A DNA stretch of 33,668 bases from an uncultured Chloroflexota bacterium. GTDB lineage: Bacteria > Chloroflexota > Chloroflexia > Thermomicrobiales > UBA6265. The translations under genes were made by a program, and so were the position numbers. How positions within the stretch are numbered: the first letter of the stretch is position 1; each line of letters begins with the position of its first letter. The DNA is taken from assembly GCA_937870845.1 (NCBI GenBank), contig CALMZR010000227.1, positions 1 through 33,668 of the forward strand, read 5' to 3'. Below are positions 1 through 33,668 of this stretch, piece by piece. The notes beneath the pieces are model-generated. The model ran no database searches and was not told where the DNA came from. It saw only the letters and a program-made list of their open reading frames with translations.

Positions 1-218
1 GGCTCGTCGTCTACAACCGCAAGGAGGGCCGCGCACTCGGCGAGGTCACGAAGTTCCTGGTCTACAACGCGCGCAAGCGCCAGGAGGACGGCGATGCGGC
101 CGCCGCCTATTTCGAGCGCACCGAATGCGTCGCCGGCGTGCAGGATGCGCGTTTTCAGCAGTTGATGCCGGACGTGCTGCATTGGCTCGGGATCACCCGC
201 ATCGACCGCTTCGTGTCG
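1..218 (+). pseudogene. GTP cyclohydrolase II-like protein (RibA/URC1 type), fragment cut at both ends
   Basis: Read in the frame starting at base 3, the sequence gives LVVYNRKEGRALGEVTKF, then YFERTECVAGVQD and LMPDVLHWLGITRIDRFVS. I recognise these as the C-terminal half of the GTP cyclohydrolase II-like family linked to URC-type pyrimidine catabolism (recognition from memory, not a search). In the family the text continues with a 'MSNMKYDAI'-like segment and about 40 more residues. Here the match stops at base 218 and is replaced by unrelated residues until a stop at 483-485. The 5' end lies outside the window. The tail beyond 218 is antisense to a methyltransferase gene, so the chimeric reading frame is probably not a real C-terminus. 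Either a deletion or an assembly join would explain it. Confidence 0.6.
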
Positions 219-236
219 GGCGAGCCGGTCCAGAGT

Positions 237-638
237 GAGGACATCGTGGTCTGGTACGTCCTCTGCAGGGAATGGCACTATGTCTCCAACGAATGGATGG
301 TCAAGCCCAAAGTTCTCAATGTAGGTCTTTCTGGCAAACTCGTTCCACTCGCTCGAGAACACGCAGCGCCCCCCTGCCTGCTCGAACCCAAGGCGCATCC
401 CCCCAATTCCGGCGAACAGGTCGATAAACGTGAAATCAGCGTCGTGTGCATCATGCACTTGGGTCGAGTGTCCCAAAACGTCTAAAAGCGCCGGTTGCGC
501 ATATCGTGGACAAGTCGTTGAGCCTCGTTCCCATCGAGCAACAGTCTTCTCACTGATACCGAGAAAGCCGGCAATCTCTCGCTGTGTGTATCGCTGACGC
601 GCACGCTTCAGGATTTCTACAGGATCGTTGGTTTCCAT
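237..638 (-). pseudogene. HTH-fused DNA (cytosine-5) methyltransferase, N-terminal fragment
   Basis: ATG at 638-636 is preceded by a strong ribosome site (AGGGAGGT at about 645-652, minus strand). Residues 10-45 form an XRE-like helix-turn-helix (QREIAGFLGISEKTVARWERG). Residues 70-134 are the start of a C5 methyltransferase: FIDLFAGIGGMRLGFEQAG is SAM-binding motif I, followed by the ENFG and GDI motifs and DHDVL. The next residues should be the GFPCQPFS catalytic loop, but homology stops at codon 134 (base 237). The frame then runs without a stop through the antisense of the cyclohydrolase fragment to the window edge. The catalytic Cys and target-recognition region are therefore absent here, and the protein as read would be inactive. 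Fusion of an HTH to C5 methyltransferases is known and often means self-repression. Confidence 0.75.
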
Positions 639-667
639 TGGCAACCTCCCTGCGCCGCTGGGCATCC

Positions 668-688
668 TTTAGGACATGATGCCCTAAA
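668..688. promoter_or_regulatory. Palindromic operator candidate for the HTH-methyltransferase gene
   Basis: Bases 668-688 read as arms TTTAGG-A-CAT and ATG-C-CCTAAA around a central G at 678, with only one mismatched pair in ten. The site lies 30 bp upstream of the methyltransferase start. A minus-strand -10-like TGTAAT (703-698) sits 10 bp further upstream, so the palindrome would cover the transcription start. Self-repression through the protein's own HTH is an inference from known HTH-methyltransferase fusions. Confidence 0.45.
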
Positions 689-782
689 CTGTTCCCCATT
701 ACAATGGCCATTGGTCATGGTTCAGGATGTTGACCAGCATTGGAGCTAGCAGCTCCTGTATCCCTCGTCTCGAAAACGGCCC

Positions 783-810
783 TTGACAGATCGCCATCCT
801 CCGCTACGGT
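783..810 (+). promoter_or_regulatory. Sigma-70-type promoter for the Cys-rich protein gene
   Basis: TTGACA at 783-788 is a perfect -35 box. TACGGT at 805-810 is a plausible -10 box, with a 16-bp spacer. It lies about 80 bp upstream of the ATG at 889. Two other promoters in the window (9535 and 12914) have the same TTGACA box. Confidence 0.45.
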
Positions 811-888
811 CAACGCCATGAGGCGCCAGCCTCGTCGCGGGGTTCCTTGCCGGCGCTCCGCTCGCCTTCACCCATAGGAGGAGACGCC

Positions 889-1779
889 ATGGATGCCCAT
901 CGCTTCGATGCCTTCGCCCGCTCTTTGGCCGGTCGCCTCTCCCGCCGCGCCGCGTTGCGTGGCGGGAGCGCGGGACTCATGGCCGGGGTCGCCTCGAAGC
1001 TCGGCGGCCGCATAGCCGCGTCCCCTCGAAACCAGGAGGTCTGCACCGACCCGGATCGTCCCGGCGTCGGGTGCGATTGCACCACCGGAACGGAGAACCC
1101 CTGCGGCGAAAACACGCTCCTCTGCTGCGCCAACGATCCGAACGCCGCCCCCGGCGCGCCCGGCACATGCACCCCCTCCTCGGTCGGGTGCAATCCGACG
1201 GGCCAGCCCTGCACCGCTCACGGCTGCCGCTGCAACGGCGGCGTGCAGAACGCCTGCGACGATCCGCTCATCTGCTGCCCGGACAACCCGGGCGTGGCCG
1301 GCGGCCCCGGCAAGTGCGTGCGCCAGGAGCATTGCAACCCGGCCGATTGCACCAGCGAGGGCTGCGCCTGCCACAGCGGCGTGCAGGACGCCTGCGACGA
1401 CGGCCTCTTCTGCTGCGCCGACGACTCCTCCGTCGCCGGCGGCCCCGGCCGCTGCGAGCAGGAGTCCGTCTGCCTCGCCAACCAGTGCCAGGCGACGACG
1501 AACCCCTGCCCCAGCGCCTGCTCCGCCGGGGAGTTCTGCCACACCTGCTGCTCCGGCTACTGCGGGGAGGACGGCCACTGCGGCCAGGCCCCGTGCGACG
1601 GCGTCGGCTGCGAATGCACGGCCGGGGTGGAAAACTCCTGCCCCGACGGCCTCGTCTGCTGCCAGAGCCAGATGAACGCCCCGAACCTGCCGGGCGGGCC
1701 GGGGATGTGCGCCACGCCGGCGGGGTGCGGGAATGGCGGCGGAAGCGAGGGGAGCGCGCAGGCAACGCCGGTTGGGTAG
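889..1779 (+). CDS. Tat-exported protein with repeated 8-cysteine modules
   Basis: The start is ATG 889 because GGAGGAG lies about 5 bases upstream; an open frame extends back to 847 without a good site. The 296-residue product begins MDAHRFDAFARSLAGRLSRRAAL followed by a Gly/Ala-rich stretch, a twin-arginine export leader. The rest is Cys-rich: four copies of a roughly 45-residue module with the pattern C-x4-C-x-C-x2-G-V/T-x3-C-x5-CC-x9-11-GPG-x-C-x5-C, eight cysteines each, plus one divergent Cys-rich segment (CSAGEFCHTCCSGYC). A Gly/Ser tail ends in ATPVG. I do not recognise a named family; the even Cys number per module suggests disulfide-bonded extracellular repeats. The HAD phosphatase gene begins 3 bp downstream, so the two are probably co-transcribed, though no functional link is evident. 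Confidence 0.8.
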   Translation: MDAHRFDAFARSLAGRLSRRAALRGGSAGLMAGVASKLGGRIAASPRNQEVCTDPDRPGVGCDCTTGTENPCGENTLLCCANDPNAAPGAPGTCTPSSVGCNPTGQPCTAHGCRCNGGVQNACDDPLICCPDNPGVAGGPGKCVRQEHCNPADCTSEGCACHSGVQDACDDGLFCCADDSSVAGGPGRCEQESVCLANQCQATTNPCPSACSAGEFCHTCCSGYCGEDGHCGQAPCDGVGCECTAGVENSCPDGLVCCQSQMNAPNLPGGPGMCATPAGCGNGGGSEGSAQATPVG

Positions 1780-1782
1780 GCG

Positions 1783-2607
1783 ATGACCGAGACCGATGCG
1801 TCTCCATTGGCCGACGTGCGCGGTTGGCTGTTCGACATCGACGGCGTCTTGCGCGTGGGGTCGCGCCCGGTCCCCGGCGCGGCGGAGGCGCTGGAACGGC
1901 TGGTGGCGGCGGGCGTGCCGTTTCGGCTCTTGACGAACGCCACCACCGCCAGCCGCGCCACCCTCGCGGCGGGGCTGCGCGCGATGGGGTTCCCGGTAAG
2001 GGAAGATCACCTCATCACCGCGGCGATGGCAACCGCCGCCTACGTAGCGCGGCGCTTCCCCGCCGCGCCCTGCTACCTCCTGGCGAAAGGGGACGCGGCC
2101 GACGATTTCACCGCCGCCGGCGTGCCCATCGTCGGGCCGGATGGGGCGCCGCGGGCCGGGGTGGTCGTCATCGGCGGGGCGGAGGAGGATCTGACGTACG
2201 CTCGGCTCAACCACGCCTACCGGCTGCTGCTCGGCGGGGCGAAACTCGTGGCCATGCACCGCAACACCGCCTGGCGCACGGAGGAGGGGATGACGCTCGA
2301 CAGCGGCCCCTTCGTCGACGCCCTGGCAAAAGCAGCCGGGGTCCGCGCGACGACCATCGGCAAGCCCGCGGCCGCCTTCTTCCGCCAGGCCGTGCGCGAC
2401 ATCGGGCTCCCGCCGCGGGAGCTGGCCATGGTCGGCGACGACGCCCGCAATGACCTGGTCCCCGCGCGCCGTCTCGGCATGACCGGCGTCCTGGTCCGCA
2501 CCGGCAAGCCAGTCGGCCCCGCGGAGGAGGCTCATGCCGATCTGGCCATCGACTCCGTTGCCGACCTGCGCTCGTTCCTTCCGCGTCGTCCGCGCCCGGC
2601 GCCGTGA
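1783..2607 (+). CDS. HAD-superfamily (class IIA, NagD/LHPP-like) phosphatase
   Basis: The 274-residue protein has the four HAD motifs in order: FDIDGVL (nucleophile Asp18, acid Asp20), LLTNATT (residues 49-55), Lys194 in TIGKPAAAFF, and MVGDDARND (Asp219, Asp220, Asp224). The cap lies between motifs II and III, as in subclass IIA. The closest remembered relatives are NagD, 4-nitrophenylphosphatase and LHPP-type phosphatases acting on small phosphorylated metabolites. The substrate cannot be read from sequence. It is cytoplasmic, with no leader. The gene starts 3 bp after the stop of the Cys-rich protein gene, without its own obvious promoter. Confidence 0.85.
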   Translation: MTETDASPLADVRGWLFDIDGVLRVGSRPVPGAAEALERLVAAGVPFRLLTNATTASRATLAAGLRAMGFPVREDHLITAAMATAAYVARRFPAAPCYLLAKGDAADDFTAAGVPIVGPDGAPRAGVVVIGGAEEDLTYARLNHAYRLLLGGAKLVAMHRNTAWRTEEGMTLDSGPFVDALAKAAGVRATTIGKPAAAFFRQAVRDIGLPPRELAMVGDDARNDLVPARRLGMTGVLVRTGKPVGPAEEAHADLAIDSVADLRSFLPRRPRPAP

Positions 2608-2637
2608 AGGCCGGGGCCCGAGGACCGCCCTCCTTCA

Positions 2638-2673
2638 GATCTTCGGATTCTTCGAACTCTTCGAATTCTTTCC
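2638..2673. repeat. Four units of a 9-bp tandem repeat
   Basis: The sequence reads GATCTTCGG, ATTCTTCGA, ACTCTTCGA, ATTCTTTCC in register, with consensus ATTCTTCGA. It lies in the 280-bp gap between the HAD and Gfo/Idh/MocA genes and is much more AT-rich than its surroundings. I saw nothing else of note in that gap. Confidence 0.5.
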
Positions 2674-2887
2674 GGAACCACGCCGATCTTTCGGGCCGCG
2701 AAGAATCCCTTCCTCGGCGGAGTTCGCGACGGGCGTCCGTGGGGCTGGGGCAAAGTGGTGATATGGAATCCGGATGCGTGGAGCGCCGGGCGACCGGCGA
2801 TCCTTGTTCGGTCGCTGGTCGGCTCGCGCGTGCCCGTTTCGGCCCAACGCACTGGCGCAATCCCGCGCGCCTTGCGAAGATAACCCC

Positions 2888-3883
2888 ATGGACGAGCAGG
2901 TTCGCTTGCGGTGGGGATTGGTGGGAACGGGCGGGTTCGCGGACGCCGTCTTTGCCACGGTGCTGAAAAACGCGGGGCAGGAGCTGCTCGGCGCCGCCGG
3001 CTCGGCGCCGCAGGGCTCGGCGGCGTTCGCGATGCGCCACGGCACGCCGCGCACCTACGCCTCCCTCGATGCGATGCTGCGCGACCCGCAGGTGGAGGCG
3101 GTCTGGGTCGCCTCGCCGAACCATCTGCATGAGGAGCACGTGCGCATGGCCCTCGCCGCGGGCAAGCACGTGCTGGCCGAGAAACCGCTGGCCACCACCG
3201 CCGGCGGCGCTCGCGACGTGGCCGATCTCGCCGCGGGGCTGAGCCTGCGGCTGGGGGTCGGGTATCAGGGCCGGTTCCATCCCGCCCTGGCCGAGCTGCA
3301 CCGCCGGGTGCGCGAGGGGGCGCTCGGCGACGTAGCGCACATCCGGGCGAGCTGGCTGACGCAGTACGCCGGGCTGCCGGACGCCTGGCGGCTGCGGCCG
3401 GAGTCGTCCGGCGGCTGGGCGATCATGGACATCGGCACGCACACCCTCGACGCCGCGCTCTGGCTGACCGGCTTCCCCGCCGCGCGGCTGCTCGGCTGCC
3501 GGCTCAGCGCCCAGCACTGGCCGGTCGCGGTGGAAGACCTGGCCGTGATCTTGCTTGAATTGGGCAACGCCGCCGCCGTGATCGAGGCCGCCACCGGGGT
3601 GCAAGGCCCGATCAACCGCGTCGAGGTCCACGGCACGGCCGGCTGGGCGATGGCCACCGGCGTCTTCGTGCCCCGGCTCGGCGCAGCCGGGGGCCGCTTG
3701 CGCGCCTCGGACGGCACGCAGCGCTCGTACGACGCCGCGCCGAATCCGTACGAATCGCAGGCCGCCGCCTTCGCCGCATGGACCGCGGGAGCGGAGTACG
3801 CCGGAGCCACCGGTGACGAGGGCGCGGTCAACATCGCGCTCCTGGAAGCGGCACGGAACCAGGGTGACGGGGTGACGAGGTGA
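2888..3883 (+). CDS. Gfo/Idh/MocA family NAD(P)-dependent oxidoreductase
   Basis: The start chosen is ATG 2888 (MDEQVRLRWGLVGTGGFA), which places the Rossmann dinucleotide motif at residues 9-17 as usual; upstream in-frame residues are low-complexity. The EKPL motif with the catalytic/cofactor Lys is at 98-101. MDIGTHTLDAALWL at 180-193 carries the DxGxH active-site motif. The N-terminal Rossmann domain is followed by the alpha/beta C-terminal dimerisation domain. Typical members oxidise or rearrange sugars and inositols; the substrate is unknown. The C-terminus is odd: after ALLEAARN the last residues (QGDGVTR) and the stop codon are supplied by an intergenic tandem repeat starting at 3862. 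The native tail seems to have been overwritten, leaving a protein slightly shorter (331 aa) than usual. Confidence 0.85.
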   Translation: MDEQVRLRWGLVGTGGFADAVFATVLKNAGQELLGAAGSAPQGSAAFAMRHGTPRTYASLDAMLRDPQVEAVWVASPNHLHEEHVRMALAAGKHVLAEKPLATTAGGARDVADLAAGLSLRLGVGYQGRFHPALAELHRRVREGALGDVAHIRASWLTQYAGLPDAWRLRPESSGGWAIMDIGTHTLDAALWLTGFPAARLLGCRLSAQHWPVAVEDLAVILLELGNAAAVIEAATGVQGPINRVEVHGTAGWAMATGVFVPRLGAAGGRLRASDGTQRSYDAAPNPYESQAAAFAAWTAGAEYAGATGDEGAVNIALLEAARNQGDGVTR

Positions 3884-3973
3884 CAGGGTGACAGGGAGAA
3901 CGGGGTTGGCCGCGGGCGGCGGAGCCACGAACCAGCCCCTGACACCCCGACACCCTGACACCCTGACACCCCG
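3862..3973. repeat. Paired tandem arrays of GGGTGAC and CCCTGACA units
   Basis: Bases 3862-3896 consist of GGGTGAC/GGTGACGAGG/GGGTGACAGGG-type units of 8-9 bp. Bases 3936-3973 consist of CCCTGACA/CCCCGACA units. About 40 bp of GC-rich DNA separate them. The two arrays are nearly inverted copies of each other (GGGTGACA against GGGTGTCA when reversed), so RNA from here could fold. The first array overlaps the 3' end of the Gfo/Idh/MocA gene. Confidence 0.6.
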
Positions 3974-3993
3974 TATAAGGCCAAGGAGGCAAG

Positions 3994-5028
3994 ATGTTCC
4001 CGATGCGAACCTTTCGGCTTGGTCTGCGATCGGCAATCGTTCTGGCGCTGGCGTTGGCCATGATGCCGTCGACCGGGCTGACCCAGGAGGCCACGCCCGA
4101 GGCGGAGTGCGTCGAGACAACCCCGGAGCAGAACGCGGAGCTGGTCCGGATGTACTGGCAGGAGGCGGTCTGGGGCGAGCAGGGGACCATCGACGAGATC
4201 GTCGCCGCAGACGAGGTCCATCACTGGGGCATCGCCGGCACGACCGAGGGGTTCGAAGCCTTCGCCGAGCGCTGGGCGCTGTTCAACACGGCCTTCCCCA
4301 ACCTGGAGTTCACGGTCGACCTGGTCCTGGCCGATGGGGATTTGGCGGCGTCGCTCTGGACCGCGAACGGAACGCAAGCCGGCGAGTGGCAAGGCATCGC
4401 CCCAACCGGCCGCGACGTGACCTGGACGGGGATCAACGTCTTCCGCTTCGCGTGCGGCCAGATCGTCGAATCGTGGGGCGAGGCCGACCACCTCGGGCTG
4501 CGGGCTCAGCTCGGCGCCGCCGATGTCCCGGCGACGCTGGCCTCTCCGGCTCCGTCTGCGGCCGGGGCGGCCGGCGCCACGCCTTGTCCCGACGACTCCG
4601 CCGAGGCCAACCTCGAGTTGGCCCGGCGCTGGACGGAGGAGGTCTGGTCCGGCCAGGATCTGGCCGTCATCGCCGAATTGCTTGCCGCGGACGCCGTCCA
4701 CCACGGCGCCGCGTTCCCCGACGTGCAGGGCCCTGAGGCCGTCGCCGAGGCGGTGGGCAGGCAGCTCGCGGCGTTTCCCGATATCGCGCTCACCGTCGAT
4801 GCGGCGCTCGCGTCCGGCGACCTGGTCGCCGTGCGCTGGTCGGGCACGGGGACGCACGAAGGCGCCTGGCTTGGTCTGGAGCCGACCGGGAAGGTCGCCA
4901 ACATGACCGGCATCAACATCTACCGCATCAGCTGCGGCCAGGTCGTCGAATCCTGGTCGGAAATGAACGTGCTGCAAGTGCTGCTGGAGTTGCGCGGGGA
5001 GGCAGGCGTGGCGACGCCGGCCGCTTGA
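3994..5028 (+). CDS. Secreted protein with two SnoaL-like (ester cyclase) domains
   Basis: ATG 3994 follows AAGGAGG by 5 bases. Residues 1-30 form a signal peptide (positive start, then IVLALALAMMPSTGL). Two homologous domains follow, roughly residues 42-185 and 205-335. Each opens with an 'ELVRMYWQEAVW' or 'ELARRWTEEVW' helix, then VHH, AFP(N/D), a 'G.W.GI.PTG..V..TGIN.(F/Y)R..CGQ(I/V)VESW' core, and ends in leucines. This is the SnoaL/polyketide-cyclase-like NTF2 fold used by ester cyclases and ketosteroid isomerase relatives. The ligand or reaction is unknown. Two such domains in one exported chain are unusual; a cytoplasmic two-domain relative lies at 27160-28095. A perfect hairpin follows the stop codon. 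Confidence 0.8.
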   Translation: MFPMRTFRLGLRSAIVLALALAMMPSTGLTQEATPEAECVETTPEQNAELVRMYWQEAVWGEQGTIDEIVAADEVHHWGIAGTTEGFEAFAERWALFNTAFPNLEFTVDLVLADGDLAASLWTANGTQAGEWQGIAPTGRDVTWTGINVFRFACGQIVESWGEADHLGLRAQLGAADVPATLASPAPSAAGAAGATPCPDDSAEANLELARRWTEEVWSGQDLAVIAELLAADAVHHGAAFPDVQGPEAVAEAVGRQLAAFPDIALTVDAALASGDLVAVRWSGTGTHEGAWLGLEPTGKVANMTGINIYRISCGQVVESWSEMNVLQVLLELRGEAGVATPAA

Positions 5029-5040
5029 ATCCCGCCATCG

Positions 5041-5070
5041 CCGCCGCTCCCCACAGGTGGGGAGCGGCGG
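5041..5070 (+). terminator. Strong hairpin after the secreted SnoaL gene
   Basis: CCGCCGCTCCCCAC (5041-5054) and GTGGGGAGCGGCGG (5057-5070) are perfect complements with a 2-nt centre (about a 12-bp stem with a 6-nt loop in practice), 12 bp after the stop codon. It is followed by a weak T-run (GTGTGTTTG). It is likely a terminator or 3'-end stabiliser. Confidence 0.6.
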
Positions 5071-5111
5071 CAGTGTGTTTGAGGGGTAGCCCTCAGCGGC
5101 GCGTCGCACTC

Positions 5112-5198
5112 GTGTCATTCCGACGAAGGAGGAATCTCGGCGCTGCCGACGCGTGGTCTCGCCTGCGCCGAGATTCTTCGCTTCGCTCGAAATGACAC
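5112..5198. repeat. Dispersed inverted repeat, copy 1 (GTGTCATTC family)
   Basis: The left arm GTGTCATTCCGACGAAGG continues to AATCTCGGCG. The right arm CGCCGAGATTCTTCG continues to CTCGAAATGACAC, and it pairs with the left arm over most of about 30 bp. It lies between two convergent genes, so it could serve as a two-way terminator. A second copy is at 17942-18020. Confidence 0.65.
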
Positions 5199-5215
5199 CA
5201 CGCGCGGACGGCGCT

Positions 5216-5737
5216 CTAACCGACGGCAACCGGGGCCGGCGCAACGCCGGTCGAACGACACGTCCCATCATCCCCGCAGACCCCGGGGGAGCCATCCTCG
5301 AGAGAGCAGGTCGTGCCCTCCAGGTTGTCGTAGGCGCAAGCCCCCTCGATGCAGCCGGTGGCCGTCAGGCAGATGCGGGGCGGGCAATCGCCGTCGATGC
5401 AGCAATCGAGGTAGAGGGTGCCCCCGCTGTTGAGATGATCCGGGACCGCCGTGGGGCTGATGGCCACGACCTCGTAACCCCCTTCGGCGTCAAAGCGGCA
5501 GACCTCGATCGTCTCCTCCCAGATGCCCCCAGCCAGGGTTCCGGGGGGAACGAGCGTCTCGTCCGCCGGCGCCTCCTCCCCATCGCCGCGCCGGCGCCGC
5601 CTTCGCCGATTCTGCGCCATGGCGGAGTGTGTCGCCCCCGCGGCCAAGATGCCGCCGAGCACGAGACCGAGCGCGCCCCTGCGGGACGTGCCGCCCGCCA
5701 GCCCGCGGATCGCCGCGTCGAACCGCTTCCCATCCAT
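5216..5737 (-). CDS. Tat-leader secreted protein with Cys-rich C-terminus, function unknown
   Basis: The start is ATG 5737, with AGGAGGT about 8 bases upstream on the minus strand. The 173-residue product begins MDGKRFDAAIRGLAGGTSRRGAL, then a hydrophobic stretch ending AMAQ, a twin-arginine signal. A run of seven arginines (NRRRRRRRGDGEE) follows cleavage. The mature part has an 'ETIEVCRFDAEGG' beta-like segment, then ten closely spaced cysteines between YLDCCIDGDCPPRIC and GVCGDDGTC. The leader is nearly the same as that of the unrelated protein at 889-1779. I do not recognise the mature domain. The basic linker could bind a polyanionic surface, but that is speculation. Confidence 0.75.
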   Translation of the reverse strand: MDGKRFDAAIRGLAGGTSRRGALGLVLGGILAAGATHSAMAQNRRRRRRRGDGEEAPADETLVPPGTLAGGIWEETIEVCRFDAEGGYEVVAISPTAVPDHLNSGGTLYLDCCIDGDCPPRICLTATGCIEGACAYDNLEGTTCSLEDGSPGVCGDDGTCRSTGVAPAPVAVG

Positions 5738-5875
5738 TGCTGTACCTCCTCGCAAATACGCCGCGCCACCACGGGGACGCGCGCATCCGCCCATCCATGC
5801 TCTCTAACGCACGAAGAGGCCCGCCCGGATGCAACTCGGCGCCGAAACGCGCTTTCGGCTTGCCACAAAGTCGGC

Positions 5876-6331
5876 TCAGGCGACCGTTGCCGGCTCCTCT
5901 TTGCCGCCCCGGCCTTCCATCAGATTGCGCAGCGAATCGAGCGCGGCTTCCAGACTCTGCTCGATCGGGTCGTCCCCATCCCCGAGCTCGCCGGTGATGG
6001 GGCGTCCGGACTCCGTCACGTGCGGCGGGAAGGAGAGGTGCGCCACGACCTGCGAGCCGCTGTCTTCGCCGCTGACGGTCAGCCAGCCGGAGTAATCGTG
6101 CTCGTCGGCGCCCCATTCCAGGCGGCGCCGGTTCTCGTCGACGCGGAACCAGCCGTCGTCCTCGTAGGCATCGCCGCGCGTCTCGCCGCGGACACGGACG
6201 CGACCCTCGGCCTGCGGCTCCACCGCGTCCACCGTCGGCAGAAAGGTCGCCAGGTTGCCCGCGTTCGACACGAAGGCGAACACGTCCTCGGGAGATGCCT
6301 GCACCCAGCGCGATCGTTCGTACTCGGCCAT
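5876..6331 (-). CDS. SRPBCC (START/Bet v1-like) family protein
   Basis: ATG 6331 is preceded by GGAGGAA on the minus strand; the longer frame upstream is ignored. The 151-residue protein starts MAEYERSRWVQASPEDVFAF, the standard opening of SRPBCC proteins, where the hydrophobic-ligand cavity forms between a curved sheet and a long C-terminal helix. VDAVEPQAEGRVRVRGE is the first strand pair, and DPIEQSLEAALDSLRNLMEG is the C-terminal helix. Members bind lipids, polyketides or coenzymes, or act as cyclases. No catalytic residues are recognisable. It is cytoplasmic. It is transcribed divergently from the cold-shock gene across a 212-bp gap with no clear promoter. Confidence 0.75.
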   Translation of the reverse strand: MAEYERSRWVQASPEDVFAFVSNAGNLATFLPTVDAVEPQAEGRVRVRGETRGDAYEDDGWFRVDENRRRLEWGADEHDYSGWLTVSGEDSGSQVVAHLSFPPHVTESGRPITGELGDGDDPIEQSLEAALDSLRNLMEGRGGKEEPATVA

Positions 6332-6543
6332 CGTTCCTCCATCGTAAGCGCCCGCGCTCGGGGCCGCTCCCTGGTTCGGCACGCAGGCTCGGCAGGGAGA
6401 CGTACCGCCTTGGCCGCATGGACCGTGCCATCCTGGGCGAGCGGGATTTCGACGCCATGGCACACCCCCTGCGACGAGCCAGGGCAGGCACGACGGCGCG
6501 GCCGGCCACGGCGTTGCCGCGCCCCACCAACGGGAGAGCCGCG

Positions 6544-6816
6544 ATGCAAGGAACGGTCGATCGCCTCGTTCCCAGCGAAGGATTCGGGTTCATCATCGGT
6601 CCCAACGGGGAGGAGTATTTCTTTCATCGCAGCGGACTGAAGGGCGCGGAGTGGGAGGAGATGGGCCCCGGGGTCCAGGTCCACTTTCAAGTCGGGGAAG
6701 ACCCGGGCGACCGGCCGGACGAACACCTTCGCGCCGTCGACGTCACGCTCGACGCGGACGCCATCCCCGCGGTCGACAACGAGCCGCTGCCGCCGGGCAA
6801 GATCGCCGGCGCCTGA
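6544..6816 (+). CDS. Cold-shock domain protein
   Basis: ATG 6544 (MQGTVDRLVPSEGFGFIIG) is preceded by GGGAGA. An open frame extends upstream but carries no recognisable sequence. The 90-residue product is an OB-fold cold-shock protein with RNP1-like GFGFI (residues 14-18) and RNP2-like YFFHRS (about 24-29), which bind single-stranded RNA or DNA. The C-terminal half (ERPDEHLRAVDV-like end and a 20-residue tail DAIPAVDNEPLPPGKIAGA) is longer than the 66-70 residues of classical Csp proteins. RNA chaperone activity is inferred from the family. Confidence 0.85.
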   Translation: MQGTVDRLVPSEGFGFIIGPNGEEYFFHRSGLKGAEWEEMGPGVQVHFQVGEDPGDRPDEHLRAVDVTLDADAIPAVDNEPLPPGKIAGA

Positions 6817-6834
6817 ACCGCTGCCGCGCGCGGC

Positions 6835-7785
6835 TTAGCGCCCCGCCAGCCGCTCCACGACCGGCGCGAATGCCTCCATCACCGGCTCCAGGATGACGAC
6901 GTAGGAGAAGCCGTACCGCTCTCTCCGCTCCTCGAGCGTCTCGGCGATCTCGTCCACCGTGCCCAGCAGGACCGTTGGCGAATCGAGCGCCTCCTCGGCG
7001 CCGATGGGCAGCTCGGCGGCGAGGCGCTCGGCGGCGGCGCGGCGGTCATCCGTGATCTCAATCGTGGGAACGATGGTGTTCAGCTCGATCTGGGGGAAAC
7101 GGTCGCCCGCGGCCTCGCGCACCCACTCGATCTTGCGCGCGGTGGCCTTTGCGGTCCCGTCGGCGGCGTCCTTGGAGCCGTCGGGGAGGGCGCGGGTGGT
7201 GATGCCGACGATGTCCGCTTCGCGCGCCGCCAGCCGCAGGATGCGCGGGCTGCCGCCGCCGATGATCAGCGGCGGGTAGGGTTTTTGCACGGGCACGGGA
7301 GGGATCTGCAACCCATCGACCTGATAGAACTCGCCCCGGAAGCTCGTGCGCTCGCCGCGCAGGAGCGACTTCAGGACGGGGATCGCCTCTTGCAGCCGGG
7401 CGATGCGCACCCCGACCGGGTCGAAGGGGATGCCGGAGAGGTCGTACTCGTCCTTCAGCCACCCGGCGCCGATGCCCAGCTCGACGCGGCCGCCGGAAAG
7501 GATGTCGATCGACCCGATCGACATCGCCAGCACGACGGGGTGGCGAAAGTCGTTGTCGAAGACGAAGCCGCAGACCTTCAGCCGCTCCGTCACCATCGCC
7601 GCCGCCGCCATCGCCGCCACCGGCTCGAAGCCGCGCACGAAGTGGTCGGGCCACATCAGGGTGTCGTAGCCAAGCGCCTCCACTCGGCGCACGGTCTCGA
7701 TCCAGGTCTCCCGCGTCGGCCCGACGCTGCGGCTTTGCACGCCAAATCTGAACGGTTTCACGCGAGTCACGATTCCATCCTCCAT
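6835..7785 (-). CDS. LLM-class F420-dependent oxidoreductase (luciferase-like)
   Basis: The protein has the bacterial luciferase-like TIM barrel: FRFGVQSRSVG at the start, DTLMWPDHFV, VELGIGAGWLKDEYDLSGIPFDP (the GxGxG..EY signature) and PLIIGGGSPRILRLAAREADIVGI. It resembles the TIGR03621-type F420-dependent group; the cofactor is inferred. Two starts are possible: ATG 7785 with GGAG 7 bases upstream, or GTG 7770 with GGAGG 8 bases upstream. The ATG ribosome site would be buried in a large hairpin at 7789-7832, while the GTG site would not. The gene is divergent from the amidohydrolase-Rieske pair, so a shared oxidative or ring-cleaving pathway is plausible but unproven. Confidence 0.85.
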   Translation of the reverse strand: MEDGIVTRVKPFRFGVQSRSVGPTRETWIETVRRVEALGYDTLMWPDHFVRGFEPVAAMAAAAMVTERLKVCGFVFDNDFRHPVVLAMSIGSIDILSGGRVELGIGAGWLKDEYDLSGIPFDPVGVRIARLQEAIPVLKSLLRGERTSFRGEFYQVDGLQIPPVPVQKPYPPLIIGGGSPRILRLAAREADIVGITTRALPDGSKDAADGTAKATARKIEWVREAAGDRFPQIELNTIVPTIEITDDRRAAAERLAAELPIGAEEALDSPTVLLGTVDEIAETLEERRERYGFSYVVILEPVMEAFAPVVERLAGR

Positions 7786-7788
7786 CGC

Positions 7789-7832
7789 CGCGCTCCGCTG
7801 CTGATGCGAGGACGATCCTCGCACGGAGCGCG
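7789..7832. promoter_or_regulatory. Large two-tier inverted repeat next to the LLM start
   Basis: The outer arms are CGCGCTCCG (7789-7797) and CGGAGCGCG (7824-7832). The inner arms are TGCGAGGA (7805-7812) and TCCTCGCA (7816-7823) with a CGA loop. All 17 pairs are perfect, with one 7-nt bulge. It lies in the 155-bp divergent gap, 3 bases before the LLM ATG, and covers that start's GGAG. It may be an operator or a translation-controlling hairpin. Confidence 0.5.
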
Positions 7833-7940
7833 CCCTGTGGTCTTGCCCCTCCTGTCGCGGATCGATATGCTGACGACAGGCGGCGCCGAACCAACCGCCT
7901 ACGGCCACGAAACGCGCGCCCGCCCGAGGAGGATACCCAC

Positions 7941-9044
7941 ATGTCGGCCGTCGCCCACGAACCCCGCGCCGCGACCGCGCGGCAGACCCCGCGCGAGCTG
8001 TCGCTGATCGACTGCGACGCGCACCACAACTGGGGAGGCGTCAAGGACGTGCTGCCCTACCTGCCCCGCTACTGGGCCGACTACGTCCTCGAGAGCCAGT
8101 TCAAGGCGCTGCCGAACTCGCCCTACCCGAAAGGGGTCGGCGGCGGCGAGCGCGTCGACGCCCGGCCGGGGGACGTCGGCTCGGCCGGGTCGGACGTCGA
8201 TTTCTTCCGCCGCCAGCTCCTGGACGAATGGGGCGTCGACGTCGCCATCCTCACCGGGCAGTTCTACAACGTCGCCTTTCTCGCCAACGCCGGGTTCGCC
8301 GCCGCGCTCTCCAGCGCGCTCAACGACTGGATGATCGAAACCTGGCTGGCGCGGGACGACCGCTTCCGCGGCTCCTTGACCGTGCCCATGCAGGACCCAG
8401 TGGCCGCGGTCAAGGAGATCGACCGCCTCGGCTCGCGGCCGGACATCGTGCAAATCCTCATCTCCGCCGGCTCGCGCATGCCATACGGGCAGGCGTTCTA
8501 CGACCCGATCTGGGAAGCCTGCGAGCGCAACGGCCTGGTGGTCGGCATGCACTTCGGCGGCATCGGCATCATGCACGCGCCGACTTCGGCGGGGTGGCCT
8601 TCGTATTATCTGGAATGGCACACCGACATGTCGCAGGCGTTTCAGGCGCAGATGGTCAGCCTGGTCGCGGAGGGGACGTTCCAGAAGTTCCCCGGCTTGA
8701 AGTTCGCCCTCATCGAGGGCGGGTTCGCCTGGGTGCCCCATGTCATGTGGCGCCTCGACAAGAACTGGAAGGGGCTGCGCACCGAGTGCCCCTGGCTGAC
8801 GCGCAAGCCGAGCGAGATCATCCTCGACCATTTTCGGCTGACCACGCAGCCGATCGAAGAGCCGGACAACGACGCGCACCTGCTGCAGGTCTTCGAGATG
8901 ATGGACGCCTCGCGCACGCTGATGTTCTCCAGCGACTACCCCCATTGGGACTTCGACTCCCCGCAGCAGGCGTTCCCCCGCCTGCCGGCGGAGCTGAAGC
9001 GACGCATCTTCGTCGAGAACGCGCGGGAGCTGTATGGGCTGTAA
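7941..9044 (+). CDS. Amidohydrolase-family (ACMSD-like) metal-dependent hydrolase/decarboxylase
   Basis: ATG 7941 follows GAGGAGG by 8 bases. The 367-residue protein fits the amidohydrolase-2 TIM barrel: LIDCDAHHNW (metal-binding D-x-H near the N-terminus), VGMHFGGIG (barrel His), ALIEGGFAWVPHVMWRLDKNW, and SSDYPHWDFD with the C-terminal catalytic Asp. The ending IFVENARELYGL is typical of the family. Relatives include ACMS decarboxylase and gamma-resorcylate-type decarboxylases, usually of aromatic degradation. The substrate is not known. The Rieske gene follows after 48 bp on the same strand, which suggests one transcript. Confidence 0.85.
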   Translation: MSAVAHEPRAATARQTPRELSLIDCDAHHNWGGVKDVLPYLPRYWADYVLESQFKALPNSPYPKGVGGGERVDARPGDVGSAGSDVDFFRRQLLDEWGVDVAILTGQFYNVAFLANAGFAAALSSALNDWMIETWLARDDRFRGSLTVPMQDPVAAVKEIDRLGSRPDIVQILISAGSRMPYGQAFYDPIWEACERNGLVVGMHFGGIGIMHAPTSAGWPSYYLEWHTDMSQAFQAQMVSLVAEGTFQKFPGLKFALIEGGFAWVPHVMWRLDKNWKGLRTECPWLTRKPSEIILDHFRLTTQPIEEPDNDAHLLQVFEMMDASRTLMFSSDYPHWDFDSPQQAFPRLPAELKRRIFVENARELYGL

Positions 9045-9092
9045 CGAGGCGGGAGACGGGCAGCGCCCGCGAGGGCGGAGGGCGGACGGATC

Positions 9093-9485
9093 GTGACCCG
9101 GCACGTCGTCGCCCACGTCGCGGACATCCCCCCCGGTGAGCGCCTCATCGTCGAGATCGCCGGGCGCTCGATCGGCGTGTTCAACGTGAACGGGCGGTTC
9201 TTCGCGGTCAAAAACTCGTGTCCGCACCAGGGGGGGCAACTCTGCCTGGGGCGGACGGTGGGATTGGCGACGGCAGAGCGGCCGGGGGAGATCACGTACA
9301 CCAGGGAGGGGGAAATTTTGCGCTGCCCGTGGCACGGCTGGGAGTTCGACCTGGCGACGGGGCGCTCCGTCTTCGACCCGAACCGGACGCGGGTCAAGAG
9401 CTACCCGGTCGAGGTCGAGGAGTTGCAGGCGGAGACGTACCCGGTCGAGATCGAGCGGGAGCGGGTCGTCGTCGTGCTCACGTGA
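9093..9485 (+). CDS. Small Rieske [2Fe-2S] protein
   Basis: GTG 9093 is preceded by a purine-rich site (GGAGGGCGGA). The 130-residue protein carries one Rieske cluster site, Cys43-Pro-His45 in NSCPHQGGQL and Cys78-x2-His81 in CPWHGWEFDLATG. The two halves are 32 residues apart, about twice the usual spacing of dioxygenase ferredoxins, because of an inserted GLATAERPGEITYTREGE segment. There is no membrane segment, so it is a soluble electron carrier or a component of an oxygenase. It follows the amidohydrolase and sits opposite the LLM enzyme, which supports a role in an oxidative degradation step. Confidence 0.85.
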   Translation: MTRHVVAHVADIPPGERLIVEIAGRSIGVFNVNGRFFAVKNSCPHQGGQLCLGRTVGLATAERPGEITYTREGEILRCPWHGWEFDLATGRSVFDPNRTRVKSYPVEVEELQAETYPVEIERERVVVVLT

Positions 9486-9534
9486 ATGGCCGCGCCGCGA
9501 GCCGCTGCGAGAGCGAACGCCCCAACAACGCGAG

Positions 9535-9563
9535 TTGACACCCCTTGCCGCGACTGCCAAGAT
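9535..9563 (+). promoter_or_regulatory. Promoter candidate for the carbohydrate-type importer
   Basis: TTGACA at 9535-9540 and CAAGAT at 9558-9563 are separated by 17 bp, about 65 bp before the binding-protein start. The -35 is perfect and the -10 is weak (3 of 6). Confidence 0.4.
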
Positions 9564-9628
9564 GAAACCTCTCCGGTCCCGATAGTGACGTCGGGCTGTC
9601 ATTCGGACAACTCAAAAGGAGCGATCCC

Positions 9629-10993
9629 ATGGTTCATCGGCAGCGCCCTGAATACTCGCGGCGAGACGTGCTTCGTTCCGGCGCCGCGCTCGCGGCAGCG
9701 GCGGCGATCGCGGCGCCGGGGTCTCGGGCCCTGGCCCAGGGCACGCCGGCCGCTGGGTCGGACTTCGATTGGCAGCGGTACGCCGGGGAGGAGATCGGCG
9801 TCCTGCTGGCGCTCAGCCCGCGCAGCGATCTCCTGGTCGAGCACCAGCCGGAGTTCGAGGAGCTGACCGGCATCCGGGTCAACACCGATGTCGTGCCCGA
9901 GCAGCAGCAGCGACAAAAGCAGGTCATCGAGTTCACCTCCGGCAACCCCAGCTTCGATGTGACGGCGGTCTCCTGGCACGTCCAGAAAGGGTTGTTCGGC
10001 AAGGGCGGCTTCCTGCTCGACGTGCGCGAGTTCCTGGAAGACCCGGCGATGACGGCGCCCGACTACGACTTCGCCGACTTCTCGCAGGCGGCGATCAACT
10101 TCGCCACCCAGCCCGACGGCCGCATCGACACCCTCCCGTACAACATCGACTACTGGATCCTCTACTGGAACACGGAGCTGTTCGAGCAAAAAGGGGTCGC
10201 GTTCCCCCAGACCTTCGACGAGATGGTCGCCGCGGCCGAGGCCCTCAACGATCCCGGCAACGGCATCTACGGCTTCGCCGCGCGGGGGCTGAAGAACGCG
10301 AATACCCCCGTCTGGACCAGCTTCATGCAGGGGTGGGATGCCGTGCCGGTCGATGACCAGGGGCAACTCCGCACCACCGAGGAACCGGCCGTGGCCGCGG
10401 CCACGCTCTACCAGACGCTGCTCGCCAATTACGCCCCGCCGGGCGTGGTCGGTTTCAACTGGAACGAGTGCCAGACGTCCTTCGCCCAGGGGACCGTGGC
10501 GATGTGGTTCGATGGCATCGGGTTCGCCACGCCGCTGGAGGACCCGGAGCAATCGCTGGTCGTCGGCAAGGTCGGCTACGGGTTGCAGCCGGCGGGGCCG
10601 ATCGCCCAGCACTCCGGGACGTTCGGGGACGGGTTGGGCATCTCGGCGCAGAGCGACAAGCACGGACCCGCCTACTTCTACGCGCAATGGGCGACCAACA
10701 AGCAGAATCAGGCCCGCGTCCTCGCCGCGGGGGCCGGGGCCCCGGCCCGCAACTCGGCCTACACCGATCCAGAGGCGCTGGCCAACCTGACGGTGCCCCA
10801 GGAATGGGTCGACACCCTGATCGCCTCCGGCGAGATCGGCCTGCCGAGTTTGCCCCAGATCGTCCCGGTGACCGAGTTCCGCGATATCTTCGGCATTGCC
10901 CTGACGAACATGATCACCGGCGCGGACCCGGCGCAGGAACTGGCGGCGGCGACGGAGCAGTTCCGGCCGATTCTGGAGCAGAGTCAGCAGTAA
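9629..10993 (+). CDS. Extracellular solute-binding protein of a carbohydrate-type ABC importer (family 1)
   Basis: ATG 9629 follows AAAGGAGCG. The 454-residue product starts with a Tat-type leader (EYSRRDVLRSGAALAAAAA...ALAQ). The mature protein has the family-1 solute-binding fold: EFEELTGIRVNTDVVP, QQQRQKQVIEF, NPSFDVTAVSWHVQKG, DTLPYNIDYWILYWNTELFEQKG (the usual 'lyYNkdlfek' region) and FAQGTVAMWFDG. The ligand is likely a sugar or sugar derivative, inferred only from family. Two permease genes follow; no lipobox was seen, so anchoring may be through an uncleaved leader or free secretion. A triple-hairpin element separates it from the permeases. Confidence 0.9.
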   Translation: MVHRQRPEYSRRDVLRSGAALAAAAAIAAPGSRALAQGTPAAGSDFDWQRYAGEEIGVLLALSPRSDLLVEHQPEFEELTGIRVNTDVVPEQQQRQKQVIEFTSGNPSFDVTAVSWHVQKGLFGKGGFLLDVREFLEDPAMTAPDYDFADFSQAAINFATQPDGRIDTLPYNIDYWILYWNTELFEQKGVAFPQTFDEMVAAAEALNDPGNGIYGFAARGLKNANTPVWTSFMQGWDAVPVDDQGQLRTTEEPAVAAATLYQTLLANYAPPGVVGFNWNECQTSFAQGTVAMWFDGIGFATPLEDPEQSLVVGKVGYGLQPAGPIAQHSGTFGDGLGISAQSDKHGPAYFYAQWATNKQNQARVLAAGAGAPARNSAYTDPEALANLTVPQEWVDTLIASGEIGLPSLPQIVPVTEFRDIFGIALTNMITGADPAQELAAATEQFRPILEQSQQ

Positions 10994-10995
10994 CG

Positions 10996-11086
10996 GCCCT
11001 CACCCCCTGCCCCCCTCGCCCACCGCGGCGGGCGGAGGGGATAGCCCCTCTCCCCGCGCACGGGGAGAGGGGTTGGGGTGAGGGGC
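10996..11086. repeat. Three-stem inverted-repeat element between binding-protein and permease genes
   Basis: An outer stem (GCCCTCACCCC at 10996-11006 with GGGGTGAGGGGC at 11075-11086) encloses two hairpins. One is CCCTCGCCC...GGGCGGAGGG. The other is CCCCTCTCCCCG-CGCA-CGGGGAGAGGGG (11045-11072), a perfect 12-bp stem. Similar 'CCCTCACCCC...GGGGTGAGGG' elements are scattered in many high-GC genomes. Here it could stabilise or partly terminate the binding-protein mRNA. Confidence 0.65.
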
Positions 11087-11107
11087 GCATGACAGGGACA
11101 CGCTACG

Positions 11108-11989
11108 TTGAGGCGCACCGGTTCCTCATACCGACGGCGCGACAAGTACCTCCGCTTCGTCGTGCCCGCGTTGCTGGTCATCGTCGCGGTGATCATCTTT
11201 CCCTGGGTCTTTACCGTGTTTATGAGCCTGCACGATTGGCAGGTCGCCTCGCCGCGGAGGTGGGTCGGGCTCGCCAACTACGCCAACCTGCTTGAGGATG
11301 AGCGGTTTCGGGCGGCGATCGGGCGCACGTTCGTCTACACCCTGTTGGCGGTCGTGTTCCCCGTCGTCATCGGGGTCGCCGCCGCGGTCGTGTTCCACCG
11401 CGAATTCCCGCTGCGTGGTCTGTTGCGCAGCATCTACATCCTGCCGATGGTGGCGACGCCGGTCGCCATTGCCCTCGTGTGGACGATGATGTTTCACCCC
11501 CAGCTCGGAGTGCTCAATTACCTGCTGTCCCTCGTCGGCCTGCCGCCGTCGCTCTGGGTCTACTCGCCGCAGACCGTCATCCCGTCGCTGGTGCTGGTCG
11601 AGACCTGGCAGTGGACGCCGCTGGTGATGCTGATCGTGCTCGGCGGGCTTGCGGCGCTGCCGGTCGAGCCGATGGAATCGGCGGTGATCGACGGGGCCGG
11701 GGCGTGGCAGATCTTCCGCGATATCACGCTGCCCCTGGTCATGCCGTTCGTCATGGTCGCCGTCGTCTTGCGCACCATCGACGCCCTCAAGGCATTCGAC
11801 ACCATCTTCACCATCACCCAGGGCGGCCCCGGCGTCGCCTCGGAGACGATCAACATCTATCTGTATCTGCAAGCGTTCTCCTTCTTTCGAATCGGGCACG
11901 CCTCGGCGGTGGTGATAGTCTTTTTCGTCATCATCGTCGCCTGCTCCCTCAGCCTCCTCGCGCTCAGACAGCGGCTGCGATGGGCGTAG
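11108..11989 (+). CDS. Carbohydrate-type ABC importer permease 1 (MalF/UgpA-like)
   Basis: The best start is TTG 11108, since no ATG or GTG precedes the first membrane segment; the ribosome site is weak. The 293-residue protein has six predicted membrane segments, beginning FVVPALLVIVAVIIFPWVF. The cytoplasmic EAA loop near residues 190-216 is ESAVIDGAGAWQIFRDITLP, the ATPase-docking motif. The region IFTITQGGPGVASETINIYLY is diagnostic of MalF/UgpA-type sugar permeases. The next permease overlaps its 3' end by 10 bp, so the two are translationally coupled. No ATPase gene is nearby. Confidence 0.9.
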   Translation: MRRTGSSYRRRDKYLRFVVPALLVIVAVIIFPWVFTVFMSLHDWQVASPRRWVGLANYANLLEDERFRAAIGRTFVYTLLAVVFPVVIGVAAAVVFHREFPLRGLLRSIYILPMVATPVAIALVWTMMFHPQLGVLNYLLSLVGLPPSLWVYSPQTVIPSLVLVETWQWTPLVMLIVLGGLAALPVEPMESAVIDGAGAWQIFRDITLPLVMPFVMVAVVLRTIDALKAFDTIFTITQGGPGVASETINIYLYLQAFSFFRIGHASAVVIVFFVIIVACSLSLLALRQRLRWA

Positions 11990-12852
11990 CGGCCGGTGCC
12001 TTGCCGCGAGCGCAGACCTCGCCGCGGATCGGGCGGGGCCGGGCGACGCTGCGCCGGCTCGGATTCTGGCTGGCGCTGCTGGTGCTGCTCTCGCCGGTGG
12101 TCTTGGTCTTCCTGTGGATGTTGTCGCTGTCGCTCAAGCCGGCTGTCGAGAACACCGCCTATCCGCCGATCTTCATCCCGCGCAACCCGACGCTCGACAA
12201 CTTTCGCGAGGTCTTCGCCAACAGCCCCTTCGGGCTCTATACCGTCAACAGCCTGGTCGTGGCCACGGCCTCGACCGCGCTGTCGCTGCTGGTCGGGGTC
12301 CCGGCCGGGTACGGCATCGCCAAGTCGCGCGCCTACGGGCTGGCCGCCTTCGTGCTGGTCTCGCGCATGACGCCGGGGTTGAGCTTTCTCATCCCCTGGT
12401 TCATGCTCTTCCGCTACCTGGGGCTGAACAACACGCTCTGGGCGCTGATCATCACGCATCTGGTCATTGGATTGCCGATCACCATCTGGGTGATGATGGG
12501 CTTTTTCGAGGACCTGCACCCCGAGCTGGAGGAGGCCGCGCTCGTCGACGGCGCCAACATTTGGGCCGCCTTCCGCGACGTCGCCCTCCCCCTGGCCCGG
12601 CCGGGCATGGTCGTCGCCGCCATCCTGGCGTTCATCTTCTCCTGGAACAACTTCATCTTCGCCGTGGTGCTGGCCGGCCGCGAGACGCGGACGCTGCCGG
12701 TGGCGGTCTTCAACGTCCTGACCTTCGAGCAACTGGCCTGGGGGGCGCTGGCGGCGGCGGCCTTGATCGTCACCTTGCCGGTGCTGATCCTGACCGCATT
12801 CGTGCAGCGGCAGATCATCGTCGGCATGACCGCTGGCGGCATGAAAGGATGA
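11980..12852 (+). CDS. Carbohydrate-type ABC importer permease 2 (MalG/UgpE-like)
   Basis: ATG 11980 overlaps the end of permease 1 by 10 bases; the frame open further upstream is a shadow of that gene. The 290-residue protein has six membrane segments, a 'MLSLSLKP...NPTLDNFREVFANSPFGLYTVNSLVVA' region typical of MalG-type subunits, and the EAA loop LEEAALVDGANIWAAFRDVALP. It ends with a typical RQIIVGMTAGGMKG. It pairs with the preceding permease to form the membrane pore. The ATPase must be encoded elsewhere, as in systems with a shared MsmX/UgpC-like ATPase. Confidence 0.9.
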   Translation: MGVAAGALPRAQTSPRIGRGRATLRRLGFWLALLVLLSPVVLVFLWMLSLSLKPAVENTAYPPIFIPRNPTLDNFREVFANSPFGLYTVNSLVVATASTALSLLVGVPAGYGIAKSRAYGLAAFVLVSRMTPGLSFLIPWFMLFRYLGLNNTLWALIITHLVIGLPITIWVMMGFFEDLHPELEEAALVDGANIWAAFRDVALPLARPGMVVAAILAFIFSWNNFIFAVVLAGRETRTLPVAVFNVLTFEQLAWGALAAAALIVTLPVLILTAFVQRQIIVGMTAGGMKG

Positions 12853-12913
12853 GGCGGCCGGGGACGAACCGTCGCTTCGCTTCGGGGCTGCCCCGAACCG
12901 CCCGGCGGCGCTA

Positions 12914-12942
12914 TTGACACTCCACTGGGGCCGCGATAGGGT
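12914..12942 (+). promoter_or_regulatory. Sigma-70-type promoter for the peptide-type importer
   Basis: TTGACA at 12914-12919, a 17-bp spacer and TAGGGT at 12937-12942 lie 110 bp before the GTG start at 13053. The gap is otherwise featureless. Confidence 0.5.
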
Positions 12943-13052
12943 GTGCCCCGGTTCCACGAAGTCGCCGAACGGTCGGCAGCAATCGTCGTTGGCCCCGCGA
13001 TGGCGCGGGCGCCATGTCCTCGTCGCCCAGCGTGTGAGAAGAGGAGGTCCCC

Positions 13053-14684
13053 GTGGCACGAAACGATCTTCGCCCCATCGACCGCTTCATTGCCGACGCC
13101 GCGGCCGGCGCGCTCACCCGCCGCCAGGTAATGCAGCGCGGCGCTGCCCTGGGGCTCTCTGCCTCGGCCCTCGGGATGCTGCTGCGCGGCGCGACGCCGA
13201 GTGTGCTGGCCCAGGAGGCCGCGCCGAGCGGTCGCATCGTGATTTCGCTCTCCGCGGAACCGTCGACCCTGGAGAACTGGAACGCCTATAGCCTCGACGG
13301 CCATCCGGTGCTGCGCAACATCTTCGAGGCGCTGCTCAACCGCGACCCGGCCACCAACGAGCTGGTCGGCGAGCTGGCCACCGCCTGGGAGTGGCAGGAC
13401 GACCGCACCATCCGCTTCACCCTGCGCGAGGGCGTCACTTTCCACGACGGCTCCCCGTTCAACGCCGAAGTGGCCGCCGAGGGAGTCAACTACACCTGGT
13501 CCGCCGAGAACGCCTTCGACATCACCCAGTTCATGGGGCCGCAGATCAGCGCCGAAGTCGTCGACGAGATGACGATCGACGTCTCGGCCGCGGAGCCGGA
13601 CCCGATCCTGCCGGCGCGGCTCTACTTCGCGCCGCTGCCGAACATGGTCCAGGTCAACGAGCGCCCCGACTCGCTGCCGAGCGAGGCGATCGGCACCGGC
13701 CCGTACCAACTCGTCGAGTGGGCCCGCGGCGAGCGCATCGTGCTGACCGCCTACCCCGACTGGTGGGGCAACGCCGACCCCGAAGCCGCCTACGGAGCGC
13801 AGTCGATCCTCGACGTCGAGTTCGTCTGGCGGCCGGAGTCGACGGTGCGCGCCGCCCAGGTCAACGCCGGCGAGGCGCAGATCGCCCGCTTCCTGGCCCC
13901 GGAAGACTGCATGACCACCCCGGTCTGCGAGGAAGCGCCGAGCGTGGAGACGATCTTCCTGCGCCTCGACACCATGCACCCGGTGATGAGCGACATTCGC
14001 ATCCGCGAGGCGATCGGGCTGGCGGTCGACAAGGAGCGCCTCGTCGAGCAGATCTTCGGCGGCGGCCAGGTGGCGGCGCAGATGGTGGGTCCCTCCGCCG
14101 TCGGCTACAACGCCGAGCTGACCCCACTCGGGTACGACATGGAGCGCGCCAGCCAGCTCGTGCAGGAAGCCGCCGCCGACGGCGTGCCGATCGACATGGA
14201 GATCACCGTCGCCGTGCGCCGCGGGGCCTACCCGCGCAACGAGGAGCTGGGCGAGTACGTCGCCAACCAGCTCAACGAGATCGGTCTCAACGCCCGCACC
14301 GAGGTCATCGAGCACGCGGCCTACCAGGAACAGTACGTGATGCCCTACGACGAGATCCCGGAGGACCGCGGCTGGATCGGCACCCTCGGCCACGGCAACG
14401 AGATGATGGACGTCAGCCAGACTTTCTCCGGCTACTACCGCTGCGACGGCGGCGTCTCCACCTTCTGCGATCCCGAGATCGACGAGATGACGGCCGAGAC
14501 CTCGGTCATCACTGGCGACGAGCGGGCGGCGGCCCTGGCGGAGACGACGGCGGCGTTCATGGCGCACATCCCGGTCATCCCCATCGTCCACCTCCCCTTC
14601 TTCTACGGCCTGGCCGCGGATCTGGTCTGGACGCCGCGCCTGGACGCGTTCATGCTGGTCAAGGAGATGTCGTACTCGTCGTAG
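13053..14684 (+). CDS. ABC importer substrate-binding protein, peptide/family 5 type
   Basis: GTG 13053 follows GAGGAGG by 5 bases. The 543-residue product has a Tat-like leader (ALTRRQVMQRGAALGLSASALGMLL...VLAQ). The family-5 (DppA/OppA) solute-binding signature is clear: NIFEALLNRDPATNELVGELATAWEW, FTLREGVTFHDGSPFNAEVAAEGVNYTW, SEAIGTGPYQLVEWARGERIVL, and IREAIGLAVDKERLVEQIFGG. Family-5 proteins bind peptides, but also nickel, opines, oligosaccharides or small acids, so the ligand is open. Because tarD lies downstream, a hydroxy-acid ligand is possible but only inferred. It begins a five-gene co-directional set. Confidence 0.9.
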   Translation: MARNDLRPIDRFIADAAAGALTRRQVMQRGAALGLSASALGMLLRGATPSVLAQEAAPSGRIVISLSAEPSTLENWNAYSLDGHPVLRNIFEALLNRDPATNELVGELATAWEWQDDRTIRFTLREGVTFHDGSPFNAEVAAEGVNYTWSAENAFDITQFMGPQISAEVVDEMTIDVSAAEPDPILPARLYFAPLPNMVQVNERPDSLPSEAIGTGPYQLVEWARGERIVLTAYPDWWGNADPEAAYGAQSILDVEFVWRPESTVRAAQVNAGEAQIARFLAPEDCMTTPVCEEAPSVETIFLRLDTMHPVMSDIRIREAIGLAVDKERLVEQIFGGGQVAAQMVGPSAVGYNAELTPLGYDMERASQLVQEAAADGVPIDMEITVAVRRGAYPRNEELGEYVANQLNEIGLNARTEVIEHAAYQEQYVMPYDEIPEDRGWIGTLGHGNEMMDVSQTFSGYYRCDGGVSTFCDPEIDEMTAETSVITGDERAAALAETTAAFMAHIPVIPIVHLPFFYGLAADLVWTPRLDAFMLVKEMSYSS

Positions 14685-14787
14685 GGGGGGATAAGGGGGG
14701 GTAGGCGGGCGGCCGCAAGCGGCCTGAGGGGGGAAGAGGAGCTATCGTCCGTGCTCCCCTTCCCCCCTATCCCCCCTCTTCCCCCCC
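14684..14787. repeat. G-run/C-run inverted repeat between binding-protein and permease genes
   Basis: G7-ATAA-G7 (14684-14701) is opposed by C6-TAT-C6-TCTT-C7 (14762-14787). In between is a perfect small hairpin, GGCCGC-AA-GCGGCC (14711-14724). The G-tracts could also form a quadruplex. The element follows directly on the stop codon of the binding-protein gene. Confidence 0.55.
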
Positions 14788-14821
14788 AGCGAAGCGCCCC
14801 CCTTCGTAGGAGCGCACGGCT

Positions 14822-15739
14822 ATTGGCGCTTACCTCCTCCGGCGGCTGATCCACTCCGTCTTCGTGCTGCTTGGGCTCCTCGTGGTCGTCTTTTTCGTGA
14901 CGCACCTGATCGGCGACCCGGTCAGCCTGATGCTGCGCCCGGAGGCGACCGAGGAGCAGCGGCAGGCCCTGCGCGAGCGGCTGGGGCTGGACGACCCGGT
15001 CCTGGTCCAGTTCGGCCGCTTCATGGGCGGCGCGGTGCGCGGCGACTTCGGGGAGTCGATCTGGCAGCGCGTGCCGGCGCTCCCCATCGTCCTCGATCGG
15101 TTGCCGGCCACCATCTACCTGGCCGGCGCCACGCTGCTGCTGGCCGTGCCGCTGGCGATCCTGCTCGGCATCGTCTCGGCAATCCGGCCGGGATCGATCG
15201 TCGATCGCATCGTGACCGTCGTGTCGCTCGGCGGCGTCTCGACCGCTGAGTTCTGGCTCGGCCTGATGCTGATCCTCCTCTTCGCGGTGCGGCTCGGCTG
15301 GCTGCCCACCTCCGGCTACGGCGGGATTCAGTACGTGCTGTTGCCGGCATTCGCCCTGGCCGTGCGCCCATTGGGCCGGATCAGCCAGGTGGTGCGCAGC
15401 GCCATGCTCGACCAGTTCAGCCAGCCGTACGTCACCACTGCGCGGGCAAAAGGATTGTCGGAGCGCGTCGTCGTCTATCTTCACACCTTGAAAAACGCCG
15501 CCATCCCCATCGCTACGCTGGTGGGCGACGAGGCGGCTTCGCTCCTCAACGGCGCGGTGGTGATCGAGACCGTCTTCGGCTGGCCGGGGGTGGGCATCCT
15601 CCTCATCCAGGCCATCGAGCGGCGCGACTTGCCGCTGATCGAGGCGTCGGTGATCGTGATCGCGGTGATGATCGTGACGGTCAACCTGCTGGTCGATCTG
15701 ACCTACTCGTTCATGGACCCGCGGGTGCGCTACGGATGA
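14822..15739 (+). CDS. ABC importer permease, DppB-like
   Basis: The frame is clearly DppB-like: GAYLLRRLIHSVFVLLGLLVV at the start, LIGDPVSLMLRPEATEEQ, 'ERLGLDDPVLVQFGRFMGGAVRGDFGESIWQ', and the coupling loop VTTARAKGLSERVVVYLHTLKNAAIP. The expected N-terminus begins at the ATT codon 14822, with TAGGAG 9 bases upstream; no ATG, GTG or TTG is in frame between the upstream stop (14807) and GTG 14864. Starting at GTG 14864 would remove most of the first membrane segment's N-terminal part. Either ATT is a rare start or a base has changed. The gene overlaps the next permease by ATGA. Confidence 0.85.
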   Translation: MGAYLLRRLIHSVFVLLGLLVVVFFVTHLIGDPVSLMLRPEATEEQRQALRERLGLDDPVLVQFGRFMGGAVRGDFGESIWQRVPALPIVLDRLPATIYLAGATLLLAVPLAILLGIVSAIRPGSIVDRIVTVVSLGGVSTAEFWLGLMLILLFAVRLGWLPTSGYGGIQYVLLPAFALAVRPLGRISQVVRSAMLDQFSQPYVTTARAKGLSERVVVYLHTLKNAAIPIATLVGDEAASLLNGAVVIETVFGWPGVGILLIQAIERRDLPLIEASVIVIAVMIVTVNLLVDLTYSFMDPRVRYG

Positions 15740-16704
15740 GCGGCATGGGCGAGGCGATCCGGGCCGCGCCAGCGGCCGCGACCTGGGACGAAGAGCTCTC
15801 ACCGCGGGCGCCGGTCGGCTTTCTGCGCATGTACGGCCGCGCGTTGGCGCAGGACAAGCTCGCCCTCGTTGCCGCCATCTTCCTGATCGTGCTGACGTTC
15901 CTGGCGGTCTTCGCGCCGTGGGCAGCGCCGTTCGATCCCGATGCGGACAACCTGTTCATGCGCAACATGCCGCCAATGACGATGCCGGAGGAAGGCGGCT
16001 CGATCCCGCACATCATGGGCACCGATGCGCTGGGCCGCGACGAGCTGAGCCGGCTCATCTTTGGCAGTCGCATCTCGCTCGCGGTGGGTTTGGCCAGCGT
16101 GCTCATCTCGGGGTCGGTCGGGACGCTGCTGGGCCTGCTGGCCGGCTTCTACCGGGGCCACGTCGACGACGCGATCATGCGGCTGGTCGATATCCAGATG
16201 GGGTTTCCATCGCTCCTGCTGGCGCTCTTTGTCCTCTACGTGGTCGGCGGCGGGGTCTGGAACGTCATCTTCATTCTGGCCGTCACGCGCTGGATGGTCT
16301 ACGCGCGGGTGACGCGCGGGCTGGTCCTCTCTTACCGCGAGAATGTCTTCGTTGAGGCGGCGAGGGCGACCGGGGCCACCGATCGGCGCATCATCCTGCG
16401 CCACCTGCTGCCGAACCTCCTCTCGCCGATCGTGGTGCTGGGTACGTTGGAAGTCGCCTACGTGATCCTCACCGAGGCGGCCTTGAGCTTCCTCGGGCTG
16501 GGCATCCAGCCGCCGATGTCGTCCTGGGGCCTTATGCTGTCGCAGGGGCGGCAGTACATTACCACCGCCTGGTGGCTGGTGACCTTCCCCGGGCTGGCGA
16601 TCCTGCTCACCGCCCTCTCGCTCAACCTGCTCGCCACCTGGACGCGCACGGTGTCGGACCCGACGCAGCGGTGGCGGTACGTGCAACGGAGTCGTGGGTC
16701 GTGA
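15736..16704 (+). CDS. ABC importer permease, DppC-like
   Basis: The ATG at 15736 overlaps the preceding stop (ATGA), so the two are translationally coupled. The 322-residue protein shows DppC traits: a long cytoplasmic N-terminus, LALVAAIFLIVLTFLAVFAPW as first membrane segment, HIMGTDALGRDELSRLIFGSRISLAVG (the GTDxxGRDxxSR motif), and the coupling loop VEAARATGATDRRIILRHLLPN. FLGLGIQPPMSSWGLML is also typical. No DppD/DppF ATPases follow. Its last codons lie within a 7-bp tandem repeat. Confidence 0.9.
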   Translation: MSGMGEAIRAAPAAATWDEELSPRAPVGFLRMYGRALAQDKLALVAAIFLIVLTFLAVFAPWAAPFDPDADNLFMRNMPPMTMPEEGGSIPHIMGTDALGRDELSRLIFGSRISLAVGLASVLISGSVGTLLGLLAGFYRGHVDDAIMRLVDIQMGFPSLLLALFVLYVVGGGVWNVIFILAVTRWMVYARVTRGLVLSYRENVFVEAARATGATDRRIILRHLLPNLLSPIVVLGTLEVAYVILTEAALSFLGLGIQPPMSSWGLMLSQGRQYITTAWWLVTFPGLAILLTALSLNLLATWTRTVSDPTQRWRYVQRSRGS

Positions 16705-16767
16705 GCCGTGAGCCGTGAGTCGGACGTGAGCATCCCTCCCGCCTTCCGCCTTCCGCCTTCCGCCTCC
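16693..16767. repeat. Two adjacent 7-bp tandem repeats at a gene junction
   Basis: Bases 16693-16720 are CGTGGGT, CGTGAGC, CGTGAGC, CGTGAGT. Bases 16739-16767 are repeats of CGCCTTC. They span the end of the DppC-like gene and the start of the next frame, and they blur the start of that gene. Confidence 0.6.
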
Positions 16768-16779
16768 AGCATCGCCAGC

Positions 16780-17928
16780 GTGTCGTGGCCGGATGCGCTC
16801 GTTTTCGGCGAGGGGGACGGGCGGCTGCTGACGCCGGAGGCGCTGGCGCGGCGGATGGACGCCTGGCAGGAAGAGCTTGGGGCGACGACGCTGCACTGGC
16901 GGGAGGTGCGCACGCGCCACACCCAGGCGCGAACGTATGCCTCACCAGACAACCCGCGCACGCATCAGCGGATCATCGATTCGATCGACTGGGACGATTT
17001 CGCGGTCGTGCCGCGGCTGGCGCGCGAGCGCGGGATGCGCGCCGAGCTCTACGTCTCGGTGCTGGACGAGGGGAGGCCGCTCCTCTCGCAGCGGGAGCGG
17101 CGGCGCAGCTTCCACAACGCCATGCACGGCCAGCACGTCACCTGGCAGACGACCTTTAGCCGCGCCAACCCGGAGTACACCGTCGTCGATCGCGCGGGCG
17201 AGACGCGGCAGTGGGGCGTGCTCTGCTACGGCTACCCGCAGGTGCGCCAGCACTACCGGCGACGCATCCGGCACTACACCGAGGGGTACGACTGGGACGG
17301 TGTCTTCCTCTGCCTGCGCACGCAGGCGCGGCCGGCGGCATTCGCCGACCAGTTCGGGTTCAACGAACCAGTCCAGGCGGCGATGGGTCAGCGATGCGGC
17401 GTGGATATCCTGCGGGAAGATTTCGACCTCGGCGCCTGGCGCGAGGTGCAGGGCGAGTTCTTCACCACGTTCCTGCGGGAACTGCGCGCCGATCTGAAGC
17501 CGCGAGGCATCGCCATCTCCGTCGGCGTGCAGCGCGGCGACGTCATCGGCCCGCCGATCGGCAACTGGCCGATCCAGTGGCGAACCTGGGCCGAGGAAGG
17601 GCTCATCGATTCACTGGTGGTCGACCAGAACTCCTCGCAATGCCCGTCCATGTGGCACGGACTGTGGCCCATGCACCGCGGCTACGGCTATCTGCAGAAC
17701 CCGCTCAACGACCTCAACCTGCCGCCGATTGAGACAATGTTGCGCGACGACTACGGCCCGGTCGCGGAGCGTACGGGGATCAAATTGTTCGTGGCGCGGC
17801 AGTGGCGCGACCGATGCCCGGAGACGGAGGCGAGTCTGGCGGGAACGCCCGGTGTGTCCGGCTTGGTGTTCAGCGCGTTCCGCCACGACAATCCGGGGTC
17901 GCTAGCGCGAGGCGATTTCCGGGCGTAG
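16780..17928 (+). CDS. Predicted TIM-barrel (glycoside hydrolase-like) protein
   Basis: The frame is open from 16708, but residues before GTG 16780 (VSWPDALVFGEGDGRLLTPE) are encoded by tandem repeats, so 16780 is preferred; no good ribosome site marks any start. The 382-residue protein resembles hypothetical glycoside hydrolase-like (GHL) proteins: 'TPEALARRMDAWQEELGATTLHWRE', a long region on arms of a barrel (DWDDFAVVPRLARERGMRAELYVSV), RHYTEGYDWDGVFLC, and RELRADLKPRGIAISVGVQRGD. I do not recognise the exact family and cannot assign catalytic residues. There is no leader, so it is cytoplasmic. Being between importer and tarD, it may act on the imported compound. Confidence 0.65.
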   Translation: MSWPDALVFGEGDGRLLTPEALARRMDAWQEELGATTLHWREVRTRHTQARTYASPDNPRTHQRIIDSIDWDDFAVVPRLARERGMRAELYVSVLDEGRPLLSQRERRRSFHNAMHGQHVTWQTTFSRANPEYTVVDRAGETRQWGVLCYGYPQVRQHYRRRIRHYTEGYDWDGVFLCLRTQARPAAFADQFGFNEPVQAAMGQRCGVDILREDFDLGAWREVQGEFFTTFLRELRADLKPRGIAISVGVQRGDVIGPPIGNWPIQWRTWAEEGLIDSLVVDQNSSQCPSMWHGLWPMHRGYGYLQNPLNDLNLPPIETMLRDDYGPVAERTGIKLFVARQWRDRCPETEASLAGTPGVSGLVFSAFRHDNPGSLARGDFRA

Positions 17929-17941
17929 GCTCGCCGCGAGG

Positions 17942-18020
17942 GTGTCATTCCGAGCGGCAGCGAGGAATCTCGGCGCCAGGGAGCGATCGTGCCATTGCGC
18001 CACTTCGTTCAGCATGACAC
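17942..18020. repeat. Dispersed inverted repeat, copy 2 (GTGTCATTC family)
   Basis: GTGTCATTCCGAGCGGCAG (17942-17960) is followed by GAGGAATCTCGGCGCC, and TTCGTTCAGCATGACAC at 18004-18020 closes it. Arms and internal words match the copy at 5112-5198. It lies in the gap before tarD. Confidence 0.65.
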
Positions 18021-18066
18021 GCCGGTGGCGGGCCTCGACGCCCAATCGAATTTCAAAGGAGCAGCC

Positions 18067-19236
18067 GTGAGGATCGTCGACGTCCGGCACACCAGCGTGC
18101 CGATCGCCTCGCCGATCAAGAACGCCTACATCGACTTCAGCAGGATGGACGTCTCCGTCGTCGCGGTCGTCACCGACGTAGAGCGCAACGGCAAGAAGGT
18201 CATCGGGTACGGCTTCAACTCGAACGGGCGGTACGCGCCGAAGGGGCTGCTCGCCGAGCGGTTCATCCCGCGGCTCTTGGAGGCCGAGCAGGGCTCGCTG
18301 CTGAACGGGGCGGGGGACAACCTCGATCCCCACCGCATCTGGGACGCGCTGATGACCGGGGAGAAACCGGGCGGGCACGGCGAGCGCTCCGTCGCCGTCG
18401 GAGTGCTGGACATGGCCGTCTGGGACGCGGTCGCCAAGATCGAAGAGAAACCGCTCTGGCGGCTCCTGGCCGACCGCTACCGGAACGGCGAGGCCGACGA
18501 GCGGGTCTGGGTCTACGCCGCGGGCGGCTACTACGAACCGGGCAAAGACCTCCCGGCGCTCCAGGACGAGATGCGCGGCTACCTCGACCTGGGGTACGCG
18601 ACGGTCAAGATGAAGATCGGCGGCGAGCCGCTAGCCGAGGATCTGCGGCGCATCGAGGCGGTGCTGGAGGTGCTGGGCGGGGACGGCTCGCGGCTGGCGG
18701 TCGACGCCAACGGACGGTTCGACCTGGAGACCGCGCTCGCCTACGCCGAAGCGATGGCGCCGTACCAGCTGCGCTGGTACGAGGAGGCGGGTGATCCCCT
18801 CGACTACGAGCTGCAAGCCCGGCTGGGCGAGGTCTACGGGCGCCCGCTGGCGACCGGGGAGAACCTCTTCTCCATGCAGGACGCGCGCAACCTGCTCCGT
18901 TACGGCGGCATGCGCCCGGATCGGGACGTGCTGCAGTTCGACTGCGCCCTGTCGTACGGGTTGGTCGAGTACCTGCGCACGCTCGACATGATGGAGGAGC
19001 TGGGGTGGCCGCGGCGGACGGTCGTGCCCCACGGCGGGCACCAGCTCTCGCTGAACATGGCCGCAGGGCTGGGGCTGGGCGGCAACGAGTCGTATCCGGG
19101 GGTGTTCCAGCCGTTCGGCGGGTTCGCCGACGCCATCCCGGTCGAGGATGGGTACGTGCGGCTGCCGGAGGCGCCGGGGATCGGGTTCGAGGAGAAGGCG
19201 AATTTGTGGGCGGTGATGCGGGAGGTGGCGGGGTAA
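18067..19236 (+). CDS. tarD: D(-)-tartrate dehydratase (enolase superfamily)
   Basis: GTG 18067 with AAAGGAG 6 bases upstream is the start; the upstream frame is repeat DNA. The 389-residue protein matches my memory of Bradyrhizobium TarD along its whole length (SPIKNAYIDFSRMDVSVVAV, GYGFNSNGRY, GEKPGGHGERSVAVG, VYAAGGYYEPGK, RNLLRYGGMRPDRDVLQFD). Enolase-superfamily residues are in place: K181 and K183 (KMK), metal ligands D213, E239 and E265, and the general base/acid H322 in VPHGGHQ. The reaction is D-tartrate to oxaloacetate with loss of water. It is cytoplasmic and Mg-dependent. Its position after a peptide-type importer suggests uptake and use of a hydroxy-acid. Confidence 0.88.
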   Translation: MRIVDVRHTSVPIASPIKNAYIDFSRMDVSVVAVVTDVERNGKKVIGYGFNSNGRYAPKGLLAERFIPRLLEAEQGSLLNGAGDNLDPHRIWDALMTGEKPGGHGERSVAVGVLDMAVWDAVAKIEEKPLWRLLADRYRNGEADERVWVYAAGGYYEPGKDLPALQDEMRGYLDLGYATVKMKIGGEPLAEDLRRIEAVLEVLGGDGSRLAVDANGRFDLETALAYAEAMAPYQLRWYEEAGDPLDYELQARLGEVYGRPLATGENLFSMQDARNLLRYGGMRPDRDVLQFDCALSYGLVEYLRTLDMMEELGWPRRTVVPHGGHQLSLNMAAGLGLGGNESYPGVFQPFGGFADAIPVEDGYVRLPEAPGIGFEEKANLWAVMREVAG

Positions 19237-19348
19237 GACCATAGCGATAGCGACGATGCCCAGAGTAGTCTTACGTATCTGATTGGACACCCGGACGCCA
19301 GTGGGAGTGGCTCGGCCAAGATACGCCATCATCAGGAAGGAGCCAGTC

Positions 19349-19570
19349 ATGAGCACCGTGAAACCACGCCTGACACTCAGGCCCGGGGATAAACCGGAGG
19401 CCGCGCCGCTGATCGGATTGGAAACCTACGACCCGGAAGCAGCCATCGAAATACTCCGAAAACTTCGCGAAGAGGGTGATGCCGAAGAGCAACGTGCGAC
19501 GCTCGAATTTCTCAAGCAAGCCCTCAATGAGAGCCGGCCAAAGGGCTTTGGCGTGTTTCCCGAAGAGTGA
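19349..19570 (+). CDS. Small antitoxin-like protein upstream of a PIN toxin
   Basis: ATG 19349 follows AGGAAGGAG. The 73-residue product has a charged N-terminal part (MSTVKPRLTLRPGDKPEA) and a helical C-terminal part (DPEAAIEILRKLREEGDAEEQRATLEFLKQALNESRP). I see no clear AbrB, RHH or Phd DNA-binding motif, so the assignment rests on context: it overlaps the PIN-domain gene by GTGA, as antitoxins do. The helical part would be the toxin-binding region by analogy. Base composition is slightly less GC-rich than in the neighbours, which suits a mobile module. Confidence 0.6.
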   Translation: MSTVKPRLTLRPGDKPEAAPLIGLETYDPEAAIEILRKLREEGDAEEQRATLEFLKQALNESRPKGFGVFPEE

Positions 19571-20016
19571 TCATCCTGCTCGATTCGGGTCCGCTGGGAC
19601 TTGTCACAAGTCCCAAGGTCAACGCCGACGCCCGTGAATGTAGCCTCTGGCTTGAGCGAATCATGGTCAGCGATCACCTCGCGGCTATTCCGGAAATCGT
19701 GGACTACGAGCTTCGCCGAGAACTCTTGCGGGGCCGCAAGTCCAGGGCGCTGTTGACCCTCGATTCGCTTGCCTTGCGGATGCTCTTCCTCCCGATCTCG
19801 ACGCCGGTTATGCGCCAAGCCGCAGAATTCTGGGCCGTAGCACGGCAACACGGAGTAGCCACCGCGGACGACCGGGCGCTGGATGCCGATGTGATTCTTG
19901 CGGCTCAGGCGCGATTCATCGAGGAGACGTGGCAGCAGGAGGTCGTCATCGCGACGGCGAATGTGCGCCATCTCGCCAGATTCGCCACGGCGCGGAAGTG
20001 GCGGGACGTACCATAG
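19567..20016 (+). CDS. PIN-domain ribonuclease toxin (VapC-like)
   Basis: GTG 19567 overlaps the stop of the small upstream gene (GTGA). The 149-residue protein begins VIILLDSGPLGLV, with first acidic residue Asp6. IPEIVDYELRRELL carries the conserved Glu (43 or 48). RALDADVILAAQA carries Asp106/Asp108, and ATANVRHLARF has the usual Asn near the C-terminus. These are the PIN-domain acidic cluster that holds Mg for RNA cutting. The VapC role (cleaving tRNA or mRNA unless bound by the antitoxin) is inferred from family and gene order. A perfect palindrome lies inside codons 10-17. Confidence 0.8.
   Translation: MIILLDSGPLGLVTSPKVNADARECSLWLERIMVSDHLAAIPEIVDYELRRELLRGRKSRALLTLDSLALRMLFLPISTPVMRQAAEFWAVARQHGVATADDRALDADVILAAQARFIEETWQQEVVIATANVRHLARFATARKWRDVP
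19595..19615. repeat. Perfect palindrome inside the PIN toxin gene
   Basis: TGGGACTTGT (19595-19604) and ACAAGTCCCA (19606-19615) flank a single C. All ten pairs match. The site lies about 30 bp after the toxin start, within codons for LGLVTSPK. It may be an operator or an mRNA hairpin. Confidence 0.5.
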
Positions 20017-20061
20017 AGGCCGACCCCTTGCGCCGCTCATCGTCTCCGGAGGGATCGGACC

Positions 20062-20541
20062 ATGAACGCCGACGACGTCTTCCGCTACGGTCACATCACT
20101 CTGCTCGGCGCCGTCGAAAGTTTCCCGATCGAGCACTGGGACACCCCTGGCGTCTGCGGCGTCTGGTCGGCCAAGGACATCGTCGCCCATCTCGCCTCGT
20201 ACGAGCTGGCGACGGCGGACGCGTTCGCCGGGGTGCTGGGCGAGGAGGCGTCACCCACGCTTGGGCTGCTCCTGAGCCGGGGCGAAGCCTTCAATGCGTC
20301 TCAGGTCGAGCAGCGTCGTGGGCAGTCGCCTGAGGAGACGCTTGCCGAGTATGTCGCCGCCCACGAGCGCGCCGCGGCGCTCCTGACGCGCATACCACTC
20401 GACCAGCGCCGGCAGACCGGCCTCCTCGCCTGGTACGGGCCGGAGTACGACCTGGAAGACCTCATCGCCTACATGTCCTACGGCCACAAGCGCGAGCACA
20501 GCGCCCAGATCGCCGAGTTCTGCTGCCGCCTTGCTGGCTGA
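20062..20541 (+). CDS. DinB / maleylpyruvate isomerase-like four-helix protein
   Basis: ATG 20062 follows CGGAGGGAT. The 159-residue protein has the DinB-like layout: 'GHITLLGAVESFPIEHWDTPGVCGVWSAKDIVAHLASYELATADAF' with the first metal His in AHL near residue 34, an extended central helix, and a C-terminal YGHKREHSAQIAEF carrying two more His residues. That gives three His as in metal-binding DinB-like bundles. Thiol-transfer roles (bacillithiol or mycothiol linked) are known in the family; which applies here is unknown. It is convergent with the NicO operon and they share a hairpin terminator. Confidence 0.75.
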   Translation: MNADDVFRYGHITLLGAVESFPIEHWDTPGVCGVWSAKDIVAHLASYELATADAFAGVLGEEASPTLGLLLSRGEAFNASQVEQRRGQSPEETLAEYVAAHERAAALLTRIPLDQRRQTGLLAWYGPEYDLEDLIAYMSYGHKREHSAQIAEFCCRLAG

Positions 20542-20564
20542 ACGATGAGCAGGCCACGGAATCG

Positions 20565-20590
20565 GCGCGTGGCGCTTCGACGCCACGCGC
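20565..20590. terminator. Bidirectional hairpin between convergent genes
   Basis: GCGCGTGGCG (20565-20574) and CGCCACGCGC (20581-20590) pair perfectly around CTTCGA. It lies between the DinB-like stop and the NicO stop and abuts the latter. Confidence 0.6.
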
Positions 20591-22137
20591 TATAACCGCT
20601 GCAACTCCAGCACCGCCCGCGCCACGATCAACACCCCGGAGGCGGTGACGGCCAGGGCGGCGACGGCCGGGGCGAACTGCAAGAGCCCGGACCAACGCCC
20701 CGCCAGCGCCCTTTGCTCCAGCAATCGTCCGGCATAGAGGAAGAGCAGCCCCACTCCGGTCAGCGTCGCGGCCAGGCCGAGGCTGAAGGCGATCACCACC
20801 AGCACCCCGAAGCCGGCCCGGCCGACGGCGACGGCGCCCAACAACGCCAGCAACGCCGAGGGGCAGGGCAGCAATCCCCCGGAGATGCCCAGCGCCAGGA
20901 GATTGCGCCAGGTGATCCGCTCGCCGTCCACGCCGGGGGGCAGGTGGCTGTGGCTGTGCCCGTCAGGAGCGTGGGTGTGCGCGATGCCGTGCGCGTGGGC
21001 GTCGTCATGGTCATGGTGATAGTCGCTGTCGTGCGGGTGATCGTGGCCGTGGTGATGGTGGCCGAAAGCGGGGAGGCCGAGGAGCCGCTGGCGCAGGATG
21101 GTCAAACCGAGCGCGGCCACCAGCAGCCCCGAGACGAGGCTGAGCCAGGGGTAGAGCTGCTCGGGGAGGATCGTGCGTGAGGCGAAGAGGATGATCAATC
21201 CGAGCGCCAGCACCCCGGCGGTGTGGGTGATCGTCACCGTCAGTCCGAGGAAGAGCGCGTGACGGGGCGTGCCGCGGCTGCCGACGAGGTAGGCGCCGAC
21301 GACGGTCTTGCCGTGGCCCGGCGAGAGGGCATGCATGGCCCCCCACGCGGCCGCCGCCAGCAGGGCGAGCGCGATGCCGGTGGTGGAGAGGTCGCCGCCG
21401 TTGACGACGGCCCCGAGACGCTCGCCGATGCCGGCTGGCCGCGGCGCTTCGTCAGGGGCCTTGCCGTCCGATGTCGGGGCGCCGAGGGCGAGCTCGTAGG
21501 CGAAGACGACCGATCGTTCGTCGAGCGGGCTGCTGAGCAAGTCGTTGGGGTAAACGCGCAAGGCGTCGGAGTGATCGACGGCCAGCGCCGCGCCGTCGGC
21601 GACGCGAATGTCGGGACCGTTGGTGACGACGATCTCGCGCCAGCCGAGCCGATCCGCCGCGTAGTCGTTGCGGTAGGCGATCCGCCCGCCGTCGCCGGCC
21701 GCCGGCAGGTCGGCGGCGAAAGTCGCATCGATCCGGGTGATGTCCAGGCCGGCCTGCCCGGGGAGGAACGTCAGCGACCGCGACAGGAGCTGCAGCGGCA
21801 GCTCCGACGCGTCGAGAGAAAGGCGAAGCCCCGGCATGACCTCGGCGAGCTTGGCGTCGAGGTACGCCTCGCGTTCGGCGACCCCGGCGTTGCCATCGCC
21901 GTCGCCGTCGAGCAGCGGCTTGTCGGCAACCGTCGGCAGCTCGGCCAGGTCGAGGACGTAGGACAGCCGCACCTCGCGGCGGCCGACGTCGATCCGGCTG
22001 TACTGGTTGACGGTGAAATTGCCCAGGGGATGCGCGGCAGCGGGCGGCGCCGGCGTCAGCGTGAGCAGCGCGGCCAGGGAGACGGCCGTCGCGAGCACCA
22101 ACCGCGCGACGAATGGCAGACAGCGGCTTGCATTCAT
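20590..22137 (-). CDS. NicO/RcnA-type Ni/Co permease with secreted N-terminal domain
   Basis: The 515-residue protein overlaps the TPR gene by ATGA (22134-22137). Residues 1-35 are a signal peptide (AAAHPLGNF junction). Residues 36-245 form an extracytoplasmic domain starting AHPLGNFTVNQYSRIDV; it contains a calcium-type EF-hand loop, DGDGDGNAGVAE at 77-88. From 250 on is a NicO permease: MHALSPGHGKTVVGAYLVGS (268-287), VTITHTAGV (301-309), a His-rich loop (360-398) with about 17 His, and GISGGLLPCPSALLALL (417-433). The family exports or imports Ni or Co. It is the last gene of a DUF4331-TPR-NicO unit. Direction of transport is not decided by sequence. Confidence 0.85.
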   Translation of the reverse strand: MNASRCLPFVARLVLATAVSLAALLTLTPAPPAAAHPLGNFTVNQYSRIDVGRREVRLSYVLDLAELPTVADKPLLDGDGDGNAGVAEREAYLDAKLAEVMPGLRLSLDASELPLQLLSRSLTFLPGQAGLDITRIDATFAADLPAAGDGGRIAYRNDYAADRLGWREIVVTNGPDIRVADGAALAVDHSDALRVYPNDLLSSPLDERSVVFAYELALGAPTSDGKAPDEAPRPAGIGERLGAVVNGGDLSTTGIALALLAAAAWGAMHALSPGHGKTVVGAYLVGSRGTPRHALFLGLTVTITHTAGVLALGLIILFASRTILPEQLYPWLSLVSGLLVAALGLTILRQRLLGLPAFGHHHHGHDHPHDSDYHHDHDDAHAHGIAHTHAPDGHSHSHLPPGVDGERITWRNLLALGISGGLLPCPSALLALLGAVAVGRAGFGVLVVIAFSLGLAATLTGVGLLFLYAGRLLEQRALAGRWSGLLQFAPAVAALAVTASGVLIVARAVLELQRL

Positions 22138-23543
22138 GACGTTACCCCTTCAGCCTGGAGTTGCGCCAGCGTGGAGCGGGCCTCGGGCCCAAAGCGGACG
22201 GAAAAGTACGGGTTGAGCTCCAGGGCAGCCTGGAGCTGGGCAATCGCCTCGTCGGTCTCGCCGCGGGCTGCGGCGATCATCCCGGCGTGGAAGAGCATCA
22301 TCGCGTTGCGGGTACCGAGGCGAAGGGCCTCCGCGCTGGCGGCGGCGGCGCCCTCGAAATCGCCGCTCCGGTACAGCGTCCAGGCCAGAACGTCCCAGGC
22401 AATGACGCTTGGACGCGTGGCGACGACGGCGCGCGCCTGCTCGACGGCTCGGGGCAGCGCCGCTGAATCGCCGTAGTCGGCGGTAAAGAGGGCCAGCTCC
22501 AGGTCGGTATCGACGCCGTTCGCCGCGTACAATTGCTGGATCGCCTCGACCAGCGCGTACTGGGCCGCCGCGTCCCGCGGCCGGCCGGCGGCGTCGAGAA
22601 CATCGCCGTAGGCGACGACGAACTCGGGAAGCGGAAGAATGGTCACAGCCCGGCCGTACAGCGCCGCGGCCGCCTCGAGATCGCCTCGCGCGGCGGCGAC
22701 GCGGGCCTGCCCGGCGAGCGCCGGCGCGAAGTTGGGCAGCGCCTCCGCCGCGGCCGCGTACTCGCGCTCGGCGCCGGCCAGGTCCCCGCCGTCGAAGCGC
22801 AGGTTGCCGAGCTGGACCTTGACCCAGGCGATGTTCTCAGCGTAACTCGCGCCGGCGGTCACCGCCTGCTCCATCGCCAGGAGCGCGCCATCGCGGTCGC
22901 CCATCAGCTCGCGCAGGTAGGAGACGCGGGAGTAGGAGGCCAGGTCCGGGCGAAGGTCGACCATCGCCTGCACGGTCGCTACCGCGTCGTCGTAGCGGCC
23001 AAGCTCGACCTGGGCATCGCCGACCACCCCCAGCGCCGGGGTGTGGCGCCGATTGAGGGCGCGCGCGCGCTCCCCCCAGTCGAGCGCCTCGGCGAACTGA
23101 TGGCGGGCCATGGCCAGCACGCCCAGGCCGACGAGCGCGTCGACGTTGTCGCCCTGGACCTCCAGGGCTTGCGTGAAGAGCGCCTCGGCTTTCGGGTAGT
23201 AGCCGGGATCCCCCGTTTCGCGCGCCTTTTGCAGGTACGCCTGCCCGAGCATGACGGCGACGGAGCCGGCGGCGCGCTCGTCGCCGCCTCGCAACGCGTC
23301 CTGCAGGGCGAGAATGCGCCCATCGAGCGATGCCGACGTCCGGGCGGTGCGCCCGACCAGGGTGTCCATCGCCGATGGCCCCTCGTCGCCAAGGATGCCC
23401 GCCCCGGACGCGTTGTCCAGCATCGGCCGCATGTTGAGCGCGCCGGAGACGAGTGCGGCCGCGGCGAAGACCGCCACGACGAGCCGGGCGAGCGGCCCTA
23501 CTGACGTGTGCTTCCTGATGCGATTCGTTCCCGCCATGGCCAT
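22134..23543 (-). CDS. Membrane-anchored TPR protein
   Basis: The start is ATG 23543 or ATG 23537; GGAAGG fits the second better. The about 469-residue product has a short basic start, one membrane segment at about 18-37 (LARLVVAVFAAAALVSGAL), then several tetratricopeptide-type helical pairs (for example AEALFTQALEVQGDNVDALVGLG, FAEALDWGERARALNRRHTPALG, YDDAVATVQAMVDLRPDL, and IAQLQAALELNPYFSVRFGP). It most likely faces outside as a protein-binding scaffold. Its 3' end overlaps the NicO gene by ATGA, and two hairpins separate it from the DUF4331 gene upstream. A role as partner of the other two products is inferred from order. Confidence 0.85.
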   Translation of the reverse strand: MAMAGTNRIRKHTSVGPLARLVVAVFAAAALVSGALNMRPMLDNASGAGILGDEGPSAMDTLVGRTARTSASLDGRILALQDALRGGDERAAGSVAVMLGQAYLQKARETGDPGYYPKAEALFTQALEVQGDNVDALVGLGVLAMARHQFAEALDWGERARALNRRHTPALGVVGDAQVELGRYDDAVATVQAMVDLRPDLASYSRVSYLRELMGDRDGALLAMEQAVTAGASYAENIAWVKVQLGNLRFDGGDLAGAEREYAAAAEALPNFAPALAGQARVAAARGDLEAAAALYGRAVTILPLPEFVVAYGDVLDAAGRPRDAAAQYALVEAIQQLYAANGVDTDLELALFTADYGDSAALPRAVEQARAVVATRPSVIAWDVLAWTLYRSGDFEGAAAASAEALRLGTRNAMMLFHAGMIAAARGETDEAIAQLQAALELNPYFSVRFGPEARSTLAQLQAEGVTS

Positions 23544-23559
23544 GAACCTTCCGGGTGGC

Positions 23560-23615
23560 GGCCGGGCGGGGCATCACCCCCGCCCGGCCTTCCCAGCGCC
23601 CGCCCGACGCTGGGA
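23560..23615. repeat. Two hairpins between DUF4331 and TPR genes
   Basis: GGCCGGGCGGGG (23560-23571) and CCCCGCCCGGCC (23578-23589) form a perfect 12-bp stem. TCCCAGCG (23591-23598) and CGCTGGGA (23608-23615) form an 8-bp stem. Both lie in the 81-bp gap within the operon, next to the TPR ribosome site, and may lower downstream expression or mark a processing site. Confidence 0.6.
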
Positions 23616-23624
23616 TCGATGGGG

Positions 23625-25397
23625 TTAGCCCGTGATCTCTCCACAGGCGACGTACTCGGTGATGTTCTCGGCCGACTCGTGCGCGTTGATGGCGTACTGG
23701 TCTCCCAGCAGCTCGTCGATCGTCAGGTCGACGGTCGTCTCACTCATGCCTTCGGCGTCGATGTCGCTCAGCGCGGCCGCGACCTCACCCAGGACGGCGC
23801 ACGTGCCGAAGTGAATGTGGACCGGGTGCCCGCCCGTGGCGCCCTCGACCATCAGCGACACTTGCGTGCCGCCGTCGGTCTCGGTCAGGGTCCCTTCGCC
23901 GCTGAGACCCGAGGCGCTCAGCTCGTTCAGGGGAACGGTGAGCGAGCGCATCTCCGGCGCCGCGGCCTGGGCCGATTCCGCGCCCCCGCCGGTCATGGCG
24001 TGGTGCAGGTGCTCGAAGCCCTGGTGCGGGGTGCCCACGTAGGGGAACTCAGCCAGGAACGGCACGTCGTTGGCGGGGACGCCGTCGCCGAGTTGGCCGT
24101 TGGCGGCATTTTGAAACTCCTCGCCAAGGAGGAAGCCCGCCGCCACGCGCAACTCGATGTCGACGACCTCGTCTTCCAGCCGGCGGCCGTTGGGGAAGCC
24201 GGCGTTGTCGCCGCCGATCACGCCGAGCGGGTTGACCGTCTCGGCCGGCGGGATGCCCATGTTGAGCCGCAGCATCTCGCTGGGGGTCACGGTCGGGAGC
24301 TGGTTCAGATCCGGGACGCCCGTCAGGAAGACGGTCACCAGATCGTCGCGGCCCGATTCCGGCACCGGCTGCAGCGCATCGCCGTAGAGGAGATTGAGCA
24401 GCCTGGCCAGCTCTGGATCGGTGACGGCGCCGAGGAACTGGGCGTCGTTGCCGGGGATCGAGGAGTTGAAGAGATCCTTCGCCCCCAGCGGGGCCACGAC
24501 CTCGTTCACCAGCGGCATGCCAAGGCGAGAAACCTGGACCAGCGGGCCGGAGGATGCCTTGGCGCCGGGACTGAGGACGGTGGTCGAGTTGCGCAGGGCC
24601 GTCGTCCAGACGCCGATGACGGCGTTGCCGGCTTCGGCCCCGGAGACGGCTTGCGCGTCATGGGTCAGTTGCTCGATCGGCGCCTTGAGGGCGAGGGTCT
24701 GGACGTTGAGGCCCGCCAGGTCGTCGACGCCGCCGCCGGCGTTGCCGGGCAGCTCGCGGATGGTGAGCAGGTCGCCGACGCCGCCGAGATCGACCCAGAA
24801 CGGATCGTCACGCTGGCCAGCGAAGACGGTCACGCCGTCGCCGACCTCGAAGACGGCCTCGGCGGCGAGCGCCTCGTAGTCTGGGGTCGACTTGGGCCCG
24901 ATGTTGACCGGCGGGGTCATCAGCCCGCTCGCGATCTCGGTCAGGACGCCGCCGCGCCCCTCGGAGAGGGTGTAGGTCTGGCGGATGTTGAGGTTTTCGC
25001 TGTCGAGCGATTCGATCGGCCCGGAGTTGTAGAGGAAGGAGTCGGGATTGGCGATCTCGGTCGAGAAGTTCCACTGGTAGAGGATGTCCTCGACCGCATC
25101 GCCGTTGTTGTCGATATTGATGCGGTAGGTGACGTCGTCGCCGAAGCGGTAGTAGTTGGGGAACCCGGCCGGATCCTGCATCGGGTAATAGTTGGCGATG
25201 AGGGTGACCGTGCCCGGGTCGTCGGGGCTCACGAAGGCGTAGAGGTCGGTGGCGTCGGCCACCGGGTCCTGGCTGATGAGCGGGGCTTCCCGGTGACTGG
25301 CGGCGTCGCTTGGCGACGCCCCGAGGTTGAACACCGAGGAGACCCCGACCAGGGCCGCGAGGGCCAGGCCGAGGTGGGATGCGGTACGCATGTTCAT
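23625..25397 (-). CDS. Secreted DUF4331 protein with C-terminal CHRD/SOD-like module
   Basis: ATG 25397 has GGAGA 8 bases upstream on the minus strand; the longer frame to 25514 is not supported. The 590-residue protein has a signal peptide (residues 1-32), then the DUF4331 hallmark SHREAPLISQDPVADATDLYAFVSPDD (34-60). The DUF4331 domain runs to about residue 470, with repeated beta-rich segments (FGDDVTYRINIDNNGDAVED, SRLGMPLVNEV). A distinct C-terminal part from about 495 (GGHPVHIHFGTCAVLG ... YAINAHESAENITEYVACGEITG) resembles CHRD or Cu/Zn-SOD-like modules with possible metal-binding His. The function of DUF4331 is unknown. The gene heads the DUF4331-TPR-NicO operon under an ECF-type promoter. 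Confidence 0.88.
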   Translation of the reverse strand: MNMRTASHLGLALAALVGVSSVFNLGASPSDAASHREAPLISQDPVADATDLYAFVSPDDPGTVTLIANYYPMQDPAGFPNYYRFGDDVTYRINIDNNGDAVEDILYQWNFSTEIANPDSFLYNSGPIESLDSENLNIRQTYTLSEGRGGVLTEIASGLMTPPVNIGPKSTPDYEALAAEAVFEVGDGVTVFAGQRDDPFWVDLGGVGDLLTIRELPGNAGGGVDDLAGLNVQTLALKAPIEQLTHDAQAVSGAEAGNAVIGVWTTALRNSTTVLSPGAKASSGPLVQVSRLGMPLVNEVVAPLGAKDLFNSSIPGNDAQFLGAVTDPELARLLNLLYGDALQPVPESGRDDLVTVFLTGVPDLNQLPTVTPSEMLRLNMGIPPAETVNPLGVIGGDNAGFPNGRRLEDEVVDIELRVAAGFLLGEEFQNAANGQLGDGVPANDVPFLAEFPYVGTPHQGFEHLHHAMTGGGAESAQAAAPEMRSLTVPLNELSASGLSGEGTLTETDGGTQVSLMVEGATGGHPVHIHFGTCAVLGEVAAALSDIDAEGMSETTVDLTIDELLGDQYAINAHESAENITEYVACGEITG

Positions 25398-25645
25398 GAC
25401 CGATGTCTCCTCTGCGACGGCGGCGGCCACCCCTGTGGCGCCGCCCGGCCCGGCGCACGCCGGGGCCGCGGTGATCCGCGGTGAGCCGCGGCGATGCCAC
25501 GACCCACGCCGCATCTCGGGGGCGATCTGCCGCCGCCCGGGCGCGGCTGCCGGGGCAGCGCGCCCAATTCCGGTCCGTGCATGCGAAGGTCCTTTCCGGT
25601 CCCTGCGCTGCGCGACAAGCAGCCTGTGGATCCACGTCGCCCGGT

Positions 25646-25674
25646 CATACGGGTCGCACTGGTGTGTTGGATCA
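25646..25674 (-). promoter_or_regulatory. ECF-type promoter for the DUF4331-TPR-NicO operon
   Basis: On the minus strand, TGATCCAAC (25674-25666) is followed after 14 bp by CGTATG (25651-25646). The first three bases are the stop codon of the ECF sigma gene. The same two blocks stand before the sigma gene itself (GGAGCCAAC, CGTTGC) and before the secreted gene at 26580 (TGATCCAAC, CGTATC). The leader to the DUF4331 ATG would be about 240 nt. Confidence 0.6.
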
Positions 25675-26337
25675 ATTGGATGTGGCGGAGCCGGGCGTGG
25701 CCGGTTCGCCGAGGTCCTGGCGGAGACGCCGCAGGCCGAGCCGGATGCGGCCCTTGACCGTCCCCAGCGGGGTCTGCGTCATCTCGGCGATCTGGCCGTG
25801 GGTCAGGTCGGCGAAGTAGGCCAGCTCGATGACGCGGCGCTGGGGCGCCGGCAGCTTGGCCAGTGACGCGCGTAGCCGCCGCGCGTCCGCGGCCATGACC
25901 GCCATGGCCGCAACGTCGTCGTGATGCTGGGAGACGGTCTCGGCCCGGTAAAGCGCCGCTTGGCGGCGCTGCGCGAATTGGCCCGAGCGCAGGCGGTCGA
26001 GCGCCGCGTTGCGGGTGATCGCCACGATCCAGGCCTTCGCGGTCCCGCGGTCAGGGCGAAACGTTCCTGCGGATGTCCAGACGCGGAGGAACGCGTCGTG
26101 GACGACATCCTCGGCGGCGCATGGATCGCGCAACAAGGCGAAGGCGGCCGCGAACGCATCGCGTCGGTAGCGCACGAAGAGCCGGTCCAGGGCGGCGGGG
26201 TCGCCCGCGACGAAGGCCTCGATCAGCGCGTCGTCGTCGCCGGCCTCGATACACTCCGGCACGCGGTCGCCAGCGCGGCGGCAGGCGCCAGGCATGGGTC
26301 CGGATTCCAGGGTCGCGTTCGACATGGGGGTGAGCAC
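25672..26337 (-). CDS. ECF sigma factor (sigma-70 family, SigK/SigL-like)
   Basis: GTG 26337 follows GAGGAGG by 6 bases; ATG 26325 is too far from any site. The 221-residue protein has an unusual 40-residue N-terminal extension, then sigma-2 (about 50-118: LFVRYRRDAFAAAFALLRDPCAAEDVVHDAFLRVW...WIVAITRNAALDRLR) and sigma-4 (about 155-207: LPAPQRRVIELAYFADLTHGQIAEMTQTPLGTVKGRIRLGLRRLR). It lacks a sigma-3 domain, as expected for ECF factors. No anti-sigma gene lies beside it. A promoter of the same type as those of its neighbours sits just upstream, implying autoregulation. It likely controls the DUF4331 operon and the 26580 gene. Confidence 0.9.
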   Translation of the reverse strand: MLTPMSNATLESGPMPGACRRAGDRVPECIEAGDDDALIEAFVAGDPAALDRLFVRYRRDAFAAAFALLRDPCAAEDVVHDAFLRVWTSAGTFRPDRGTAKAWIVAITRNAALDRLRSGQFAQRRQAALYRAETVSQHHDDVAAMAVMAADARRLRASLAKLPAPQRRVIELAYFADLTHGQIAEMTQTPLGTVKGRIRLGLRRLRQDLGEPATPGSATSN

Positions 26338-26361
26338 GATCGGCCTCCTCGACGGGCACGC

Positions 26362-26390
26362 GCAACGGATGGGTTCGCATCGTTGGCTCC
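26362..26390 (-). promoter_or_regulatory. ECF-type promoter for the sigma gene (autoregulation)
   Basis: On the minus strand, GGAGCCAAC (26390-26382), a 14-bp spacer and CGTTGC (26367-26362) precede the GTG start by about 25 bp, a normal leader length with the ribosome site at about 26344-26350. Confidence 0.5.
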
Positions 26391-26440
26391 GAGCCTAGAG
26401 GTCTGACGGCGCGGGCGCGTCGGGATTGATGCCGGGCGGA

Positions 26441-26463
26441 AAACCGGGAAAATTCCCAGGTTT
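26441..26463. repeat. Imperfect palindrome in the divergent sigma/secreted-protein gap
   Basis: The left arm AAACCGGGAA (26441-26450), a centre of AA and the right arm TTCCC-A-GGTTT (26453-26463) pair with a single bulged base. It lies between the two divergent ECF-type promoters and could be an operator. Confidence 0.4.
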
Positions 26464-26492
26464 CTTCGGGGCGTGTGTCGTGTACGATCTGA

Positions 26493-26520
26493 TGATCCAA
26501 CGGGGATGACGCCACGTATC
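26493..26520 (+). promoter_or_regulatory. ECF-type promoter for the secreted protein at 26580
   Basis: TGATCCAAC (26493-26501) is followed after 13 bp by CGTATC (26515-26520). The ATG is 60 bp downstream. The -35 block is identical to that of the DUF4331 operon promoter. Confidence 0.6.
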
Positions 26521-26579
26521 GATAAAGGAGCGCCGCGGGGCGTCGAGCGCGAAACTACGCGCAACGAAGGAGGTCTGAG

Positions 26580-27098
26580 ATGGGTGGAGGATATCGTCGC
26601 CTGGCGCGGCAAATGACCGCGGTCGCGCTGATTGCCGCGAGCGCGCTTCTCGGATTGGCCGGCCTGGGGATCGGATCAGCCAGCGCGCAGGAGGGGTGTC
26701 AGACGCCGTTTCTGGTCTTTACCGACCCGGCCAATCCGGGGACGACCTCGCAAAGCGGCGACATCGCCGTGACGCGCGACAGCGGTCTGCTGGGGGACTA
26801 TCGCGGCAATGGGCGCTTCGCCGGCTACGCCATCGACGGGGCGCAGAACGCCATCGTCAACACCGCGACCGGCATGGCGCGGGTCCAGGGCGAGTTCGTC
26901 GCCACCAGTCCGGACGGCGCCTCGTCGATCACCGTCTCGTACACGGGGCAAGTCGATTTCGGGGCCGGCATGGCGCGCGGGAACTTCGTGGTCGTGGGCG
27001 GAACCGGGGACGACGCGGGCTACCGCGCCTCGGGGACGATCGAGGGGACCGTGGTCGCGCCAGCCACGCTGGAGGGGGCGGATATCGGGCTCTGCTAG
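26580..27098 (+). CDS. Small secreted beta-rich protein (allene oxide cyclase-barrel-like)
   Basis: ATG 26580 follows GAAGGAGG. The 172-residue product has a signal peptide (residues 1-36, VALIAASALLGLAGLG...SASAQ). The mature part is strand-rich: SQSGDIAVTRDSGLLGDYRGNGRFAGYAI, NTATGMARVQGEFVATS, SSITVSYTGQVDFGAGMARGNFVVVGGTGDDAGYRASGTIEGTVV. The pattern of 'G.G.. G.Y.. .G.G' resembles small barrels such as allene oxide cyclase-like or DUF3224-like families; this is a loose impression. It has two cysteines in the mature part (EGC and the last residue). Its promoter is of the same type as that of the ECF sigma gene and the DUF4331 operon. Confidence 0.75.
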   Translation: MGGGYRRLARQMTAVALIAASALLGLAGLGIGSASAQEGCQTPFLVFTDPANPGTTSQSGDIAVTRDSGLLGDYRGNGRFAGYAIDGAQNAIVNTATGMARVQGEFVATSPDGASSITVSYTGQVDFGAGMARGNFVVVGGTGDDAGYRASGTIEGTVVAPATLEGADIGLC

Positions 27099-27159
27099 AC
27101 AATCGGGCTCGAGGCCGCCCGCTTTGAGATGGACCGGTCGCGGTGGGGAGGAAATCGCC

Positions 27160-28095
27160 ATGTCTATCGCCGAGCACAAGACCCTCGTCTACCGGGCCGT
27201 GGACGCCTTCAACCGCGGCGATTTGGACGCTGTCGATGCGCTGTTCGCGCCCGACTACGTTGACCACGACCGGACCCGGGCCGATCTGCCGCCTGGTCCC
27301 GCAGGCGTCAAGCGGGCCTGGACGACGTTCCGCGCGGCCTTTCCCGATCTCCAAGCCACCATCGAGGATTTGGTCGCCGAGGGGGACAAGGTGGCGGTGC
27401 GGGGCTTCATCCGCGGCGCCCATCAGGGCGAGATGATGGGCATCCCGCCCTCGGGCAAGCCCGTGACGGTGACGCTCATCGACGTCAACCGCATCGCAGA
27501 CGGCCGGCTGGCGGAGCGCTGGGCCGAGGCCGACATGCTGGGTCTGATGCAGCAACTCGGCGCCATCCCCGCGCCGCCGGCGCTATCCGATCCATTCGGC
27601 AGCGCTCGGGAATCGTCGGCGCCCAAGGCAGAAAGCGACGAGTCCATCACGCCCCCAATGCCGCCCAAGACCGTCGTCCGCCGCTACATCGATGATGTCT
27701 GGAACACAGGGGACGTCGCCGCCGTGCCGGCGTACGTCGCCCCCGACGTCATTCAGCATGGCTTTGCGCCTGAGCCAACGCGCGGACTCGCGGCCGTCGC
27801 GCAAGGGTTCGCGGCGTTCCGGGCCGCGTTTCCCGATCTCACGGTTGCCATCGACGATCTGATTGCGGAGGACGACCGGGTGGCAGTGCGCTACACGATG
27901 CGCGGAACCCACCGCGGACCCTTCACCGGCCCGGTCGGATGCCTGCCGCCAACCGGCCGATCGATCGCGGTCAGCGGGATCAACATCGTGCGCATCGCCG
28001 ACGGCAGGATCGCCGCCGGCTGGGCCCAGCTCGACACGCTCAGCATGCTCCAGCAACTCGGCGCGATCCCGGCGCCAGGGCAACCTCTGGGCTGA
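27160..28095 (+). CDS. Cytoplasmic protein with two SnoaL-like (ester cyclase) domains
   Basis: ATG 27160 follows GGGGAGGAAATCGCC; the frame upstream is a shadow. The 311-residue protein has two SnoaL-like NTF2-fold domains, about residues 1-135 and 165-305. Both open with 'HKTLVYRAVDAFNRGDLDAVDALFAPDYVDHD' or 'KTVVRRYIDDVWNTGDVAAVPAYVAPDVIQHG', carry AFPDL, and close with '(V/I)NR/VRIADGR' and 'ML..QQLGAIPAP'. They are joined by a flexible acidic/proline-rich linker. It has no leader, unlike the secreted two-domain relative at 3994-5028. Polyketide cyclase, esterase and hydratase activities are known in the family; the reaction here is unassigned. Confidence 0.8.
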   Translation: MSIAEHKTLVYRAVDAFNRGDLDAVDALFAPDYVDHDRTRADLPPGPAGVKRAWTTFRAAFPDLQATIEDLVAEGDKVAVRGFIRGAHQGEMMGIPPSGKPVTVTLIDVNRIADGRLAERWAEADMLGLMQQLGAIPAPPALSDPFGSARESSAPKAESDESITPPMPPKTVVRRYIDDVWNTGDVAAVPAYVAPDVIQHGFAPEPTRGLAAVAQGFAAFRAAFPDLTVAIDDLIAEDDRVAVRYTMRGTHRGPFTGPVGCLPPTGRSIAVSGINIVRIADGRIAAGWAQLDTLSMLQQLGAIPAPGQPLG

Positions 28096-28202
28096 ACGCG
28101 GCCAGCCACGCGTGAGGGCGCAGACGTCGGGCGATGTTGGCCGAGCCGCTCTCAATGCCGAAGACCGTCCATCGTTGTTCGTCGCACAGAGGAGGAAGCG
28201 CC

Positions 28203-28769
28203 ATGGTTCGTTCGTTAGGTCTGTTCTCGATCCTCGCCGGCATCCTCGTTGGTCTTCTCGCCGCCAGCCGTATAACGTCGAGCGCCGCCATCGCCCAGGA
28301 CGCCACGCCGGCGGTGCATGGACAGAGCGTGGTCGGCTCCTGGCGGGTCACCGTGAACGACGAGTCCGGTCTAACGCACCCGGCGCTGATCACGTTCGCC
28401 GCCGACGGCGCCGCCACCGTCAGCGAGCCGCCGCTGCTGCCGGCGCCGCCGGGCGCGCCCTTCCAGCAGATCCAATTCAGTGGCGGCAACGGGGTGTGGG
28501 CCAGCATCGACGAGGAAACCGCGGCGATCACGTTCGACCTGCTCGCCGCCGACGAGAACGGGACCCCGCTCGGCGTCTTTACCGTCCGCGGCAACCTCAC
28601 ATTGATCGCCGATGGGGAGCAGTTCGACGGCGTCTACGATGTCGTGCTCACCGATCCCACGGGAAACGTTGCCCCGGCCGGCCGCGGCGCCTTCACGGGG
28701 AGCCGCATTGGCATCGAGCCGATGGGGACCCCAACGGCGACCACGCCGCAGGCCACGCCGGGCGCCTAG
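28203..28769 (+). CDS. Secreted protein of unknown function with C-terminal TPT-rich tail
   Basis: ATG 28203 follows AGAGGAGGAAG; the frame upstream is not supported. The 188-residue protein has a signal peptide (about residues 1-31, LFSILAGILVGLLAASRI...AIAQDATP). The mature part is a beta-rich single domain (VVGSWRVTVNDESGLTHPALITFAADGAATVSEPP, WASIDEETAAITFDLLAADENG, LIADGEQFDGVYDVVLTD) reminiscent of lipocalin-like or repeated extracellular sheets, with a low-complexity Pro/Thr tail. I do not recognise a family. It follows the SnoaL gene by 107 bp and is convergent with the two-component gene. Confidence 0.7.
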   Translation: MVRSLGLFSILAGILVGLLAASRITSSAAIAQDATPAVHGQSVVGSWRVTVNDESGLTHPALITFAADGAATVSEPPLLPAPPGAPFQQIQFSGGNGVWASIDEETAAITFDLLAADENGTPLGVFTVRGNLTLIADGEQFDGVYDVVLTDPTGNVAPAGRGAFTGSRIGIEPMGTPTATTPQATPGA

Positions 28770-28860
28770 CCGCCGACCCAACGACGAGGCAGCCCGAGGT
28801 TGATCGCGGCTGGCCACCGCGAAGGCGTCTTTCGAGCAGTGCGTCTCACGACCGTCTCGA

Positions 28861-31215
28861 TCAGACCTCGATGAGACCCCGGGTGTAGGCGATGCGGACG
28901 GCGTCGGTGCGGTTCTGGGCCCCCAGCTTGTCCAGCAGGTTGGCGACATGGTACTGGGCCGTCTTGGCGCTCGTGCCGAGCGCGGCGGCGATCTCCTTGT
29001 CGGCGAGACCCTGGCCGATCAGGCCCAGCACCTCGCGCTCGCGCGGGGTGAGGCGCTCGGCCTGCACGAGGGCGCCGGCCAGCTTGCCGGCCACCAGCGG
29101 GGTGAGGTAGGTCCCCCCGGCGCCGACCGTGCGCACGGCGGCGGCTAGCTCGTCGCCGCTGGCGTCCTTGAGGACGTACCCCTGGGCGCCGGCGCGCAGG
29201 GCCTGCAAGACGAGTTCGTCCTGGGCGAAGGTGGTGACGACGACGATGCGCGTCGGGATGCGGGCGCGGCTGAGGCGGGCGATGGTCTCGACGCCGCCCA
29301 GCTTCGGCAGCCGCAGGTCGATGAGCGCCACCTCCGGCTGCAAGGCGGAGACCATGCGCACGCCTTCCTCGCCGTCGCCGGCCTGGCCGATGACGGCCAG
29401 ATCCGGTTGCGCGTCGAGCAGAGCGGCCAGTCCGGCGCGGGTGGCGGGATGGTCGTCCACCACCACGACACGGAACCTGGCCGACGCGGGCGCCGTCGGT
29501 TCGGGACGGGGCTCGGGCGGCGGCGCGGGATACGGCATGGCGGCGACGATGGTCGTGCCGGCGCCGTTGCCGGGGCCGCTGCGGACGTCGAGGGTTCCGC
29601 CGAGCTGGCGGAGGCGCTCGGCCATGCTCGAGAGGCCGAAGCCGCCGCCTTGCTTCGAGTGGCGCCCAACCGAGGCGGGATCGAAGCCGCAGCCGTCGTC
29701 GGCGACCGCGAGCGCAACGCCGCTGTCGCGAAACTCGAGGCGGACCTCGATGCGCGAGGCCCGGGCGTGCTTGCGGGCGTTGGCGATCGCTTCTTGCGCC
29801 ACGCGCAGGAGGGCGAGTTGAACGTCGGCGGCGAGGGGCCGGGCGGTCCCGGAGACGACGAGGCGGCAGGGCATGCCGGCGCGGCCGGGATCGGCCTCGG
29901 CGCCCAACGCCTCGACGAGCGAGCCGGTCTCCAGCGCGGCGGGGCCGAGATTCCAGACGGAGCGACGGGCCTCTTCCAGCGCGGCGCGGGCGTTGGCCTC
30001 GGCGGCGCGCAGCTCGGCGTCGGCGCGGGCGGGGTCGTCAGTGACGAGCCCGCGCGCGGCGCGGATCTGGAAGGTCAGGGTCAGCAGCGATTGGGCGAGG
30101 GTGTCGTGGATCTCGCGCGCCAGGCGGTTGCGCTCCTCGGCGATGCCAAGGTCGTGGCTGGCCGCGTAGAGGCGAGCGTTTTCGATGGCGACGGCCGCAT
30201 GCTTGGCGAGGTTCCCGAGCAGCTCGATCTCACGCTCGCCGAAGCGGCGTTCCGGGTCGGCGGCGGCGACACCGAATGTGCCGACGATGTCGCCACGCTG
30301 CCAGATGGGCACGGCGATCCACGGGCCCAGGGCGTGGAACGCCGAGTCCGGCAGCGGCGCCGAAAGCTCGTCGTAGCGGTCCAGGATGACTGGGGCGCGG
30401 CGGGCGATGACCTCGCCCATGAGCCCGGCGCGGGATGGGATGCCGCGCGTGGCCAGCTCCTCCGCGTCGAGGTTGTGCGTGGCAACGAGGCGGCGGGGGG
30501 CGTCGAGATCGGCCCCGACCAGGCTGATGGCCCCGGCGTGGGCATCGAGGAGGGAGACGGCGCTGGCCACGACCCGCGCCAGCAGCGCCTCCAGATCGAG
30601 CTCGGAGGAAATCGACTCGACGACCTCGCGCAGCGCGGCGAGGTGGTGCAGGGCGTCGCTCAGCTCGCGGTTCTGGGTGGCCAGGTCGCGGGCGGCGTCG
30701 GTTTCGCTCCGTAGCGCGGCGTCGCGTTCGATCTGGGAGGCGATCATGCGCGCCAGGATGCGCATGGCGTCGACCTCGCTCTGGCCGAGCCCGAGCACGC
30801 GGCGGTCGTGGGCGCAGAGGGTGCCGAACACGCGGCCGTCTCCGAGGAGGATGGGCACCGAGATATAGGAGCGCGTGCCGACGAGCTGCTTGCCGGGGAG
30901 GGCGATCCAGCGAGGGTCGGCGTCGGCGTCGTGGACGACGAGCGGGGCCAACGTTTTCAGCACGGTGTCGCAGAAGGTGTCGACGCGCCTGATGACCACC
31001 GGCGGCGTGATGCCCAGGCCCATACGGTCGCAGGCGTGGGAAACGACGAGCGTGTCGCCCTCGAGGCGGTGGATCATGGTCAGGCTGATGCCGACCAGGT
31101 CGGCCACCAGGGCCAGCGTCTCGTTGATCCCCTCGTCGAGGGTAGCGAAGGGCGTGGCCGCGAACGCGGCGAGGGCCGCCAGCCGATCGGCCGGCGCGTC
31201 AGGTGCATGGGACAT
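28861..31215 (-). CDS. Single-chain two-component system: GAF-GAF-histidine kinase-REC-LuxR
   Basis: The start ATG 31215 is chosen; GTG 31230 is an alternative, and neither has a good ribosome site. The domains of the 784-residue protein are two GAF sensor domains (about 15-170 and 195-350), a NarX/DegS-type dimerisation domain with the phosphorylated His370 in AREIHDTLAQSLL, a HATPase domain (ANARKHARASRI, DDGCGFDP and GFGLSSMAERL), a Pro-rich linker (563-576), a REC domain with acidic DDH at 587-589 and phosphorylated Asp633 in ALIDLRLPK, and a LuxR HTH at 722-780 (LTPREREVLGLIGQGLADKEIAAALGTSAKTAQYHVANLLDKLG). The kinase and its DNA-binding regulator are joined in one polypeptide without a membrane anchor, so it responds to a cytoplasmic signal. 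Confidence 0.85.
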   Translation of the reverse strand: MSHAPDAPADRLAALAAFAATPFATLDEGINETLALVADLVGISLTMIHRLEGDTLVVSHACDRMGLGITPPVVIRRVDTFCDTVLKTLAPLVVHDADADPRWIALPGKQLVGTRSYISVPILLGDGRVFGTLCAHDRRVLGLGQSEVDAMRILARMIASQIERDAALRSETDAARDLATQNRELSDALHHLAALREVVESISSELDLEALLARVVASAVSLLDAHAGAISLVGADLDAPRRLVATHNLDAEELATRGIPSRAGLMGEVIARRAPVILDRYDELSAPLPDSAFHALGPWIAVPIWQRGDIVGTFGVAAADPERRFGEREIELLGNLAKHAAVAIENARLYAASHDLGIAEERNRLAREIHDTLAQSLLTLTFQIRAARGLVTDDPARADAELRAAEANARAALEEARRSVWNLGPAALETGSLVEALGAEADPGRAGMPCRLVVSGTARPLAADVQLALLRVAQEAIANARKHARASRIEVRLEFRDSGVALAVADDGCGFDPASVGRHSKQGGGFGLSSMAERLRQLGGTLDVRSGPGNGAGTTIVAAMPYPAPPPEPRPEPTAPASARFRVVVVDDHPATRAGLAALLDAQPDLAVIGQAGDGEEGVRMVSALQPEVALIDLRLPKLGGVETIARLSRARIPTRIVVVTTFAQDELVLQALRAGAQGYVLKDASGDELAAAVRTVGAGGTYLTPLVAGKLAGALVQAERLTPREREVLGLIGQGLADKEIAAALGTSAKTAQYHVANLLDKLGAQNRTDAVRIAYTRGLIEV

Positions 31216-31279
31216 CAGGCTCAACCGCACGGGAACCGAACGTGGCGTCGCTTCTCACGGCGCGATCGTGTGCGGTGGC

Positions 31280-31285
31280 ATTGTA
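31280..31285 (-). promoter_or_regulatory. -10 box candidate of the kinase-regulator gene
   Basis: TACAAT on the minus strand is the best -10 match in the 278-bp gap 31216-31493, 65 bp upstream of the ATG at 31215. I saw no convincing -35. The rest of the gap holds GGCGCCGGCGCC-like GC palindromes and no gene. Confidence 0.3.
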
Positions 31286-31493
31286 GCGAGAAATGGCGTC
31301 AGCCGGGGTGGGCGCGCTCGGCAACGCGCCACGGTCCTTCGTCAGATCGTCTTGCGCGCGTGGGAAGGCCCGGGACCGAAGACGGCGGCCGGCGCCGGCG
31401 CCATGGCGGGGCGCCGGGGCGGAACGCAGGCGTGACCACGCCCATCCTCGCCACAAAGCCCGCCGTTCATCGCGGCCTGGCGCCGCTTACGGT

Positions 31494-32705
31494 CTACTCG
31501 AATGCGCTCCTCCGCACCGTCGCATCCGCCCGCTCGTGTAAATCCGGCAGCAGCTCCGTCCCCAACCCCGGCCCGGTCGGAGCGGAGATGAATCCGTCCT
31601 CAATCTCCGGCAGCGTCGTCACCAGCTCCGTGTACCACCCCGTGTAGTAGGCCCGCACGGTCTCCTGGATCAGCGCGTTCGGCGCGTTGATCGACAAGTG
31701 CGTCGAGGCGACCAGCACCACCGGCCCCGTGCAGTCGTGCGGCGCCACCGGCAGTTGGTATGCCTCCGCCATCGTGGCGATCTTCTTCGCCTCCGAGATG
31801 CCGCCGCACCAGGAGATGTCGAGCATGGCGATCCCCGCCGCCCCCTGCGCGAACGCCTCGCGGAAGCGCCAGCGCGTCGACATCGTCTCGCTGATCGTCA
31901 CCGGCACGTGCGTCCCCCGCGCGAACGCCGCCAGCGCATCGAGGTCGTCGGCGCGCAGCGGATCCTCGTACCAGTAGGGGGAAAACTCCTCCAGCGCCCG
32001 CGCGATGCGCCGCGCCGTCGGCAGGTTCCACAACCCGTGGAACTCGACCATGATGTCCATCTCGAGCCCGACCGCCTCGCGAATCTTGCGAAACGGCTCC
32101 AGCGCCCGGTCGAGATCGCCGGCGGAGATGTCGTGCCCGCCGCTGGCCTCGGCGTAGGGATCGAACGGCCAGATCTTCATCCCGGTGATGCCTTGCTCGC
32201 GCAAATCCAGCGCCAGCTCGTTCGCCCGGTGGAGGAAGGCGTCGAGGTCCTCGTACGGCCCCTCCGCCTCCGCGGCCATCTCCGGCAGCCCCCAGTTGCC
32301 AACCTCCTGCTTCGGTCGCGCCCGCACGTAGCGATACCCGGCGCACGTGTTGTAGATGCGGATGCGCTCCCGGCTCGGCCCGCCCAGCAGTTGGTAGATC
32401 GGCTGCCCGGTCACTTTGCCGAACAGATCCCACAGCGCGATGTCGATCGCCGAGTTCCCCCGCCCCTCGACCCCGCTCGATGCGTACCCCACGTACGGCG
32501 TCAGCGCCCGCGCGTGCTTGTCGATGTGCAGGGGGTTCTGCCCCAGCAGATACGGCGCGACCGACTCGTGGAGGTATGCCTCGACCGCCTCCGCGCCGAA
32601 GAACGTCTCCCCCAGCCCGCTGACGCCCTCGTCGGTGTGTACGCGCACCCAGAGGAGGTTGGGAAACTCGCCCAGCCGCAGCGTCTCGATCTCAGTGATT
32701 TTCAC
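31494..32705 (-). CDS. Enolase-superfamily acid-sugar dehydratase-like protein (mandelate racemase/GalD-like)
   Basis: GTG 32705 with GGGGAGGG just upstream is chosen; the frame continues upstream only as a shadow. The 403-residue protein has the N-terminal capping domain (VKITEIETLRLGEFPNLLWVRVHTDEGVSGLGETF) and a TIM barrel with Lys177 in GMKIWPFDP, first metal ligand Glu221 in MVEFHGLWN with the adjacent His223, Glu247 in WYEDPL, Glu273 in ISETMS, and His323 in APHDCTG. This is the mandelate racemase/galactonate-dehydratase-like group, which removes water from sugar acids. Glu221 takes the place of the more usual Asp. The substrate is unknown. It lacks the KxK pair seen in TarD, so it belongs to a different subgroup. 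Confidence 0.8.
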   Translation of the reverse strand: MKITEIETLRLGEFPNLLWVRVHTDEGVSGLGETFFGAEAVEAYLHESVAPYLLGQNPLHIDKHARALTPYVGYASSGVEGRGNSAIDIALWDLFGKVTGQPIYQLLGGPSRERIRIYNTCAGYRYVRARPKQEVGNWGLPEMAAEAEGPYEDLDAFLHRANELALDLREQGITGMKIWPFDPYAEASGGHDISAGDLDRALEPFRKIREAVGLEMDIMVEFHGLWNLPTARRIARALEEFSPYWYEDPLRADDLDALAAFARGTHVPVTISETMSTRWRFREAFAQGAAGIAMLDISWCGGISEAKKIATMAEAYQLPVAPHDCTGPVVLVASTHLSINAPNALIQETVRAYYTGWYTELVTTLPEIEDGFISAPTGPGLGTELLPDLHERADATVRRSAFE

Positions 32706-32785
32706 AAGCCCTCCCCTAGACCCGGTCCACGCCGTGATTTGTGGTAACGGTCGCGCTTCTCGGCTTGTAGCGTTCGTTGTCTGGT

Positions 32786-33668
32786 CTACTCTGTGTCCAA
32801 GAAATCGTGGAAGGCAGATGGCGCGCCACCTGTCGCCATCAGCGCTACGACGCGCGGCCCTATGACCCCCTTGAAGCGCAGCAGCCCTTCGATAGCCCAG
32901 TTCTCGATTTCTTGCAGTGCTACCGGGGTGTCTTCGATGCTTCCTGACCGCTTCGCTGTGATCCGTGAAGCCCTGCGATTGTCGAGGCGCTCCCACTCAA
33001 GCGGCTCGCCGAACTCAGCTTCAATTTCCTCGCGCTGCGCGTGGAGTTCGTCAAAAAGCCACTTGTTCCAGACCTTGTCCCCTCGGTCGATGTACGTCTC
33101 CGTCTGCGCTTCGCCTCGCACGCTGAAGGCGAACCCATACGCAACGCCACGGATTCCGGACCTAAAGTGGTACCAGCGTTGCGGTTGCGCTTTGCGTGCC
33201 TTGGTAAAGTCGCTGTGCTCCGTCCGCAAGCGATCCATCAAACCCTGGAAAAACGCCCTGTAGGCCTCGTCCTTAGCTGAGGGAGTCGCGGCGCTCCCCG
33301 TGATGTTGGCCTTGCGCCAATCATTCGGCGAGGCGACAAGTCGGAAGCTAGGAGCCGGACGCGACTCGTCAATCTGCAGCGCCTCGATTACAACGCCGAA
33401 AAACTCGGTGCTAGTGTCCGTTCGCTGGTTAAGCCAGTCGAGCGCTTGGCGATGCTCGTCCCGAAACTCTGGGGCGACCCAGATCGCGACTGCGGCGTCG
33501 TGCCCCGCCGCGTACGTGAGAAGCTTCCCGAGGTGGTCATGGTTCGTCGGAGCGAGTTGGTTCTCGATGATCACTGCGCGGTCGCGGCCGATATCGTGGG
33601 CAAGGAGATCGAGAGAAAATGGTCCAACTGGCGCCTCTTGACCGCGGAGTTCGAGATCCAGACCCAAC
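32786..33668 (-). CDS. DUF4268-type protein with nuclease-like N-terminal part, 5' end outside window
   Basis: The frame is open to the window edge; the TTG codon at 33667 is probably not the true start. About 293 C-terminal residues are visible. VIIENQLAPTNHDHLGKLLTYAAGHDAAVAIWVAPEFRDEHRQALDWLN is a PD-(D/E)XK-like core (ExQ variant at IENQ, with DHDHLG), a known feature of proteins carrying DUF4268. The rest (TEHSDFTKARKAQPQRWYHFRSGIRGVAYGFAFS and DKVWNKWLFDELHAQREEIEAEFG) fits DUF4268 itself. Such proteins often sit in restriction or defence islands; the methyltransferase fragment at the other edge is 32 kb away. Nuclease activity is inferred, not shown. Confidence 0.8.
   Translation of the reverse strand, partial: LGLDLELRGQEAPVGPFSLDLLAHDIGRDRAVIIENQLAPTNHDHLGKLLTYAAGHDAAVAIWVAPEFRDEHRQALDWLNQRTDTSTEFFGVVIEALQIDESRPAPSFRLVASPNDWRKANITGSAATPSAKDEAYRAFFQGLMDRLRTEHSDFTKARKAQPQRWYHFRSGIRGVAYGFAFSVRGEAQTETYIDRGDKVWNKWLFDELHAQREEIEAEFGEPLEWERLDNRRASRITAKRSGSIEDTPVALQEIENWAIEGLLRFKGVIGPRVVALMATGGAPSAFHDFLDTE

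Follow-up and report, generated by a model that had tools for sequence, protein, structure and literature searches.

Genes at the locus

The window is the whole 33,668-nucleotide stretch of Chloroflexota DNA that was analysed. Its minus strand carries an operon whose first gene (23625 to 25397) encodes a DUF4331 protein (Pfam PF14224, E=4e-147). The likely start of this gene is the ATG at 25397, which is preceded by GAGGAG and is supported by alignment with G002, a genome of the same genus. The ~130 residues of the protein past the Pfam domain (23625-24020) have no family match. A 5' leader ~240 nt long (25398-25640) precedes the gene and is of similar length in G002. A 10-bp palindrome, GTGGATCCAC, is located at 25626-25635, just 3' of the predicted DUF4331 transcript start; it is kept in G002 and is a possible operator. 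The second gene of the operon encodes a TPR-repeat protein (22134 to 23543; Pfam TPR families), and the third, which overlaps the TPR stop codon, encodes a NicO-type transporter (20590 to 22137; Pfam PF03824, E=6e-14). TPR and NicO genes follow DUF4331 in this order in many loci of the phylum.

Also on the minus strand is the gene for a 221-residue ECF sigma factor (25672 to 26337) with Pfam Sigma70_r2 and r4_2 domains, and no anti-sigma gene adjoins it. Its best NCBIfam match is the SigK subfamily, where it scores 141 bits and the cut-off is 226, a result that denotes similarity and not formal membership. With ECF domains and SigK as its best match, it is placed here in the group of SigK-like sigmas. 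The plus strand carries a gene for a putative secreted protein of 172 residues (26580 to 27098), whose N-terminus resembles a signal peptide by eye. This protein has no match in Pfam or NCBIfam and no homologue among 60 relatives. Further along the window, at 28861-31230, a single-chain protein combines two GAF domains, a histidine kinase, a receiver and a LuxR domain. A related gene directly adjoins an RskA-less sigma gene in the genome G010 (locus L218), and this protein is a candidate regulator of the orphan sigma.

Probable promoters before the operon and the secreted-protein gene

A preliminary description of this DNA proposed matching ECF-type promoters before three transcripts: the DUF4331 operon, the secreted-protein gene and the sigma gene. 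All three strings that it gave occur at the positions reported, and the -35 block before the operon does start within the stop codon of the sigma gene. Site 1, the predicted promoter of the DUF4331-TPR-NicO operon, is found on the minus strand at 25648 to 25674, with TGATCC as the -35 element (25674-25669), a spacer of 17 and CGTA as the -10 element (25651-25648). Site 2, the predicted promoter of the secreted-protein gene, is found on the plus strand at 26493 to 26518 (TGATCC 26493-26498, N16, CGTA 26515-26518), at a distance of 61 nt from the downstream ATG at 26580. Both have TGATCC and CGTA separated by 16-17 nt, upstream of a gene and in its sense. In a matrix scan, site 1 scored 21.9 bits and site 2 scored 20.4, second best in the window. 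The two match exactly as GATCCAAC-N13/14-CGTAT, a pattern found twice in the window and in none of 100 shuffles. A pattern search of the 5.09 Mb genome returned 3 copies, the third lying on contig C159, 63 nt 5' of the ATG of a gene for a Cys-rich protein that is putatively exported. Sites 1 and 2 thus match exactly, are well placed and do not arise by chance. Because the core is conserved across the phylum and the same promoter stands before homologous sigma genes, as described below, there is strong support for ECF-type promoters in front of both the DUF4331 operon and the secreted-protein gene. The conservation data come from the operon and from sigma genes, as the secreted-protein gene has no homologue among the 60 relatives.

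The third site fares differently. Site 3, GGAGCCAAC-14-CGTTGC, is located before the sigma gene on the minus strand at 26362 to 26390, and its membership in the motif is unsupported. It has 4 mismatches in 15 positions, a degree of likeness equalled at three further positions within the window and at 5-16 positions per shuffled window, and its matrix score is -1.7 bits. It departs even from the pattern GA[TG]CCAAC-N13-14-CGT[AT][TC] offered in the preliminary description, and it lacks the TGATCC/CGTA form. On these grounds it was rejected as a third promoter. The top-scoring site in the sigma upstream region reaches 7.3 bits, which is at chance level. The group promoter is therefore absent before the sigma gene, and autoregulation of this sigma is unsupported.

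Conservation across the phylum

DUF4331 has a strong match in 53 of 400 genomes of the phylum, and 56 DUF4331 upstream regions were usable. TGATCC-N16/17-CGTA occurs in sense in 18 of the 56 regions and in antisense in 1, against a shuffle mean of 0.05. The 18 loci span 12 families. Among 4,320 permuted dyads, this core ranks best; the runner-up (7) is the same site shifted by one base, and the next has 3. The spacing is 16 in 15 cases and 17 in 4, with no other value between 8 and 25. In G002, the DUF4331 site is found at nearly equal distance from the gene and within 20 identical bases, with no adjoining sigma gene. The motif is therefore conserved upstream of orthologous DUF4331 genes, though the strict core is absent in about two thirds of the phylum loci, including those of the same-family genomes G020, G021 and G022. 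The conserved core consists of TGATCC, then G or A, then CGTA at N16/17. The preliminary description had placed the core at CCAAC..CGT; the AAC of that block was discarded as part of the -35 core, being local to this genus and not kept outside it.

The same promoter is found before sigma genes. Among the 31 nearest sigma homologues, which are for the most part from other genera, 12 have a strict TGATCC-N16/17-CGTA no more than ~125 nt 5' of the sigma start. Behind the homologous sigma genes there is normally an anti-sigma gene of the RskA type. A SigK-like sigma gene is found near DUF4331 in ~14 loci of the phylum, most with an RskA-like gene; in several, L180 and L161 among them, the sigma gene, the RskA-like gene and DUF4331 adjoin, and each has its own site. 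The sigmas linked to DUF4331 are not a single clade in the tree, where many branches are long.

Similar arrangements are found in other phyla. Among named genomes that carry DUF4331, those of Streptomyces have a sigma gene divergent from DUF4331, and a TPR gene, and often a NicO gene, follows the latter. ATCCG-N15-CGAA is present in 10 of the 10 Streptomyces sigma/DUF4331 gaps examined (L254, L272, L278, L284, L289, L292, L293, L296, L298 and L299), most of which hold paired CCATCC/CAATCC-N16-CGAA sites, one per direction. We read ATCC-N16-CGAA as a probable counterpart of the TGATCC/CGTA promoter with another -10 element. A locus of the Acidobacteria (L238) carries ATCC-N16-CGTA.

Distribution across the genome

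Pattern searches, together with individually examined stretches, gave the genome-wide counts. TGATCC-N16/17-CGTA has 19 matches in the genome of the window, a raw count not clearly above the expectation from base composition; the reversed control pattern contains the rare CTAG and makes an unfair comparison. A match was scored as promoter-placed when it lay in a gap, no more than 250 nt before a gene on the same strand. By this definition, 10 of the 19 are promoter-placed against ~1 expected (P=1e-8), and without the two window sites 8 of 17 are (P=1e-6); these P values are rough, since the background of 5.4% was estimated on only 45 kb with a home-made gene caller. An eleventh is the C159 copy described above, which the simple gene caller missed. 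The core is thus enriched by position and not by number. With ~11 promoter-placed sites spread over the genome, the regulon is not the local one that had been proposed. The motif, its position, its conservation and its gene context are direct observations.

The other targets include a SigK-like sigma gene on contig C334, whose next gene encodes RskA_C and zf-HC2 domains. Further core sites precede a Ferritin_2 pair (C236), a 2-hydroxyacid dehydrogenase gene (C280), a molybdopterin oxidoreductase gene (C1) and genes for small exported proteins. In G002, 6 of 15 core matches are promoter-placed (P=8e-5), and five targets match those in the genome of the window. Two of these are DUF4331 and the sigma gene preceded by its promoter; for the other three, namely Ferritin_2, the dehydrogenase and a small exported protein, the pairing relies on N-terminal similarity judged by eye. 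The core before the 2-hydroxyacid dehydrogenase gene (L212:1120, L213:856) is found in the genome of the window and also in G001 and G002, both of the same genus.

The orphan sigma and its paralogue

The window sigma has no RskA-type anti-sigma gene beside it, although one is present after its homologues, and it is therefore called SigK-like and not SigK-RskA. It retains the region-4 helix of the group, PLGTVKGRxRLGLRRLR. No orthologue was found within the genus, G002 included. Its branch is long (1.29), and it groups with moderate support (92/84) with a sigma of G010, which also lacks an adjoining RskA gene. A match split between contigs C63 and C316 indicates that these may adjoin within the kinase gene of G010; if so, the sequences suggest that the G010 sigma has the same neighbours as in the window, namely kinase, SnoaL and DUF4331 genes. 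A near-core TGATCT-N16-CGTA is found before the SnoaL gene of G010. Similarity between G002 and the window starts only at the terminal codons of the window sigma gene; the final Ser-Asn-stop of this sigma is therefore promoter DNA.

The C334 paralogue is of the SigK-RskA type, and both it and its G002 orthologue have the core promoter in front. Because G002 has the sites and no orthologue of the window sigma, any sigma of the group that reads the sites of G002 would be of the C294/C334 type. In the genome of the window, both the C334-type sigma and the window sigma may read the sites. As a reader, the conserved paralogue is no less likely than the window sigma, since the latter is an RskA-less orphan and is missing from G002, where the DUF4331 promoter is kept. 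The proposal that the window sigma reads the sites is accordingly not established.

Interpretation

Sites 1 and 2 are very probably promoters of a SigK-type (ECF18/19-like) regulon that has DUF4331-TPR-NicO as a recurrent target and is read by the C334 paralogue, the orphan sigma or both. The phylum core promoter, TGATCC-N16/17-CGTA, would drive the DUF4331-TPR-NicO operon. In relatives, the sigma genes appear to have the same promoter in front, consistent with autoregulation, and an RskA-type anti-sigma gene behind. A signal beyond the membrane would free the sigma, and exported and redox-type proteins would then be switched on. The window sigma would be an orphan member of the group that lacks both RskA and the usual autoregulatory promoter, and the reader in this genome could be the SigK-RskA-type paralogue on C334, the orphan sigma, or both. 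That these sigmas recognise the sites and are controlled by an anti-sigma is inferred, as are the signal and the roles of the targets.

The repeated blocks are very unlikely to be ordinary transcription-factor operators, or a chance repeat, instead of sigma promoter elements. The palindrome just 3' of site 1 would suit an operator, but the motif has two fixed blocks, a 16/17 spacing and a strong strand bias, stands before ECF sigma genes and is identical to mapped ECF11 promoters. There is similarly little to recommend a small, local, autoregulated regulon in which the adjacent sigma is the sole reader of the three sites, the one before its own gene among them. The gene for this sigma sits between the two targets, the DNA-contacting helix of the protein agrees with that of the group, and DUF4331 and SigK-like sigma genes adjoin in ~14 phylum loci; however, site 3 does not rise above chance, the regulon extends across the genome, and G002 lacks the window sigma yet retains site 1 and five targets.

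It is a credible alternative, though short of probable, that only the C334 paralogue reads sites 1 and 2 and that the window sigma gene is a transient or decaying neighbour whose product has a different specificity. The core promoter stands before both the paralogue and its G002 orthologue, which are, like the regulon, genus-wide, and the window sigma is on a long branch without RskA or a core site. Yet the window sigma keeps the recognition helix of the group, and the related RskA-less sigma of G010 appears to keep its SnoaL and DUF4331 neighbours and the near-core site. Within the favoured SigK-type regulon, a more specific arrangement can be put forward tentatively: a cross-phylum regulon, of which the literature searched has no report, would control DUF4331-TPR-NicO, and here an RskA-less sigma gene, joined onto the operon promoter, may provide an additional reader not subject to anti-sigma control.

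DUF4331 proteins occur widely and have no known function. Their link to SigK-type sigmas, in genomes of the Chloroflexota type and in a counterpart form in Streptomyces, offers a regulatory handle for tractable organisms. It also predicts co-regulated partners, namely Ferritin_2 proteins, the molybdopterin oxidoreductase and small exported proteins. The blocks first noted in the window are very probably promoters at the level of a regulon and not of a private local circuit, which would make the window a single locus within a widespread regulon of the SigK/RskA type.

Comparison with known systems

In the literature searched, which leaves most subscription journals outside its scope, no paper names DUF4331, and no written SigK promoter consensus was found. 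A review (PMC8103513) covers orphan ECF sigma factors whose control is transcriptional and often runs through two-component systems. The window sigma resembles them in having no anti-sigma and in the hybrid kinase-LuxR gene nearby and beside the related G010 sigma; it differs in that control by the kinase is, by analogy, a candidate only.

The SigK-RskA systems (ECF18/ECF19) of Mycobacterium tuberculosis and Yersinia are autoregulated and include lineages in which RskA is absent or truncated (PMC7509140). The likeness extends to a SigK-like sigma, an RskA-type anti-sigma in relatives, autoregulation, exported targets and lineages with an absent or truncated RskA. The recurrent target differs, being DUF4331-TPR-NicO here and mpt83/mpt70 in the known system. 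The -10 element here is CGTA (CGAA in the Streptomyces counterpart), and the window sigma is without RskA.

The ECF11 sigma RpoE2 of Shewanella oneidensis, in the RpoE2-ChrR regulon, reads TGATCC-N16-CGTA(A/T)T promoters with mapped starts, and its own gene is autoregulated (PMC4336711). The promoter form, TGATCC-N16-CGTA, and the autoregulated sigma gene are shared with the regulon described here, whereas the sigmas here are SigK-like, their partner is of the RskA type (RskA_C, zf-HC2) and not ChrR, and the targets are others. The promoter type is thus already known from ECF11 RpoE2, and the link to DUF4331 is the part that may be new.
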